NCBI GenBank assembly: GCA_022842205.1
Contig: JALHQA010000007.1
Location: forward strand, 62,001-126,000
Direction: 5' to 3'
DNA length: 64,000 nucleotides
Source of the DNA: Hyphomicrobiales bacterium
Lineage (GTDB): Bacteria; Pseudomonadota; Alphaproteobacteria; Rhizobiales; Methylopilaceae
Shown in pieces: positions 1 through 64,000 of the stretch. The position numbers and the translations under genes were made by a program. The notes beneath the pieces are model-generated. The model was not told the DNA's origin. It worked only from the letters and a program-made list of their open reading frames with translations, and did not search any database. Position 1 is the first letter of the stretch, and each line of letters opens with the position of its first letter.

Positions 1-1
1 G

Positions 2-802
2 CCCTCGGCCTTTGCCGATCATCTGCGGGTTGTCTGGCTGACGCCGGCCATGGATGGGCTCTTCACCGGGCCTGCCGGCGATCGCCGCCGGTTTCTCGAT
101 CGCCTCGTGCTCGCGGTCGACCCGTCGCATGGCACCCGCGTCAACGCATTCGAACGCGCCTTGCGCTCGCGCAACAAGCTGCTGGAAGAAGGCGCTCGCG
201 ATCCGCGCTGGCTCGATGCCGTCGAGCACGAGACGGCCGAGCTTGCCGTCTCCGTTGCCGCCGCCCGCATCGAAACCGTGGCGCGCCTCGCAGGACTGAT
301 CGCGGAAACGAAGTCGGATTCCGGTATTTTCCCTCATGCGGAGATCCTGCTGGGCGGTTGGATGGAGGACAGGATCGGCTCCGGCAGCGCCGCCGACGCC
401 GAGGACATATACCGCGACCGGCTACGCGAGCTGCGCGGCCGCGACCGCGCGGCGGGACGCACCACCGAAGGCCCGCACGCATCCGATCTCACCGTCCGCC
501 ACGCGCCGAAGCAGATGCCGGCCAATCTGTGCTCGACCGGGGAGCAGAAAGCGCTCCTCCTTGGACTTGTTCTTGCGCATGCCCGGCTCGTCGCCCGGCT
601 CTCCGGCGCAACGCCGATCGTGCTTCTGGATGAGGTTGCGGCCCATCTCGATCCCGATCGCCGGGGCGCCCTTTACGGCGTTCTGGAAGACCTTGGCGCG
701 CAGTCCTTCATGACCGGCGCCGACATCGCCCTGTTCGACAGTCTGGGGCCGAATTCCGCGGTGTTTTCGATCGGCCCGGGCCGATGCGAACAGGCGCGTT
801 GA
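2..802 (+). CDS. recF: DNA replication/repair protein RecF, C-terminal part (5' end outside window)
   Basis: Only the last 266 residues are present; the reading frame enters at base 2 and the start lies outside. RecF is a cytoplasmic SMC-like ATPase that helps load RecA at single-strand gaps. The ABC signature STGEQKALLLG is encoded at about 533-565 and the Walker B/D-loop IVLLDEVAAHLD at about 616-651, both in the usual order near the C terminus. The opening VVWLTPAMDGLFTGPAGDRRRFLDR is a typical RecF segment (shown here in part). gyrB follows in the same direction after 180 bp, the common alphaproteobacterial recF-gyrB order. No frameshift is visible. Confidence 0.95.
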   Translation, partial: PSAFADHLRVVWLTPAMDGLFTGPAGDRRRFLDRLVLAVDPSHGTRVNAFERALRSRNKLLEEGARDPRWLDAVEHETAELAVSVAAARIETVARLAGLIAETKSDSGIFPHAEILLGGWMEDRIGSGSAADAEDIYRDRLRELRGRDRAAGRTTEGPHASDLTVRHAPKQMPANLCSTGEQKALLLGLVLAHARLVARLSGATPIVLLDEVAAHLDPDRRGALYGVLEDLGAQSFMTGADIALFDSLGPNSAVFSIGPGRCEQAR

Positions 803-809
803 GGCCGCT

Positions 810-3406
<2,597 letters not shown>

Positions 3407-3413
3407 CCGGAGA

Positions 3414-4151
3414 TCAGCCCGGCAGCGTATCCGTATCCTGCGCCATCATACCTCGTGCGGACAGCGTGTCGCCCGAGGCGAAATAGCTGTTCGCCAGAAG
3501 CGCGGCTTCCGTGCGGTTGTTCAGGCGGAATTTCTGCAGGATGCGATGGAGATGCACCTTCACGGTGTTCTCCGACATGTTGAGTATGAACGCGATCGTC
3601 TTGTTCTGCGCGCCTTCGCCGACATATTTCAGAACTTCCTCTTCGCGTCGCGTGAGCTGACCCCCGCCGCCATTTGTCTTGCCGGAGTGCGCACGTGCCC
3701 GATATGGACGCACGGGAGTGTTGCGGTCGCCGCCATTTCGCGGCGGAAAACTCGTCCCGCCAAGCATTACAAGACGCAGCGTTGCCGCGGCCAGATCGAG
3801 CGGCATGGATGTCGTCAGATAGGCGCTTGCGCCGCCTTCGATGGCGGCATTCAGCGATCCTTCGTCCCCGCATTCCGACAACGTAACGACAGGAGCGCCA
3901 CGAAGCTTGTCCCGCGCAGCCGCAATTTCCGATTTCAGGAAAGCGGGAGATGAACGCGGACCATCGATGTGCAGGAGCGCGGCACGCAGATGATCCGTCG
4001 TATGGCCGACAAGATCGTCGATGGCTGCAACGGCGATGACAGTGATACCGGGAAGCGCCTCGCTGAACGATCGAAGCAAGGCAACCCGCGTGAGGTCACG
4101 TCGATCGATCAGGACGACAACCGGGTTTCCGTGGGCCTGGACGCTGACCAT
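3414..4151 (-). CDS. LuxR-family transcriptional regulator with degenerate receiver domain
   Basis: 245 residues. The C-terminal ~60 residues form a LuxR/FixJ helix-turn-helix (LTRREEEVLKYVGEG, then NMSENTVKVHLHRILQKF). The N-terminal ~130 residues have receiver-like hydrophobic spacing and keep an acidic pair (D16 and D19 in IDRRD), but the position normally holding the phospho-accepting Asp reads LLHIDGP, with His in its place. The conserved Lys near AYLTTS is also missing, so phosphorylation is doubtful. No sensor kinase lies nearby. It is divergent from the Trp/Lys-repeat secreted protein gene across 246 bp and is its natural candidate regulator (inference from position). Start chosen at ATG 4151, with GGAG nine bases upstream. 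Confidence 0.85.
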   Translation of the reverse strand: MVSVQAHGNPVVVLIDRRDLTRVALLRSFSEALPGITVIAVAAIDDLVGHTTDHLRAALLHIDGPRSSPAFLKSEIAAARDKLRGAPVVTLSECGDEGSLNAAIEGGASAYLTTSMPLDLAAATLRLVMLGGTSFPPRNGGDRNTPVRPYRARAHSGKTNGGGGQLTRREEEVLKYVGEGAQNKTIAFILNMSENTVKVHLHRILQKFRLNNRTEAALLANSYFASGDTLSARGMMAQDTDTLPG

Positions 4152-4205
4152 GGCGGTAGCTCCGCGCTCGTCCCCCGCGTGAACCCCTCCTGCTGCAATG
4201 TTGCG

Positions 4206-4233
4206 AGCGTATCTAAAGGTTGAGTGCTGTCAA
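4206..4233 (-). promoter_or_regulatory. Candidate promoter for the LuxR-type regulator
   Basis: On the minus strand a consensus -35 TTGACA (complement of 4228-4233) is followed after 16 bp by TACGCT (complement of 4206-4211), a poor -10. Placement about 60 bp before the regulator's ATG is reasonable. The weak -10 keeps this tentative. Confidence 0.35.
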
Positions 4234-4365
4234 TTGTGAAACAGTAACCACTTTTGATTATTGCCGCGCGGAGCCGCTGTGTCTCGCCAAACGTCATCCC
4301 AACCAAGTAGCCTCAACTAGCCAGCACCGCGTTTATTGCTAAATAGCGCCAATTTTTCTGAAGCT

Positions 4366-4393
4366 TGTCTCCGGCTGGGTACAACTGGAGACA
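4366..4393 (+). promoter_or_regulatory. Leader hairpin sequestering the Shine-Dalgarno of the Trp/Lys-repeat protein
   Basis: TGTCTCC (4366-4372) pairs perfectly with GGAGACA (4387-4393). Adding the G-U pair 4373/4386 and the G-C pair 4374/4385 gives nine pairs closing a ten-base loop. The right arm contains GGAGA (4387-4391), the only Shine-Dalgarno for the ATG at 4398. A folded leader would hide it, as in RNA thermometers or other translation switches. The structure is read from the sequence; a regulatory role is inferred. Confidence 0.55.
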
Positions 4394-4397
4394 CGCC

Positions 4398-5306
4398 ATG
4401 CAATACAGCGTCACAAAGATTGCTGTGTTCTGCGCATGCACGGCAGGCGCCTTTTTCCTCGCCTCGCCGGGGACCGCGCAAACCGATCCGTATCTCGATC
4501 AGGCCAGCTACCGGGAGCTTTGCTTCGACCAGTGGGGCAATCCCCGCATCACGCCCGAGAACGTCGAAATCTGCTCACAGCTGCCGACGGCAACGATCGC
4601 ATCCTACAGCGTCGATTCCGGCGACAGCGGCCTGCCGGAGGGCCCGGGTGTTGCTCCGCCGGACCCCCCAAAAAAGCACTGGAAGAAGCACAAGAAGCAT
4701 TGGAAAAAGTGGGGCTGGAAGAAGGAACACTGGTCCAAGTGGGACAAGAAGAAAAAGCACTGGAAGTACGCCAAGAAGCGCGACTGGGATAAAAAGTGGT
4801 CGAAGAAGCGCGACTGGGACAAGAAGTGGGCCAAGAAACGCGACTGGGACAAGAGGAAGAAATGGGCCAAGCGGAAGGACCGCGACTGGGCCCACAACGG
4901 CAAGAATGGCTACGGCCATGGGAAGCCCGGCTGGAACGGCCGACCCGGAAAACCCAACGGACCGTCCTACGGTAACGGTTACGGCGGCAACGGCTATGGC
5001 GAGAACACCGCCTACAACGGTCAAAGCCGCTACAAGAAGGGCTTCGGCGGCTATGGCCGTGGCGGCTATGGCGGCATGAACGGCCCGACCGGCGCGGCGA
5101 GTGCAGCGGCGAGTTCAGCCAGCACGGGCTCCGGCGACGCCGCTGGTGGAACTGGCGCGGCGGGCGGCTCGACCGGCGGCGGAACTTCCGGCGCGGGCGC
5201 AGCTGGCTCCGGTGGCGGCAGCGGAACCGGAGGCGGCGCCGGGGGAGCTGGCGGCGGCGATAGCGGCGGCGGCGATAGCGGCGGCGGAGGCGACAGCGCC
5301 AGCTGA
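4398..5306 (+). CDS. Secreted Trp/Lys-repeat, Gly-rich protein of unknown function
   Basis: 302 residues; I do not recognise a family. Residues 1-27 form a Sec signal peptide ending SPGTAQ. Residues 28-90 are a short ordinary segment with two cysteines (42 and 59). Residues 91-164 are strikingly cationic and aromatic: 14 Trp and 31 Lys, with a near-perfect ten-residue repeat DWDKKWxKKR at about 129-148 and a degenerate third copy to 164. Residues 165-230 are Gly/Asn/Tyr-rich, and 231-302 are nearly all Gly, Ser, Ala and Thr, ending in GGGDS repeats. No transmembrane helix follows the signal, so it is probably exported and surface- or matrix-associated. Start chosen at ATG 4398 because GGAGA precedes it and the signal peptide begins there; an in-frame start at 4365 would lie upstream of the hairpin. 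A convergent LapG-like peptidase gene ends 62 bp beyond the stop. Confidence 0.85.
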   Translation: MQYSVTKIAVFCACTAGAFFLASPGTAQTDPYLDQASYRELCFDQWGNPRITPENVEICSQLPTATIASYSVDSGDSGLPEGPGVAPPDPPKKHWKKHKKHWKKWGWKKEHWSKWDKKKKHWKYAKKRDWDKKWSKKRDWDKKWAKKRDWDKRKKWAKRKDRDWAHNGKNGYGHGKPGWNGRPGKPNGPSYGNGYGGNGYGENTAYNGQSRYKKGFGGYGRGGYGGMNGPTGAASAAASSASTGSGDAAGGTGAAGGSTGGGTSGAGAAGSGGGSGTGGGAGGAGGGDSGGGDSGGGGDSAS

Positions 5307-5368
5307 CCGCTGCAGCGAACCGGCAAGCGGGGGAGAAGTCCCCCGCTTCGCATATCGGCCGAGTGGTT

Positions 5369-5881
5369 TCAGATCCGGCTTTCCCAGCGGGCGCCGTTCT
5401 GTTCCTTCAGAAACACATAGGAGGACGAGGCGCGGGCTCCGACCGAGCCGGTGAGGCTGTCCAGTACATACTCCTGCCGCGGCGCGGCTTCGACGATCAG
5501 CACGACATGGGACGGCACGTTGCGCTTCATCACCTGCGCAAGCCGCAATTTTCCTGGCGCGACGCCACGCTCGATCAGCATTTTTTTCTTCAGGAGAGCA
5601 AGATCCTCGCAATCGCCGGCGCTGACCGGAAGGCTCCATTTCTCCTCCACGCCGTATTGGCTTCGGTCGCTGCGCTGCTTGATGCGATTGTTGACCTCGC
5701 GATTGACGGCGCGGGCCATTGCCAGAATGTCGGCCGCCCCGGCGACCGTTCCCGTGGTCGCCGAACTGCATGCCCAGGGATGGCTGCGGCAGAGATTTTC
5801 GGCTCCGGGCGGCGTACGGGCCGGCTGGGCGGAGGCGGCGGTGGTCAAGGCAAGACCGACAAGGATTATGCGCGACAGCAT
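5369..5881 (-). CDS. Transglutaminase-like cysteine peptidase (BTLCP family, DUF920), exported
   Basis: 170 residues with a signal peptide (MLSRIILVGLALTTAASAQ). The bacterial transglutaminase-like cysteine proteinase fold is indicated by Cys91 in AGDCEDLALLK, His125 in SHVVLIVE and Asp141 in YVLDSLTG, a complete catalytic triad in the expected order. The best-known member, LapG, is a periplasmic protease that cuts large adhesins at di-alanine sites; this one is shorter, as is common in Hyphomicrobiales. It is convergent with the Trp/Lys-repeat gene, whose Gly-rich tail contains three Ala-Ala-Gly sites. A substrate relation is only a hypothesis. Family assignment is firm, function in this organism is not. 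Confidence 0.85.
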   Translation of the reverse strand: MLSRIILVGLALTTAASAQPARTPPGAENLCRSHPWACSSATTGTVAGAADILAMARAVNREVNNRIKQRSDRSQYGVEEKWSLPVSAGDCEDLALLKKKMLIERGVAPGKLRLAQVMKRNVPSHVVLIVEAAPRQEYVLDSLTGSVGARASSSYVFLKEQNGARWESRI

Positions 5882-6420
5882 GGGGCATCCTCCAGAGGGA
5901 CAGGGTCCCTGATGGCGGTTAAGGAAGTTTTCGAATGGAAGGCTGCCGGCAGATCCCCCGCCGGCGTGGCTTCCCCGTGCGTGCTGTCACAGCCGCCAGA
6001 GGCGGCAACATTGCGGCGCACAAGCAGCAATTGCAGGATTTGACCACCGCGTCCTACGAAGGATGGACGCCGTGTTCAGATGGTCACATCCACGATGCTG
6101 CCCCGGGCCCGGCCGCCCGGCGGCCAGCAGCTTGTCCCTGATGCCCCCGGCGATCGCCTTTTCATTGCGGAAATCGACATGCCGGTTCTCCCCTATGGTT
6201 CCGCCCGAGACGAGAATTCGAGATCCGGGCCGCGCCACCGAACCTCGAAATCTTGCTATTCTCCAATCATGCGCACGCGGCGATTGCATTATCGTAGGTA
6301 CGCGCCGGAATAGTCTGCCCCGGCTACCCGGCAGCAGATGCCCTCCATTCGGTTCGCTTATCAAAAATATGACAAAAGAGCGATGTTCCTGAACGGGCGG
6401 AACCGGCAGTCTGCGCGCGC
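5882..6420. other. 539-bp gap without a convincing gene
   Basis: Open frames here have unnatural composition and no recognisable product. One minus-strand frame (6076-6180, 34 codons) has AGGGGAG about nine bases before its ATG, but nothing else supports it. The region lies between two divergently placed genes and probably holds promoters for the peptidase (leftward) and the MFS gene (rightward). It could be a decayed gene; I cannot tell. Confidence 0.4.
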
Positions 6421-7578
6421 ATGATCGCCGGACGCAGCGTATTCCTTCTCGGCCTGTCCCTCCTGGTTTCCTGGGGCACGACCTATTATCTCGCAGGCCT
6501 GTTCGGCGAGCGCATGGCCCACGATCTCGGCTGGTCTCTCTCGACCGTGCATGGCGGATTCACGCTCGCACTTCTCGTCACCGCCGCGATCTCCGCCTCA
6601 ACCGGACAACTCATAGACCGACACGGTGGACGCTGGGTCATGACGGCAGGCGCCGTCATCGGCGCGGGCGGATGCGCCGGGCTCGCGCTCGCAACGACGA
6701 TACCGGTCCACTATGCCGCCTGGGTGCTGATCGGCATTTCCATGCGGCTCACATTGTACGATGCCGCCTTTGCCGCACTGGCGCGGATCGGTGGACCTGA
6801 CGCCGGTCTCGCCATGTCAAAGGTCACCCTGCTCGGCGGACTTGCCTCGACCGTGTTCTGGCCATTCGGCCATCTGCTGGCGGAACACTTCGGCTGGCGC
6901 GGCGCACTGATCGGCTACGCGCTCTGTCTGCTCGCCACGATTCCATTGCATCTTGCCCTGCCGGCACAGCGATGGGAGGCGCCGGAGCACAGGGACGGCG
7001 GGCCCGCACTGCCCGCACCAGCCGGAGCCATCGCAGCCGGGCGTCTGTACGCCCTGATCTTCGCACTCGCGCATTTCCTGAGCGCGGCGATGGCCGCTCA
7101 CCTCGTGACACTGCTGACCGGGCTCGGCATCGCACTCGCAGCGGCCGTGTCGATCGGCGGCCTGCGCGGTCTTGGCCAGGTTGCGGGACGGCTGTGGCAG
7201 GTGGTGGCCGGTGCGCGCGTCCATCCGGCGTCGCTGACCATCGGCGCGATGGCCGTCGCGGCGGCCGCCCTGACGCTTGGACTTCTTGGAGGCGCATCCA
7301 TCCCGCTTGCGGCGCTGTTCGTCGCGCTGTACGGCGCGGGCCATGGCATCGTCACGATAACTCAGGGCACATTGCCTCTGCTGATATTCGATCATCGCAT
7401 TTACGGCGCGCGCACCGGCGCGCTGCTTGTCCCGGGCTTCGTCGCGTCGGCCCTTGCGCCGCTCGTTTTCGCCCTCGTCATCGAGAAGTTCGGCGTCCGT
7501 ACGGCCATTGTGATCTGCATCATGCTCGCCCTGACCGCCATCCTCGCCGCGCTCCGGCTCCGGCGCATGCTGGGCTGA
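6421..7578 (+). CDS. MFS transporter
   Basis: 385 residues, almost wholly hydrophobic, with about 12 predicted membrane segments in two halves joined by a polar loop near residues 180-200. STGQLIDRHGGRWVM between helices 2 and 3 is the MFS signature loop. Substrate is not readable. The start at ATG 6421 lacks a strong Shine-Dalgarno. It stands 77 bp upstream of the Kef-type antiporter in the same direction and could be cotranscribed. Confidence 0.85.
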   Translation: MIAGRSVFLLGLSLLVSWGTTYYLAGLFGERMAHDLGWSLSTVHGGFTLALLVTAAISASTGQLIDRHGGRWVMTAGAVIGAGGCAGLALATTIPVHYAAWVLIGISMRLTLYDAAFAALARIGGPDAGLAMSKVTLLGGLASTVFWPFGHLLAEHFGWRGALIGYALCLLATIPLHLALPAQRWEAPEHRDGGPALPAPAGAIAAGRLYALIFALAHFLSAAMAAHLVTLLTGLGIALAAAVSIGGLRGLGQVAGRLWQVVAGARVHPASLTIGAMAVAAAALTLGLLGGASIPLAALFVALYGAGHGIVTITQGTLPLLIFDHRIYGARTGALLVPGFVASALAPLVFALVIEKFGVRTAIVICIMLALTAILAALRLRRMLG

Positions 7579-7655
7579 CGCCGCAAGCCGCTGCACTTGC
7601 GGATACGCTTGCGCCGCCCCGGCTGCCGCGCGACAAAGGCTCGGACGGAGGTCTT

Positions 7656-9470
7656 ATGGCGGTCTCGGAGAACAATCAGGAGCTTGTGCAGGTCGTGGCC
7701 CTGCTCGGCGCGGGCGTCATCGCCGTGCCGATCTTCCGCCGCCTCGGCCTCGGCTCCGTGCTTGGCTATTTCGCCGCCGGCCTCGCGATCGGCCCGTTCG
7801 GACTGAAGCTGTTCACCGATCCGCAGAACATCCTCCACACCGCCGAACTCGGCGTCATCATGCTGCTGTTCGTAATCGGGCTGGAAATGCAGCCCGCACG
7901 CTTGTGGAAGCTGCGCGCCGCGATTTTCGGGCTCGGCGCGGCGCAGGTGTTCCTCTGCACCTTCCTGCTGACGCTGGCCGGCATTTACGCTTTCGGCCTT
8001 GGCTGGCAGGCGGCCTTCGTTGCCGGCGCCGGCTTTGTGATGTCCTCGACGGCGGTCGTGCTGCAGATGCTGGAGGAACGCGGCGAAACCGGCAGCGAGG
8101 AAGGGCAGAAGGCGGTCTCGATCCTTTTGCTCGAGGATCTCGCGATCGTGCCGCTGCTCGCCGTCGTCGCGCTCATCAACCCGGATGCCGGCCCCTCGGC
8201 AACCGCCGCCGACCGGCTACACGAAATCGGCCTCGCCATCGCGGTGATCGTCGGGCTGGTGCTCGCCGGGCGCTTCCTGCTGAACCCGCTGTTCCGCATC
8301 CTCGCCGCGGCAAAAGCTCGCGAGGTCATGACGGCGGCGGCGCTTCTCGTTGTGCTCGGATCGGCGCTGCTGATGGACTTCGGCAATCTGTCGATGGCCA
8401 TGGGTGCGTTTCTCGCCGGTGTATTGCTGTCGGGTTCGACCTTCCGCCATCAGCTCGAAGCCGACATCGAGCCGTTTCGCGGCCTGCTGCTCGGCCTGTT
8501 CTTCCTCGCCGTCGGCATGTCGCTCGATCTCGGCATCATCGCGCGCCAATGGCAGCTGATTGTCACGGCGACCCTCGCCTTCATCGTCATCAAGGGCATT
8601 GGTATTTATGCCATTGCCCGCCTGTTCGGCTCGGGCAACCGCAACGCCATCATCCGCGTCTCGCTGTTCGCACAAGGCGGCGAGTTTGCCTTTGTCCTTT
8701 ATGCTGCGGGGCTTGCCGAAGGCATTCTGACGCCGGAGACATCCGCCATATTTACAACCGTCGTCATCCTGTCGATGGCAATCACGCCGCTGACCGCGCT
8801 TGCGCTGCGCCAGTTCCTGCCGGACAACGCGCCCAGCCTTGACGGAATCCCGCAGCCCGACGGCCTCAAGGGCAATGTCCTGATCATCGGGTTCGGCCGC
8901 TTCGGCCAGGTCGCCTCGCAGGGGCTGCTCGCGAAGGGCTTCAGCGTGGCGATCATCGAGAACGATGTCGAGATGATCCGCGCCGCGTCCGATTTCGGAT
9001 TCCTTGTGCATTACGGCGACGGAACCCGGCTCGACATTCTCCACGCATCCGGCGCCGGGCGCGCGGCGGCCGTCCTTGTCTGCGTCGATAAGCGCGCGGC
9101 GGCCGACAGGATCGTCGAACTGATGCAGGACGAGTTTCCGCTGGTGAAGCTTTATGTCCGCGCCTGGGACCGCGGCCACGCCATCGACCTCATTCACAAG
9201 GATGTCGAGTTCCAGATCCGCGACACGTTCGAGAGCGCGCTCGTCTTCGGCGAGGCCGCGCTGCGCGGGCTCGGCGTCGAGGAGGACGAGGCGGCCCAGA
9301 TCACCGCCGAAGTGCGCCGCCGCGACGCCGAACGGCTGGACCTGCAGGTCGCGGGCGGCATCTATGCCGGCGGTGACCTGATGATCGGCAACACTCCGCG
9401 CCCGGGTCCGCTGACCAAGCCTCGGCAGCCCGGCAAGGTGATCGGCGAAGCGCCTGCCGATATTACCTGA
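7656..9470 (+). CDS. Kef-type monovalent cation:proton antiporter with TrkA-N domain
   Basis: 604 residues. The first ~390 residues are a CPA2 exchanger domain of about 12 membrane helices. After a linker, GNVLIIGFGRFGQVASQ (about residue 405) begins an RCK/TrkA-N Rossmann domain with the GxGxxG nucleotide loop. This is the KefB/KefC layout: potassium or sodium efflux gated by NAD(H) or a related ligand at the cytoplasmic domain. The C terminus after about residue 550 is polar and Pro-rich. Start set at ATG 7656, with GGAGGT at 7648-7653; the frame stays open upstream but only as overlap with the MFS gene. Ion specificity cannot be assigned. Confidence 0.92.
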   Translation: MAVSENNQELVQVVALLGAGVIAVPIFRRLGLGSVLGYFAAGLAIGPFGLKLFTDPQNILHTAELGVIMLLFVIGLEMQPARLWKLRAAIFGLGAAQVFLCTFLLTLAGIYAFGLGWQAAFVAGAGFVMSSTAVVLQMLEERGETGSEEGQKAVSILLLEDLAIVPLLAVVALINPDAGPSATAADRLHEIGLAIAVIVGLVLAGRFLLNPLFRILAAAKAREVMTAAALLVVLGSALLMDFGNLSMAMGAFLAGVLLSGSTFRHQLEADIEPFRGLLLGLFFLAVGMSLDLGIIARQWQLIVTATLAFIVIKGIGIYAIARLFGSGNRNAIIRVSLFAQGGEFAFVLYAAGLAEGILTPETSAIFTTVVILSMAITPLTALALRQFLPDNAPSLDGIPQPDGLKGNVLIIGFGRFGQVASQGLLAKGFSVAIIENDVEMIRAASDFGFLVHYGDGTRLDILHASGAGRAAAVLVCVDKRAAADRIVELMQDEFPLVKLYVRAWDRGHAIDLIHKDVEFQIRDTFESALVFGEAALRGLGVEEDEAAQITAEVRRRDAERLDLQVAGGIYAGGDLMIGNTPRPGPLTKPRQPGKVIGEAPADIT

Positions 9471-9572
9471 CCAGGCCGCGAGGTTTCCGCCGAACTTTCC
9501 GCCCGCGGCGCCGTGTGTTAGACGGGTGCCGCCGCTCGGACGGCGTTCCCTTCAAGGTATACCCGGACACTC

Positions 9573-10079
9573 ATGACAGCCCGCAAATCCAGTTACGATT
9601 ACGAAGAACTCCTGGCCTGCGGACGCGGCGAACTGTTCGGCCCCGGCAATGCCAAGCTACCGGCGCCGCCGATGCTAATGTTTGACCGCATAACGGAAAT
9701 TTCCGAAGAAGGCGGCGCCCACGGCAAGGGTCTCGTGCGCGCCGAACTCGATGTCCGCCCCGATCTCTGGTTCTTCGACTGCCACTTCATCGGCGATCCG
9801 GTGATGCCCGGCTGTCTCGGCCTCGACGCGCTGTGGCAGATGGTCGGCTTTCATCTGGGCTGGCTCGGCGCCCCGGGCCGCGGCCGGGCGCTCGGCGCCG
9901 GCGAGATCAAGTTCACCGGCCAGGTTCTGCCGACCGTGAAGAAGGTCGTCTACGGCATCGATTTCAAGCGCGTGATGCGCTCCAAGCTGACTCTTGGCGT
10001 TGCCGACGGCTGGCTCGAAGCCGATGGAGAGGTTATCTATCGGGCCGAGGACCTGAAGGTCGGCCTGTTCACGACCTGA
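9573..10079 (+). CDS. fabA: 3-hydroxydecanoyl-[acyl-carrier-protein] dehydratase/isomerase FabA
   Basis: 168 residues. FabA dehydrates 3-hydroxydecanoyl-ACP and isomerises the trans-2 product to cis-3, the branch point to unsaturated fatty acids. The active-site His71 ([12 protein letters not shown]) and Asp85 (LGLDALWQ) are in place, and the hot-dog fold length is normal. fabB begins 41 bp downstream and fabI follows it, so anaerobic-type unsaturated fatty-acid synthesis is encoded as one unit. Confidence 0.98.
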
Positions 10080-10119
10080 ACATCAAGGAACCGCATGGAA
10101 TGTGCGGCGGGAGAGAAGC

Positions 10120-11340
10120 ATGAGGCGTGTCGTCGTCACCGGCATGGGCATTGTGTCGTCCATCGGCAATTCGACCCAGGAAGTCACCGCGAGCCTGCGC
10201 GAGGCCCGTTCGGGCATTTCGCGCGCGGAGGATTACGCCGAACTCGGCTTCCGCTGTCAGGTGCACGGCGCGCCGGATATTAATGTTGAAGAACTGGTCG
10301 ACCGCAGGGCCATGCGTTTTCATGGCCGGGGCACCGCCTGGAACCATGTCGCGATGGACCAGGCCATCCGCGACAGTGGGCTCGATGAGTCCGACATCTC
10401 CAATGATCGCACCGGCATCATCATGGGCTCCGGCGGCCCGTCGACCCGCACCATCGTCGAGGCCGCGGACATCACCCGCAAGAACACCGGCCCCAAGCGC
10501 ATCGGCCCGTTCGCGGTGCCGAAAGCCATGTCGTCGACGGCATCGGCGACGCTCGCCACCTGGTTCAAGATCAAGGGCGTCAACTATTCGATCTCCTCGG
10601 CCTGCGCGACATCGAGCCATTGCATCGGCAACGCCGCCGAGATGATCCAGTACGGCAAGCAGGACGTGATGTTCGCCGGCGGCTGCGAGGATCTCGACTG
10701 GACGCTGTCCAACCTGTTCGACGCGATGGGCGCGATGGCATCGGCCTACAACGACACACCGGCGACCGCATCGCGCGCCTATGACAAGAACCGCGACGGC
10801 TTCGTCATCGCCGGCGGAGCCGGCGTTCTCGTCCTCGAGGAGCTGGAACGTGCCAAGGCGCGCGGCGCCCGTATTTACGGCGAACTCGCCGGCTACGGCG
10901 CGACATCGGACGGTCATGATATGGTGGCACCGTCCGGCGAGGGCGCGATCCGGTGCATGCGCCAGGCGCTATCCACCGTGAAGACGAAGATCGACTACAT
11001 CAATCCTCACGCCACCGCGACGCCGGTGGGCGACACCAAGGAAATCGAAGCGATCCGTGAAGTGTTCGGCAGCGACTGCCCGCCGATCTCGGCGACGAAA
11101 TCGCTGACCGGCCATTCGCTCGGCGCGGCCGGCGTTCAGGAAGCGATCTATTCGCTGCTCATGATGAACAACGGCTTCCTCGCCGAAAGCGCGCACATCC
11201 AGGAACTCGACCCGGCCTTCGCCGACGTGCCGATCCTGCGCGAGCGCCAGGACGACGCCAAGATCGGCGCCGTGCTCTCCAACTCGTTCGGCTTCGGCGG
11301 CACCAACGCCTCGCTCGTCTTCAAGCGGCTGGACGCGTGA
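10120..11340 (+). CDS. fabB: 3-oxoacyl-[acyl-carrier-protein] synthase I FabB
   Basis: 406 residues, matching the E. coli enzyme. It elongates the cis-unsaturated intermediate made by FabA. The thiolase fold shows the nucleophile Cys162 in [10 protein letters not shown] and the two histidines in [11 protein letters not shown] and [10 protein letters not shown]. Start is ATG 10120, which gives the canonical [10 protein letters not shown] and has GGGAGAGAAG just upstream; an in-frame GTG at 10102 is less likely. Its TGA overlaps the fabI ATG by one base (TGATG), so translation is coupled. Confidence 0.98.
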
Positions 11341-12203
11341 TGGGCGTCGCAGGACTTCTTTCGGGCAAGCGCGCGCTCGTCATGGGTGTCGCGAACGATC
11401 ACTCCATCGCCTGGGGCATTGCGAAGAAGCTCGCGGAGGCCGGCGCCGAACTCGCCTTCACCTATCAGGGCGACGCCCTGAAGAAGCGCGTCGGCCCGCT
11501 CGCCGCGAGCCTCGGCTCGGATATCGTGCTGCCGTGCGATGTCGAGAACGAGGACTCGGTCAAGGCAATGTTCGCGACGCTCAAGGAGCGATGGGGCACG
11601 TTCGACATTCTCGTTCACGCCATCGCCTTCTCCGACAAGTCGGAACTGAAGGGCCGCTATGCCGACACGACGCGCGCAAACTTCTCGCGCACGATGGTAA
11701 TTTCCTGCTTCTCCTTCACGGAAGTCGCGCGACAGGCCGCAGAACTGATGCCGAACGGCGGCGCGATGGTGACGCTGACCTATGGCGGCTCGGTTCGGGT
11801 CATGCCGAACTACAACGTCATGGGCGTCGCGAAAGCCGCGCTTGAGGCATCCGTTCGCTATCTCGCTTCTGACTTCGGCCCGCAGCAGATTCGCATCAAC
11901 GCCATATCGGCCGGACCTGTGCGTACACTGGCCGGCGCGGGCATTGCCGATGCGCGGCTGATGTTCAATTTCCAGACCCGGCACGCGCCGCTGAGGCGCA
12001 CTGTCACCATCGATGAGGTCGGCGGCGCGGCGCTCTATCTCCTGTCCGATCTCGGATCGGGCGTCACCGGCGAGATCCATTACGTCGACTCCGGCTACAA
12101 CATCATCTCGATGCCGCAGCCGGATTCGCTGAAAGTCGTCGACGCCGCGGAGGAAGCGGCCGAGCAGGACGCCGAACAGGCGCCGCCGCACGCCGCTGAG
12201 TGA
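11340..12203 (+). CDS. fabI: Enoyl-[acyl-carrier-protein] reductase (NADH) FabI
   Basis: 287 residues, short-chain dehydrogenase fold. It reduces trans-2-enoyl-ACP in the last step of each elongation cycle. The cofactor segment GVANDHSIAWGIA and the Tyr158-x6-Lys165 pair (NYNVMGVAKAAL) identify FabI. The ATG at 11340 shares its A with the fabB stop; a GTG one codon earlier also fits. The last ~20 residues are an Ala/Glu-rich tail. The 3' end overlaps the probable start of the LysE gene by 8 bp. Confidence 0.97.
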   Translation: MGVAGLLSGKRALVMGVANDHSIAWGIAKKLAEAGAELAFTYQGDALKKRVGPLAASLGSDIVLPCDVENEDSVKAMFATLKERWGTFDILVHAIAFSDKSELKGRYADTTRANFSRTMVISCFSFTEVARQAAELMPNGGAMVTLTYGGSVRVMPNYNVMGVAKAALEASVRYLASDFGPQQIRINAISAGPVRTLAGAGIADARLMFNFQTRHAPLRRTVTIDEVGGAALYLLSDLGSGVTGEIHYVDSGYNIISMPQPDSLKVVDAAEEAAEQDAEQAPPHAAE

Positions 12204-12819
12204 CATTCTTCCCGCGGCCCTTGCCGGTTTCGCACTCGGCGGATCGCTGATCGTCGCCATCGGCGCGCAGAACGCATTCATCCTGCGCCAGGGCCTCGTA
12301 CGATCGCATGTCTTCGTCCTGTGCCTGATCTGCGCGCTGTCGGATGCGCTGTTGATCGCAGCCGGGGTCACCGGGCTGGGCACGCTGGTGTCGCAATCGC
12401 CAGCCCTGATTTCCGTCGTCACGCTCGGCGGCGCGATTTTTCTTGCCGCCTATGCGCTCTTCGCCTTCCGGCGTGCGTTCCATCCTGCCACGCTCAAGGC
12501 CGGCAAGCGCGAGGACGATCTGAAGCGGGCGGTGCTGGCGTGCCTCGCCTTCACCTTCCTGAACCCCCATGTCTATCTCGACACCGTGGTTCTGGTCGGC
12601 AGCCTGTCCGCACGATATGAGGGCAGCGCCCGCCTCGCCTATGCGCTCGGCGCGATGCTGGCGTCCTTTGTCTGGTTCTTCTCGCTCGGCTATGGCGCAC
12701 GGCTGCTCGCTCCGCTTTTCGCCAAACCCGCCGCATGGCGCGTGCTCGATGTCATCATCGGGCTTGTGATGGCAGCGCTTGCGCTCGGACTTCTGCATCG
12801 CTTCGTACAGACGCCATGA
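12196..12819 (+). CDS. LysE/ArgO-family amino-acid exporter, probable CTG start
   Basis: 207 residues with about six membrane helices; the family exports basic or other amino acids through the inner membrane. The N-terminal motif GSLIVAIGAQNAFILRQG is diagnostic and lies upstream of every ATG, GTG or TTG in the frame: the first such codon is a TTG at 12352, inside the protein. A stop at 12130-12132 bounds the frame, and the only sensible start is CTG 12196, giving (M)SDILPAALAGF. No clear Shine-Dalgarno precedes it; it probably depends on coupling to fabI, whose end it overlaps. Substrate unknown. Confidence 0.85.
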   Translation: MSDILPAALAGFALGGSLIVAIGAQNAFILRQGLVRSHVFVLCLICALSDALLIAAGVTGLGTLVSQSPALISVVTLGGAIFLAAYALFAFRRAFHPATLKAGKREDDLKRAVLACLAFTFLNPHVYLDTVVLVGSLSARYEGSARLAYALGAMLASFVWFFSLGYGARLLAPLFAKPAAWRVLDVIIGLVMAALALGLLHRFVQTP

Positions 12820-12845
12820 AAAAGGGCGCCCGAGAGCGCCCTTTT
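12820..12845. terminator. Bidirectional intrinsic terminator after the LysE gene
   Basis: AAAAGGGCGC (12820-12829) pairs with GCGCCCTTTT (12836-12845) around a six-base loop, directly after the LysE stop and followed by more T. On the minus strand the stem ends in a T run as well, so it can also stop leftward transcripts from pnp. Confidence 0.85.
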
Positions 12846-12850
12846 CTTTC

Positions 12851-12930
12851 CGTCATCCCGGACGGCGAAGCCGGCCCGGGATCTTTGCCGAGCGATCCCG
12901 GATAATCGCTGCGCGATTTCCGGGATGACG
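12851..12930. repeat. Palindromic repeat unit (REP-like) next to the pnp stop
   Basis: CGTCATCCCGG at the left end is mirrored by CCGGGATGACG at the right end (ending 12930), with GGCGAAGCC-type inner palindromes and a second CCCGGAT pair between. It fills the space between the terminator and the pnp stop codon at 12932. Units of this style, beginning TCATCC and ending GGATGA, are seen again at 36.8, 41.0 and 45.9-46.1 kb. Confidence 0.7.
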
Positions 12931-12931
12931 A

Positions 12932-15076
<2,145 letters not shown>

Positions 15077-15236
15077 TTGGTTCTTCTCTATGGTCTGCGG
15101 CGCTTCAGGCCGGGCCACGAGCAGAATGGCAAGACGCTCCGTGCGTACGGAGCGGCTGACGATCCTGCCCGTGGAGATGTGGTGGCCCGCATCGCCTCGG
15201 TCGGGCACGGCATCCCCATGACGCCGCGCTCATTGC

Positions 15237-15263
15237 AAAAACGGCGCGCCACCCGGCGCGCCG
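15237..15263 (-). terminator. Intrinsic terminator after rpsO
   Basis: Nine perfect pairs (CGGCGCGCC at 15242-15250 with GGCGCGCCG at 15255-15263) close a four-base loop and are followed on the minus strand by five U (15237-15241). It lies just beyond the rpsO stop and should attenuate read-through into pnp. Confidence 0.88.
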
Positions 15264-15271
15264 CACGTAAC

Positions 15272-15541
15272 TCAGCGGCGAATACCGAGCCGCTTGATGA
15301 GATCTTCGTAGCGCTTTACGTCCTTGCCCTTCACATAGTCGAGCAGGCTGCGGCGCTGGCTGACCATTTTCAGAAGGCCGCGGCGCGAATGGTTGTCCTT
15401 CGCGTGGCCTTTGAAATGCTCGGTCAGATTGTTGATGCGTTCCGTCAGGATCGCGACCTGCACCTCCGGCGAACCGGTGTCGCCGGACTTGGTGGCATAT
15501 TCCTTCACGAGCGCGTCCTTGCGCTCCGCGGTAATCGACAT
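15272..15541 (-). CDS. rpsO: 30S ribosomal protein S15
   Basis: 89 residues, family length. S15 binds 16S rRNA early in 30S assembly. The segments [34 protein letters not shown] and the end [13 protein letters not shown] are canonical. ATG 15541 gives the normal MSITAERK start; an in-frame codon at 15556 is less likely. truB lies 26 bp upstream, so rpsO is the distal gene of the rimP-nusA operon before pnp. Confidence 0.99.
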
Positions 15542-15567
15542 CGGGCATCCTTTCAAAACAGAGGGCG

Positions 15568-16527
15568 TCAGCCCAGATGGAACACGCGCTTGGGATGAAT
15601 CTCTCCGCCTTCGGCTTCCGCCAGCGCGACGAGCGCGCCTTGGGCTGTCACATAACAGGTGCCTGAGAGCGGCGGCGCATCGCGTCCGCGCAACAAAACG
15701 GCCTGGCCCCTGCGGAGCCTTGCCGCATCCGCCCCGCTCACGGCCAACGCCGGGATGTCGTCCAGCGCGGTCTCAACGGGAAGGAGGTGGTTGGCGAGGT
15801 CACCCTCGCCGGTGGGAGATAACCCCAGACGCTCCAGTTCGTCCAGCGAAATAAGGTCCTCCTCGCCGAACGGCCCAACCCGGACCCGGCGCAGGGCCGA
15901 GACATGGCCGAGGCAACCAAGCACCCGGCCGATATCGCGGGCCAGCGCCCGCACATAGGCGCCCTTGCCCGTTTCCGTTTCGAAAACAGCAGTATTTTCA
16001 GTACGTTCGATAAGCTCGAGCCAGTAGACGACGATCTCGCGCGGCGCCAGCTCGACCTCCTCGCCGTCGCGGGCGAGGTCATAGGCGCGCTCGCCCTGAA
16101 CCTTGATGGCGGAATATTTCGGCGGGGTCTGGACGATATTGCCCCGGAAGCGGGGCAGCACAGCCTTGATATCGTCCTCGGCGGGCCGCCTGGGCGACAG
16201 GGCCGTGGTGCGGCCCTCGCTGTCGTCGGTGTCCGTCTCGGCCCCCCAGGTCACCGTGAAACGGTAGACTTTCCGGCCGTCCATGGCGAAAGGCACGGTC
16301 TTGGTGGCTTCTCCGAACGCAACCGGCAGGCAGCCGGTCGCCAACGGATCGAGCGTTCCGGCATGCCCGGCCTTCTTCGCGCCGAACAGCCGCTTGGCTT
16401 TGGCCAGGGCCTGGGTCGAGGTCATGCCTTGCGGCTTGTCGAGGATCAGCCATCCATGAAGATCGCGCTTTTTCGGGCGCTGCGGACGCGCTTCCGAAGG
16501 CGGGGCAGACGCAGGCACGTCGGTCAC
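15568..16527 (-). CDS. truB: tRNA pseudouridine(55) synthase TruB
   Basis: 319 residues. It makes pseudouridine 55 in the T-loop of tRNAs. The catalytic Asp60 is in [15 protein letters not shown], preceded by the standard [17 protein letters not shown]-like C-terminal region follows. The start is GTG 16527 and overlaps the rbfA stop as GTGA. The first ~20 residues are a Pro/Arg-rich extension. Confidence 0.97.
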
Positions 16528-16919
16528 GAATTCTTCTCCACGTCACGGCGGACTTCGGGGCTGTCGAGCAGGGAATCGATGCGCGCGCCGGCATCGAAAC
16601 TGGTGTCGACCCGGAACCGCACCTCCGGCACCGAGCGCAATTCGACACGGCGGCCGAGTTCGCCCCTGAGATATTTTCTGTTCTTCTCGAGCGCCGCGAC
16701 CACGGCTTCGGCGTTCTTGCCGCCAAGCGGCATCACATAGCAGGTTGCGAGCTTGAGATCCGGCGTCATGCGGACTTCGGGAATCGTAATGACGGTCTTT
16801 GCGAGCGCGGGATCGGGCAGTTCGCCGCGCTGCAGAATCTCCGCAAGCGCATGGCGCACGAGTTCGCCGACGCGCAGCTGGCGCTGGGACGGGCCCTGGC
16901 CCGCAGCCTTCTTTGCCAT
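16524..16919 (-). CDS. rbfA: Ribosome-binding factor A
   Basis: 131 residues, single KH-type fold. RbfA binds the 30S subunit during late 16S maturation and is needed at low temperature. The start ([18 protein letters not shown]) and the core segment [15 protein letters not shown] are typical, and the gene is in its usual place between infB and truB. It overlaps truB by four bases and is separated from infB by 60 bp. Confidence 0.97.
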
Positions 16920-16979
16920 GTTACCGGACCTCGAACGTTGCGGCCGGGGCGGGTTTGGACCGCCGCAGCCTCGACGTAA

Positions 16980-19538
16980 TTACAGCGACCGCGTGACTTC
17001 CGTCACCGAGTAGCACTCGATGATGTCGCCCTGACGCATGTCCTGATAGTTCTCGAACGCCATGCCGCATTCCTGGCCGGCCTGCACTTCCTTCACTTCA
17101 TCCTTGAAGCGCTTCAGCGTCGAGAGCTTGCCCTCGTGAATGACGACGTTGTCGCGGATCAGGCGCACGCCGGCCCCGCGCTCGACCCGGCCGTCTGTGA
17201 CGCGGCAGCCCGCGACCTTGCCGACCTTCGAGATGTTGAACACTTCGAGAATCTCGGCATTGCCGAGGAATTCCTCGCGGCGCTCCGGCGCCAGCAGGCC
17301 CGACATCGCCTTTTTGATGTCGTCCACGAGGTCGTAGATAATGTTGTAGTAACGAATCTCGGTGCCGGTACGCTCCGCGGCCTCGCGCGCTTCCTTCAGC
17401 GCGCGGACGTTGAAGCCGAGCACCGCGGCGCCCGACGCGCCGGCGAGCGTGATGTCGCTTTCGGTGATGCCGCCGACGCCGGCATGCAGCACGCGCGCGG
17501 CGACCTCGTCGGTGCCGAGCTTGGCCAGCGCCTGGATGATCGCCTCGACCGAGCCCTGCACATCACCCTTGATGACGAGCGGGAATTCCTGCTTGCCCGC
17601 CGCGGCTTTCAGGTTCGTCATCATCTGTTCGATCGAACCGCCGCCGCCGCGTCCCGAACGCGCCGCCGCGAGATCGCGGCGCTGGCGCTGACGGTACTCG
17701 GTGACTTCGCGGGCACGCGCTTCGTTCTCGACGACCGCGAGACGGTCGCCGGCTTCCGGCGCGCCCTGGAACCCGAGAATCTCGACCGGCATGGAAGGTC
17801 CCGCTTCGGAAACATTCTTGCCCTGATCGTCGATCAGCGCGCGCACGCGGCCCCATTCCGAGCCGGCGACAACGATGTCGCCGCCCTTCAGCGTGCCGCG
17901 CTGCACGAGCACGGTCGCGACCGGGCCACGGCCCTTGTCAAGCTTGGCCTCGATGACGATGCCCTCGGCCGGACGGTCCGGATTGGCCTTGAGATCGAGG
18001 ATTTCGGCCTGCAGCGCGATGAGCTCGAGCAACTTGTCGAGATTGGTCTTCTGCGTTGCGGAGACCTCAACCTCGAGAACATCGCCGCCGAGGGTCTCGA
18101 CCTGGATCTCGTACTGCAGCAGCTCCGTACGCACACGCGTCGGATTGGCCGCCGGCTTGTCGATCTTGTTGATCGCCACGATGATCGGGACGCCCGCCGC
18201 CTTGGCATGGCTGATCGCCTCGGCGGTCTGCGGCATCACGCCGTCATCGGCGGCGACGACGAGCACGACGATGTCGGTCGCCTTCGCGCCGCGCTGGCGC
18301 ATGGCCGTGAAGGCTTCGTGGCCCGGCGTGTCGATGAAGGTGACCTTGCCGCCCGAGGGCGCCGCCACCTGATAGGCGCCGATATGCTGGGTGATGCCAC
18401 CCGCTTCGCCGGCGACGACATTGGCCTTGCGGATGGCGTCGAGCAGCGAGGTCTTGCCGTGGTCGACATGGCCCATGATGGTCACGACCGGCGGACGCGG
18501 CAGCTGCGCGCCTTCCTCGTCCTTGGCGTCGAACAGGCCTTCCTCAACGTCCGATTCCGCGACACGGCGGACGCTGTGGCCGAGCTCCTCGGCGATCAGC
18601 TGCGCGGTGTCGGCGTCGATGACGTCGTTGATCTTCTTCATCTCGCCCTGCTTCATCAGCAGGCGGATGACGTCGACCGCGCGCTCGGCCATGCGGTTGG
18701 CGAGCTCCTGGATCGTGATGGTCTCGGGAATGACGACGTCGCGCTGGATCTTTTCCTTCGGCTCGGCCGACACCTTGCCGGTCATGCGCTGCACGCGGCG
18801 GCGGAACGAGGCGACCGAACGCGCGCGCTCTTCTTCCGACTCGAAGGCCGTCGTCAGCGTCAGGCGGCCGCGCTGCTTTTCCTGGCCTGCCTTGGTGCGT
18901 TCGGGCTTCGGCGGGACAACCGGCCGGCTCGGCATTCCCGGCCGGCGGACGACCGCACGCGGCGCTTCATCTTCATCGGGGCCAGCCACGCGGCGGCCAG
19001 CCGGGGCTTCTTCGCCAAGCCGCTGCTTGGCGGCGGCCTCGGCCTTCTTGCGCGCCTCGTCTTCCCGGGCGTGGCGCGTTTCCTCTTCCTTCTTGCGCGC
19101 TTCGGCGGCCTCACGTTCGGAAACGCGGCGGGCATCCTCATCCGCGCGGCGGCGGGCATCGGCCTCGGCCTTGGCACGGTCCTCACCCTCGCGCGAACGC
19201 GCATCGGCGAGAGCGCGGTCGCGCGCCTCGATCTCTTCCTCGGTCAGGGTGCGCAGGACAACGCCCGGCGTGCGCGGCGCTTTCGGAGCCGCGCTCTTCT
19301 GCGCGGGCGCGGCAGCGGCCGGAGCGGGAGACGTTTCCTTTTTCGGCACAGCGGCCGGAGCAACATCCTTGTCGCCGCCTGGCCCGATGACGCGCCGCTT
19401 CACCTTCTCCACCACGACCTGCTTGGTGCGGCCATGACTGAAGCTCTGCTTCACCGTTCCCTGCTCGACCGGGCGCTTCAGCGTCAGCGTCTTGCCGAGG
19501 CCAAGAGTTTTATCGCCCGGGTTTTTCGTATCCGTCAT
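16980..19538 (-). CDS. infB: Translation initiation factor IF-2
   Basis: 852 residues. IF-2 is the GTPase that delivers fMet-tRNA to the 30S subunit and promotes subunit joining. The N-terminal ~330 residues are a low-complexity Ala/Lys/Glu/Arg region typical of alphaproteobacterial IF-2. The G domain begins near residue 350: [12 protein letters not shown] (G1), DTPGHEAF (G3) and NKID (G4). The C-terminal domain ends in the conserved ECYSVTEV segment. The ATG overlaps the ylxR stop as ATGA. Confidence 0.98.
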
Positions 19539-20182
19539 TCCTGATCCATCTCTGCGGCGAGATCCGCGTCCGATCCCTGCCCCGTTTCACTCTGCCGATA
19601 GCGCTGGAGCTGATGCGCCCGCGCCAAAAAAGCGTCGCTTACGGGGTCCGCAAGCAGCGCTGCATGTATCACATTCTCGCGTCCGAGCGCCAAATCCATT
19701 TGTCCAGAGGCGAACACCTCCAGCATCGGGACTTCGCGTCCGGACCTGCGCACGACCTGGGCAAGCTTGCGCTTGCCGTCGGCGGCGCCGTCCCGGGCAT
19801 GCAGCACAACCGCCGCCTCGCCCTTTGCCAGCGCCGCCTCGGCCTTGCCGAAACCCGCCAGCACTTTCCCGGCCTTGTTGGCCAGCGACAGCATATCGAG
19901 CGCCCCGCGCTCCAGCTGCCCCTCGATCTCGTCGGCCAGCTCCGGCGATGCCGAAGCCTTGTCACGAAAACCGCGCGCGAAAACCCCGCGCTTGATGGCC
20001 TCGGCGACCTTGGCCTTCTCCGCCAGCACCCAGACGCCGCGGCCGGGAAGCCGACGCCTGAAATCCGGCACCACAGTCCCGTCCGGCGCGCGGACGAAGC
20101 GGATCAAATCCTCGACCGGATAGGCTGTGCGGGTCACCGCGCAGCTGCGCTCGGTGGCGCGGCGGTCGTCGCTGTCGCTCAG
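19535..20182 (-). CDS. YlxR-type RNA-binding protein (DUF448) with L7Ae-like C-terminal half, probable CTG start
   Basis: 215 residues from the proposed start. The N-terminal DUF448 domain ([20 protein letters not shown], then GRGVWV) is usual between nusA and infB; it is a small RNA-binding protein of unclear role. The C-terminal half ([21 protein letters not shown]) resembles the L7Ae/L30e ribosomal fold found fused in alphaproteobacteria. The first ATG/GTG/TTG in frame is GTG 20137, but that would remove the conserved ERSC. CTG at 20182-20180 overlaps the nusA TGA (CTGA) and has GAGGAGGAGG (complement of 20190-20199) seven bases upstream, so I take CTG as the start. Confidence 0.85.
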
Positions 20183-21777
20183 GCCGTGGCCTCCTCCTCG
20201 GCGGGCGCGTCCTCGGCTTCCGGCTCCGGCAGCGCGTCGATCCAGCCGGCCTTGAGGCGCGCCTGCATGATGAGCGCCTCGGCCTCTTCCTTCGACACCG
20301 AAAACCCTTCGAGCGCGCCGGCGAAATGCTTGGTCTCGCCGTCCTTGCGTTCGGTCCAGCCCAGAAGATCGTCCGTCGCCGAGCCGGCCAGGTCTTCGAC
20401 CGATTTGATGTCGTTCTCGCCGAATGCAACCAGCATCGCGGTCGTGATGCCCGGAATTTCCTTCAGTTCGTCGTCCACGCCGAGCTCCTTGCGGCGCTCG
20501 TCCTGCTCGGACTCGATGCGCGCAATATATTCGCGCGCACGGTTCTGGATTTCGGTTGCCGTGTCTTCGTCGAAGCCCTGTATGGACGAGATCTCGCCGA
20601 TGTCGACAAAGGCGATTTCCTCCACCGTGCCGAAGCCCTCGGCTGCGAGCAGCTGGCCGACGACCTCGTCGACATCGAGCGCGGTCATGAAGTTCTGCGT
20701 GCGTTCGTTGAATTCCTTCTGGCGGCGCTCGCTTTCCTCGGCCTCGGTCAGGATGTCGATGTCCCAGCCGGTCAGTTGCGAGGCAAGGCGCACATTCTGG
20801 CCGCGGCGGCCGATGGCCAGCGACAGCTGATCGTCGGGAACGACGACTTCGATCTTGCCCGAGTCTTCATCGAGCACGACCTTGACGACTTCCGCCGGCT
20901 GCAGCGCGTTGACGATGAAGGTCGCCTCGTCCGGCGACCACGGAATGATGTCGATCTTCTCGCCCTGCAGCTCGTTGACCACGGCCTGCACGCGCGAGCC
21001 GCGCATGCCGACGCAGGCGCCGACCGGATCGATGGAACTGTCGCGGGAAATCACGCCGATTTTCGCGCGCGAACCCGGATCGCGGGCCACCGCCTTGACC
21101 TCGATGATGCCGTCGTAGATTTCCGGCACTTCCTGCGCGAACAGTTTCGACATGAACTGCGGATGCGTACGCGACAGGAAAATCTGCGGGCCGCGCGGCT
21201 CCGAGCGCACGTCGTAGACATACGCCCTGATACGATCTCCCGGGCGGAACATTTCGCGCGGCAGAAGCTCGTCGCGGCGGACAATGGCTTCCCCGCGGCC
21301 GAGATCGACGATGACGTTGCCGTACTCGACGCGCTTGACGACGCCGTTGACGATATCGCCGATGCGATCCTTGTACTCGAGGTACATACGCTCGCGTTCG
21401 GCCTCGCGGACCTTCTGTACGATGACCTGCTTGGCGGACTGCGCGGCGATGCGGCCGAAATCGAACGGCGGCAGCGTCTCGGAAATATAGTCGCCGGGCT
21501 GCGCCGCGGGATTGCGCTGGCGCGCTTCCTCGATCGCGATATCGGTCGAGGTGTTTTCGACCTTCTCGACGACGTGCAGGAGACGTGACAGGCGAATCTC
21601 GCCGGTCTTCGGGTGAATCTCGGCGCGCACCTCGGTTTCCGCGCCGTAGCGGGCGCGGGCGGCCTTGGCGATCGCATCCTCCATCGCGGCCAGCACGATC
21701 TGGCGGTCGATCACTTTCTCCCGCGCGACCGCATCGGCGATCTGCAGAAGCTCAAGACGATTGGCGCTAACGGCCAT
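20179..21777 (-). CDS. nusA: Transcription termination/antitermination protein NusA
   Basis: 532 residues. NusA binds RNA polymerase and modulates pausing, termination and antitermination. Order seen: N-terminal polymerase-binding domain (1-~125), S1 domain (about 135-200), two KH domains (GACVGMRGSRVQAV and SLAIGRRGQNVRLAS), then two acidic C-terminal repeats with helix-hairpin-helix character, the alphaproteobacterial layout. The tail is Glu/Ala-rich and its codons supply the Shine-Dalgarno for ylxR. rimP lies 3 bp upstream. Confidence 0.98.
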   Translation of the reverse strand: MAVSANRLELLQIADAVAREKVIDRQIVLAAMEDAIAKAARARYGAETEVRAEIHPKTGEIRLSRLLHVVEKVENTSTDIAIEEARQRNPAAQPGDYISETLPPFDFGRIAAQSAKQVIVQKVREAERERMYLEYKDRIGDIVNGVVKRVEYGNVIVDLGRGEAIVRRDELLPREMFRPGDRIRAYVYDVRSEPRGPQIFLSRTHPQFMSKLFAQEVPEIYDGIIEVKAVARDPGSRAKIGVISRDSSIDPVGACVGMRGSRVQAVVNELQGEKIDIIPWSPDEATFIVNALQPAEVVKVVLDEDSGKIEVVVPDDQLSLAIGRRGQNVRLASQLTGWDIDILTEAEESERRQKEFNERTQNFMTALDVDEVVGQLLAAEGFGTVEEIAFVDIGEISSIQGFDEDTATEIQNRAREYIARIESEQDERRKELGVDDELKEIPGITTAMLVAFGENDIKSVEDLAGSATDDLLGWTERKDGETKHFAGALEGFSVSKEEAEALIMQARLKAGWIDALPEPEAEDAPAEEEATA

Positions 21778-21780
21778 GTT

Positions 21781-22437
21781 CTATCTCCGTCCCTTGCGTT
21801 GGACCGGCTCCTCGAGCGCGTCCACGTCCATTTCAAGTCCATCCTGAGCCGCCGCGCGCCCGGCGGCCTTGTCCGCCTGCTTGCCGCGTTTCAGCGCCTC
21901 TTCGATCAGGGCGTCGGTGAGAACCAGCCTCGCCTCCGCCATGTCCTTCACCGGCAAAAGGACTTCCTTGTCATCCGCGCCGTCCTTCACATCGTCGCGC
22001 AGCAGCCGGGCGTTCTCGCCCTCGAGCCCGACCAGCGTGCCGCGGAATTTCTTGCGGCCGTGGATCAGCGCCTCCATGTCGATCTTGGCGACATGGCCGG
22101 CCCAGCGGGTAAAATCCTCGAGCCGGACCAGCGGCCGGTCGATGCCGGGCGAGGACATTTCGAGGTAGTAGGCGCGCTCGATCGGATCCTCGACATCGAG
22201 GACCGGCGAGATCGCCTTCGAGCATTGCTCGCAATCCTCGACCGTCATGCTGCCGTCCGGCCGTTCGGCCATGATCTGGACCGTGCAGCCGTTCTGGCTG
22301 GTCACCTTCACCCGGACGAGGCGGAATCCCAGATCCTCGAACACCGGCTCGACGATATTGGCGACGCGCGCGGCCACGCCGGTTTCCCGGATCAGGCGGT
22401 CGTCCATATTGGTCCTGGGGGCGGAAGTCTCTGCCAT
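21781..22437 (-). CDS. rimP: Ribosome maturation factor RimP
   Basis: 218 residues, longer than the ~150 of E. coli because of a charged C-terminal extension after about residue 165. RimP assists 30S assembly. [13 protein letters not shown] is the family signature; [15 protein letters not shown] and [16 protein letters not shown] are the expected flanking blocks. It is the first gene of the rimP-nusA-ylxR-infB-rbfA-truB-rpsO run. Confidence 0.96.
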
Positions 22438-22518
22438 CGGGCTCCAAATGCCAAAAGAGCGGGCCCCGGTTCAGGAGCCCACCCCATGAAATTCGTCATG
22501 AGAAGGAGTTGGCGACTT

Positions 22519-22546
22519 ATATAGAGAAAACCGCTTCCCGGCGCAA
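22519..22546 (-). promoter_or_regulatory. Candidate promoter of the rimP-nusA operon
   Basis: On the minus strand TTGCGC (complement of 22541-22546) and CTATAT (complement of 22519-22524) are separated by 16 bp, about 80 bp upstream of rimP, in the only A/T-rich part of the 183-bp gap. A GC-rich potential stem lies between it and the rimP ATG. Confidence 0.45.
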
Positions 22547-22620
22547 GTTGCCGCACCGGACAGGAACGGGCGAGGCGCTCGCGGGTTCGTCGTTAGCACA
22601 CACCCGGATCGGAGGCCCCC

Positions 22621-23304
22621 ATGTTTACCCGACGCGCCCTGCTTCTCGGAGCCGGCACAGGCCTCGCCGTTTCGGCGATCGGCCTGCCCCATATCGCCCG
22701 CGCCGCCGCACCTTTCCCGCAGCCCGACCTTCCCTTCGCCGAAGATGCGCTGGCGCCGGTCATCTCGGCCCGCACGGTGAACCTGCACTACGGCAAGCAT
22801 CATGCGGTTTATTTCAAGAATCTCAACGAGCTGGTCGCCGGCAAGCCCTATTCGGCCATGGCTCTCGGCGAGGTTGTGCGGGCCAGCCGGGGCAAGGACG
22901 AGGACCGGAAAATCTTCAACAACGCCGGCCAGGCCTGGAACCACATTTTCTATTGGGAACAGTTCAAGCCCGGCGGCGCCAAGGCGCCTGCTGGCGAACT
23001 CCTGGCCGCGATCGACAAGGATCTCGGCGGCGTCGACAAGATGAAGGCCGGCCTCACCAAAACCGCGACCGATGTCTTCGGCTCGGGCTGGGCCTGGCTC
23101 ACCCTCGATGGCGATACGCTGAAACTTGAGGGCACGCCAGGCGGCGACAGCCCGTTCGCCGCACGAAAGACACCGCTCCTCGGCGTGGATGTCTGGGAAC
23201 ACGCCTATTATCTCGATTACGAGAACCGGCGCGCCGACCATGTAAAGGCGGTGCTCGACGGCATCGTGAACTGGGACGTGGTCGCGGCGCGCATGAGATC
23301 GTAA
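22621..23304 (+). CDS. Fe/Mn superoxide dismutase with Tat signal peptide
   Basis: 227 residues. Metal ligands of the iron/manganese family are all present: His in LHYGKHHAVY, His in WNHIFYWEQF, and Asp and His in GVDVWEHAYYLDY. Before the enzyme domain there is a twin-arginine leader, FTRRALLLGAGTGLAVSAIG, ending IARAAA. The enzyme is therefore probably folded with its metal in the cytoplasm and exported to the periplasm by Tat. Most members of this family are cytoplasmic. Choice of Fe or Mn cannot be made from the sequence. Confidence 0.92.
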   Translation: MFTRRALLLGAGTGLAVSAIGLPHIARAAAPFPQPDLPFAEDALAPVISARTVNLHYGKHHAVYFKNLNELVAGKPYSAMALGEVVRASRGKDEDRKIFNNAGQAWNHIFYWEQFKPGGAKAPAGELLAAIDKDLGGVDKMKAGLTKTATDVFGSGWAWLTLDGDTLKLEGTPGGDSPFAARKTPLLGVDVWEHAYYLDYENRRADHVKAVLDGIVNWDVVAARMRS

Positions 23305-23391
23305 CGGCGGAGCTCGCAGCCAGATCAGCGCGCTCGACTTTGGACGCGTTGGTCGTGGCGCTGTGCCCTGATATGGCTAACCGCGCAGCCC

Positions 23392-24300
23392 ATGACCGCC
23401 CTTCCTCGATCCCGCTGGCGCGCGCTCAACCGCCAGGAACTTGTCCTCGTCCTGATCACCATGATCTGGGGCGGGACCTTCCTTGCCGTGCAGAAGGCGA
23501 TGGAGGTATCGGGCCCGTTCTTCTTCGTCGGCCTGCGCTTTGTCACCGCCGGAATCGCGATGTGGCTGCTGTTTGGCAAGGTCATGCGCGGGCTGACACC
23601 AAGCGAGATTCGCGGCGGCGCCGCGATCGGTGTTTTCCTGTTCCTCGGCTATTTCCTGCAGACCTGGGGCCTGCAGACGATTTCGAGTTCGAAATCCGCC
23701 TTCATCACCGCGCTGTATGTACCCTTCGTTCCGCTGCTGCAATGGGCCGTGCTGCGGCGACCGCCGGGACTTTACAGCTGGATCGGCGTCGCGCTCGCTT
23801 TCGCCGGCCTTCTCCTGATTACCGGACCGGAGGCCGGCCCACTGTCGCTCGAGGCCGGTGAGATCGCGACCGTGCTCTGCGCCGTCGCCGTGGCTGGCGA
23901 GATCATCCTGATCGGCCGCTATGCACCGGGCAATGACAGCCGGCGCATCACCGCCGTGCAGCTTCTCGTCGCGGGCGTGCTGTCGTTCATCCTGATGCCG
24001 GTGGCAGGAGAAGCCCTGCCGGGATTCTCATGGTATCTTGTTGTCAGCGCGGTCGGCCTCGGTCTTGCCAGCGCGGGCATCCAGTTCGCGATGAACTGGG
24101 CACAGAAGTCGGTCTCGCCGACGAGAGCGACGCTGATCTACGCCGGAGAGCCTGTATGGGCGGGGATTGTCGGGCGCATTGCCGGCGAGCGCCTGCCGGG
24201 GCTGGCCCTTCTCGGCGCCGCTCTGATTGTCGGCGGCGTTCTCGTCTCGAGCCGCAAGCCGAAAGAGCGGGCGGATGACGGGATTCCCGCCGACGCCTAG
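23392..24300 (+). CDS. EamA/DMT-family transporter
   Basis: 302 residues, ten membrane helices in two EamA repeats (about 10-145 and 155-290). The opening [19 protein letters not shown] and the second-repeat [11 protein letters not shown] are typical of drug/metabolite exporters of the RhaT/YdcZ type. Substrate unknown. The 3' end overlaps the convergent trmB stop by four bases. Confidence 0.9.
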
Positions 24301-24989
24301 GCGCGGCGGAAAATCAGATAGGCCGGCGCGCGCTTTTCACGAATGGCCTTGGCCTCGTAACGTGTGCCGGGCCATCCAGTCCAGGGATTGCGCCAGTCGT
24401 CGGCCCGCTCCGCTGTCCATACGAGCCGAGGCTGCCGCCGGACATGTGCCAGCGTCCACTCGACATAGCTTGCGATATCGCTGGCGAAGCGAAATTCGCC
24501 GCCGGCCTTCAGAGCGCGAACAATTTTTTTCAGGTTCTCATCCGATACGAAGCGCCGCTTGAACTGCCGCGTCTTGGGCCAAGGATCGGGATAGAGAAGG
24601 TCTATCCGCGCGAGCGATGCTTCCGGCAGCCAGTCGAGCACATGCGCGGCATCGTTGTCGTACAGACGCACATTCGACAGACCGTTCTCGTCGATCCCGG
24701 CAAGCGCCTTGGCCATGCCGTTCAGAAACGGCTCGACGCCAATGAAGCCCGTGCCAGCATTCGCGCCGGCCTCATGCAGCATGTGCTCGCCGCCGCCGAA
24801 GCCGATCTCCATGCGGACATCGGAAACGGGCGCGGCAAACAGATTGCGGAGATCGGCGGGCACCGGAGCGGCAAGATCAAGCCGCAACCGCGGCAGGAGC
24901 GCTTCGAGCCGTTCCGCCTGTCCGGCGCGGAGCTTCTTGCCCTTGCGGCGTCCGTACAGCGCGCCGCGCTCGCGACGCGCGTCCGTCAT
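24297..24989 (-). CDS. trmB: tRNA (guanine-N7-)-methyltransferase TrmB
   Basis: 230 residues. It methylates G46 of tRNA using SAM. The SAM-binding [12 protein letters not shown] and the catalytic-region [18 protein letters not shown] are diagnostic. It follows metK by 5 bp, so the enzyme that makes SAM and one that uses it are probably cotranscribed. Confidence 0.97.
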
Positions 24990-24994
24990 TGTGT

Positions 24995-26173
24995 TCAGGA
25001 AACCGCCGACTTCAGCGCGTCGACGAGATCGGTCTTCTCCCAGGAGAAGCCGCCGTCGGCATCCGGTTCGCGGCCGAAATGTCCGTATGCGGATGTGCGC
25101 GCGTAGATCGGCTTGTTCATTTCGAGGTGCTTGCGGATACCGCGCGGCGACAGATCCATGACCTCGCCCAGCGCCTTTTCGATTTTCTCTTCATCGACGG
25201 TGTTGGTTCCGTAGGTGTCGATATAGATCGACAGCGGCTTCGAGACGCCGATGGCGTAGGCGAGCTGGATGCAGGCGCGGTCGGCAAGACCTGCGGCCAC
25301 GACATTCTTCGCCAGATAGCGCGCCGCGTAGGCAGCCGAACGATCGACCTTGGTCGGATCCTTGCCCGAGAAAGCGCCGCCGCCATGCGGCGCCGCGCCG
25401 CCATAGGTGTCGACGATGATCTTGCGGCCGGTAAGGCCCGCGTCGCCGTCCGGACCGCCGATGACGAATTTGCCGGTCGGGTTCACGTGCCATTCGGTGT
25501 GGCCGTTGATCCAGCCTTCCGGCAACGCCTTCACGATATAGGGCTCGACGATCGCGCGCACGTCTTCCGAGGTCAGCGTGTCGTCGAAATGCTGTGCGGA
25601 CAGCACGATCGAGGTCGCCTCGATCGGCTTTCCGTTCTCGTAGCGCACGGTGACCTGGCTCTTCTGGTCGGGGCCGAGCTTCGCGGCATCGCCGTCCTTG
25701 GCGTGGCGGGCTTCGGAGAGTTTGCGCAGAATGAGATGGGCATAGTGGATCGGCGCCGGCATCAGCTCCGGCGTCTCGCGCACGGCGTAGCCGAACATGA
25801 TGCCCTGGTCGCCGGCGCCTTCGTCCTTGTTGCCGGCGGCATCGACGCCCTGGGCGATGTCGACCGACTGGGAATGCAGCAGAACGTCGATCTTGCAGTG
25901 CTTCCAGTGGAAGCCTTCCTGCTCATAGCCGATGTCCTTGATGGCATCGCGGGCGATCTGCTCGATATAGTCCGGCGTCACGCTGTCCGGGCCGCGAACC
26001 TCGCCGCCGATGATTACCCGATTGGTGGTGGCGAATGTCTCGCAGCCGAGACGGCTTTCCGGATAGGCCGTCAGATAGGCGTCCAGAACCGTATCCGAGA
26101 TGCGGTCGCAAATCTTATCCGGATGACCTTCGGACACGGATTCGCTTGTAAAAAGATAGGACTTACGAGCCAC
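24995..26173 (-). CDS. metK: S-adenosylmethionine synthetase
   Basis: 392 residues. It makes SAM from methionine and ATP. The segments [33 protein letters not shown] and [16 protein letters not shown] hold the phosphate- and metal-binding residues. [18 protein letters not shown] is the alphaproteobacterial form. I looked at the 89-bp leader for a SAM riboswitch of known type and could not make a convincing match. Confidence 0.98.
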
Positions 26174-26262
26174 GAAACGCCCCCGGAAAAATACATAGGC
26201 AAATTGCGCCGTGCGTTCTCGCAGGCGTTTGGTAAACGGTCAAGTTATGCGGATATGGGCCG

Positions 26263-26673
26263 TTACTCGCCGGCGGCTTCGTCGGCGATCGAAGCGACGA
26301 GATCGACGATGCGGCGGCGCACCTTCGGATCCTTCACCTTCATGAAGCTCTTGGTGAGCTGCAAGCCTTCGGACGTCGCCAGGAAGTCGGCGACATAGTC
26401 GCCCTTCTTGTCGCCAAATCCGCCCTGCGGCAGCGCCTCGCCCTGTGCATCTTCGAAGAAATAGGACACCGGGACGCCGAGCACGCCCGAAATCTGCTGC
26501 AGGCGCGACGCGCCGATGCGGTTGGTGCCCTTTTCGTACTTCTGAATCTGCTGGAACGTAATGCCGAGCGCCGTGCCCAGCTTTTCCTGGCTCATGCCGA
26601 CCAGAAGCCGCCGCATCCTGACCCGCGCGCCAACATGCTTGTCGATCGGGTTCGGCGCCTTCGTAGCCATCAT
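26263..26673 (-). CDS. XRE-family DNA-binding regulator
   Basis: 136 residues. Helix-turn-helix at about 15-70: RMRRLLVGMSQEKLGTALG, then FQQIQKYEKGTNRIGASRL. This small regulator is widely conserved between lnt and metK in Hyphomicrobiales; its targets are not obvious. Start chosen at ATG 26673 (an ATG-ATG pair), because AAGGGGAG lies nine bases upstream; a longer frame to 26823 has atypical composition. The 146-bp gap upstream contains a short palindrome that may be an operator. Confidence 0.93.
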   Translation of the reverse strand: MMATKAPNPIDKHVGARVRMRRLLVGMSQEKLGTALGITFQQIQKYEKGTNRIGASRLQQISGVLGVPVSYFFEDAQGEALPQGGFGDKKGDYVADFLATSEGLQLTKSFMKVKDPKVRRRIVDLVASIADEAAGE

Positions 26674-26801
26674 CAAAATATACTCCCCTTGCCGCGCACC
26701 CGCACGGCACGTCCACCGACAGTTCTGACTGACCGGCTCGATGAAAATTTGCGGGCGGAACCCCACGCCCAGCCGCCCCGCGGCTGTTTGCGGGACAATG
26801 G

Positions 26802-26817
26802 TTGCGCGATGTCGCAA
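26802..26817. promoter_or_regulatory. Short palindrome upstream of the XRE gene, possible operator
   Basis: TTGCG (26802-26806) and CGCAA (26813-26817) form an inverted repeat with a six-base spacer, about 130 bp before the XRE start and next to the lnt stop. Autoregulation by an XRE repressor through such an element is plausible but not shown. Confidence 0.25.
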
Positions 26818-26819
26818 TG

Positions 26820-28394
26820 TCAAACACGCAATAGGGGAGTGAATACCCCTACAATAGTCGCAAAATAGAGCCCTGCCAAGAGCAAGATTCCAAAGCGGGA
26901 ATAAAGGGTTGGAGGACCCGGTGCGGGCAGTGCTGCGTCAATCGTGCCCATCTCCCCGACCGGCAGACTGTCAACAATTCTTCCAAGCGGATCGACCACC
27001 GCGGAGATGCCCGTATTGGCGGCCCGGATCAGCGGCAGTCCCTGTTCAATGGCGCGAACGCGGGCCTGCGCGAAATGCTGGTGCGGGCCAGCGCTGTCGC
27101 CGAACCAGCCGTCATTGGTGACGTTGAGAAGCGCATCGGGCCGCGTCTCGCGGTCGTAGACGCCGTCCGGAAAGATCGCCTCGTAGCAGATCATGGGGCC
27201 GAACGTGATCCCGTCGCCGATCTTCATGTTGCGCGGCTCCTCGCCCGCGGTGAAGCCGCCCGGCAGGCGGGTGATGACGCGCAGGCCAAGCCCGTTCTCG
27301 AGAAAATCCTGAAACGGCAGGAACTCGCCGCCCGGCACCAGATGCACCTTGTCGTAGGTGGTGCGAATCGAGCCGTCGCCGCCGAGTGCGTGGATCGAGT
27401 TGTAGATACGCGGCGGCTTGACGGAGTCGTCCATGCGCGCCGCGCCGGTCAGAAGCACCGCATCGTCGGGCACCAAGGCCGCGATCTGCGCCAGGGCGTC
27501 CGGCGTTCTGGCGAGGAAGAACGGAAAGGCCGATTCCGGCCAGATCAGCACATCGACGTCGGCCATGCCGCGCCGCTCGGGCGAGGCCGCGCGATCGGAC
27601 AGCGCAAGATAGCGCGCCATGATCTCGTTCTTCAGCGCGGGGCGGAACTTGTCGTCCTGCGGCAGGTTCGGCTGCATGATGCGCAGCCGGACATCGGAAA
27701 ACTGCGTCGGGCCCGCGCGTTCGAGCCGCACCGCGCCGAAAGCGGCTAGGGCCGCGAGCACGCCGAACATGACGGCCACCGGTTTCCAGCGACCGGCACC
27801 GCCGTCCGCCAGCACCGCCGGCATGGCGAAGATCGCGACCGCCAGCGGCGTCAGCCCCTCGACGCCGACCACCGAGACCATCTGGCCGGTCAGCGCATTG
27901 TTGGCCAGCGCATATCCGATCTCGTTCCACGGAAAGCCGGTCAGCACATGCCCGCGCAGCCATTCGGAAACGCCGAGGCCGACAGCCAATGCAAGGACGC
28001 GCGCCGGACCGTTCGACCACAGCGCCCGCGCCAGCGCGAAACCGGCCGCCGGGAACAGCGCAAGGAAGGCCGGCAGACCGAGCACCGCGAAGGGCGCAGC
28101 CCATTGATAACTGTCGCCCGGCACGAAGAAGGCATGGCCTATCCACCACAGGCCCGCGACGAAATATCCGAAGCCGAAGCCGTAACCGGCTCCTGCCGCC
28201 GCCTTCAGGCCGTCGCGGCCCGGCCCGGCGCCATCAAGGAGCCAGACGAGCACGGGAAAGGTCAGAAACAGGATCGGCCAGAAACTGAAGGGCGGCATTG
28301 CCAGCGCCGACACGGCGCCCGCCAGCGCGGCTGCGCCGATGCGCCGCCAGCCGTCGAGAAGCACGATGCGGTGAACCGGTATCGCCGCCCGCAA
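26820..28394 (-). CDS. lnt: Apolipoprotein N-acyltransferase Lnt
   Basis: 524 residues; integral inner-membrane enzyme adding the third acyl chain to lipoproteins. About six to eight membrane helices are followed by a nitrilase domain with the Glu-Lys-Cys set: Glu in WPESAFPF, Lys in YDKVHLVPGGEFLPF and Cys in MICYEAIFPD. The start shown is TTG 28394. In the same frame a CTG at 28403-28401 overlaps the corC TGA (CTGA) and gives (M)TALRAAIP, an equally plausible start. corC lies immediately upstream, as is usual. Confidence 0.95.
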   Translation of the reverse strand: MRAAIPVHRIVLLDGWRRIGAAALAGAVSALAMPPFSFWPILFLTFPVLVWLLDGAGPGRDGLKAAAGAGYGFGFGYFVAGLWWIGHAFFVPGDSYQWAAPFAVLGLPAFLALFPAAGFALARALWSNGPARVLALAVGLGVSEWLRGHVLTGFPWNEIGYALANNALTGQMVSVVGVEGLTPLAVAIFAMPAVLADGGAGRWKPVAVMFGVLAALAAFGAVRLERAGPTQFSDVRLRIMQPNLPQDDKFRPALKNEIMARYLALSDRAASPERRGMADVDVLIWPESAFPFFLARTPDALAQIAALVPDDAVLLTGAARMDDSVKPPRIYNSIHALGGDGSIRTTYDKVHLVPGGEFLPFQDFLENGLGLRVITRLPGGFTAGEEPRNMKIGDGITFGPMICYEAIFPDGVYDRETRPDALLNVTNDGWFGDSAGPHQHFAQARVRAIEQGLPLIRAANTGISAVVDPLGRIVDSLPVGEMGTIDAALPAPGPPTLYSRFGILLLAGLYFATIVGVFTPLLRV

Positions 28395-28399
28395 CGCCG

Positions 28400-29365
28400 T
28401 CAGCCTGTACCGTTTGCCGGTTCCGCGCCCGCCGAGGCACGCGGACGGCGGCGAATGCGCACGCGCTTCACCCGCCGCGGATCGGCGTCGAGCACCTCGA
28501 AATCGAGGCCGTCCGGTCCGGCGATGATCTCGCCGCGCACCGGCACGCGGCCGGCGAGCGTTACCAGCAGCCCGCCGAGCGTATCGACCTCTTCGGCCAT
28601 CTCGCCGAGATTTGTGCCTTCCCCGAGCGACTCCCCGAGTTCATCGAGCGGCGTGCGGCCCTGCGCGATCAGCGAGCTGTCGCGTGCGCGGACGATGGTC
28701 GGGCCTTCGACCTCGTCATGCTCGTCCGCGATGTCGCCGACAACCATCTCGACGAGGTTTTCGATCGTCACGAGTCCGTCGGTGCCGCCATATTCGTCGA
28801 TGACGAGCGCCATGTGGATATGGTTCGCCTGCATCTTTGCCAGGAGATTTGCGGCCGGCATCGACGGCGGCACATACAGGACCTCGCGCACGAGACCGGC
28901 GTCCGTTGTCGAGATGTTGAGATCCGCGCGGCCGAGATCGAGACCGCCGTTCGCGCGCCCCCGCGTTGTCAGATAGCGCAGCACGTCCTTGATATGGACC
29001 ATGCCCTTCAGATCATCGATCGTCTCGCCATAGACCGGCAGGCGCGAATGCTCGGCTTCCTCGAAGGTTGTCAGGACTTCGACGAGCGGCACATCGCCCG
29101 GTACCGCCACGATGTCCGCGCGCGGCACCATGACATCGCCGACATTCTGCTCGCGCAGCGTCAGGACGTTTTTCAGCATGGCCCGCTCTTCGGGCGAGAA
29201 GTCCGGCACGGCCGTTCCGGCATCGTCGGCCAGCGCATCCTCGATCTCGTCGCGCAGCGTCGGCGCCTGCTTCAGGTGCAAAAGCGTTTTCAGCCGGTCG
29301 AGCCAGCGCGGGCCCGAGGCCTTCTCGCCGTTTCCGTTCGATGTCGAATGATCGTCGTGGGTCAT
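28400..29365 (-). CDS. Hemolysin C/CorC-type CBS-domain protein
   Basis: 321 residues, soluble. Tandem CBS domains span about 75-200 (DVMVPRADIVAVPGDVPL and HIHMALVIDEYGGTDGLVT in part) and the CorC/HlyC transporter-associated domain lies at about 220-300. Proteins of this type are linked to magnesium/cobalt efflux and membrane integrity. It sits between ybeY and lnt, the conserved ybeY-corC-lnt block. Confidence 0.93.
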   Translation of the reverse strand: MTHDDHSTSNGNGEKASGPRWLDRLKTLLHLKQAPTLRDEIEDALADDAGTAVPDFSPEERAMLKNVLTLREQNVGDVMVPRADIVAVPGDVPLVEVLTTFEEAEHSRLPVYGETIDDLKGMVHIKDVLRYLTTRGRANGGLDLGRADLNISTTDAGLVREVLYVPPSMPAANLLAKMQANHIHMALVIDEYGGTDGLVTIENLVEMVVGDIADEHDEVEGPTIVRARDSSLIAQGRTPLDELGESLGEGTNLGEMAEEVDTLGGLLVTLAGRVPVRGEIIAGPDGLDFEVLDADPRRVKRVRIRRRPRASAGAEPANGTG

Positions 29366-29379
29366 GATCGTTGCGCCCT

Positions 29380-29865
29380 TCAGCGGGGCCCGTTCTCCGC
29401 ATAGGGGTCGGCGACGCCGAGACCGCTCAGCACCGCTCGCTCCGCCGCTTCCATCTCCTCGGCCTCTCCGTCGTCCATGTGATCGAACCCCACAAGATGC
29501 AGCGTTCCATGCACGACGAGATGGGTAAAATGCGCCTGAAAGCTCTTGCCCTCGTTCTCCGCTTCGCGCGCGACGGTCTCATAGGCGATGACGACATCAC
29601 CGAGCAGATCGGCGGTCGCGATCTCCTCGCCCTCCGCCGCAGGAAACGAGAGCACGTTGGTCGGCTGGTCCTTGCCGCGCCAAAGATCGTTGAGCTGCTG
29701 GACGCGCGCGTCGTCGGACAGAATGACGGCAAGCTCCGCCTTCTCGTTGTAGGGACGTCCGGTTCCCGCAAGCGCCGCCAGCGCGGCGCGTCTGGCAACC
29801 TCTTCGGCGTCGGCCTGACCGGCCCAGAGCGGGCTTTCGCGCACGACATCGACCGTCGGGCTCAC
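29380..29865 (-). CDS. ybeY: Endoribonuclease YbeY (rRNA maturation)
   Basis: 161 residues. The zinc-binding HxxxHxxxxxH motif is HLVVHGTLHLVGFDH near the C terminus. YbeY acts in 16S 3'-end maturation and late ribosome quality control. The start is GTG 29865, overlapping the phoH TGA as GTGA; an upstream-extended frame to 30057 is only overlap with phoH. Confidence 0.95.
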   Translation of the reverse strand: MSPTVDVVRESPLWAGQADAEEVARRAALAALAGTGRPYNEKAELAVILSDDARVQQLNDLWRGKDQPTNVLSFPAAEGEEIATADLLGDVVIAYETVAREAENEGKSFQAHFTHLVVHGTLHLVGFDHMDDGEAEEMEAAERAVLSGLGVADPYAENGPR

Positions 29866-30862
29866 GACTTCTTGCCCTTCGCGCGGTCGGAGGCTTCGTA
29901 GGCACGCACGATACGGCCGACGAGTTCGTGGCGCACGACATCGGCCTCGCCGAACCGGCAGACCGAAACGCCCTCGACATCGGCCAGAAGACGCACCGCC
30001 TCGTTCAGTCCGGACATCTGTCCGGACGGAAGATCGACCTGGGTGACGTCGCCGCACACCGCCATCCGCGAATTTTCGCCGAGACGGGTCAGAAACATCT
30101 TCATCTGCATCGGCGTGGCGTTCTGCGCCTCGTCGAGAATGATGTAGGAGTTGAACAGCGTGCGCCCGCGCATGAAGGCGAGCGGCGCGATCTCGATCAC
30201 GCCCGACTGCAGGCCGCGCTCGACGCGTTCAGGCGGCAGCATGTCGTAGAGCGCGTCGTAGAGCGGGCGGAGATAGGGATCGACCTTCTCGCGCATGTCG
30301 CCCGGCAAAAAGCCGAGCCGCTCGCCGGCTTCGACCGCGGGACGCGACAACACGATACGATCGACCTCGCCGCGCTCCAGCGTCGCCACCGCCTGAGCGA
30401 CGGCAAGATAGGTCTTGCCGGTGCCGGCAGGGCCGACGCCGAAGACGAGCTCGCGGTTCTGCAGCGCGCGGATATACGCGTCCTGCGCCGGCGTACGCGC
30501 CGTGACCGTCTTCTTGCGGGTCGAGATATGGGCCAGGGAGGCGCGGCCGCCGCCTTCCGCCGGGAACAGGCTGCCCTGATCGGAGCTCATGCGGATCGCG
30601 CCGTCGACATCGCCGAGGCCGACATCCTCGCCGCGCCGGACCCGTGCCGACAGACTTTCAAGCACGCGGCGGGTTTGTTCTATCGCGGCGGGCTCGCCGC
30701 GGATCAGGACATGATTGCCCGACGGCGTCACCTCGACGCCGAGCCGCCTTTCGAGAAAGGCGAGATTCTGGTCATGGCTTCCGAAAATCCCGGAGGCGAG
30801 ACGGTTGTCGTCGAACGACAGCAAAAGTTCGGAAGGCTTGGGTCCATCCGCAGCCGGGCTTG

Positions 30863-30866
<4 letters not shown>
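29862..30866 (-). CDS. phoH: PhoH-family ATPase
   Basis: 334 residues. An N-terminal KH-like segment (about 15-100) precedes the PhoH ATPase domain with Walker [17 protein letters not shown] near residue 150 and Walker B-like [10 protein letters not shown] near 245. Functionally tied to YbeY and RNA metabolism in several bacteria. It overlaps ybeY by four bases and miaB by four. Confidence 0.96.
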
Positions 30867-32236
<1,370 letters not shown>

Positions 32237-32327
32237 CAAAGTGCGAATGCCGCTCCGCGCGCTCCCCCCGATTGGGGCTGCCGCGCCTGTCCCTTTCGTC
32301 CACCGATGCAAAAGCCGGACCCCGAAC

Positions 32328-33134
32328 TTAGCCGGTTTGAACGCCGGAGAGAATAGGCGATACGCCCCGGAGGGCGGCTGCGGTCATCGCCCGCACCTCT
32401 CTCTCGGCGCGGAGCGCGATCTGCTTGCGGTCGTCCGCCGCCGTCACCGCGATCGGCTGGCCGAAGGTCAGCACCGCTTCGGGCGCCCCGCATTTCAGAA
32501 TATTCCACAGATGGTTAGGCAAGGTCATCGCGCCGTACCAGGCGATCTCGGGCCGGTCACGCCGGAGCACCGGCAGGCCGTGACGGCGGGGATAGGCGAT
32601 CGATACCGGCTGGACGTCGATCACATTTTCCCCGCTTGCCGCCAGGGCTTCGCGCGCCGCTCCAAGCAGCGCGGGCCGGAACGGCAGCACCCGGTTGTGA
32701 TCGCTCGACGTGCCCTCGGCGAACAGAACGACGGCACCGCCCGCCGACAGACGCTGTCCGATGGCACGGGCGGTCGCGGCGGTCTGCAGCCGCCTTTTGC
32801 GATCGACAAAGATCGTGTTCTGCAGCCGGGCAAGAAGGCCGATCCCCGGCCAGCCCGCGACCTCGCTCTTGGCGACGAAGCTCACCGGCATCGCGGCCGA
32901 CAGGACAACGATATCCAGCCAGGACACATGATTGGCGGCGATCAGGAGCGGGCGCCCGGAGGGCATGATGCCCTGCCGCCTGATTTTTATGCCGAGCAGC
33001 GCGGCCGAAGCGCGGTGAAAAAGATGCGGGATGACGAGCGCGCGGCCGGGCAGCACGGCCAGCACGACAATCTGGAAGGGAAGCCCGATCAGAACCAGCG
33101 CACCAACCGCCGCGGCGCGCCCGAAGGCGATCAG
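32328..33134 (-). CDS. plsC: 1-acyl-sn-glycerol-3-phosphate acyltransferase PlsC, probable CTG start
   Basis: 268 residues. It converts lysophosphatidic to phosphatidic acid at the inner membrane. One N-terminal membrane helix is followed by NHVSWLD (HxxxxD motif), FAEGTSS and PVSIAYP in order. The frame has no ATG; the first GTG lies inside the membrane helix. CTG at 33134-33132 overlaps the fur stop (CTGA) and is preceded at nine bases by AAGAAGGA (complement of 33144-33151), so translation probably starts there. A much longer frame upstream is only an overlap with fur. Confidence 0.9.
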
Positions 33135-33556
33135 GTGCTTTCGTCCTTCTTGAGCGGCACGGCGTAGAGCTCGAGCCGGTGATCGACCAGCTTGAAGCCG
33201 AGCCGACGGGCGATCTCCGCCTGCAGGCGCTCGATTTCCTCGTCGCGGAATTCCACAACTTTCCCGGTCTTCAGGTCGATCAGGTGGTCGTGATGCTCGT
33301 CCGGAACCTGTTCGTAGCGGGCGCGGCCGTCGCGGAACTCGTGGCGCGTGACAATGCCGGAGTCCTCGAACAGCTTGACCGTCCGGTAGACAGTCGCGAT
33401 CGAGATCCGGCTGTCGATTCTCGCGGCGCGGCGGTGCAGCTCTTCGACGTCGGGATGATCGGTCGCGGCCTCCAGCACGCGCGCAATGGTGCGGCGCTGG
33501 TCCGTCATGCGCATGCCTTTGGCCGCGCACTGGTCTTCGATCGAGGTGTGGTCCAT
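33131..33556 (-). CDS. fur: Fur-family metalloregulator (Fur/Mur type)
   Basis: 141 residues. Winged-helix DNA-binding domain (RMTDQRRTIARVLE, ISIATVYRTVKLFEDSGIV) and dimerisation domain with DEHHDHLIDLKTGKVVEF. The CxxC zinc pair of E. coli Fur is absent: the site reads LIDLKTG. This is normal for alphaproteobacterial members, some of which (Mur) sense manganese rather than iron. Start ATG 33556. It sits between rimI and plsC, its conserved place in Hyphomicrobiales. Confidence 0.93.
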   Translation of the reverse strand: MDHTSIEDQCAAKGMRMTDQRRTIARVLEAATDHPDVEELHRRAARIDSRISIATVYRTVKLFEDSGIVTRHEFRDGRARYEQVPDEHHDHLIDLKTGKVVEFRDEEIERLQAEIARRLGFKLVDHRLELYAVPLKKDEST

Positions 33557-33593
33557 GTCTGCCGCCCGAGCCTGACGTCGAACGGCCTCTATA

Positions 33594-34082
33594 TCAGCCC
33601 AGATTGCGGGCGAGAACCTTTGCCGTGCCGCGCGTTCCGTCGCGGCGGGCGTAGTAGGCCGGGCGGGTTCCGACCTCATCGAAACCGAAACGGCGGTAGA
33701 GGCGAAGCGCGGGTTCATTGTCCTCGTCCACTTCCAGCACGACGCGCCGGGCACCGGCGGCCGCGATCCGCGCCAGATGCTGCGCGAGCAGCTTTGTGCT
33801 TCCACCTTTTCCGCGACGGCGCGATGACACCGCAATGGAGAGAAGCTCGGCTTCGCCGCCGGCCACACGCGACAGCGCGAAGCCGTCGATGCGCGACGAT
33901 CCGGCCCTTGAGCGCAGAATATCCGTTACCGTGCCGCCGCCCGTCATCAGCGCCTCGATCTCGCCGACCGACCAGCCGCGCGCGAAATTTTCGCCGTGAA
34001 GTTCGGAAATCTGCGCCGCATGCCGCCCGGTCGCGGCATCGACCCGCCATTCGGTTGTGCGGAAAAAGTCGAAAAGGCCCAT
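33594..34082 (-). CDS. rimI: Ribosomal-protein-alanine N-acetyltransferase RimI-like (GNAT)
   Basis: 162 residues, GNAT fold. The acetyl-CoA loop is SSRRRGKGGSTKLL, and EVDEDNEPALRLYRRFGFDEVGTRPAYY is the usual C-terminal block (quoted in full here only as pieces EVDEDNEPALRLY and FGFDEVGTR). RimI acetylates the N terminus of S18 in E. coli. The ATG shares one base with the tsaB stop (TGATG), fitting the conserved tsaB-rimI pairing. Confidence 0.93.
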   Translation of the reverse strand: MGLFDFFRTTEWRVDAATGRHAAQISELHGENFARGWSVGEIEALMTGGGTVTDILRSRAGSSRIDGFALSRVAGGEAELLSIAVSSRRRGKGGSTKLLAQHLARIAAAGARRVVLEVDEDNEPALRLYRRFGFDEVGTRPAYYARRDGTRGTAKVLARNLG

Positions 34083-34756
34083 CAGCCGCGCACGACCTCC
34101 AGCGGCGACGACGGCTTCGTCACATCGGCGGGACGCAAATACACCGGCCGCGGCACGCGCTCGGGTATCGGGGCCGCGGCGCCGAGGCGCGCCAGCCAGA
34201 CGGGATCGGGCGTGAAACTGTCGGGCACGATCTCGTGGCGGACCTCCGTCGCCTCGATGATCTGCGCCGCGCCGGAGCCGACAAGGCGCACCGGCCCGTC
34301 GCCGGCCATGCGCGCCGCATCCCTGACTGTCAATACACGGGCGGGCACGAGGCCGAGACCCGAAGGCGCGAAGATCTGGAAGAAAACGCGGCCATGCCGC
34401 GCATCGATGGCGGCTGCGACCGCGCGGCCGTCGCCGGTCGCCAGCGCCGGGGCAACCAGCGCGATCAGTGTGGTGACGCCGATCAGGGGCTTTCCGGTCG
34501 CGAGCGACAGGCCGCGCGCCGCCGACAGGCCGACGCGAATTCCGGTGAACGAGCCTGGACCTGTCGTAACGACGATACGGTCGACGCGCTGCAGTCCCGC
34601 CGCGCCGCCGACCGCCTGGTCGATCATCGGCATGATGGCCTCGGCATGGCCGCGGTCCATCGGCAGCGACAGGCGCGCGATCACGCTGTCGGGCTGCGTT
34701 TCAAGCAGCGCAACGGAGCAGGCCGCGAGCGCGGTATCGATGGCCAGGACGCGCAC
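34082..34756 (-). CDS. tsaB: tRNA threonylcarbamoyladenosine biosynthesis protein TsaB
   Basis: 224 residues. TsaB is the non-catalytic partner of TsaD in t6A37 synthesis. MRVLAIDTALAACSVALLE, the GHAEAIMPMIDQAV segment and VTTGPGSFTGIRVGLSAARG (in pieces) are characteristic. The start is GTG 34756. tsaD is not in the window. Confidence 0.96.
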   Translation of the reverse strand: MRVLAIDTALAACSVALLETQPDSVIARLSLPMDRGHAEAIMPMIDQAVGGAAGLQRVDRIVVTTGPGSFTGIRVGLSAARGLSLATGKPLIGVTTLIALVAPALATGDGRAVAAAIDARHGRVFFQIFAPSGLGLVPARVLTVRDAARMAGDGPVRLVGSGAAQIIEATEVRHEIVPDSFTPDPVWLARLGAAAPIPERVPRPVYLRPADVTKPSSPLEVVRG

Positions 34757-34841
34757 GCGCTAAAGGTTCCGCCTCTTTATCAAGAGGGCGGTTTTACACT
34801 GTGCATGCAGTGATCCGGAAGGCCCCCGAGTCGTCACGACG

Positions 34842-35411
34842 TCAGACGGGACGGACTTCCTGAACTTCCGGGACGAAATGCCGGAGCAGGTTCTCGATGC
34901 CCTGTTTCAATGTCGCTGTGGAGGAGGGGCATCCGGCGCACGAGCCCTTCATGTTGAGGAAGACGACGCCTTCCTTGAAACCCTTGAAGGTGATGTCGCC
35001 GCCATCCTGGGCGACGGCCGGGCGGACGCGCGTTTCCAGAAGTTCCTTGATCGTGCCCACCAGCGCCGCATCGTCCGGATCGAAGAATTCGCCTTCCTCG
35101 TCCATGCCGGTGCTGGCCACCGCGCCCTCGGCAAGAATCGGCTTGCCTTTCAGATAATGATCCATGATGGCACCGAGGATCGCCGGCTTCAGGTGCTGCC
35201 AGTCGAGATCGCCGCGCTTGGTAACCGTGATGAAATCGGCGCCGAGAAAGACGCCGGTGATGCCGGGTACGGCAAAAAGCCCTTCGGCGAGTGGCGATTT
35301 CTTCGCCTCGTCCTCGGTCGTCACTTCAAGAGTGCCGGAGGCCAGCACATCGCGTCCGGGCAGGAATTTCAGGGTTGCCGGGTTCGGCGTGGCTTCGGTC
35401 TGGATGAACAT
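34842..35411 (-). CDS. NifU-family Fe-S scaffold/carrier protein
   Basis: 189 residues: an N-terminal Nfu-N domain (MFIQTEATPNPATLKFLPG) and a C-terminal NifU-like domain with the CxxC cluster site GSCAGCPSS. Proteins of this Nfu type receive and transfer [4Fe-4S] clusters. The 85-bp gap to tsaB includes a stem CCGCCTCTT/AAGAGGGCGG at about 34768-34790 whose T run faces right, so it does not look like a terminator for this gene. Confidence 0.96.
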   Translation of the reverse strand: MFIQTEATPNPATLKFLPGRDVLASGTLEVTTEDEAKKSPLAEGLFAVPGITGVFLGADFITVTKRGDLDWQHLKPAILGAIMDHYLKGKPILAEGAVASTGMDEEGEFFDPDDAALVGTIKELLETRVRPAVAQDGGDITFKGFKEGVVFLNMKGSCAGCPSSTATLKQGIENLLRHFVPEVQEVRPV

Positions 35412-35526
35412 GTCGTTTCCGTCTGGCCGCCGGGTTCAAGGCGCGGGGCCGGGCGCCCCCAAGATATGGGCGATCCCGACCCTGAATGCAAAGCCCAGTC
35501 TGGAGCAATTCCAGCCGAATCGCGCG

Positions 35527-35661
35527 TCAGTCGACCTTCACGCCGCTTGGGCTGACCGAGATATCGAGCGTGTTTTCGTCGCGCTCATGGGCCTGATAGG
35601 CAAAGACGCCGGCGGCGACGGCAAGAACGGCGATAACGGCAATCAGTGCGGTGCGGCTCAT
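35527..35661 (-). CDS. Small single-pass membrane protein of unknown function
   Basis: 44 residues: a hydrophobic N-terminal helix (ALIAVIAVLAVAAGVFAYQ) followed by a short polar tail, HERDENTLDISVSPSGVKVD in its last twenty residues. GGAGGGGG lies five bases before the ATG at 35661, which supports translation; the frame extends upstream to 35736 without support. It lies between the NifU-type gene and trpS on the same strand. I do not recognise a function. Confidence 0.75.
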   Translation of the reverse strand: MSRTALIAVIAVLAVAAGVFAYQAHERDENTLDISVSPSGVKVD

Positions 35662-35716
35662 GGAATCCCCCTCCGTTGGAGCGGAGAGGGAATGCGCCGC
35701 CACGGGTTTCGTTCCG

Positions 35717-36757
35717 TCAGCGGACGAAGCCGACAATATCCTTCACCGCCTCGAAGTTCGGCCGGGCGATGGCTTCGGCGCGTTCGGCGCCGCGCTTGAG
35801 GATGGCGTCGATGGAGGCCGGATCGGCGACAAGGCGCTTCATCTCGGCGCCGATGGGACCGAGCTTTTCGACCGCGACCTCGACCAGGGCGTTCTTGAAC
35901 GCCGAGAACTGGCCGCCGCCGAACTCGCCCAGAACCTTGGCCTGCTCGACACCGGCCAGCGCGGCATAGATGCCGACGAGATTGGCCGCTTCCGGCCGGC
36001 CTTCCAGCCCCGCCGCCTCGGACGGCAGCGGCTCGGGGTCGGTCTTGGCCTTTCGCACCTTGGCGGCGATGGCGTCGGCGTCGTCGGTGAGATTGATGCG
36101 GGACTGATCGGACGGGTCGGATTTCGACATCTTCTTCGAGCCGTCGCGGAGCGACATCACCCGCGCCGCGGCGCCCTGGATCAGGGGCTCGGGCAGCGGG
36201 AAGAAGGCGTCGCCGAAGCCGTGCTTTTCGATGCTCGCGGCAAAGTCGTTGTTGAACTTCTGGGCGATGTCGCGGGCAAGTTCGAGATGCTGCTTCTGGT
36301 CCTCGCCGACCGGAACATGGGTCGCCCTGTAGGCGAGGATGTCGGCGGCCATCAGCACCGGATAGGTGTAAAGACCCACGCTCGCGTTCTCGCGGTCCTT
36401 GCCGGCCTTCTCCTTGAACTGCGTCATGCGGTTCAGCCAGCCGATGCGCGCGGTGCAGCCGAGCACCCAGGCGAGCTCGGCATGAACCGAGACCTGGCTC
36501 TGGTTGAAGATCGCGTTCTTCTGCGGATCGACGCCGGCGGCGATGAAGGCGGCGGCGACCTCGCGGATCGTGCGGCGTAGCTCGTCCGGGTCCTGCGCCA
36601 CGGTGATCGCGTGCATGTCGACCACGCAATAGAGGCACTCGTAATCCGCCTGCAGCGCGACGAATTTCTGGATGGCGCCGAGATAATTGCCGAGATGCAG
36701 ATTGCCGGTCGGCTGGACGCCGGAGAAGACGCGCGAGGGGAATGTCTGGGTGGTCAT
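35717..36757 (-). CDS. trpS: Tryptophanyl-tRNA synthetase
   Basis: 346 residues, class I synthetase. The HIGH-like box is GNLHLGN near residue 20 and the KMSKS box is [10 protein letters not shown] near 200. ATG 36757 gives [18 protein letters not shown], a normal start. The 216-bp gap upstream carries a palindromic repeat. Confidence 0.98.
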
Positions 36758-36828
36758 GATAGTGGGCGCTTTCGGAATGTGCGGGCCTTATCGCAATGCG
36801 TTTCGCATAGGGCAAGCGCTCCCTCTGC

Positions 36829-36930
36829 CCTCATCCTGAGGAGCCCGCGCAGCGGGCGTCTCGAAGGAGAGGGCGGATTCACTTTGCGGCCCATCCTTCG
36901 AGACGGGCCTTCGGCCCTCCTCGGTGAGGG
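36829..36930. repeat. Palindromic intergenic repeat, TCATCCTGAGGAGC family, copy 1
   Basis: Left half: CTCATCCTGAGGAGCCCGC, then CAGCGGGCGTCTCGAAGGA. Right half: CCATCCTTCGAGACGGGCC, then TTCGGCCCTCCTCGGTGAGG. The halves are inverted relative to each other and each holds its own small hairpin. Further copies lie at 41036-41136 and 45893-46002. Confidence 0.8.
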
Positions 36931-36973
36931 TACGGCTTGTTGCTCGCGCCCGGTCCCGTTACCCGTACGCGCC

Positions 36974-37438
36974 ATGACCACGCTGATGCCGTTCCAGACC
37001 TCGAAGATGAAGCTGGCCCGCGCCCGCTATCATATGGACGCATTCCGGATGCAGCTGGAGGCCGGCGAGGATGCGGACAATCTCGGCGTCACGCTGCGCC
37101 GCTTCCTCCGCGACCTGCGCGCGGCGCTCGACAGCACCATTGTGGACATCGCCCGCGTGCGCGCGAAGGACCCCGAAGGCGCGGCGTTTCCGTTCGCCGA
37201 AAACGCGCGCAAGCTCTCCGACCTGATCGATGTCGACATCCGCCACATCGACGAGGAACTGGCCGAGTATCTGAAGGGGCTGCGGCTCTACAAAGGCGGC
37301 AGCCGGCTCTATCTCCTGCACGATCTCGGCCGCGACGGCACGGCGGCCGGGGCGATCGCGCCGGTCCTGGACGAGCTTTTGCATACCGTCACCGAAACGG
37401 TGGCCGAGCTCGGATCGCGTTTCTGGGCGCGGCCGTAA
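36974..37438 (+). CDS. Conserved-looking hypothetical protein, helical
   Basis: 154 residues; I do not recognise it. Composition is soluble and strongly helical, rich in Arg, Leu and Asp, for example MKLARARYHMDAFRMQLEAG and LDELLHTVTETVAELGSRFW. No signal peptide or membrane segment. ATG 36974 begins MTTLMPFQTSK; the frame extends far upstream through the repeat and trpS antisense, which is not credible. It lies between trpS and the PfkB kinase gene, 89 bp before the latter. Confidence 0.7.
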   Translation: MTTLMPFQTSKMKLARARYHMDAFRMQLEAGEDADNLGVTLRRFLRDLRAALDSTIVDIARVRAKDPEGAAFPFAENARKLSDLIDVDIRHIDEELAEYLKGLRLYKGGSRLYLLHDLGRDGTAAGAIAPVLDELLHTVTETVAELGSRFWARP

Positions 37439-37527
37439 TCGATCTTCGCCCGGACACGGGTCGAGCCCTTGGCAGATGCCGGATGCCCCGCTAATCCCTC
37501 CCCAGCCTTCCCAATGAAAGCCCTCAG

Positions 37528-38535
37528 ATGACCGCTCTCCGCTACGATGTGCTCGGCCTCGGCAACGCCATTGTCGACGTTCTCGCCCGGGTCGACGACG
37601 ACTTCCTCGTCGCGGAGAAGCTGGCCAAGGGCTCGATGCACCTGATCGACGAGGCGCGGGCGCAGCAGCTCTACGCCGCGCTCGACAATCCGGTGCTGAT
37701 CTCGGGCGGCTCGGGCGCCAATACATGCGCGGGCGTCGCCTCGCTCGGCGGCAAGGTCGCCTTCATCGGCAAGGTGAAGGACGACGAGCTCGGCCGCGGC
37801 TTCGCCGACGACATCCGCAAGACCGGCGTCCATTTCCAGACGCCGTTCGCCAAGGACGGCCCGACCACCGCCAGCTCGACCATTCTCGTGACGCCAGACG
37901 GCGAGCGGACGATGAACACGTTTCTCGGCGCCAGCCAGCATCTGTCGGTCAGCGACATCGACGCCGAACTCGTGCGGGCTTCCGGCACGATCTATCTCGA
38001 GGGCTATCTGTGGGATCCGCCGGAGGCCATCGCGGCATTCAAGAGCGCGGCGGAGATCGCGCACGCGGCGGGACGGAAAGTGGCGCTCACTTTGTCCGAC
38101 GGCTTCTGCGTCGACCGCCACCGCCCGGAATTTCTCGACATGATCCGCTCCGGCGGCGTCGATATCCTGTTCGCCAACGAATACGAGGCGCAGGCGCTGT
38201 ACGAGACCTCGGATTTCGACACCGCCGTCGCCGCGCTGCACAAGGATGTCCGGACAGCCATCGTGACGCGCAGCGAGAAGGGCGCGATCTGGGTTGCGGA
38301 CGGCGATGTGGTCGCGGTTCCGGCCCACCCCATCGAGCGCGTGGTGGATGCCACCGGCGCGGGCGACCTGTTCGCCGCCGGCGTGCTGACGGGCCTTGCC
38401 CGTAACCTCACGCCTGCCGATTCCTTGCGTCTCGGCGCGCTCGCCGCCGCCGAATGTCTTTCACACATGGGCGCGCGCCCGCAGCAGAGCCTCGCGCGGT
38501 TCGCGGCGGAGCAGGGGTTTTTGCAGGGGGTGTAA
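37528..38535 (+). CDS. PfkB-family carbohydrate kinase, adenosine-kinase-like
   Basis: 335 residues. The C-terminal PfkB signature DATGAGDLFAAGVLTGL contains the catalytic Asp and the anion hole; GGSGANTCAGVASLGGKVAFIGK (as GGSGANTCAGVASLGG) is the N-terminal signature. Alphaproteobacterial orthologues are usually called adenosine kinase. Substrate is inferred from that naming habit, not from specific residues. Confidence 0.9.
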   Translation: MTALRYDVLGLGNAIVDVLARVDDDFLVAEKLAKGSMHLIDEARAQQLYAALDNPVLISGGSGANTCAGVASLGGKVAFIGKVKDDELGRGFADDIRKTGVHFQTPFAKDGPTTASSTILVTPDGERTMNTFLGASQHLSVSDIDAELVRASGTIYLEGYLWDPPEAIAAFKSAAEIAHAAGRKVALTLSDGFCVDRHRPEFLDMIRSGGVDILFANEYEAQALYETSDFDTAVAALHKDVRTAIVTRSEKGAIWVADGDVVAVPAHPIERVVDATGAGDLFAAGVLTGLARNLTPADSLRLGALAAAECLSHMGARPQQSLARFAAEQGFLQGV

Positions 38536-38544
38536 CGCGCTCCC

Positions 38545-39780
38545 TCAATGCCCGCTGAACACCAATGTCCGTATCGGCAGGATCAGCGCCTGCAGCCGGA
38601 GCAGCATGGCATGGACGACGCCGACGGCGTCGACCGCGTGGAGCGCGAGGCCGTGGAAGAAGCCGGTCTCGGGCGATTCGATCAGGTCGTGATTGCTGCT
38701 GTAGGCATTGGCGATGCAGCTTGAGCCGGGCGTCACGCCTTTCAGCCCGCCCTCGTAAAGCGGCTCCAGCGTGACGAGGATCGTGCCCGGCCGGACCACC
38801 TGCTGGGCGTCGATCAGTTGCTCGCCGCCGCGGAACTGGCCGGCGGCGATGAAGTCCTGCACGCCCGTGACCACCATCGGGATCACCGTCCAGGGCCTGG
38901 AGATGCAGGTCACTTCCGCGACCATTCCGGGCTTCATCACCTGCGCCTCGATCTGGCCGAAGCCGGCGATGATGGCGCGCCGCCCCGCCTGCTGCGGAAT
39001 GAGCACGCCGGCCGGCCGCATGAACGGATTGACGATGTCGCCGACCTTGAGCGTGAACTGCTCGACGCGGCCGTCGACCCCGGCGCGTATGGTCGTCTTG
39101 TCGAGATCGACCCGCGCCTGCCGCTGCGCGGCCTGCGCGCTCGCCTTCTCGGCCGGGAGCAATGTGGATATCTTCACCTCGGCCGCCTCCTTGGAAGCCT
39201 GTGCCGCGGCGATCGCGCCCATGCGGCCTTCCACGGTGTTTTCGAGCCGCTCGATCTCGCGCAGCGCGACCGTCGCGGCGTTGCGGCGGTTGAGTTCCTG
39301 CTTGGTCTGAAGCTCTTCCAGCGCCTGCTGGTGCGCGCTTCGCGCTTCCTGCAGCTTGCCGTCCGCGACGGCGACATCGGTTTTCGCCGCGATCATGGCG
39401 GCGTCGACTTCGGCGATCCGGCTCTCGGCGGTGGCGAGCGCAGCTTCCTGCGCCGTGCTGTCGAGGCGGAAGATCGGCTCGCCCGCCGTCACCGCCTGGC
39501 TGAGGCCGCCGACGAAAACCTCGGCGACGCGGCCATTGGTTTCCGACACGATGGGAACGGTGCGGAAATAGGAGGTCGCGCTCGTCGTCGAGGGATGATT
39601 GTAGAAGATGACGGTGATGAGGCCGACGGTCAGCATCACGCAGGCGGTGATGCCCCATCTGAGTTCGAAGAACACCGAATAGAGCGTGATCTCGCGGCCG
39701 AACCGTTTGCCCTGTCCGTACCGCCTGTACAGATAGTCCGGCAGGATGGTCAGCAGCGAACAGAGGAAAAGTTCAAGCAT
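38545..39780 (-). CDS. HlyD-family membrane fusion protein (YibH/EmrA-like)
   Basis: 411 residues. One membrane helix at about 40-60 is followed by biotinyl-lipoyl halves (SETNGRVAEVFVGG; TTIRAGVDGRVEQFTLKVGD), separated by a long Ala/Glu-rich coiled coil at about 105-215. The C-terminal ~150 residues form the beta-barrel and tail. No ABC, MFS or outer-membrane partner is adjacent; instead it is preceded by a small DUF3302 membrane protein, as in the E. coli yibI-yibH pair. Cargo unknown. Confidence 0.88.
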   Translation of the reverse strand: MLELFLCSLLTILPDYLYRRYGQGKRFGREITLYSVFFELRWGITACVMLTVGLITVIFYNHPSTTSATSYFRTVPIVSETNGRVAEVFVGGLSQAVTAGEPIFRLDSTAQEAALATAESRIAEVDAAMIAAKTDVAVADGKLQEARSAHQQALEELQTKQELNRRNAATVALREIERLENTVEGRMGAIAAAQASKEAAEVKISTLLPAEKASAQAAQRQARVDLDKTTIRAGVDGRVEQFTLKVGDIVNPFMRPAGVLIPQQAGRRAIIAGFGQIEAQVMKPGMVAEVTCISRPWTVIPMVVTGVQDFIAAGQFRGGEQLIDAQQVVRPGTILVTLEPLYEGGLKGVTPGSSCIANAYSSNHDLIESPETGFFHGLALHAVDAVGVVHAMLLRLQALILPIRTLVFSGH

Positions 39781-39783
39781 CGC

Positions 39784-40221
39784 TCACTTCTCCTTCGCGG
39801 CGGCGCGAAGCTGCGGCGACGGCTTGTCGCCGTGCTGCCTGTACGGATCTTCCGGGACGCCCTCCGCGCCGCGCCCGGGCGCGATGCCGGCGATCTTTTC
39901 CAGCGCGCCGGCCATCCGGCCGAACGCAGAGCCGAAATCCGGAATGTCGATCAGCGCGAGCAGCAGCCCCGCCACCCAGAAAATGTGCAGATGGGTGAAC
40001 AGCGCGAGCAGGCCGAGCACGGCCACGATCTCGAACTGGATCTTCTTCGATTTGTGGGCGATGCGCTCCGGCAGCGTGTGCAGGCGCAGGAACAGGATGC
40101 CGATGCCCATCACCGCCGCGATCAGGATGATCGCCATCACCCACATCAGGACGTCCGATTCACCCGGGCCGGATATGAAAGCCGGCAGATGATCCGGCGC
40201 GGCGGCGTGCTGCGATGCCAT
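39784..40221 (-). CDS. DUF3302-type inner-membrane protein (YibI-like)
   Basis: 145 residues. Two or three membrane helices: VLMWVMAIILIAAVMGIGIL at about 25-45, IQFEIVAVLGLLALFTHLHI at about 80-100, and VAGLLLALIDIPDF following. The polar tail is Pro/Lys-rich. Assignment rests on helix layout, the RLHTLPERIAHKSKK segment and its partner HlyD gene 3 bp downstream. Function unknown. Confidence 0.7.
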   Translation of the reverse strand: MASQHAAAPDHLPAFISGPGESDVLMWVMAIILIAAVMGIGILFLRLHTLPERIAHKSKKIQFEIVAVLGLLALFTHLHIFWVAGLLLALIDIPDFGSAFGRMAGALEKIAGIAPGRGAEGVPEDPYRQHGDKPSPQLRAAAKEK

Positions 40222-40330
40222 GGGAGTCTCTGGCTAACCTTTGGGGGAAGGCTAGCACGCCTTCAACGCAGCGGCGAAAGATTCTTGGCCGGCAGGGAGG
40301 GGAGATGCGGCCCGGCCTGCCCGGAGGGGA

Positions 40331-40993
40331 TTATCGCGCCCCGAAAATCGCGCTGCCGACGCGTACATATTTCGCGCCGAAAGTGACCGCGCTTTCGAAG
40401 TCCGAGCTCATGCCCATCGAGAGCTCGGCAAGCCCGTTGCGTTTGGCGATCTTCTCCAACAGCGCGAAATGCGGCGCGGGGTTCTCGTCAAACGGCGGGA
40501 TGCACATCAGCCCCGCGATTTCGAGGCCGTAGGTTTCGCGGCACTCCTTTATGAACGCGCCGGTCTCTTCGGGCAGGACGCCGGCCTTCTGGTCCTCGGC
40601 GCCGGTGTTGACCTGGACCAGCAGTTTCGGAAGCCTTCGGCCCCGCTCCTTCAACTTTTGCAGTTCTTTTGCGAGGCTTGCGCGGTCGAGCGTGTGGATG
40701 ACATCGAACAGCTCCACCGCGTCCTTCGCCTTGTTGGATTGCAGCGGCCCGATCAGATGGAGTTCGAGATCGGGAAATTCGGCCTTCAGGGCCGGCCATT
40801 TGCCCTGCGCCTCCTGCACCCGGTTTTCGCCAAAGACCCTCTGCCCGGCGTCGATCGCGGCCCGCATCTCCTCCGGCCCGAAGGTTTTCCCCACCGCGAC
40901 GAGGGTGATCTCGGCCGGGTCGCGGCCTGCGGATTTGGCGGCTTTTGCGATTCGCGTGCGGATATCGGTGAGGTTAGCGGCGATCTCGGTCAT
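40331..40993 (-). CDS. YggS-family PLP-binding protein
   Basis: 220 residues. Alanine-racemase-like barrel binding PLP through the Lys in VAVGKTFGPEEM; FGENRVQEAQGKW and GLMCIPPF are family blocks, and MGMSSDFESAVTFGAKYVRVGSAIFG (as GMSSDFESAV and YVRVGSAIFG) ends it. It is thought to keep PLP homeostasis. Divergent from leuS across 208 bp holding a palindromic repeat. Confidence 0.96.
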   Translation of the reverse strand: MTEIAANLTDIRTRIAKAAKSAGRDPAEITLVAVGKTFGPEEMRAAIDAGQRVFGENRVQEAQGKWPALKAEFPDLELHLIGPLQSNKAKDAVELFDVIHTLDRASLAKELQKLKERGRRLPKLLVQVNTGAEDQKAGVLPEETGAFIKECRETYGLEIAGLMCIPPFDENPAPHFALLEKIAKRNGLAELSMGMSSDFESAVTFGAKYVRVGSAIFGAR

Positions 40994-41035
40994 GGCCCCC
41001 GCTAAAGCACGCCCGGCGTCTCCCGTGAAGCTCCG

Positions 41036-41136
41036 TCCTCATCCTGAGGAGCCCGCGCAGCGGGCGTCTCGAAGGATGGGCAACAACCGCTCATGGTTCG
41101 AGACGCGGGCTTCGCCCGTTCCTCACCATGAGGACC
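41036..41136. repeat. Palindromic intergenic repeat, TCATCCTGAGGAGC family, copy 2
   Basis: Begins CCTCATCCTGAGGAGCCCGC and CAGCGGGCGTCTCGAAGGA, identical to copy 1 over its left half. The right half is GTTCGAGACGCGGGCTTCGC and CCGTTCCTCACCATGAGGAC, a variant of the copy 1 right half. It lies between the divergent yggS and leuS genes. Confidence 0.8.
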
Positions 41137-41201
41137 ATTGACCCCCGCCCTCCAAGAGGCCAATTTCCCCGGCTCTTTTCCGGCAGAGATTCAAGAGCAT
41201 C

Positions 41202-43802
41202 ATGACAGCGGAGCGCTACGACGCCCGGGCGGCCGAGCCGAAATGGCAAAAGGCCTGGGACGAGGCCAGGACCTTCGAGACGAAGAACGACGATCCGCGC
41301 CCGAAATACTATGTGCTGGAGATGTTCCCCTATCCGTCGGGGCGCATCCATATGGGCCATGTCCGCAACTACGCGATGGGCGATGTCGTCGCCCGGGTGA
41401 AGCGGGCCAAGGGGTTCAACGTCCTGCATCCGATGGGCTGGGACGCCTTTGGATTGCCCGCCGAGAACGCCGCCATCGAGCGCAAGGTCCACCCCCGCGA
41501 ATGGACCTATTCGAACATCGCGACCATGCGCGGCCAGCTGAAAAGCATGGGCCTGTCGCTCGACTGGTCGCGCGAGATCGCGACCTGTGACCCGTCTTAT
41601 TACCGGCACCAGCAGAAGCTGTTCCTGGATTTCCTCAAGGCCGGCCTCGTCGACCGCAAGAAATCCAAGGTCAACTGGGACCCGGTCGACAACACCGTGC
41701 TGGCCAACGAGCAGGTGATCGACGGCCATGGCTGGCGCTCGGGCGCTCCGGTCGAGATCCGCGAACTGACGCAGTGGTTCCTGAAGATCTCCGACTATTC
41801 GGACGAGCTGCTGGGGGCGCTCGACCATCTCGACCGCTGGCCGGAGAAGGTCCGGCTGATGCAGAAAAACTGGATCGGCAAGTCGGAAGGTCTCCTGGTG
41901 CGCTTCATGCTCGAAGGTGCGCGAGACAATCTTTCCGAAGTCGAAGTCTACACGACGCGGCCGGACACGCTGTTCGGCGCGGCCTTCGTCGCGGTGGCGC
42001 CTGACCATCCGATCGCGCAGGCGGCCGCGAAGGACGACAAGAAGCTGAAGGCCTTCATCGAGGAGGCGCGCAAGACCGGCACCTCCGCCGCCGCCATCGA
42101 GACCGCGGAAAAGCACGGCTACGACACCGGCATTTCGGCGGTGCATCCGCTCGATCCGAAGCGGAAGGTCCCGGTCTATGTCGCAAATTTCATCCTGATG
42201 GATTACGGCACCGGCGCGATCTTCGGCTGCCCGGCGCACGACCAGCGCGATTTCGAATTCGCGACCAAATATCACCTGCCGATCGTCCGCGTCGTTCAGA
42301 ACGGACCGGAGGACGCTCCCGGCGTGCCGCTGCTCGAAGCCGACACCGGGGAAGACGGCACGCTGGTCAATTCCGAGTTCCTGAACGGCCTGTCGGTACA
42401 GGAGGCCAAGGACGCGGTGGCGAAACGGCTCGAAGCCGCCAGCATCGGCAACCGGCCGACCGGCAAGCGTCAGGTGAATTACCGCCTGCGCGACTGGGGC
42501 ATTTCGCGCCAGCGCTATTGGGGCTGCCCGATCCCGATCATCCATTGCGAGGAGCACGGCGCGGTGCCGGTTCCCGACAAGGATCTGCCGGTGCAGCTGC
42601 CGGACGACATTACATTCGACCGGCCGGGAAATCCGCTCGACCATCACCCGACCTGGAAGAACGTGCCCTGCCCGGTCTGCGGCAAGCCTTCGCGCCGCGA
42701 GACCGACACGATGGACACGTTTGTCGATAGTTCGTGGTATTTCGCGCGCTTCACATCGCCCGACCGTACCGACGTTCCGGTCGACCGGAAGATCGCCGAT
42801 CACTGGCTGCCGGTCGACCAGTATATCGGCGGCATCGAGCACGCGATCCTGCATCTGCTCTATTCGCGCTTTTTCACCCGCGCGATGAAGAAGGCCGGAT
42901 ACACCTCGCTCGACGAACCGTTCGCCGGCCTGTTCACGCAGGGCATGGTGGTGCACGAGACCTACCGGGCGAACGGCGAATGGGTGTCTCCGGAAGACAT
43001 CGTCATTACCGGCGAGGGCGCGGCGCGCGGCGCGACGACGAAGGCCGGCGCGGCGGTCGAGATCGGCTCCATCGAGAAGATGTCGAAGTCGAAGAAAAAT
43101 GTCGTCGATCCCGACGACATCATCGCGCGCTACGGCGCCGACACCGCGCGCTGGTTCATGCTGTCCGATTCACCGCCGGAGCGCGACGTGATCTGGACCG
43201 AATCCGGCGTCGAGGGCGCGGGCCGTTTCGTGCAGCGGCTGTGGCGCATCGTGACCGGAATCGCGGCGCTCGCGGTGTCCGGGAAGCCCGCGCAATTCTC
43301 CGAAGACGCGCTAGCGCTGCGCCGCGCGACCCATGCCGCCATCGCCGCGGTCGACGAGAATATCGAGGCGCTGCGCTTCAACGTGGCGGTGGCGAAAATC
43401 TACGAACTGTCGAACGCCGCGCTCACCCGCCTAAACTCCGGCGCCGACGACGCCTCGGTGCGCTGGGCGCTGCGCGAGGCCGGCGAGACGCTGGTCCAGC
43501 TGATCGCGCCGATGATGCCGCACCTCGCCGAGGAGTGCTGGGCCGTGTTCGGAAAAGACACACTTGTGGCCCGCGCGCCGTGGCCCAAGGCGGAGGCCTC
43601 GCTTCTGGTCTCGGATACGATTACGCTCCCGGTCCAGGTCAACGGCAAGAGGCGCGACGAGATCACGGTCCCGGCGGCGGCTTCCCCGGCCGAGATCGAA
43701 GAGGCTGTCCGCAAGCTCGAATCTGTCGTACGAGCGAGCGAGGGCAAGCCTCTTAAGAAAGTCATCGTCGTCCCGAAAAGGATCGTCAATGTCGTGGTCT
43801 GA
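41202..43802 (+). CDS. leuS: Leucyl-tRNA synthetase
   Basis: 866 residues. HIGH box [15 protein letters not shown] near residue 50 and KMSKS box [13 protein letters not shown] near 625. A CP1 editing domain lies between, with [12 protein letters not shown] as its Thr-rich pocket and [13 protein letters not shown] downstream. A zinc-like [18 protein letters not shown] segment occurs before KMSKS. The 3' end overlaps lptE by 14 bp. Confidence 0.98.
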
Positions 43803-44340
43803 TCTTCGCCGGTTTGGATGTGTCGCGGGCGCGGCGCTCGCGCTCGGCGCCTGCCAGCCGCTTTACGCCCAGCGCTCGCCCGACGTCGCCTCGACCGGGC
43901 CGATCGCCGCAGCGGGCATTTCCGCGCCGTCGCTGGCCGCCATCGACATTCTTCCGATCGACGGCCGGGTCGGCCAGAAAATCCGCAACGAGCTGATCTT
44001 CGCCTTTACCGGCGGCGGCGAGCCGATCAAGCCGCCGCTCTTCCGGCTCGATATCGCCGTGCAGGTGATGCGCGCGCAGACCCCGGTGGTCGACACCGAC
44101 ACCAACCGTCCGGAAATCGAAACCGCCGGCGTCGATGCCGCCTTCGTGCTGATCGACATCGCGACCGGCCAGCCGGTCCTCTCCGGCAATGCCATCGGCC
44201 GCGCCACCTACACCCGCAACCGCCAGCGTTTCGCCTCGACCCGCGCCGAGCGCGACGCCGAGGACCGTGCCGCGAGGGTTGCCGCCGGGCAGATCCGCAC
44301 CAAGCTGATGGCCCATTTCTCGGGCGCGGGCGGCGTCTGA
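43789..44340 (+). CDS. lptE: LPS-assembly lipoprotein LptE
   Basis: 183 residues. The lipoprotein signal ends in LALGAC (Cys21-type lipobox) followed by QPLYAQ. LptE plugs the LptD outer-membrane channel for lipopolysaccharide. The mid segment [19 protein letters not shown] and leuS-lptE-holA order support the call. ATG 43789 has AAAAGGAT upstream inside leuS. Divergent family; assignment leans on context. Confidence 0.88.
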
Positions 44341-44344
44341 CCCG

Positions 44345-45364
44345 GTGGTCGCGGTCAAGGCGGCGGCAGCCGAGAGCTTCACGGCGAAGCCCGACCCCGC
44401 GGTCTTCTGCTTCCTGATCTACGGCCCCGATTCCGGCCTCGTCGCCGAGCGCGCCGCGCATCTGGCGAAAAGCGCCGTCGACGATCCCAACGACGCCTTC
44501 GCACTGGTGAAGATCGACGGCGACGACATCGCCTCCGATCCGGAGCGGCTTCTGGACGAAGCCCACACCGTTGCGCTGTTCGGCGGCCGCCGCGCGATCT
44601 GGATTCGCGCCGGCACGCGGCCGATCCATGCCGCGGTCGAGAAACTTCTCGCGGGACCTGCGCCCGATGCGCGCATCGTGATCGAGAGCGGCGATCTCCG
44701 GAAGAACGCGCCGATCCGCGCCATCACCGAAAAGAGTCCGAAAGCCGCCGCCATTCCCTGCTATTCCGACAGCGCGGCGGCGATCGGCAGGCTGATCGAG
44801 CGCGAGCTCGCCGAGGCGGGACTTGTCATCGACCGCGACGCACGCGATGCACTTCTTGCGTCTCTCGGCGCCGACCGTCTTGCCACGCGGCAGGAGATCG
44901 GCAAGCTTGCGCTCTATGCTCTTGGGGAGGAGCGCGTGAATCTCGATCATGTCGATGCGGTGGTCGCGGAGTCGTCCGTGATCGCACTGGACGATGCCGT
45001 TGATGCCGTTTTCGCCGGCAATCTCGATGCGCTGGAACGCGGCGTGACGAAGCTCGACGCCGGAGGCACGCCGGCGTCGGCCGCGCTCGCGGCCGCGCTG
45101 CGTCACGCGCTGCAGATGCACAAGGCGCGCGGCGCCATGGACCGCGGCGCAGGTGGCGGGATCGACCGCGTGTGGCCGAACCTGCATTTCCGCCGCAAGG
45201 ACGCGGTGGAATCGGCGCTGGCGCGCTGGCCGCTGCCGCGCCTCGACGCCGCGATCCAGCGCCTCGCGAACGCCATCCTCGAAGGCCGCCGCTCGGGCGC
45301 GTTCGGCGAGATCATCGCGCGCCGCACGCTTGCGGCGGTGGCGAGCGAAGCACGGCGGCGCTGA
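44345..45364 (+). CDS. holA: DNA polymerase III subunit delta
   Basis: 339 residues. Clamp-loader subunit that opens the beta clamp. AAA+-like fold: VFCFLIYGPDSGLVAERAAHL begins the nucleotide-binding-like domain (not catalytic), and the C-terminal collar ends RLANAILEGRRSG. The start is GTG 44345, five bases after the lptE stop. The window's next 800 bp are non-coding. Confidence 0.95.
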   Translation: MVAVKAAAAESFTAKPDPAVFCFLIYGPDSGLVAERAAHLAKSAVDDPNDAFALVKIDGDDIASDPERLLDEAHTVALFGGRRAIWIRAGTRPIHAAVEKLLAGPAPDARIVIESGDLRKNAPIRAITEKSPKAAAIPCYSDSAAAIGRLIERELAEAGLVIDRDARDALLASLGADRLATRQEIGKLALYALGEERVNLDHVDAVVAESSVIALDDAVDAVFAGNLDALERGVTKLDAGGTPASAALAAALRHALQMHKARGAMDRGAGGGIDRVWPNLHFRRKDAVESALARWPLPRLDAAIQRLANAILEGRRSGAFGEIIARRTLAAVASEARRR

Positions 45365-45554
45365 ACGTACATACAGACGCGCGCCGTTCATTTTCCGGGA
45401 AGGAAGTTTGCCATTCCGCGAAGCGCCCCGGAGGGGTGCGCGGAGCGAGCGGCGCCTCCGCACTCCGCGGGCGCGGAACGGAAGCTGAAAAATCCCACGG
45501 ACCACGGCTCGCCGTCGCTCCGCGCGCGATGAGTTCCGGCTTGCTGCGTGCTCG
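45365..45554. other. Non-coding GC-rich stretch after holA
   Basis: No supported gene. The stretch is rich in CGC/GCG and contains GCGCCCCGGAGGGGTGCGCGG-type local palindromes near 45424-45444 (CGCCCCGGAGGGGTGCG). It leads directly into the structured block that begins at 45560. Confidence 0.5.
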
Positions 45555-45559
45555 CCCCC

Positions 45560-45755
45560 GGAGGCTTAGCTTGGTAGCCTCCGCTAACGGGACCCCGTGC
45601 CTGCCTCTAGCCTCCCGGTTTGGAGGTTAACGGGCAGGCCGACCGCAGGGGTCTCCTGTGGCGGGTGTACTGCGCCCGCCGGGACCGCACGCCTTGGGCC
45701 GCCGGACGAAAACGCTGCGAACGCTTCGCCCGGTCACCGCACTCCCGATCCGCAT
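45560..45755. ncRNA. Candidate structured RNA or dispersed structured element
   Basis: Consecutive strong hairpins with almost no unpaired sequence. (A) GGAGGCT 45560-45566 pairs with AGCCTCC 45576-45582. (B) A nested three-step stem: GACCCC 45591-45596 with GGGGTC 45648-45653, GCCTGCC 45599-45605 with GGCAGGC 45633-45639, CCTCC 45611-45615 with GGAGG 45622-45626. (C) GGCGGG 45660-45665 with CCCGCC 45675-45680. (D) GACCG with CGGTC enclosing 45685-45735. It does not match tmRNA, RNase P, 6S or SRP RNA motifs that I know. Strand, promoter and function are undetermined; short frames here have spurious composition. Confidence 0.45.
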
Positions 45756-45892
45756 TCAGACGCCTCTAGATGCGCCCTCCGTGACCGAAAGCGGGATGTG
45801 TGTAACAGGCGATAGGAATAAAGTCAAGGATTATTTTCAGGCTCATTCCCGGACGAGCGAGGCAAAGCCGAGCGCCCCCGGACACACACAAG

Positions 45893-46002
45893 CCTCATCC
45901 TGAGGAGCGATGCGCAGCATCGCGTCTCGAAGGATAAGCGGCGAGTTCGGTGGTTGCGGCCCATCCTTCGCGACGGGCCTTCGGCCCTCCTCAGGATGAG
46001 GA
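45893..46002. repeat. Palindromic intergenic repeat, TCATCCTGAGGAGC family, copy 3
   Basis: CCTCATCCTGAGGAGCGATG at the left is matched by CCTCCTCAGGATGAGG at the right, with inner hairpins GATGCGCAGCATC and GGGCCTTCGGCCC. This is the most symmetrical copy. Confidence 0.82.
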
Positions 46003-46026
46003 TTTTGGTTTTGCACAACCCATCAG

Positions 46027-46077
46027 CGTCATCCAAACCCGCGGATGCTCGGGCCAAGCCCGAGCATGACGGATGAA
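46027..46077. repeat. Second-type palindromic unit near parB
   Basis: CGTCATCC at the left and GACGGATG at the right flank an inner stem GCTCGGG/CCCGAGC (about 46047-46066). It resembles the 12851-12930 unit more than the TCATCCTGAGGAGC family. The rest of the gap to parB (46078-46165) shows only a GGCGGCTCCGCCGCC-type hairpin near 46120. Confidence 0.6.
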
Positions 46078-46165
46078 AGATCTCGCCCAGGGCTTTCCCC
46101 ACTGCGCTCGGCGGCTCCGCCGCCGAGTCTCTCTCCCGCAAGCGGCAGAGAGGGGCGCCGAACCT

Positions 46166-47041
46166 TTATCGCGAGCGCTTCAAACGCCGCGCGATCTCGT
46201 CGAGCTGTTCGAGGCTGGAATAGCGGATGATGACCTGGCCGCCCGGCCCCTTGTGCGCGACATCGACGACAAGGCCGAGCGCATCCGACAGCATCTTTTC
46301 CAAAACCGTCGTGTCCTGGTCCTTGCCCTTCGGTTTTTTTGGTTTCGCCGACTGCGCCTGGCCGAGCGCTTCGGCGTCGCGTACGGACAGGCCGCCTTCG
46401 ATGATGCGTTTCGCCGCCGCCGACGGATCCTCGGCGGAAATCAGCGCGCGCGCATGACCGGCCGTGAGCTTGCCCTCAAGCACCCATTGCCGGACATCGG
46501 CGGGAAGCTTCAGCAGGCGGATCGTGTTGGCGATGTGGCTGCGGCTCTTGCCGATGATCTTGCCGAGATCGTTCTGGGTGTGGCCGTGCGAGGCGATCAG
46601 CGCCTCATAGCCCTGCGCCTCCTCGATGGCGTTGAGATCGGCGCGCTGGACGTTCTCGACGATCGCGATCTCGAGCGCCTCCTTGTCGCTGACGTCGAGC
46701 ACGACGACCGGAACGTCGTGCACGCCCGCGCGCTGCGCGGCGCGCCAGCGGCGTTCGCCGGCAAGGATTTCAAACGCGTTGTTGGCGCCCTTGACGGCGC
46801 GGACGAGGATCGGCTGAAGAACGCCTTTCTCCCGCACCGAATTGGCGAGGTCCTCGAGCTCTTCCTCGCCGAAACTCTTGCGCGGATTCTTCAGATTGGC
46901 GCGCAGATATTCGATCGGCAGACGCTTCTGCCCCTCGCGCGGCGCGCGTGCCGCCGGCGCCTGCTCGTCGTCGCCGATATCGCCGATAAGTGCCGCAAGG
47001 CCGCGCCCCAAACGGGGCCGCGCCGCATCGTCCGCCATCAC
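46166..47041 (-). CDS. parB: Chromosome-partitioning protein ParB
   Basis: 291 residues. ParB binds parS, clamps DNA in a CTP-dependent way and spreads. CTP-binding motif GERRWRAAQRAG near residue 110, helix-turn-helix DLGKIIGKSRSHIANTIRLL near 160, and a C-terminal dimerisation helix ending QLDEIARRLKRSR. parA is 25 bp upstream and four parS sites lie within 5.6 kb on the origin-proximal side. Confidence 0.97.
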   Translation of the reverse strand: MMADDAARPRLGRGLAALIGDIGDDEQAPAARAPREGQKRLPIEYLRANLKNPRKSFGEEELEDLANSVREKGVLQPILVRAVKGANNAFEILAGERRWRAAQRAGVHDVPVVVLDVSDKEALEIAIVENVQRADLNAIEEAQGYEALIASHGHTQNDLGKIIGKSRSHIANTIRLLKLPADVRQWVLEGKLTAGHARALISAEDPSAAAKRIIEGGLSVRDAEALGQAQSAKPKKPKGKDQDTTVLEKMLSDALGLVVDVAHKGPGGQVIIRYSSLEQLDEIARRLKRSR

Positions 47042-47066
47042 ATCCAGTCTCCCGAAATCCTGAGCC

Positions 47067-47876
47067 TCACGCCGCCCGGAGCTTGCGCTCGCGCTGGATG
47101 ATCTCCGAGGCGAGCTTCAGATAGGCCTGACTGCCCGAACAATTGAGATCGTAGAGCAGCACCGGCTTGCCGTGCGACGGCGCCTCCGACACGCGCACAT
47201 TGCGCGGAATGATCGTGTCGAAAACCTTGTCGCCGAGATACTGCCGCACGTCGGCGACGACCTGGCCGGACAGGTTGTTGCGCGCGTCGAACATGGTCAG
47301 CACGACGCCCTGGATGGTGAGATCCGGATTGAGCGTCGAGCGCACCTGTTCGACCGTGCGCAGCAGCTGCGACAGGCCTTCGAGCGCGAAGAACTCGCAC
47401 TGCAGCGGCACGAGAATGGCAGCCGCGGCGGCCAGCGAATTGATGGTGAGAATGTTGAACGAGGGCGGGCAGTCGACCAGTACATACGTGTACGGCTCGC
47501 CGCCGTCCTCGGCCAGGCGGCGCAGCGCATCGCGCAGGCGGAAGGCGCGGTTCTTGTCGCCGGCGATCTCCATCTCGACGCCGAGCAGGTCCATCGTGGA
47601 CGGCGCGAGATCGAGGCGCGGGACCGCCGTCGGCAGCACGATCTCGCGGATCTCGGCTTCGCCGAGCATGACGTCGAAGGTCGAGAGCTTTCGGCTCTTG
47701 CGGTCGATGCCCATGCCGGTCGAGGCGTTGCCCTGCGGGTCGAGATCGACGATCAGCACCTTCTCGCCGATGGCGGCGAGCGCGGTTCCGAGATTGATCG
47801 CGGTCGTCGTCTTGCCAACGCCGCCCTTCTGGTTGGCGACGGCCAGCACGCGCGGCGTCGTTACGGATTCAGTCAT
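47067..47876 (-). CDS. parA: Chromosome-partitioning ATPase ParA
   Basis: 269 residues, Walker-type ATPase with the deviant Walker A KGGVGKTTTAINLG at residue ~18 and DLDPQGNASTG. It moves ParB-parS complexes apart after replication. Upstream rsmG lies 30 bp away in the same direction, so the mnmE-mnmG-rsmG-parA-parB run is probably one operon. Confidence 0.98.
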   Translation of the reverse strand: MTESVTTPRVLAVANQKGGVGKTTTAINLGTALAAIGEKVLIVDLDPQGNASTGMGIDRKSRKLSTFDVMLGEAEIREIVLPTAVPRLDLAPSTMDLLGVEMEIAGDKNRAFRLRDALRRLAEDGGEPYTYVLVDCPPSFNILTINSLAAAAAILVPLQCEFFALEGLSQLLRTVEQVRSTLNPDLTIQGVVLTMFDARNNLSGQVVADVRQYLGDKVFDTIIPRNVRVSEAPSHGKPVLLYDLNCSGSQAYLKLASEIIQRERKLRAA

Positions 47877-47906
47877 GGTGGCCCCACCGACAGTCTTACT
47901 GAATGG

Positions 47907-48553
47907 TTAGCGCGGCTTGACCGCCGAAACAACGACGACGCGCGCTTCCGGGTCGGTAAGACTCGGAACGAGACGGGCGTCCAACGTCCAGACCGCCTCG
48001 GCCTGGGCCAATTCTTCCAGCGATTCCCGTCCCTTAGGAAAGATTCCCGGCGTCCCCGCTTTCAACAGCGGCGCGGCGAGACCAATGAGGTCCTTCAGCG
48101 GCGCCAGCGCCCGGGCGGTCACGACATCGGCGCCCGGCGGCCAATCCGAAAGCGCGGATTCGATTCGGGCGTTGTGGACCTTCGCCGGGACAGCCATCGC
48201 CCGCGCCGCCTCGCGCAGGAAAGCCGACTTGCGCTGGTCGCTTTCGATGAGATGGATTTCGGCGCCGTCGCGATCCTTGAGGACCGCCGCGATCACAAGC
48301 CCCGGAAAGCCGCCGCCCGAACCGAGATCAACCACGATCCTCGCGTCAGGGGGAATCAGCGCCGCGACCTGAAGGCTGTCGGCGACATGGCGCGTCCAGA
48401 CCTCGGGCACGGTTTTCGGCGCAACGAGATTGATCGTTTTCTGCCATTTCAGAAGCAGGGCGACGAGAGTCTCGAGCCGCGCCCAGGTTTCACGTGAAAC
48501 ATCGGGAAAGAGTTTTTGCGCCGCGGCGCGGCCAACTTTCAGGGAGGCGTCCA

Positions 48554-48554
<1 letters not shown>
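47907..48554 (-). CDS. rsmG: 16S rRNA (guanine527-N7)-methyltransferase RsmG
   Basis: 215 residues. SAM-dependent methyltransferase of 16S G527. SAM loop DLGSGGGFPGLVIA, and VTARALAPLKDL with the family Arg. The ATG at 48554 shares its base with the mnmG stop. A parS site lies in codons 18-23, encoding DVSRETW. Confidence 0.97.
48486..48501. promoter_or_regulatory. parS site 1 (inside rsmG)
   Basis: GGTTTCACGTGAAACA: the 14-bp palindrome GTTTCACGTGAAAC (48487-48500) is perfect; only the first base of the 16-bp consensus TGTTTCACGTGAAACA differs. Confidence 0.93.
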
Positions 48555-50427
<1,873 letters not shown>

Positions 50428-50431
<4 letters not shown>

Positions 50432-51729
50432 TTGCCGATGCAGAAGCTGGAAAAGATGGCGTCGAGCAGATCCTCGACATCGACGCGGCCTGAGATACGC
50501 CCCAGCGCCCGCGCGGACAAGCGGAGTTCTTCGGCCATGATCTCCGGTGGCGCGCCGGAGGCGGACGATGCGATGAGATGGGCGCAGGCCTCGGTCAGCG
50601 CGGCACGATGACGGGCACGGGTGATCAGCGCCGACTCCGCCGGAGCAAGCTCGGCCGTCACCCACGCGCCGAGCGCGGCGAGAAGGCGATCGACGCCCTC
50701 GCCCGTGAGCGCGGAGATGGCGAAATCCGCATCGCCCGCCGCGCCGCCTGCATCGATCTTGTTCCTGACGCGCCAGACCGGCGCATCGATCCGCGGCGGC
50801 GGCGCGCCCTCTTCCGCGAACCACAGCACGAGATCGGCGCGCCCGGCGCGGGCCTCGGCGCGGCGCAGCGCCTCCTGCTCCACCGGGTCGGCGGTTTCGC
50901 GTACGCCCGCGGTGTCGATCAGCGTGGCCGGATAGCCGCCGAGATCAAGCGCGACTTCGAGCATGTCGCGCGTCGTCCCGGCATGGGGTGAGACGATGGC
51001 GACATCGCGTCTCGCAACGCGGTTGAGAAAGGAGCTTTTGCCGGCGTTGGGCGGGCCGGCGATGACGATCACGGCGCCGTCGCGCAACCGCTCGCCGGAG
51101 GACGGCTCGTCCAGGACGGCGCCGATCTCGGCGGCGAGTTCTCCCGCGATCTTCGCGGCGCGCGACATCAGGCCGGCGGGCACATCGCCCTCATCGGGAA
51201 AATCGATCTCGGCCTCGGCCAAGGCGAGTGCCTCGATCAGACGCAGCCGCCAGTCCTCGGCCCTTGCGCCGATACCGCCCTCGAGATGGCGCAGCGCCTG
51301 GCGCCGCTGGGCAGCGGTTTCGGCATCGAGCAGATCGGCCAGCGCCTCGGTTTGCGCGAGGTCCATCTTCCCGGCCTCGAAGGCGCGGCGGGTGAATTCG
51401 CCCGGCTCGGCCGGGCGGAGACCTTCGATGTTCTCCAGCGCGGCGAGCACCCCGGACACGCTGGCGCGGCCGCCATGAATATGAAGCTCGGCGACGTCCT
51501 CGCCGGTGACCGATTGCGGCGCGGGAAAGAAAAGAATGAGACCGCGATCGAGTGTTTCACGTGAAACCGGATCGCGTATGTCCGCGAGCGTGGCGCGGCG
51601 TGCGGACGGCACGCGGCCCGTGAGTGCCTCCAGAGCGCGCGCGGCGCGCGGTCCCGACACACGCACCACCGCGACGCCGGCACGGCCGGGCGCGGATGAC
51701 AGCGCAAATATCGTCTCGTTCGCTTGCAT
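50428..51729 (-). CDS. mnmE: tRNA modification GTPase MnmE (TrmE)
   Basis: 433 residues. Potassium-dependent GTPase partner of MnmG. N-terminal folate-binding domain, helical domain, inserted G domain ([26 protein letters not shown]) and the C-terminal CIGK catalytic motif, which is intact. ATG 51729 gives [18 protein letters not shown]; a longer frame to 51828 crosses parS site 4 and is unlikely. Confidence 0.97.
51553..51568. promoter_or_regulatory. parS site 3 (inside mnmE)
   Basis: TGTTTCACGTGAAACC (core 51554-51567) within mnmE codons reading PVSRETLD; perfect 14-bp palindrome. Confidence 0.94.
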
Positions 51730-51730
51730 C

Positions 51731-51746
51731 TGTTTCACGTGAAACC
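51731..51746. promoter_or_regulatory. parS site 4 (just upstream of mnmE)
   Basis: TGTTTCACGTGAAACC (core 51732-51745), one base before the mnmE ATG in the 62-bp gap between divergent mnmE and the DUF255 gene. It occupies the position of the mnmE ribosome binding site, so ParB could also influence that promoter region. Confidence 0.94.
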
Positions 51747-51791
51747 AGTTAGGCGCTAAGCACTTCCGGACATGTGCGCAAAAGAGGGCCG

Positions 51792-53810
51792 ATGAGCAAG
51801 AACCGTCTCGCCGAGGAAACCAGTCCATATCTGCGTCAGCACGCCGGCAATCCGGTCCACTGGTGGCCGTGGTCGCCGGAAGCGCTCGCCGAAGCGAAGC
51901 GCACCAACAAGCCGATATTGCTGTCGGTCGGCTATGCCGCCTGCCACTGGTGCCATGTCATGGCCCACGAAAGCTTCGAGGACGAGGCGACGGCGGCGGT
52001 GATGAACGAGCTCTATATCAACATCAAGGTCGACCGCGAGGAGCGGCCGGATGTCGACCAGGTCAACATGGCGGCGCTGCATGCGATGGGCCAGCAGGGC
52101 GGCTGGCCGTTAACCATGTTCCTGACGCCCGACGGCGAGCCGTTCTTCGGCGGCACCTATTTCCCGAAGACGCAGGCCTATGGCCGCCCGTCCTTCACCG
52201 ACGTCTTGCGCGGCATCGAAAAGACCTTCCGCGAGCGCGGATCCGACGTCGCGCAGAACATCCATACAATTCTGGCGCGCCTGAAATCCGAGAACGCCGA
52301 CGCGGTCGATCTCACGCGCGCCGATCTCGACGGCGTCGCGGGGCAACTCGCCGGCGCGTTCGATCCGATGCTCGGCGGACTCAAGGGCGTGCCGAAATTC
52401 CCCAACACGCCGGTGCTCGAATTCATCTGGCGCGCGGGCGACCGCACGGGCGACGCCCGCTTCCATCAGCTGTTCCTGCACACGATGGACCGCATCTCGG
52501 CCGGCGGGATCTACGACCATATCGGCGGCGGCTTCGCGCGCTATTCGGTCGACGAATTGTGGCTCGTGCCGCATTTCGAAAAGATGCTGTACGACAACGC
52601 GCAGCTGCTCGAGCTTCTTGTTCTGGCCTTCCAGATGAGCGGCCGCACCAATGGCCGCGAGATCTTCCGCCGCCGCGCCAGGGAAACCGTGGCCTGGCTT
52701 ACGCGCGAGATGACGCTGCCCGGCGGCGGCTTCGCATCGAGCCTCGATGCTGACTCGGAAGGGCACGAGGGCAAATTCTATGTATGGACACGCGCCGGGA
52801 TCGACGAGGTGCTCGGCCGGGACGACGGCGCGTTCTTCGCGCAAGCCTACGACATAACGCCCGACGGCAACTGGGAAGGCATGTCCATACCGAACCGCCT
52901 CAACGCGATGAACGACGACGACGAACCGCGCCTTGCCCTCTTGCGCGAAAAACTCCTCGCCGCGCGCGAGATGCGCGTTCGTCCCGGTCTCGACGACAAG
53001 GTTCTGGCCGACTGGAACGGATTGATGATCGCGGCGCTGGCGCGCGCCGCGACGGCGTTCGGCGAACCGGACTGGCTCGATCGCGCGAAAGCCGCGTTCG
53101 GTTTCGTCACGGCCAACATGGCGAAGGGCGACCGGCTCGGCCATTCCTGGCGCGACGGCAGACTGGTCTATCCGGGCTTTGCCACCGATCTCGCGGGCAT
53201 GGCACGCGCCGCGGTCGCGCTGTTCGAAGCGACCGGCGACCGCGGCTATCTCGACCGGGCCGAGCGCTGGATCGCGTCGCTCGACAAACATCATGCCCGG
53301 GCCGAGGGCGGCTATTTCCTCACCGCCGACGACGGCGAGACGCTTGCTGTCCGGCCGACCGGCAACAAGGACGAGGCGACGGCCAGCGCGGCCGGCCTTG
53401 CCATCGAGACACTGCAGCGTGTCGCGGTGCTGACCGGCAAGGATGCCTACCGCCACCGCGCCGACGAAATCCTCAAAGGGCTGTCGGGCGAGATGGCGCG
53501 AAACGTGTTCGGCCATCTGTCGCTCCTAAACGGGCTCGACACACAGCTTGCCGGACTCGAGATCGTCGTCGTCGGAGACGAGTCCGGCGCGCTCGCCGCG
53601 GCCGCGAAGTCCCTGCCCTTCGTCGCGCGCACGGTGAACGTGGTTGCGAATGCCGATCACCTCCCGGCCGATCATCCAGCCAAGGCGCTGATGGAATCCG
53701 GCGAGGCGAGGGCTCTTGTCTGCGCGGGCCAGGCCTGCGGATTGCCGGTCGCCGAGCCGCAGGACCTCGCGCTGCAGGTGAATGCGATGCGGTCCGGCCG
53801 CGCCGCGTGA
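51792..53810 (+). CDS. DUF255 thioredoxin-domain protein (YyaL type)
   Basis: 672 residues. N-terminal thioredoxin-like domain starts [21 protein letters not shown] (as [18 protein letters not shown]) and has the CxxC-containing [15 protein letters not shown] near residue 56. The remaining ~500 residues form an alpha/alpha-barrel resembling six-hairpin glycosidases. Biochemical role unclear; the family is widespread from bacteria to mammals (SPATA20). Start at ATG 51792 after AGAGGG. It is the only rightward gene in the leftward block between parB and hemE. Confidence 0.92.
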
Positions 53811-53814
53811 CAAA

Positions 53815-53843
53815 CAAAAATGGCCGGGACATGCCCGGCCATT
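53815..53843 (-). terminator. Intrinsic terminator after rho (also between convergent genes)
   Basis: AATGGCCGGG (53819-53828) pairs with CCCGGCCATT (53834-53843) around ACATG; on the minus strand it is followed by a U run (53815-53820). It lies between the convergent DUF255 and rho genes. Confidence 0.87.
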
Positions 53844-53866
53844 GATCGTGCGGAACGCCTGACGGA

Positions 53867-55129
53867 TCAGGTGTTCATCGAATCGAAGAACTCGGCGTTG
53901 TTCTTGGTCTGGCGCATCTTGTCCATCAGGAACTCGATGGCATCGACCGTGCCCATCGGGTTGAGGATGCGGCGGAGTACGTACATCTTCTTGAGGATGT
54001 CCTTGTCCACCAGCAGCTCTTCCTTGCGGGTGCCCGAACGGGTGATGTCCATCGCCGGGAAGACGCGCTTGTCGGAGACCTTGCGGTCGAGGATGAGCTC
54101 GGAGTTACCGGTGCCCTTGAACTCCTCGAAGATCACTTCGTCCATGCGCGAGCCGGTGTCGATCAGCGCGGTCGCGATGATGGTCAGCGAGCCGCCCTCC
54201 TCGATATTGCGCGCGGCGCCGAAGAAGCGCTTCGGACGCTGCAGCGCATTGGCGTCGACGCCGCCGGTCAGGACCTTGCCGGACGACGGCACGACCGTGT
54301 TGTAGGCGCGGCCGAGACGCGTGATCGAATCGAGCAGGATGACGACGTCGCGGCCATGTTCGACGAGGCGCTTGGCCTTCTCGATCACCATTTCCGCGAC
54401 CTGGACGTGGCGCGTGGCCGGCTCGTCGAAGGTCGATGACACGACCTCGCCCTTCACCGTGCGCTGCATGTCGGTGACTTCTTCCGGACGCTCGTCGATC
54501 AGAAGCACGATCAGAAAGCACTCGGGATGATTGGCGGTGATCGACCGCGCGATGTTCTGCAGCAGCACCGTCTTGCCGGTGCGCGGCGGCGCGACGATGA
54601 GGCCGCGCTGGCCTTTGCCGATCGGCGAAACGATGTCGATGATGCGGCCCGAATGATCCTTGAAGGTCGGATCCTCAACTTCCATGCGCAGGCGCTCGTC
54701 GGGATAGAGCGGCGTCAGGTTGTCGAAATGAACCTTGTGGCGCGCGGCCTCGGGATCCTCGAAATTGAGCGTATTGACCTTGAGCAGCGCGAAATAGCGC
54801 TCGCCGTCCTTGGGGCTGCGGATATGGCCTTCGACGGTGTCGCCGGTGCGCAGCGAGAAGCGGCGGATCTGCGAGGGCGAGACATAGATGTCGTCGGGAC
54901 CCGGCAGGTAGTTGGCGTCCGGCGAGCGCAGGAAGCCGAAGCCGTCCTGCAGCACCTCGACCACGCCGCCGCCGATGATCTCGACGTCGCGGGCGGCGTG
55001 CTGCTTGAGGATGGCGAAGAGAAGTTCCTGTTTGCGGAGTGTCGAGGCGTTCTCGACTTCGAGCTCTTCCGCGACCGTCAGGAGTTCCTGCGGTGATTTA
55101 TTTTTCAGGTCCTGAAGCCTGATCTCCAT
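53867..55129 (-). CDS. rho: Transcription termination factor Rho
   Basis: 420 residues. Hexameric RNA helicase. N-terminal Rho-N and cold-shock domains ([33 protein letters not shown]), Walker [16 protein letters not shown] and Walker [17 protein letters not shown]. Start at ATG 55129; the frame opens to 55270 without support. The 207-bp leader between hemJ and rho shows no gene; rho leaders are often self-regulated. Confidence 0.98.
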
Positions 55130-55336
55130 GGGGAGGGCCTTTAAAGATGGGAATTCGCCCGTGGGCGAAATGCGGGGGGAAAGGAAATATCGCAGGCTGC
55201 GGAGCGAGGCCGGGCGACTAAACCCAACTCGCCGGGCGCTTTCGCGTTCCAGACCCTGTCTGGAGGCCATCCTGCGCGGGAGGTAGATTCAACAGATACG
55301 GATTCGCGCTCTGTCCCGCAAGCTCCTTTTGCCGGG

Positions 55337-55762
55337 TCAGAACGGTTTCACGACCACAAGGATAACAATCCCGACCATGATCACGGCGGGAATTTCATTG
55401 ACCATCCGGTAGAAACGCGCCGGGCGGGCATTTGCGTCACGGGCGAAACGCTTCACCGTCGCCATGCAAAAATGATGATAGCCGGTCAGCAGAACGACCA
55501 GCGTCAGCTTCGCGTGCAGCCAGCCCTGGCTCCACGCCCCCATCTCGGTCGCGAGCCACAGGCCGAAAACCCAGGTCGCGATGCTCGCCGGATTGGCGAT
55601 GAAAGTGAGGAGCTTGCGCTCCATGGTCTTGAACGTCTCGGAGGCTTCGGACCCGGCCTTCGCATCGGCGTGATAGACGAACAGGCGCGGCAGATAGAGC
55701 AGCGCCGCCATCCAGGAGATGACGGCGATGATGTGCAGGGCCTTCAGCCAAAGATAGAGCAT
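55337..55762 (-). CDS. hemJ: Protoporphyrinogen IX oxidase HemJ
   Basis: 141 residues, four membrane helices. The conserved N-terminal His is in LWLKALHIIAVISWMA and the Lys region in KAGSEASETFKTMERKLL. HemJ oxidises protoporphyrinogen IX in bacteria lacking HemG/HemY. It lies 9 bp downstream of hemE, so two haem steps are encoded together. Confidence 0.95.
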   Translation of the reverse strand: MLYLWLKALHIIAVISWMAALLYLPRLFVYHADAKAGSEASETFKTMERKLLTFIANPASIATWVFGLWLATEMGAWSQGWLHAKLTLVVLLTGYHHFCMATVKRFARDANARPARFYRMVNEIPAVIMVGIVILVVVKPF

Positions 55763-55771
55763 TTCCAGACT

Positions 55772-56833
55772 CTAGGCCGATTCCCTGAGCCGCGCCACGA
55801 GCCGTTCGACATGAGCGATCGGAGTCTGGGGTTTTATCCCGTGTCCGAGATTGAAAATATGCGGCCGGCCGGCAAAGGCGGAACGGATACGGTCGATCTC
55901 GCGGTCGAGCGCCGCGCCGCCTCGGATCAGAACCAGAGGATCGAGATTGCCCTGCACCGGAGTCGACGCCAGTAACAGGCGGCCCACACCCTCCGGGCTT
56001 TCCGCCGTGTCGAGACCGAGGGCGACGTCCGGCATCGCCGCGGCGACCGCGGCAAGCTTGGTTCCGGCGGCTCGCGGAAACACGATCACGGGAATGCCGG
56101 GATGCTTGTGCCGAAGCCGGCGCACGATTTCCGAGACCGGTCCAACACACCAGCGGAGAAATTCCGACTCGGGAAGTTCGCCGGCCCAGCTGTCGAAAAT
56201 CTGCACGGCTTCGGCGCCGGCCTCGATCTGGCCCGACAGATGCGCGACGCTGGCATCGACAAGCCGTTCGATCAGCCGCGCGAAACTCTCCGGATCACCG
56301 AGCGCCCACAGCCGCGCCTCGGCATGATCGGACGACGATCCGCCGGCCGCGATATAGGTCGCGACGGTCCAGGGCCCGCCGACAAAACCGATCAACGTCG
56401 TCTCGGCCGGAAGCGCGGACCGCACCCGCCGCACCGCCGCGTAGACCCGGCCGCACTTTTCGGGATCGAGCGCGGGAGCCAGGCGATCGACCGTTCCGGC
56501 GTCGAGGGTTTCAAGCTTCGGCCCCTCGCCTTCGGCAAAGGTCAGTCCAAGGCCAAGGGCATGCGGGATGATCAGGATGTCGGAGAACAGGATCGCCGCG
56601 TCGAAGCCGAACCGCCGGATCGGCTGCAGGGTGACCTCGGCCGCGAGTTCGGGCGAGTAGCAGAGATCGAGAAAGGAACCGGCCCTCGCACGCAGCTCGC
56701 GATATTCGGGAAGATAGCGTCCCGCCTGCCGCATGAGCCAGACCGGAGGCCGCGCCAGCGCCTTGCCATGCAGAACGTCCAGCACGGGCCTGGAACCCGG
56801 AACCCGCGAAGCCGTTAACCCTTCATTAATCAA
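55772..56833 (-). CDS. hemE: Uroporphyrinogen decarboxylase
   Basis: 353 residues from the TTG at 56833. It converts uroporphyrinogen III to coproporphyrinogen III. PPVWLMRQAGRYLPEYR is the substrate-binding signature, and the C-terminal FNLGHGIKPQTPIAHVERL is typical. An internal GTG at 56785 (giving MLDVLHGKAL) is an alternative start. If TTG is used, the CtrA-type site lies within codons 2-7; if GTG is used, it lies in the leader. Confidence 0.96.
   Translation of the reverse strand: MINEGLTASRVPGSRPVLDVLHGKALARPPVWLMRQAGRYLPEYRELRARAGSFLDLCYSPELAAEVTLQPIRRFGFDAAILFSDILIIPHALGLGLTFAEGEGPKLETLDAGTVDRLAPALDPEKCGRVYAAVRRVRSALPAETTLIGFVGGPWTVATYIAAGGSSSDHAEARLWALGDPESFARLIERLVDASVAHLSGQIEAGAEAVQIFDSWAGELPESEFLRWCVGPVSEIVRRLRHKHPGIPVIVFPRAAGTKLAAVAAAMPDVALGLDTAESPEGVGRLLLASTPVQGNLDPLVLIRGGAALDREIDRIRSAFAGRPHIFNLGHGIKPQTPIAHVERLVARLRESA
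56815..56829. promoter_or_regulatory. Perfect CtrA-type binding site TTAA-N7-TTAA
   Basis: TTAA at 56815-56818 and TTAA at 56826-56829, spaced by CCCTTCA. It matches the CtrA consensus exactly, at the hemE end of the candidate origin. In Caulobacter CtrA sites occupy the hemE-proximal part of the origin, so position as well as sequence fits. Confidence 0.75.
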
Positions 56834-57130
56834 TTTTTCTCTTTCAGTTCTTTTATTATATGACGGGTGCTTAGCGGGGTTCCCGGACTCTCACAAGCTG
56901 CCCACAAGCCGGCCGCTACCGGGCGGCTCACGGATTCCGCAGTCCTGCCGAGGGCGGCCGCGCCGCCCGTCCCCGTTGTTCACATAACATGACTGAAAGC
57001 CTTCCCGGACCGCTGGCCTGTTGATCGTTTCGGCACCTGCCCCCAGAGTGACCGGCGAACGGCCAATCTCGCCGTCTGGTCCACACAACTTCACACCCCC
57101 TCTGGATAAGTTTCGGTTGCAGCTTCCAAC
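56830..57130. other. Candidate chromosomal replication origin (oriC) between hemE and maf
   Basis: 300 bp without a gene, flanked by hemE transcribed left and maf transcribed right. The left third is AT-rich (56825-56872, including TTTTATTATATGA). DnaA-like boxes: TTGTTCACA at 56976-56984, TGGTCCACA at 57077-57085, and TTATCCAGA on the minus strand (57101-57109), each one or two mismatches from TTATCCACA. GANTC sites at 56886-56890 and 56933-56937. parAB and four parS lie 5-10 kb away. The Caulobacter origin is also next to hemE. No tool-based skew was computed. Confidence 0.72.
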
Positions 57131-57760
57131 ATGACGGATCTCGCGCACCCTCTCTGGATCGAGCCCTGGCCGCTGATCCTGGCGTCGGCCAGCGCGCCGC
57201 GCGCCGTCATGCTGCGCGCCGCCGGCATTCCGCTCGAGATCGTGCCGGCGCGGATCGACGAACGGATGGCCGAAGACGTCATGAATGCCGCGGAGACGCC
57301 GGCCGGCCAGGTCGCGGTCGCTCTCGCCGTCCAGAAGGCACAGGCTGTGAGCGCCGATTTTCCGCAAAGGATGGTTCTCGGCGCCGACCAGACCCTGGCC
57401 GTCGGCCATGAGCGTCTGCACAAGCCGTCGGGGCTGGCTGAAGCGCGCACGCAGCTTCTGTCGCTCCGCGACCGCGAACATCATCTTTATTCGGCCGCCG
57501 CACTGGTGTTCGACGGCGTCGTCGTCGAAACCTTTCTCACCTCGGCGCGCCTTCTGATGCGCCCGTTCAGCGAGGAATTTCTCGATCGCTATCTTGCCCA
57601 GGCCGGCGATCGCGTGACCAAGTGCGTCGGCGGCTATCAGCTCGAGGGCGCGGGCGCCCATCTGTTCGAGACCGTCGAGGCCGATCATTTCACGATTCTC
57701 GGCCTGCCGCTGTTTCCGCTGCTTGCCGGGCTGAGGCGTCACGGGATGCTGCTCGAATGA
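57131..57760 (+). CDS. Maf-family nucleoside triphosphate pyrophosphatase
   Basis: 209 residues. LILASASAPRAVMLRAAGI and VLGADQTLAVG hold the nucleotide-binding and catalytic Asp; KCVGGYQLEGAGAHLFE is the C-terminal block. Members hydrolyse non-canonical dTTP/UTP-type nucleotides. The ATGA overlap couples it to aroE. Confidence 0.94.
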   Translation: MTDLAHPLWIEPWPLILASASAPRAVMLRAAGIPLEIVPARIDERMAEDVMNAAETPAGQVAVALAVQKAQAVSADFPQRMVLGADQTLAVGHERLHKPSGLAEARTQLLSLRDREHHLYSAAALVFDGVVVETFLTSARLLMRPFSEEFLDRYLAQAGDRVTKCVGGYQLEGAGAHLFETVEADHFTILGLPLFPLLAGLRRHGMLLE

Positions 57761-58584
57761 TCCGCGCCTGCGTCATCGGCTGGCCGATCAAGCATTCGCG
57801 CTCGCCGATCATCCATAATTACTGGCTGCATCGGCACGGCATCGACGGTGTCTATGACAAAGAGGCCGTCGTTCCGGACGATCTTCCTCAATTCCTTGCG
57901 CGCATCGGCCGCGACATCGCCGGCTGCAATGTCACGGTGCCGCACAAGGAGGCGGTAATGGGGATGCTCGGCGACAACATCGACGCGACCGCGCGCGCCG
58001 TCGGCGCCGTCAATACGGTGTGGTTCGAGAACGGCGCGCTGCACGGCGCGAACACCGATGTCGAGGGCTTCCTGTCGAATCTCGACCAGGGCGCACCCGG
58101 ATGGGACAAGGCGCCGCTGAAAGCCGTCGTGCTCGGCGCGGGCGGCGCGGCGCGTGCCGTCGTGTATGGACTCGTCCAGCGCGGCGCCGAAGACATCGCC
58201 ATCTTCAACCGCAACCGGGACCGGGCGAACGAGCTCGAGCGCGCACTCGGCGGGCGCGCCGTCGGCGATGACGATCTCGATGCGGCGCTGCGCGCTGCGA
58301 CGCTTCTCGTCAACGCGACGAGCCTCGGCATGACGGGTCAGCCCGCGCTGGAGATCGCGCTCGAAGCGCTTAACCCGCGCGCCGTGGTCACGGATATTGT
58401 GTATGTACCCCTGCGGACGAGCCTTCTGGAAGACGCCGCGGCGCGAGGCAACCGGACCGTCGACGGTCTCGGCATGCTGCTGCACCAGGCCGTGCCGGGA
58501 TTTGAAAAATGGTTCGGCGTGCGTCCGGACGTCACGCCCGAACTGCGCCGTCTGGTCGAACGGGACATCGGGGGCGCGCCATGA
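57757..58584 (+). CDS. aroE: Shikimate 5-dehydrogenase
   Basis: 275 residues. It reduces 3-dehydroshikimate with NADPH. Catalytic Lys in [11 protein letters not shown] and Asp in NTDVEGFLS; Rossmann loop [13 protein letters not shown]. Start ATG 57757 overlaps maf; its own stop overlaps coaE (ATGA). Confidence 0.97.
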
Positions 58585-59183
58585 TCCTTCTCGGCCTCAC
58601 AGGATCGATCGGGATGGGAAAATCCACGGTCGCCCGCATGTTCGCCGAGGAAGGCGTGCCGGTGTTCGAGGCGGATGCCGCGGTTCACGCTCTTTATAAA
58701 GCTGAGGCTGTTCCGCTGATCGAGGCGGCGTTTCCGGGCACGACGCGCGACGGCGAAGTGGACCGTCCCGTACTGTCGCGCGCGGTGCTGAACGATCCCG
58801 AGGCGCTGGCGCGCCTTGAAGAGATTGTCCATCCCCTGGTGCGGCGCATGGAGGACGATTTCATCGGTGCGGCGCGCGCCGCCGGCGCGCCGCTTGCGGT
58901 GGTCGACATCCCGCTGCTGTTCGAGACCGGCCGCGAGGGCCGCGCCGATCTGATCGTCGTGGTGTCGGCGCCGGAGGATTTGCAGCGCGCGCGCGTTCTG
59001 TCGCGGCCGGGAATGACCGGGGAGAAGTTCGCCTCCATCCTCGCCCGGCAAATGCCGGACGCGGAAAAACGCGCACGCGCCGACATCGTCATCGACACTT
59101 CCGGGCCGATCGAGCAGACCCGGAGGGCTGTGAAAGATGTGGTCCAGCGATTCACCGAATCTTCACCGGATGCTAAGCCGTGA
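58581..59183 (+). CDS. coaE: Dephospho-CoA kinase
   Basis: 200 residues. Last step of coenzyme A synthesis. P-loop [17 protein letters not shown] at the N terminus and DIPLLFETG as the substrate-binding block. The ATG overlaps the aroE stop; a frame opening at 58509 lies within aroE. Confidence 0.97.
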
Positions 59184-59204
59184 GCCGAATCGGCGCGGGG
59201 GCAG

Positions 59205-59915
59205 ATGCGGGAAATCATTTTCGACACAGAGACGACGGGGCTCGATCCCCTGAATGGCGATCGCGTGGTGGAGATCGGCTGCGTCGAAGTGTTCAATCTC
59301 ATTCCGACCGGCCAGACCTTCCATGTCTACATCAATCCGGAACGCGACATGCCCGAGGCGGCGTTCCGCGTTCACGGCCTGTCGGCGGAATTCCTCTCGG
59401 CGCACAAATGCTTTCACGAGATCGTCGACGACTTCGTCGCCTTCATCGGCGAGGACGCTCGGCTCGTCGCGCATAACGGCACGTTCGACATCGGATTCCT
59501 GAACGCCGAACTGGAACGCTGCGGCCGCTCGATCATCGCGCGCGAGCGCCTTGTCGACACGCTGACACTTGCCCGCCGCAAGCACGGCTTCGCATCCAAC
59601 AAGCTCGACGATCTGTGCGCCCGCTACGGCATCGACAATTCGCGGCGCACCAAGCACGGCGCGCTGCTCGACGCCGAACTTCTGGCCGAGGTCTATGCCG
59701 AACTCATGGGCGGCCGCCAGGCGAGCCTTGGCCTTGCGGTCGCAAGCGAACGTCAGCCGAGGGTCGGCGAGGAGGTCGTGGTGGCGGCGCGGCCCGCGCC
59801 GCTGCCGCCGCGCATTTCGACCGAAGATCTGGTCGAGCACAGGGGCTTCGTGCGCTCGCTCGGCGAAACCGCGCTGTGGTGGTCCTACGAGCCGCCGGCA
59901 ACCCCGGCGGAGTAG
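59205..59915 (+). CDS. dnaQ: DNA polymerase III epsilon subunit (3'-5' proofreading exonuclease)
   Basis: 236 residues. DEDDh exonuclease motifs: FDTETTGLDP (Exo I), HNGTFDIGFLN (Exo II) and HGALLDAELLAEVY (Exo III). The C-terminal tail is Pro-rich and probably binds the polymerase alpha subunit. Start ATG 59205, 21 bp after coaE. Confidence 0.97.
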   Translation: MREIIFDTETTGLDPLNGDRVVEIGCVEVFNLIPTGQTFHVYINPERDMPEAAFRVHGLSAEFLSAHKCFHEIVDDFVAFIGEDARLVAHNGTFDIGFLNAELERCGRSIIARERLVDTLTLARRKHGFASNKLDDLCARYGIDNSRRTKHGALLDAELLAEVYAELMGGRQASLGLAVASERQPRVGEEVVVAARPAPLPPRISTEDLVEHRGFVRSLGETALWWSYEPPATPAE

Positions 59916-59931
59916 ACCGGCCTTTTTGCGA

Positions 59932-60444
59932 TCAGGCCTGCGCGGTTTTTCCGGCCGCTTCCTGCGCCATACGCTGGCGGTAGAGTGCGGCGAAATCGAT
60001 CGGATCGATCAAAAGCGGCGGGAAGCCGCCGGCGCGCACCGCTTCGGCGATGATCTGGCGCGCGAACGGGAAGAGCAGACGCGGCGCCTCGATCAGCACC
60101 AGCGGGGTACGCTGGTCCTGCGGCACGTTCTGCAGGCGGAACACGCCGGCATAAAGAAGGTCGAACCGGAACGAGGTGTTCGCGGCCTCGCCGGCCTGGC
60201 CCTCGATCTTGAGCTCGACCTCGACATCCTGCTCGGACAGGCCGCGGGCGTTCACATTGACCGAAATCTGGATGTTCGGGGCGCCGCCGGACTGCACAAG
60301 GGTGCGGGGCGCGCCCGGATTCTCGAACGACAGGTCCTTCACATACTGCGCCAGAACGCCGAACGCCGGCGCGCCGCCGAGAGGCTGTTCCTCGGTGGAG
60401 GCCGCTGCCGGGGCCGCCTCGCCGTTATTGGTCTTTTTCGCCAT
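59932..60444 (-). CDS. secB: Protein-export chaperone SecB
   Basis: 170 residues. Tetrameric chaperone handing preproteins to SecA. VLAQYVKDLSFENPGAP and ARQIIAEAVRAGGFPPLLIDPIDF (as GGFPPLLIDPIDF) are family blocks. ATG 60444 with GGGAG upstream. Convergent with dnaQ, divergent from the tim44 gene. Confidence 0.97.
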   Translation of the reverse strand: MAKKTNNGEAAPAAASTEEQPLGGAPAFGVLAQYVKDLSFENPGAPRTLVQSGGAPNIQISVNVNARGLSEQDVEVELKIEGQAGEAANTSFRFDLLYAGVFRLQNVPQDQRTPLVLIEAPRLLFPFARQIIAEAVRAGGFPPLLIDPIDFAALYRQRMAQEAAGKTAQA

Positions 60445-60659
60445 GGCGCCGAACTCCCATCGTATTCCTGCTGCGGACGCGGGGGTGGCTAACACGCGCG
60501 GCGCGCCGTCCGCAAGCCGCGGCCGGGGCGGCGGGCAGCCGATTTCCCGGCTCGCACGCGGAAGCTTGCGCCGAAGCGGCTGGCGCAACAGCCCCGAGTG
60601 GCCATATATGTTGGCGAGCGGCACAAGCGCCGCGTCCCGCAGCTTGATTTCAGGTGGCA
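60445..60659. other. Divergent promoter region between secB and the Tim44-type gene
   Basis: 215 bp with no gene. Rightward, TGGCGC near 60581 and CATATA near 60603 with about 16 bp spacing could serve the Tim44-type gene. The middle is extremely GC-rich. Many Hyphomicrobiales have fxsA in this interval; it is absent here. Confidence 0.35.
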
Positions 60660-61346
60660 ATGAGCGACGTGTTCGACATCTACACTGTCATTTTCCTTGT
60701 TCTGGCGGTGTTCATTTTCCTCCGGCTGCGGAGCGTTCTCGGAACGCGCACCGGCGAGGAGCGGCCGCCCTACGACCCCTATACGCGGCGCGAGCCGCCG
60801 GCGCAGACCGGCGACAACGTCGTCGCGCTGCCGCCGCGCGAGGACGCCGGGCCGCCGGCGCCGGCCGCCGAGAAATGGAAAGCCATCATCGAGCCGCAGG
60901 CCGCCGAGGGGCTCGATGCCATCGCCGCCGCCGAGCCGGGTTTCGATGCCCAGGTCTTCGTCCAGGGCGCCAGCGCCGCCTATGAGATGATCGTCACCGC
61001 CTTCGCCAACGGCGACACCAAGACGCTGAAGAACCTTCTCGCCAAGGACGTCTATGAGAGCTTTGCGGCGGCCATCGCCGACCGCGAACGGCGTGGCGAA
61101 ACCGTGCAGACGACGTTCGTGTCGATCGACAAGGCGACCATCAACGGCGCCGAACTGCGCGATGGTGCGGCCGAAATCGAGATGAAGTTTTCCTCGCAGA
61201 TCGTCACGGCGACGCGCGGCAAGGACGGCACGATCATCGACGGCAGCCCGGACAAGGTGACCGAGGTCGTCGATCTCTGGACGTTCGCGCGCGAGATCGG
61301 GTCGCGCGATCCGAACTGGAAACTGGTGCGCACCGAATCCGCATGA
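60660..61346 (+). CDS. Tim44-domain protein
   Basis: 228 residues. An N-terminal membrane anchor (YTVIFLVLAVFIFLRLRSVLG), a Pro-rich linker and a C-terminal Tim44-like domain (about 95-225) with FAREIGSRDPNWKLVRTES at the end. Bacterial Tim44 relatives are inner-membrane proteins of unsettled role in respiratory or membrane assembly. ATG 60660 is favoured over GTG 60654 by AGGTGG upstream. Confidence 0.93.
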   Translation: MSDVFDIYTVIFLVLAVFIFLRLRSVLGTRTGEERPPYDPYTRREPPAQTGDNVVALPPREDAGPPAPAAEKWKAIIEPQAAEGLDAIAAAEPGFDAQVFVQGASAAYEMIVTAFANGDTKTLKNLLAKDVYESFAAAIADRERRGETVQTTFVSIDKATINGAELRDGAAEIEMKFSSQIVTATRGKDGTIIDGSPDKVTEVVDLWTFAREIGSRDPNWKLVRTESA

Positions 61347-62449
61347 ACCCGACGGCGCCAGCATGTGGCGTCGCCGCGGCTCTGGTCGCCGCCACGATGG
61401 CGCTTGCCGCGCCAGCGCCGTCCCCGGTTCCGCAGCCGGAGGTTCATCTGCAGCCTCTGCTGTTCGAGGCCCTCCACGGCTGGGCGGATGACGATCATGC
61501 CGCCGCGTTCGGACCGTTCCGCAGAAGCTGCGCGGCGCTGAACGCCAAGCCCGCCCCGGCGCGGCCCGGGCTTCCGCCCGATTTGTCCCTACAGCCGGCC
61601 TGTGCCGCCGCCCTGGCGCTGACAAAACCGCCGACCCGCAAGCAGGCGCGGGCGTTTTTCGAAAACTGGTTCGTGCCCGCGCTCGTTTCCCCGGCGGGCC
61701 AGGCGTTCTACACCGGCTATTATGAGCCGGAGTATCGGGGCTCCCTGACGAAGACCAGTATCTACAACACGCCGCTGCTCGGCTTTCCGCCCGGCCCCGC
61801 GCCCGAACCCTTTCCCGACCGGGCCATGATAGAGGGCGGCGCGTTCGCCGGACGTGGGCTCGAGCTCGTCTGGCTTGAGCCGGTGGACGCGTTCTTCGTG
61901 CACATACAGGGCTCGGCCCGCATCAAGCTGCCGGACGGCCAGACGATGCGCGTCAACTTCGCCGGACGCAACGGCCATCCGTTCACCCCGATCGGACGCG
62001 TGCTCGTCGAGCGCGGTACGATGACGCGCGAGCGCGCCGACGCGACCTCGATCCGCGCCTATCTCGCCGCCAATCCGCTCGACGCGCCGGCGCTGATGCG
62101 GGAGAACAAATCGTACATATTCTTCCGAAAGGACGAAGGACGGCCGGACAGCGAGGGCCCGATCGGCGCGCAGACCGTGCCGGTTTCCGCCGGACGCAGC
62201 ATCGCCGTCGACGACGGCATCTGGCCGTATGGACTGCCGGTGTGGATCGAGGCGCGCCTTCCGGCCAAGAAGGGCGAGCTGCTGATGCAGCGCCTGATGA
62301 TCGCGCAGGACACCGGCGCGGCGATTCGCGGCCCGGCGCGCGCCGACATCTTCGTCGGAACCGGTCCCGAGGCCGGCAAGATCGCCGGCCGGATCCGCCA
62401 TCGCGGCCATTTCATCGTGCTGATGCCGCGGCCCGCGCCGGCCCAATGA
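61343..62449 (+). CDS. mltA: Membrane-bound lytic murein transglycosylase A
   Basis: 368 residues with a signal peptide. The MltA domain includes FYTGYYEPEYRGS and the C-terminal 3D domain has QDTGAAIRGPARADIFVG with its Asp residues, ending HFIVLMPRP. It cleaves the peptidoglycan glycan strand with anhydro-ring formation. No lipobox cysteine is clear. The ATG overlaps the Tim44 stop; its stop starts a chain of ATGA overlaps into smr. Confidence 0.95.
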   Translation: MNPTAPACGVAAALVAATMALAAPAPSPVPQPEVHLQPLLFEALHGWADDDHAAAFGPFRRSCAALNAKPAPARPGLPPDLSLQPACAAALALTKPPTRKQARAFFENWFVPALVSPAGQAFYTGYYEPEYRGSLTKTSIYNTPLLGFPPGPAPEPFPDRAMIEGGAFAGRGLELVWLEPVDAFFVHIQGSARIKLPDGQTMRVNFAGRNGHPFTPIGRVLVERGTMTRERADATSIRAYLAANPLDAPALMRENKSYIFFRKDEGRPDSEGPIGAQTVPVSAGRSIAVDDGIWPYGLPVWIEARLPAKKGELLMQRLMIAQDTGAAIRGPARADIFVGTGPEAGKIAGRIRHRGHFIVLMPRPAPAQ

Positions 62450-62494
62450 AAGCCCGGGTGCAATGAAGGCCCAGGAACAATGAAGGATGGGCCG
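62444..62494 (+). repeat. 17-bp unit in three tandem copies forming two minicistrons
   Basis: Copies start at 62444, 62461 and 62478, each beginning CAATGAA. Copy 1 carries the mltA stop and an ATG (62446) for MKARVQ, stopping at 62464-62466. Copy 2 has an ATG (62463) for MKAQEQ, stopping at 62481-62483. Copy 3 has the smr ATG at 62480. Every junction is ATGA. The 17-bp period shifts frame at each step. Confidence 0.8.
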
Positions 62495-63025
62495 AAACGT
62501 CCGCGCCGCCGCCGCGACCTGTCGCCCGAGGAGCGGGCGCTCTGGGACAAGGTGGCCGAATCGGTCCGGCCGCTGCCCGGCCGCAAGAAAAAGCCGGCTG
62601 CCGAGGCAGGCCCGGCGGCCCCGATGAAACCGGTGACCCGCACGGCGCTGCTGGCATCCGCCGCGCCGCGTGCGGAGCCGAGAAAGCCGCCCCCCCTTGC
62701 TCCGCTGGAGCCGAAGCTGGCGCGTTCGCTGAAAAAGGGCGCCGCGGTCGATGCAAGGCTCGATCTTCACGGTCTTTATCAGGATCAGGCCCATGGCCGG
62801 CTGCTGCGCTTCCTGAAGACCCAGCAGGGCCGGGGGTCGCGGGTCGTTCTGGTCATCACCGGCAAGGGCAAATCCGGCGAGGAGCGGGGCGTGCTGCGCC
62901 GCATGGTCCCGATCTGGCTGGCCGAGCCCGCGCTCCGGGAGACCGTCATCGGCTTTTCCGAGGCTTCGGCCGCCCATGGCGGAGCCGGGGCGCTCTATGT
63001 CCGGCTCAGGCGGGAGCGGGGCTAG
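62480..63025 (+). CDS. Smr-domain protein
   Basis: 181 residues. A basic, Pro-rich N-terminal half and a C-terminal Smr domain with LDLHGLYQDQAHGRLLRFL and VLVITGKGKSGEERGVL. Smr domains bind or nick nucleic acids, and some act in ribosome-collision rescue. Start ATG 62480 is linked by ATGA to a minicistron. Confidence 0.92.
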   Translation: MKDGPKRPRRRRDLSPEERALWDKVAESVRPLPGRKKKPAAEAGPAAPMKPVTRTALLASAAPRAEPRKPPPLAPLEPKLARSLKKGAAVDARLDLHGLYQDQAHGRLLRFLKTQQGRGSRVVLVITGKGKSGEERGVLRRMVPIWLAEPALRETVIGFSEASAAHGGAGALYVRLRRERG

Positions 63026-63154
63026 AGGACGGGCGCGGCGTAGCGCTGCCCGGCCTCACCTGCTAAAGGAGCGCCCATCCCGTCCCATTTGATGGGATTT
63101 TCACCTTTCTCCGGCTTCATGGCGGGCTTGGACCGCCAAGGGATGCGTATTGAA

Positions 63155-63751
63155 ATGACCCGCCGCGCGACGATCGCCCGCAAGACGAACGAAACCGATG
63201 TGACCGTAAGCGTGAACCTCGACGGCGAAGGCCGGGCCGAGATCGCGACCGGCATCGGTTTTTTCGACCATATGCTCGACCTTCTGGCGCGTCATTCGCT
63301 GATCGATCTGTCGGTGGCCGCCAAGGGCGACACCCATGTTGACTTCCACCATACCACGGAGGATGTCGGCATCGCGCTCGGCCAGGCGGTGCGCCAGGCG
63401 CTCGGCGACATGAAGGGCATCACCCGCTATGCCGACATCGCGATGCCGATGGACGAGACGCTGACCCGCGTCGCCATCGATGTGTCCGGCCGGCCGTTCC
63501 TTGTCTTCCGGACCGAGTTCCCGGCGCCGAAGATCGGCGAATTCGACAGCGAACTGGTGCGCGAGTTCTTCCAGGCCTTCGCGACGCACGCCGCGGTGAC
63601 GCTGCATGTCGAGACCTTCTACGGCCTGAACGCCCATCATGTGGCCGAGAGCTGCTTCAAGGGCCTCGCCCGCGTGCTGCGCGCGGCCCTTGCCGTCGAT
63701 CCGCGAACGGCGGATCGTGTCCCCTCGACCAAGGGCAGCCTCGGCGGCTGA
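63155..63751 (+). CDS. hisB: Imidazoleglycerol-phosphate dehydratase
   Basis: 198 residues. Manganese enzyme of histidine synthesis. Metal ligands in [23 protein letters not shown] and [16 protein letters not shown] 63155 ([13 protein letters not shown]) with AAGGG upstream; ATG 63143 in frame is less likely. The expected hisH, hisA and hisF would lie beyond the window. Confidence 0.97.
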
Positions 63752-63758
63752 TTACGAC

Positions 63759-64000
63759 ATGCGTTTGTGGACGGTCCACGAGCCGCGCAATCCGGCCGAC
63801 ACCGGAGAGCGGGCCGACAAAACCATTTTCGTGAAGGACGGCTTTTCATGGCCGGCCTTCATCGTGCCGCTCCCGTGGCTGCTGGTGAAGCGGCTGTGGC
63901 TCGGCACGCTGATCTATGTGCTGATCGCTGTCGCGGCGGGCCTCGCGGGATCCTTTCTGCCGCTGACGGGCGATGCCGGTACGCTGCTCGCCCTGCTGGC
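63759..64000 (+). CDS. DUF2628 membrane protein, N-terminal part (3' end outside window)
   Basis: The first 80 residues only. It starts MRLWTVHEPRNPADTGERAD, then FVKDGFSWPAF and membrane segments beginning PWLLVKRLWLGTLIYVLIAV. This is the DUF2628 family that usually follows hisB in Hyphomicrobiales. The ATG is 8 bp after the hisB stop. Function unknown. Confidence 0.85.
   Translation, partial: MRLWTVHEPRNPADTGERADKTIFVKDGFSWPAFIVPLPWLLVKRLWLGTLIYVLIAVAAGLAGSFLPLTGDAGTLLALL

Follow-up and report, generated by a model that had tools for sequence, protein, structure and literature searches.

A clade of exported BTLCP cysteine proteases is specifically paired with genes for exported proteins that join a constant two-cysteine head to a low-complexity tail, and the case followed here is the gene at 4398-5306 (+) of the window, the 64,000-nucleotide stretch of DNA that was analysed. 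The initial annotation, which had concentrated on a Trp/Lys repeat and a Gly-rich tail, overlooked both constant features of these loci: the head, with its Cys pair and PTxAI-type end, and the BTLCP protease encoded next to it. Judging from the sequences, we give about even chances to a two-gene system in which the BTLCP would cut or engage the head at P-T-x-[A/S/T]-I and thereby control a low-complexity secreted polymer.

The head-tail gene has an ATG start and an open frame encoding 302 aa, and conservation of its N-terminal region in two congeners supports it as a real gene. The N-terminus reads by eye as a Sec signal peptide (residues 1-28; 4398-4481, +) with a putative cut near ...GTAQ, in agreement with the export proposed initially. 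The head that follows, C42-F-D-x-W-G-N-P-x-I-T-P-x-N-x-E-x-C59-xx-LPTATI67 (4521-4598, +), was recognised from alignments A1 and A2 and from the head profile search, and contains PTATI (4584-4598, +) as the proposed protease site. Further downstream are a lineage-specific Trp/Lys segment (residues 91-164; 4668-4889, +) and a tail that, by sequence and composition, is Gly/Asn/Tyr-rich and then Gly/Ser/Ala-rich (residues 165-302; 4890-5303, +).

The composition that had been reported for the Trp/Lys segment was exact: of its 74 residues, 14 are Trp and 31 are Lys; the 25 other called ORFs in the first 30 kb of the window have a background of 0.99% Trp and 4.28% Lys and a maximum of 6 Trp and 11 Lys per 74-aa stretch. 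Across the whole window, which has 440 stop-to-stop frames no shorter than 74 aa, the combined count of 45 compares with 12 for the runner-up. The decapeptide repeat was likewise recovered, with DWDK units starting at residues 129, 139 and 149, a 30-bp DNA unit detected by TRF in 3.1 copies at 4763-4854, and a 10-residue periodicity score of 30, compared with at most 28 among 5000 shuffles that preserved composition. The Gly-rich tail is present as described, and calling the tail repetitive and flexible holds for this protein. No second such gene was found in the window genome (search of 2.78 Mb). The statement that no described family has this architecture also stood, as nothing above cut-off was found for the window protein in Pfam or NCBIfam, for 11 relatives in Pfam or for seven relatives in NCBIfam. 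A Med19 match in the family search (E 0.11) was below the cut-off and was set aside as chance, a single-sequence structure model of the head (pLDDT 66.6) was too weak to use, and Rfam and tRNA scans of the window gave 0 matches.

Whether the frame is absent from close relatives, a question left by the initial annotation, has a divided answer: among three further genomes of the genus, G002 and G003 keep a homologue and G001 lacks one, and neither G002 nor G003 has the Trp/Lys segment. What these two share with the window protein is a signal peptide and a head of ~26 residues, C-x16-C-xx-[LI]PTA[AT]I, for which the congener consensus is C[FY]D-x2-GNP-x-ITP-x-N-x-E-x-C-x2-[LI]PTA[AT]I. The head, with its Cys pair, is probably closed by a disulfide. 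Head profiles were built from three sequences and later from eleven heads (A2); the window protein fits the head pattern C-x16-C-xx-x-[P/A]-T-A after its signal peptide and scores 78 bits against A2 (E 1e-21), a profile that includes its own head.

In the order, the A2 profile detected the head in 7 of 397 genomes (best E ≤3.1e-17) and in 8 of 397 at E ≤0.001, the eighth being a weak partial match in G137 (E 5.9e-4, 16/39 positions, inside another frame) that was rejected by eye. Weak matches of the three-sequence profile beyond the seven head genomes (~4e-4 to 0.01) were rejected by eye; those looked at closely, 11 of which were translated, reflected signal-peptide likeness or lay out of frame. 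The genome of the window was the sole match to the head profile in a class sample of 385 genomes, and family searches around G275 (2/11) and G057 (3/87, one of them the weak G827) gave no further clear case. The G827 match, L160 (G827:C1:1281849-1281920), has a weak head-like DCFDRNGQHAFTPAGIGLCGQLAT (E 1.8e-4) at the end of a frame that lacks a signal peptide and may be chance or a relic. A plasmid search with the head returned one unrelated Moraxella match (E 3). The 11 head genes recovered by the profile occupy nine places, with two genes in G057 and four in three places in G275, where one gene (L161:12039-12698, -) carries tandem heads, the first of them ending in PEAVA and not in PTAxI.

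The tails, by contrast with the head, are wholly different even between congeners, being Trp/Lys and then Gly-rich in the window protein, Gly/His in G002, and PG/PD/HG followed by GGGGH in G003; those of more distant relatives are Asp-rich or built of GDT, GGTDP or GGNGGS. In the ten head-profile copies that are complete, the tails are 93-234 residues long, and long repeat tails were also seen in the proteins of family f24 and of G549 that were found through their proteases (see below). Net charge among the 11 head-profile copies runs from +26 in the window protein to -53 in one G275 copy, and 15 of 15 relatives' tails (ten head-profile and five f24/G549 proteins, with those of G290, G199 and G040 cut by contig ends) are net negative (-2 to -53). 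The window protein alone has tail Trp among the 11 head-profile copies, and none of the five f24/G549 proteins has any. Matches below the cut-off in relatives were TrAA12 (G290), SepX/GlpR (G275 C33) and, for one f24 tail, three collagen-like adhesin models; the latter tail (L228:5380-6852, +) consists of long collagen-like GDKGDKG/GGSGDQ repeats and weakly matches Lcl, SclA and SclB.

These data bear on the reading put forward initially, in which the Trp/Lys repeat itself does the work, in a matrix, adhesive or polyanion-binding protein acting through cation-pi interactions and charge, with the protease as an incidental neighbour. The extreme composition, the periodic repeat and the tail charge of +26 are what such a protein would be expected to have, but none of the 15 relatives has tail Trp, all 15 of their tails are net negative, and the protease clade is retained with the head in G000, G002 and G003, in families f41 and f29, and also in f24 and G549. 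We consider this explanation unlikely, if still worth keeping in view. As a defining trait, Trp/Lys cation-pi chemistry was not borne out, and polyanion binding does not generalise across such a range of charges; the Trp/Lys part is not what defines the head-tail protein and would represent one lineage's variant of the tail. The head-tail protein may have a matrix or surface role. Two functions suggested by individual tails were set aside, namely transglutaminase cross-linking of Lys, several relatives' tails having few or no Lys, and metal binding by His/Gly tails as the family function, other tails having little or no His.

Convergent with the head-tail gene, and separated from it by 62 bp, lies the gene for an exported BTLCP / Peptidase_C93 (LapG-family) cysteine protease of 170 aa (5369-5881, -), assigned by PF06035 (E 1.2e-32, 113.4 bits, cut-off 27), LapG structures, alignments A4 and A6 and trees. 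Its catalytic residues C91-H125-D141 align with those of the LapG structures 4u65 and 4fgo, D90 and E92 are kept, and GDC91ED, H125 and D141 are invariant in 11 aligned clade members; the roles of the triad and of the acidic Ca2+ residues are taken from the accessible portions of PMC13090378 and PMC4241560. A single-sequence model of the protease was of low confidence (pLDDT 55.6), and its Foldseek ranks 1-6 were LapG entries (E 2.7e-4 to 1.3e-3). Between the convergent stops, the fold of 5300-5375 (z -3.8) contains a GC-rich hairpin (5325-5348) that is possibly the shared terminator of both genes; the terminator scan did not list it, and scans for promoters and terminators across 4100-5950 gave nothing that exceeded shuffles.

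A convergent exported BTLCP was found at six of the nine head-gene places (the window, G002, G003, G275 C46, G057 and G096), 54-126 bp from the head gene. The G290 head gene is cut by the contig end and a clade protease, G290:C89, is located on another contig with other neighbours on both sides. No BTLCP was present among the called neighbours of the G275 C21 and C33 head genes, nor, for C33, in the 408-bp 3' flank left on the contig. Several frames in that flank (L163:15200-15607) share recurring short stretches (VKLNHL/VKLSHL, FDLISL), so that it resembles repeat DNA close to the end of a contig. Alphaproteobacteria commonly carry BTLCP proteases. Per genome these are too few for chance to account for the six pairings, with 42 matches in 23 chosen genomes and one to four in each.

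Phylogenetic analysis placed the paired proteases together. In a first tree of 40 of the 42 BTLCP matches, which left out two from G827, the six paired proteases and G290:C89 formed a clade with support of 100/98; L203, L205, L206, L207 and L210 fell outside it and were dropped from later trees. The final tree of 51 rows united 12 BTLCPs in one clade (100/100), and a head-tail neighbour was seen for 11 of these 12, as opposed to 0 of the 39 other rows (33 + 6 rows examined), within flanks of up to 1.5 kb or to the contig edge, L224 having only ~0.4 kb of flank on one side.

The protease also led to head-tail genes that the head profile had not listed. A profile of the seven proteases returned the same seven head genomes at >250 bits in the 397-genome order sample; these scores are high by construction because they belong to training rows, as are the training-row scores of the clade-trained A4 and A6 profiles, and the point is that no other genome came near. 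Next were five f24 genomes at 158-188 bits, giving 12 of 397 at E ≤1e-45. In four of these five (G199, G384, G288 and G040) the best protease copy lies beside, and divergent from, a gene whose product has a signal peptide, followed by a Cys pair and an extended low-complexity tail. The remaining f24 protease copies in the list, G362's single copy among them, lie outside the clade and showed no head-tail neighbour. A class-wide search with an eleven-protease profile listed 8 of 210 genomes at E ≤1e-38, its own genome included, with one strong new match, at 213 bits, in G549 from another order. The G549 protease gene has a convergent neighbour whose 194-aa product is exported and combines two Cys and APTASI with a tail of charged repeats; in the remaining six genomes of that list no head-tail neighbour was seen. 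All five clade members found by protease profile alone adjoin a gene for an exported Cys-pair protein with a low-complexity tail.

The heads of these five proteins have PTRAI, PTRSI, PTRSI, PVASI and PTASI ahead of the tail, those of f24 reading C..GTLEYRLCMPTRAI, CMPTRSI (two) and CGPVASI; a strict P[TV]x[AST]I occurs in 0.2-0.5% of shuffles per head, and G384, G288 and G040 are close relatives within this set of five. All heads directly followed by a tail end in P/A-T/V-x-A/S/T-I/V/T, in the form of PTATI in the window protein and in relatives, and of PTAAI, PTAAV, ATAAI, ATAAT, PTRAI, PTRSI, PVASI or PTASI in relatives. Layout and motif, and not a profile match, suggest that the f24 and G549 heads are homologous to the window head: the A2 head profile listed no f24 clade genome in the 397-genome order search, and G549 was unmatched by the head profile in the 385-genome class sample, its membership there being judged from its handle number.

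In an entropy control, minimum values were 0.81-2.26 bits at ten head-tail loci, 2.30 at G549, 3.37 at G290:C89 and at least 2.23 at 38 other BTLCP loci, of which those from related genomes are not independent. One control, L173 (2.23 bits), falls under the two weakest cases, G199 (2.26) and G549 (2.30); the next controls are at 2.38 or above and the nine other cases at 0.81-2.11. In the four control frames of lowest entropy, which are rich in Arg/Pro or Arg/Ser/Thr, G+C peaks at codon position 2, a pattern not shared by the genes considered here, and in G057, G288 and G040 the minimum belongs to an antisense or shifted frame over the tail. For the outgroup loci L236-L241 the lowest value was 2.43 (an Arg/Pro-rich frame in G490) and the rest were at least 3.18.

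Seven of the pairs are convergent and four, those of f24, are divergent; the two genes therefore form no operon. As to whether homologues keep the same neighbours, the BTLCP pairing persists and the wider flanks change: the pair is near gyrB in G000 and G002, on a contig other than that of gyrB in G003, and in other contexts in f41 and f29. An arrangement without an operon would suit a scheme in which both genes serve one envelope process, for instance capsule or surface polysaccharide control, and the protease acts on a third protein; the Caulobacter BTLCP HvyA controls capsulation, and the available portion of the 2014 text names no substrate for it (PMC4241560). However, polysaccharide-type genes, recognised by eye among the genes listed beside some other BTLCPs, were not noticed beside clade members, and the head-tail gene was the only shared neighbour noticed when the flanks of the clade were viewed by eye, and we hold a third-protein target to be distinctly improbable. 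Other genes seen in the flanks include one encoding 836-865 aa upstream of the head-tail gene(s) in G057 (L164:11394-13991, -) and G096 (L165:10307-12817, -), whose products are 61% identical and of which the G057 protein matches an AAA ATPase family (27.9 bits, cut-off 21.2), as well as an MFS transporter in the window (6421-7578, +) that is nearest to the NCBIfam ArsK arsenite exporter model (212 bits, cut-off 400).

On its other side the head-tail gene adjoins a divergent regulator of the LuxR/NarL type (3414-4151, -), as it does in all three genus genomes having that gene, the homologues in G002 and G003 being ~50% identical. By eye the receiver domain looks degenerate, without an acidic pair and with TTSMP in place of the usual Lys region. 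No regulator match at E ≤1e-20 was found in G001, which lacks the head gene, and no relative of the regulator was found among the genes called next to the f41 and f29 head genes. The divergent intergenic region (4152-4397) is 242-246 bp long in the three genus genomes and contains an invariant GTTTATTGC at 4331-4339; TTTATTGCTAAAT occurs once in the window with one mismatch allowed.

A link between BTLCPs and adhesin substrates is known already. According to the accessible portions of PMC13090378 and PMC6890996, LapG cleaves large adhesins at [T/A/P]AAG, between its two Ala, and genes for RTX adhesins frequently have a BTLCP gene linked to them. The pair described here resembles the Lap system, in which LapG acts with adhesins of the LapA, CdrA, FrhA, CraA or DvhA type, in the exported PF06035 BTLCP with its catalytic and Ca2+-site residues, in the exported partner encoded alongside it, and in a short motif containing Ala, Thr or Pro that separates an N-terminal module from a long repetitive portion. 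It differs in that the partner in the window is only 302 aa long, with a signal peptide, a two-Cys head and no adhesin domain recognised by Pfam or NCBIfam, that the junction is PTATI and not [T/A/P]AAG (T-A-A-I being similar but not identical), and that the tail sequence is not conserved even within the genus. A separate, ~300-aa type of BTLCP at L205, L206, L207 and L210 (in G003, G001, G275 and G096) stands beside genes that by eye resemble those of type 1 secretion and large adhesins, an arrangement that looks like a more classical Lap-like one. HvyA and other alphaproteobacterial BTLCPs are likewise exported and have the C-H-D triad, but the available text places HvyA in a capsule export locus (PMC4241560), whereas the clade described here adjoins the head-tail gene; it also splits from the other BTLCPs in the tree, which does not include HvyA itself. 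The collagen-like adhesins Lcl, SclA and SclB are comparable to the one f24 tail with Gly-rich GDKGDKG repeats (L228), yet the Lcl match amounts to 43.9 bits against a cut-off of 500, that tail was alone in this among the seven relatives scanned, and the window protein has no NCBIfam match. The head-tail family and its pairing with the protease are not found in Pfam or NCBIfam, for which part of the relatives were scanned, and no description of either was found in the literature searched, including the accessible portion of PMC8277102; subscription papers may hold one.

As the BTLCP is a thiol enzyme of the transglutaminase-like family, it could also act as a transpeptidase, forming an acyl-enzyme at P-T-x-[A/S/T]-I and joining the protein to an envelope amine in the manner of a sortase, with a transglutaminase fold. 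The short conserved motif between head and tail and the lack of an anchor domain in Pfam and NCBIfam scans would be compatible with this; the characterised LapG-type BTLCPs, however, are Ca2+-dependent proteases in the accessible portions of PMC13090378 and PMC6890996. In such a scheme, which we think has a slim chance of being correct, the head would be an address label and the tail an exchangeable polymer joined to the envelope via the junction, and if it were true, lineages would swap their surface chemistry (Trp/Lys, Asp, His/Gly or collagen-like) with the machinery unchanged. Slimmer still is the chance that the tail is a repeat-expansion by-product on a small two-Cys exported peptide of which the head alone is functional, a notion that tails wholly different between congeners and the DNA tandem repeats would fit, but every complete gene seen has a long tail and no head-only gene came up among the copies recovered by the profiles.

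In the two-gene system that we propose, the head-tail gene would be the variable member, its Sec-exported product consisting of a constant head, with the Cys pair and the P-T-x-[A/S/T]-I end, that carries an exchangeable low-complexity tail, and the adjacent gene would supply a periplasmic BTLCP cysteine protease of the dedicated clade. The protease would most likely recognise the head and cut at or next to the head-tail junction, and this cut would decide, as with LapG, whether the tail polymer is held in the envelope or released. The tail, here the Trp/Lys repeat followed by the Gly-rich part, would serve as a spacer or brush, or as material for a matrix, with a chemistry that has been freely altered in each lineage. 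A SUMO-peptide-GFP cleavage assay exists (PMC6890996, accessible portion). A protease clade with a constant type of neighbour names a candidate substrate family together with a short, testable motif, and the head-tail proteins would show how the chemistry of a secreted polymer can be replaced within a genus while the processing enzyme is kept.
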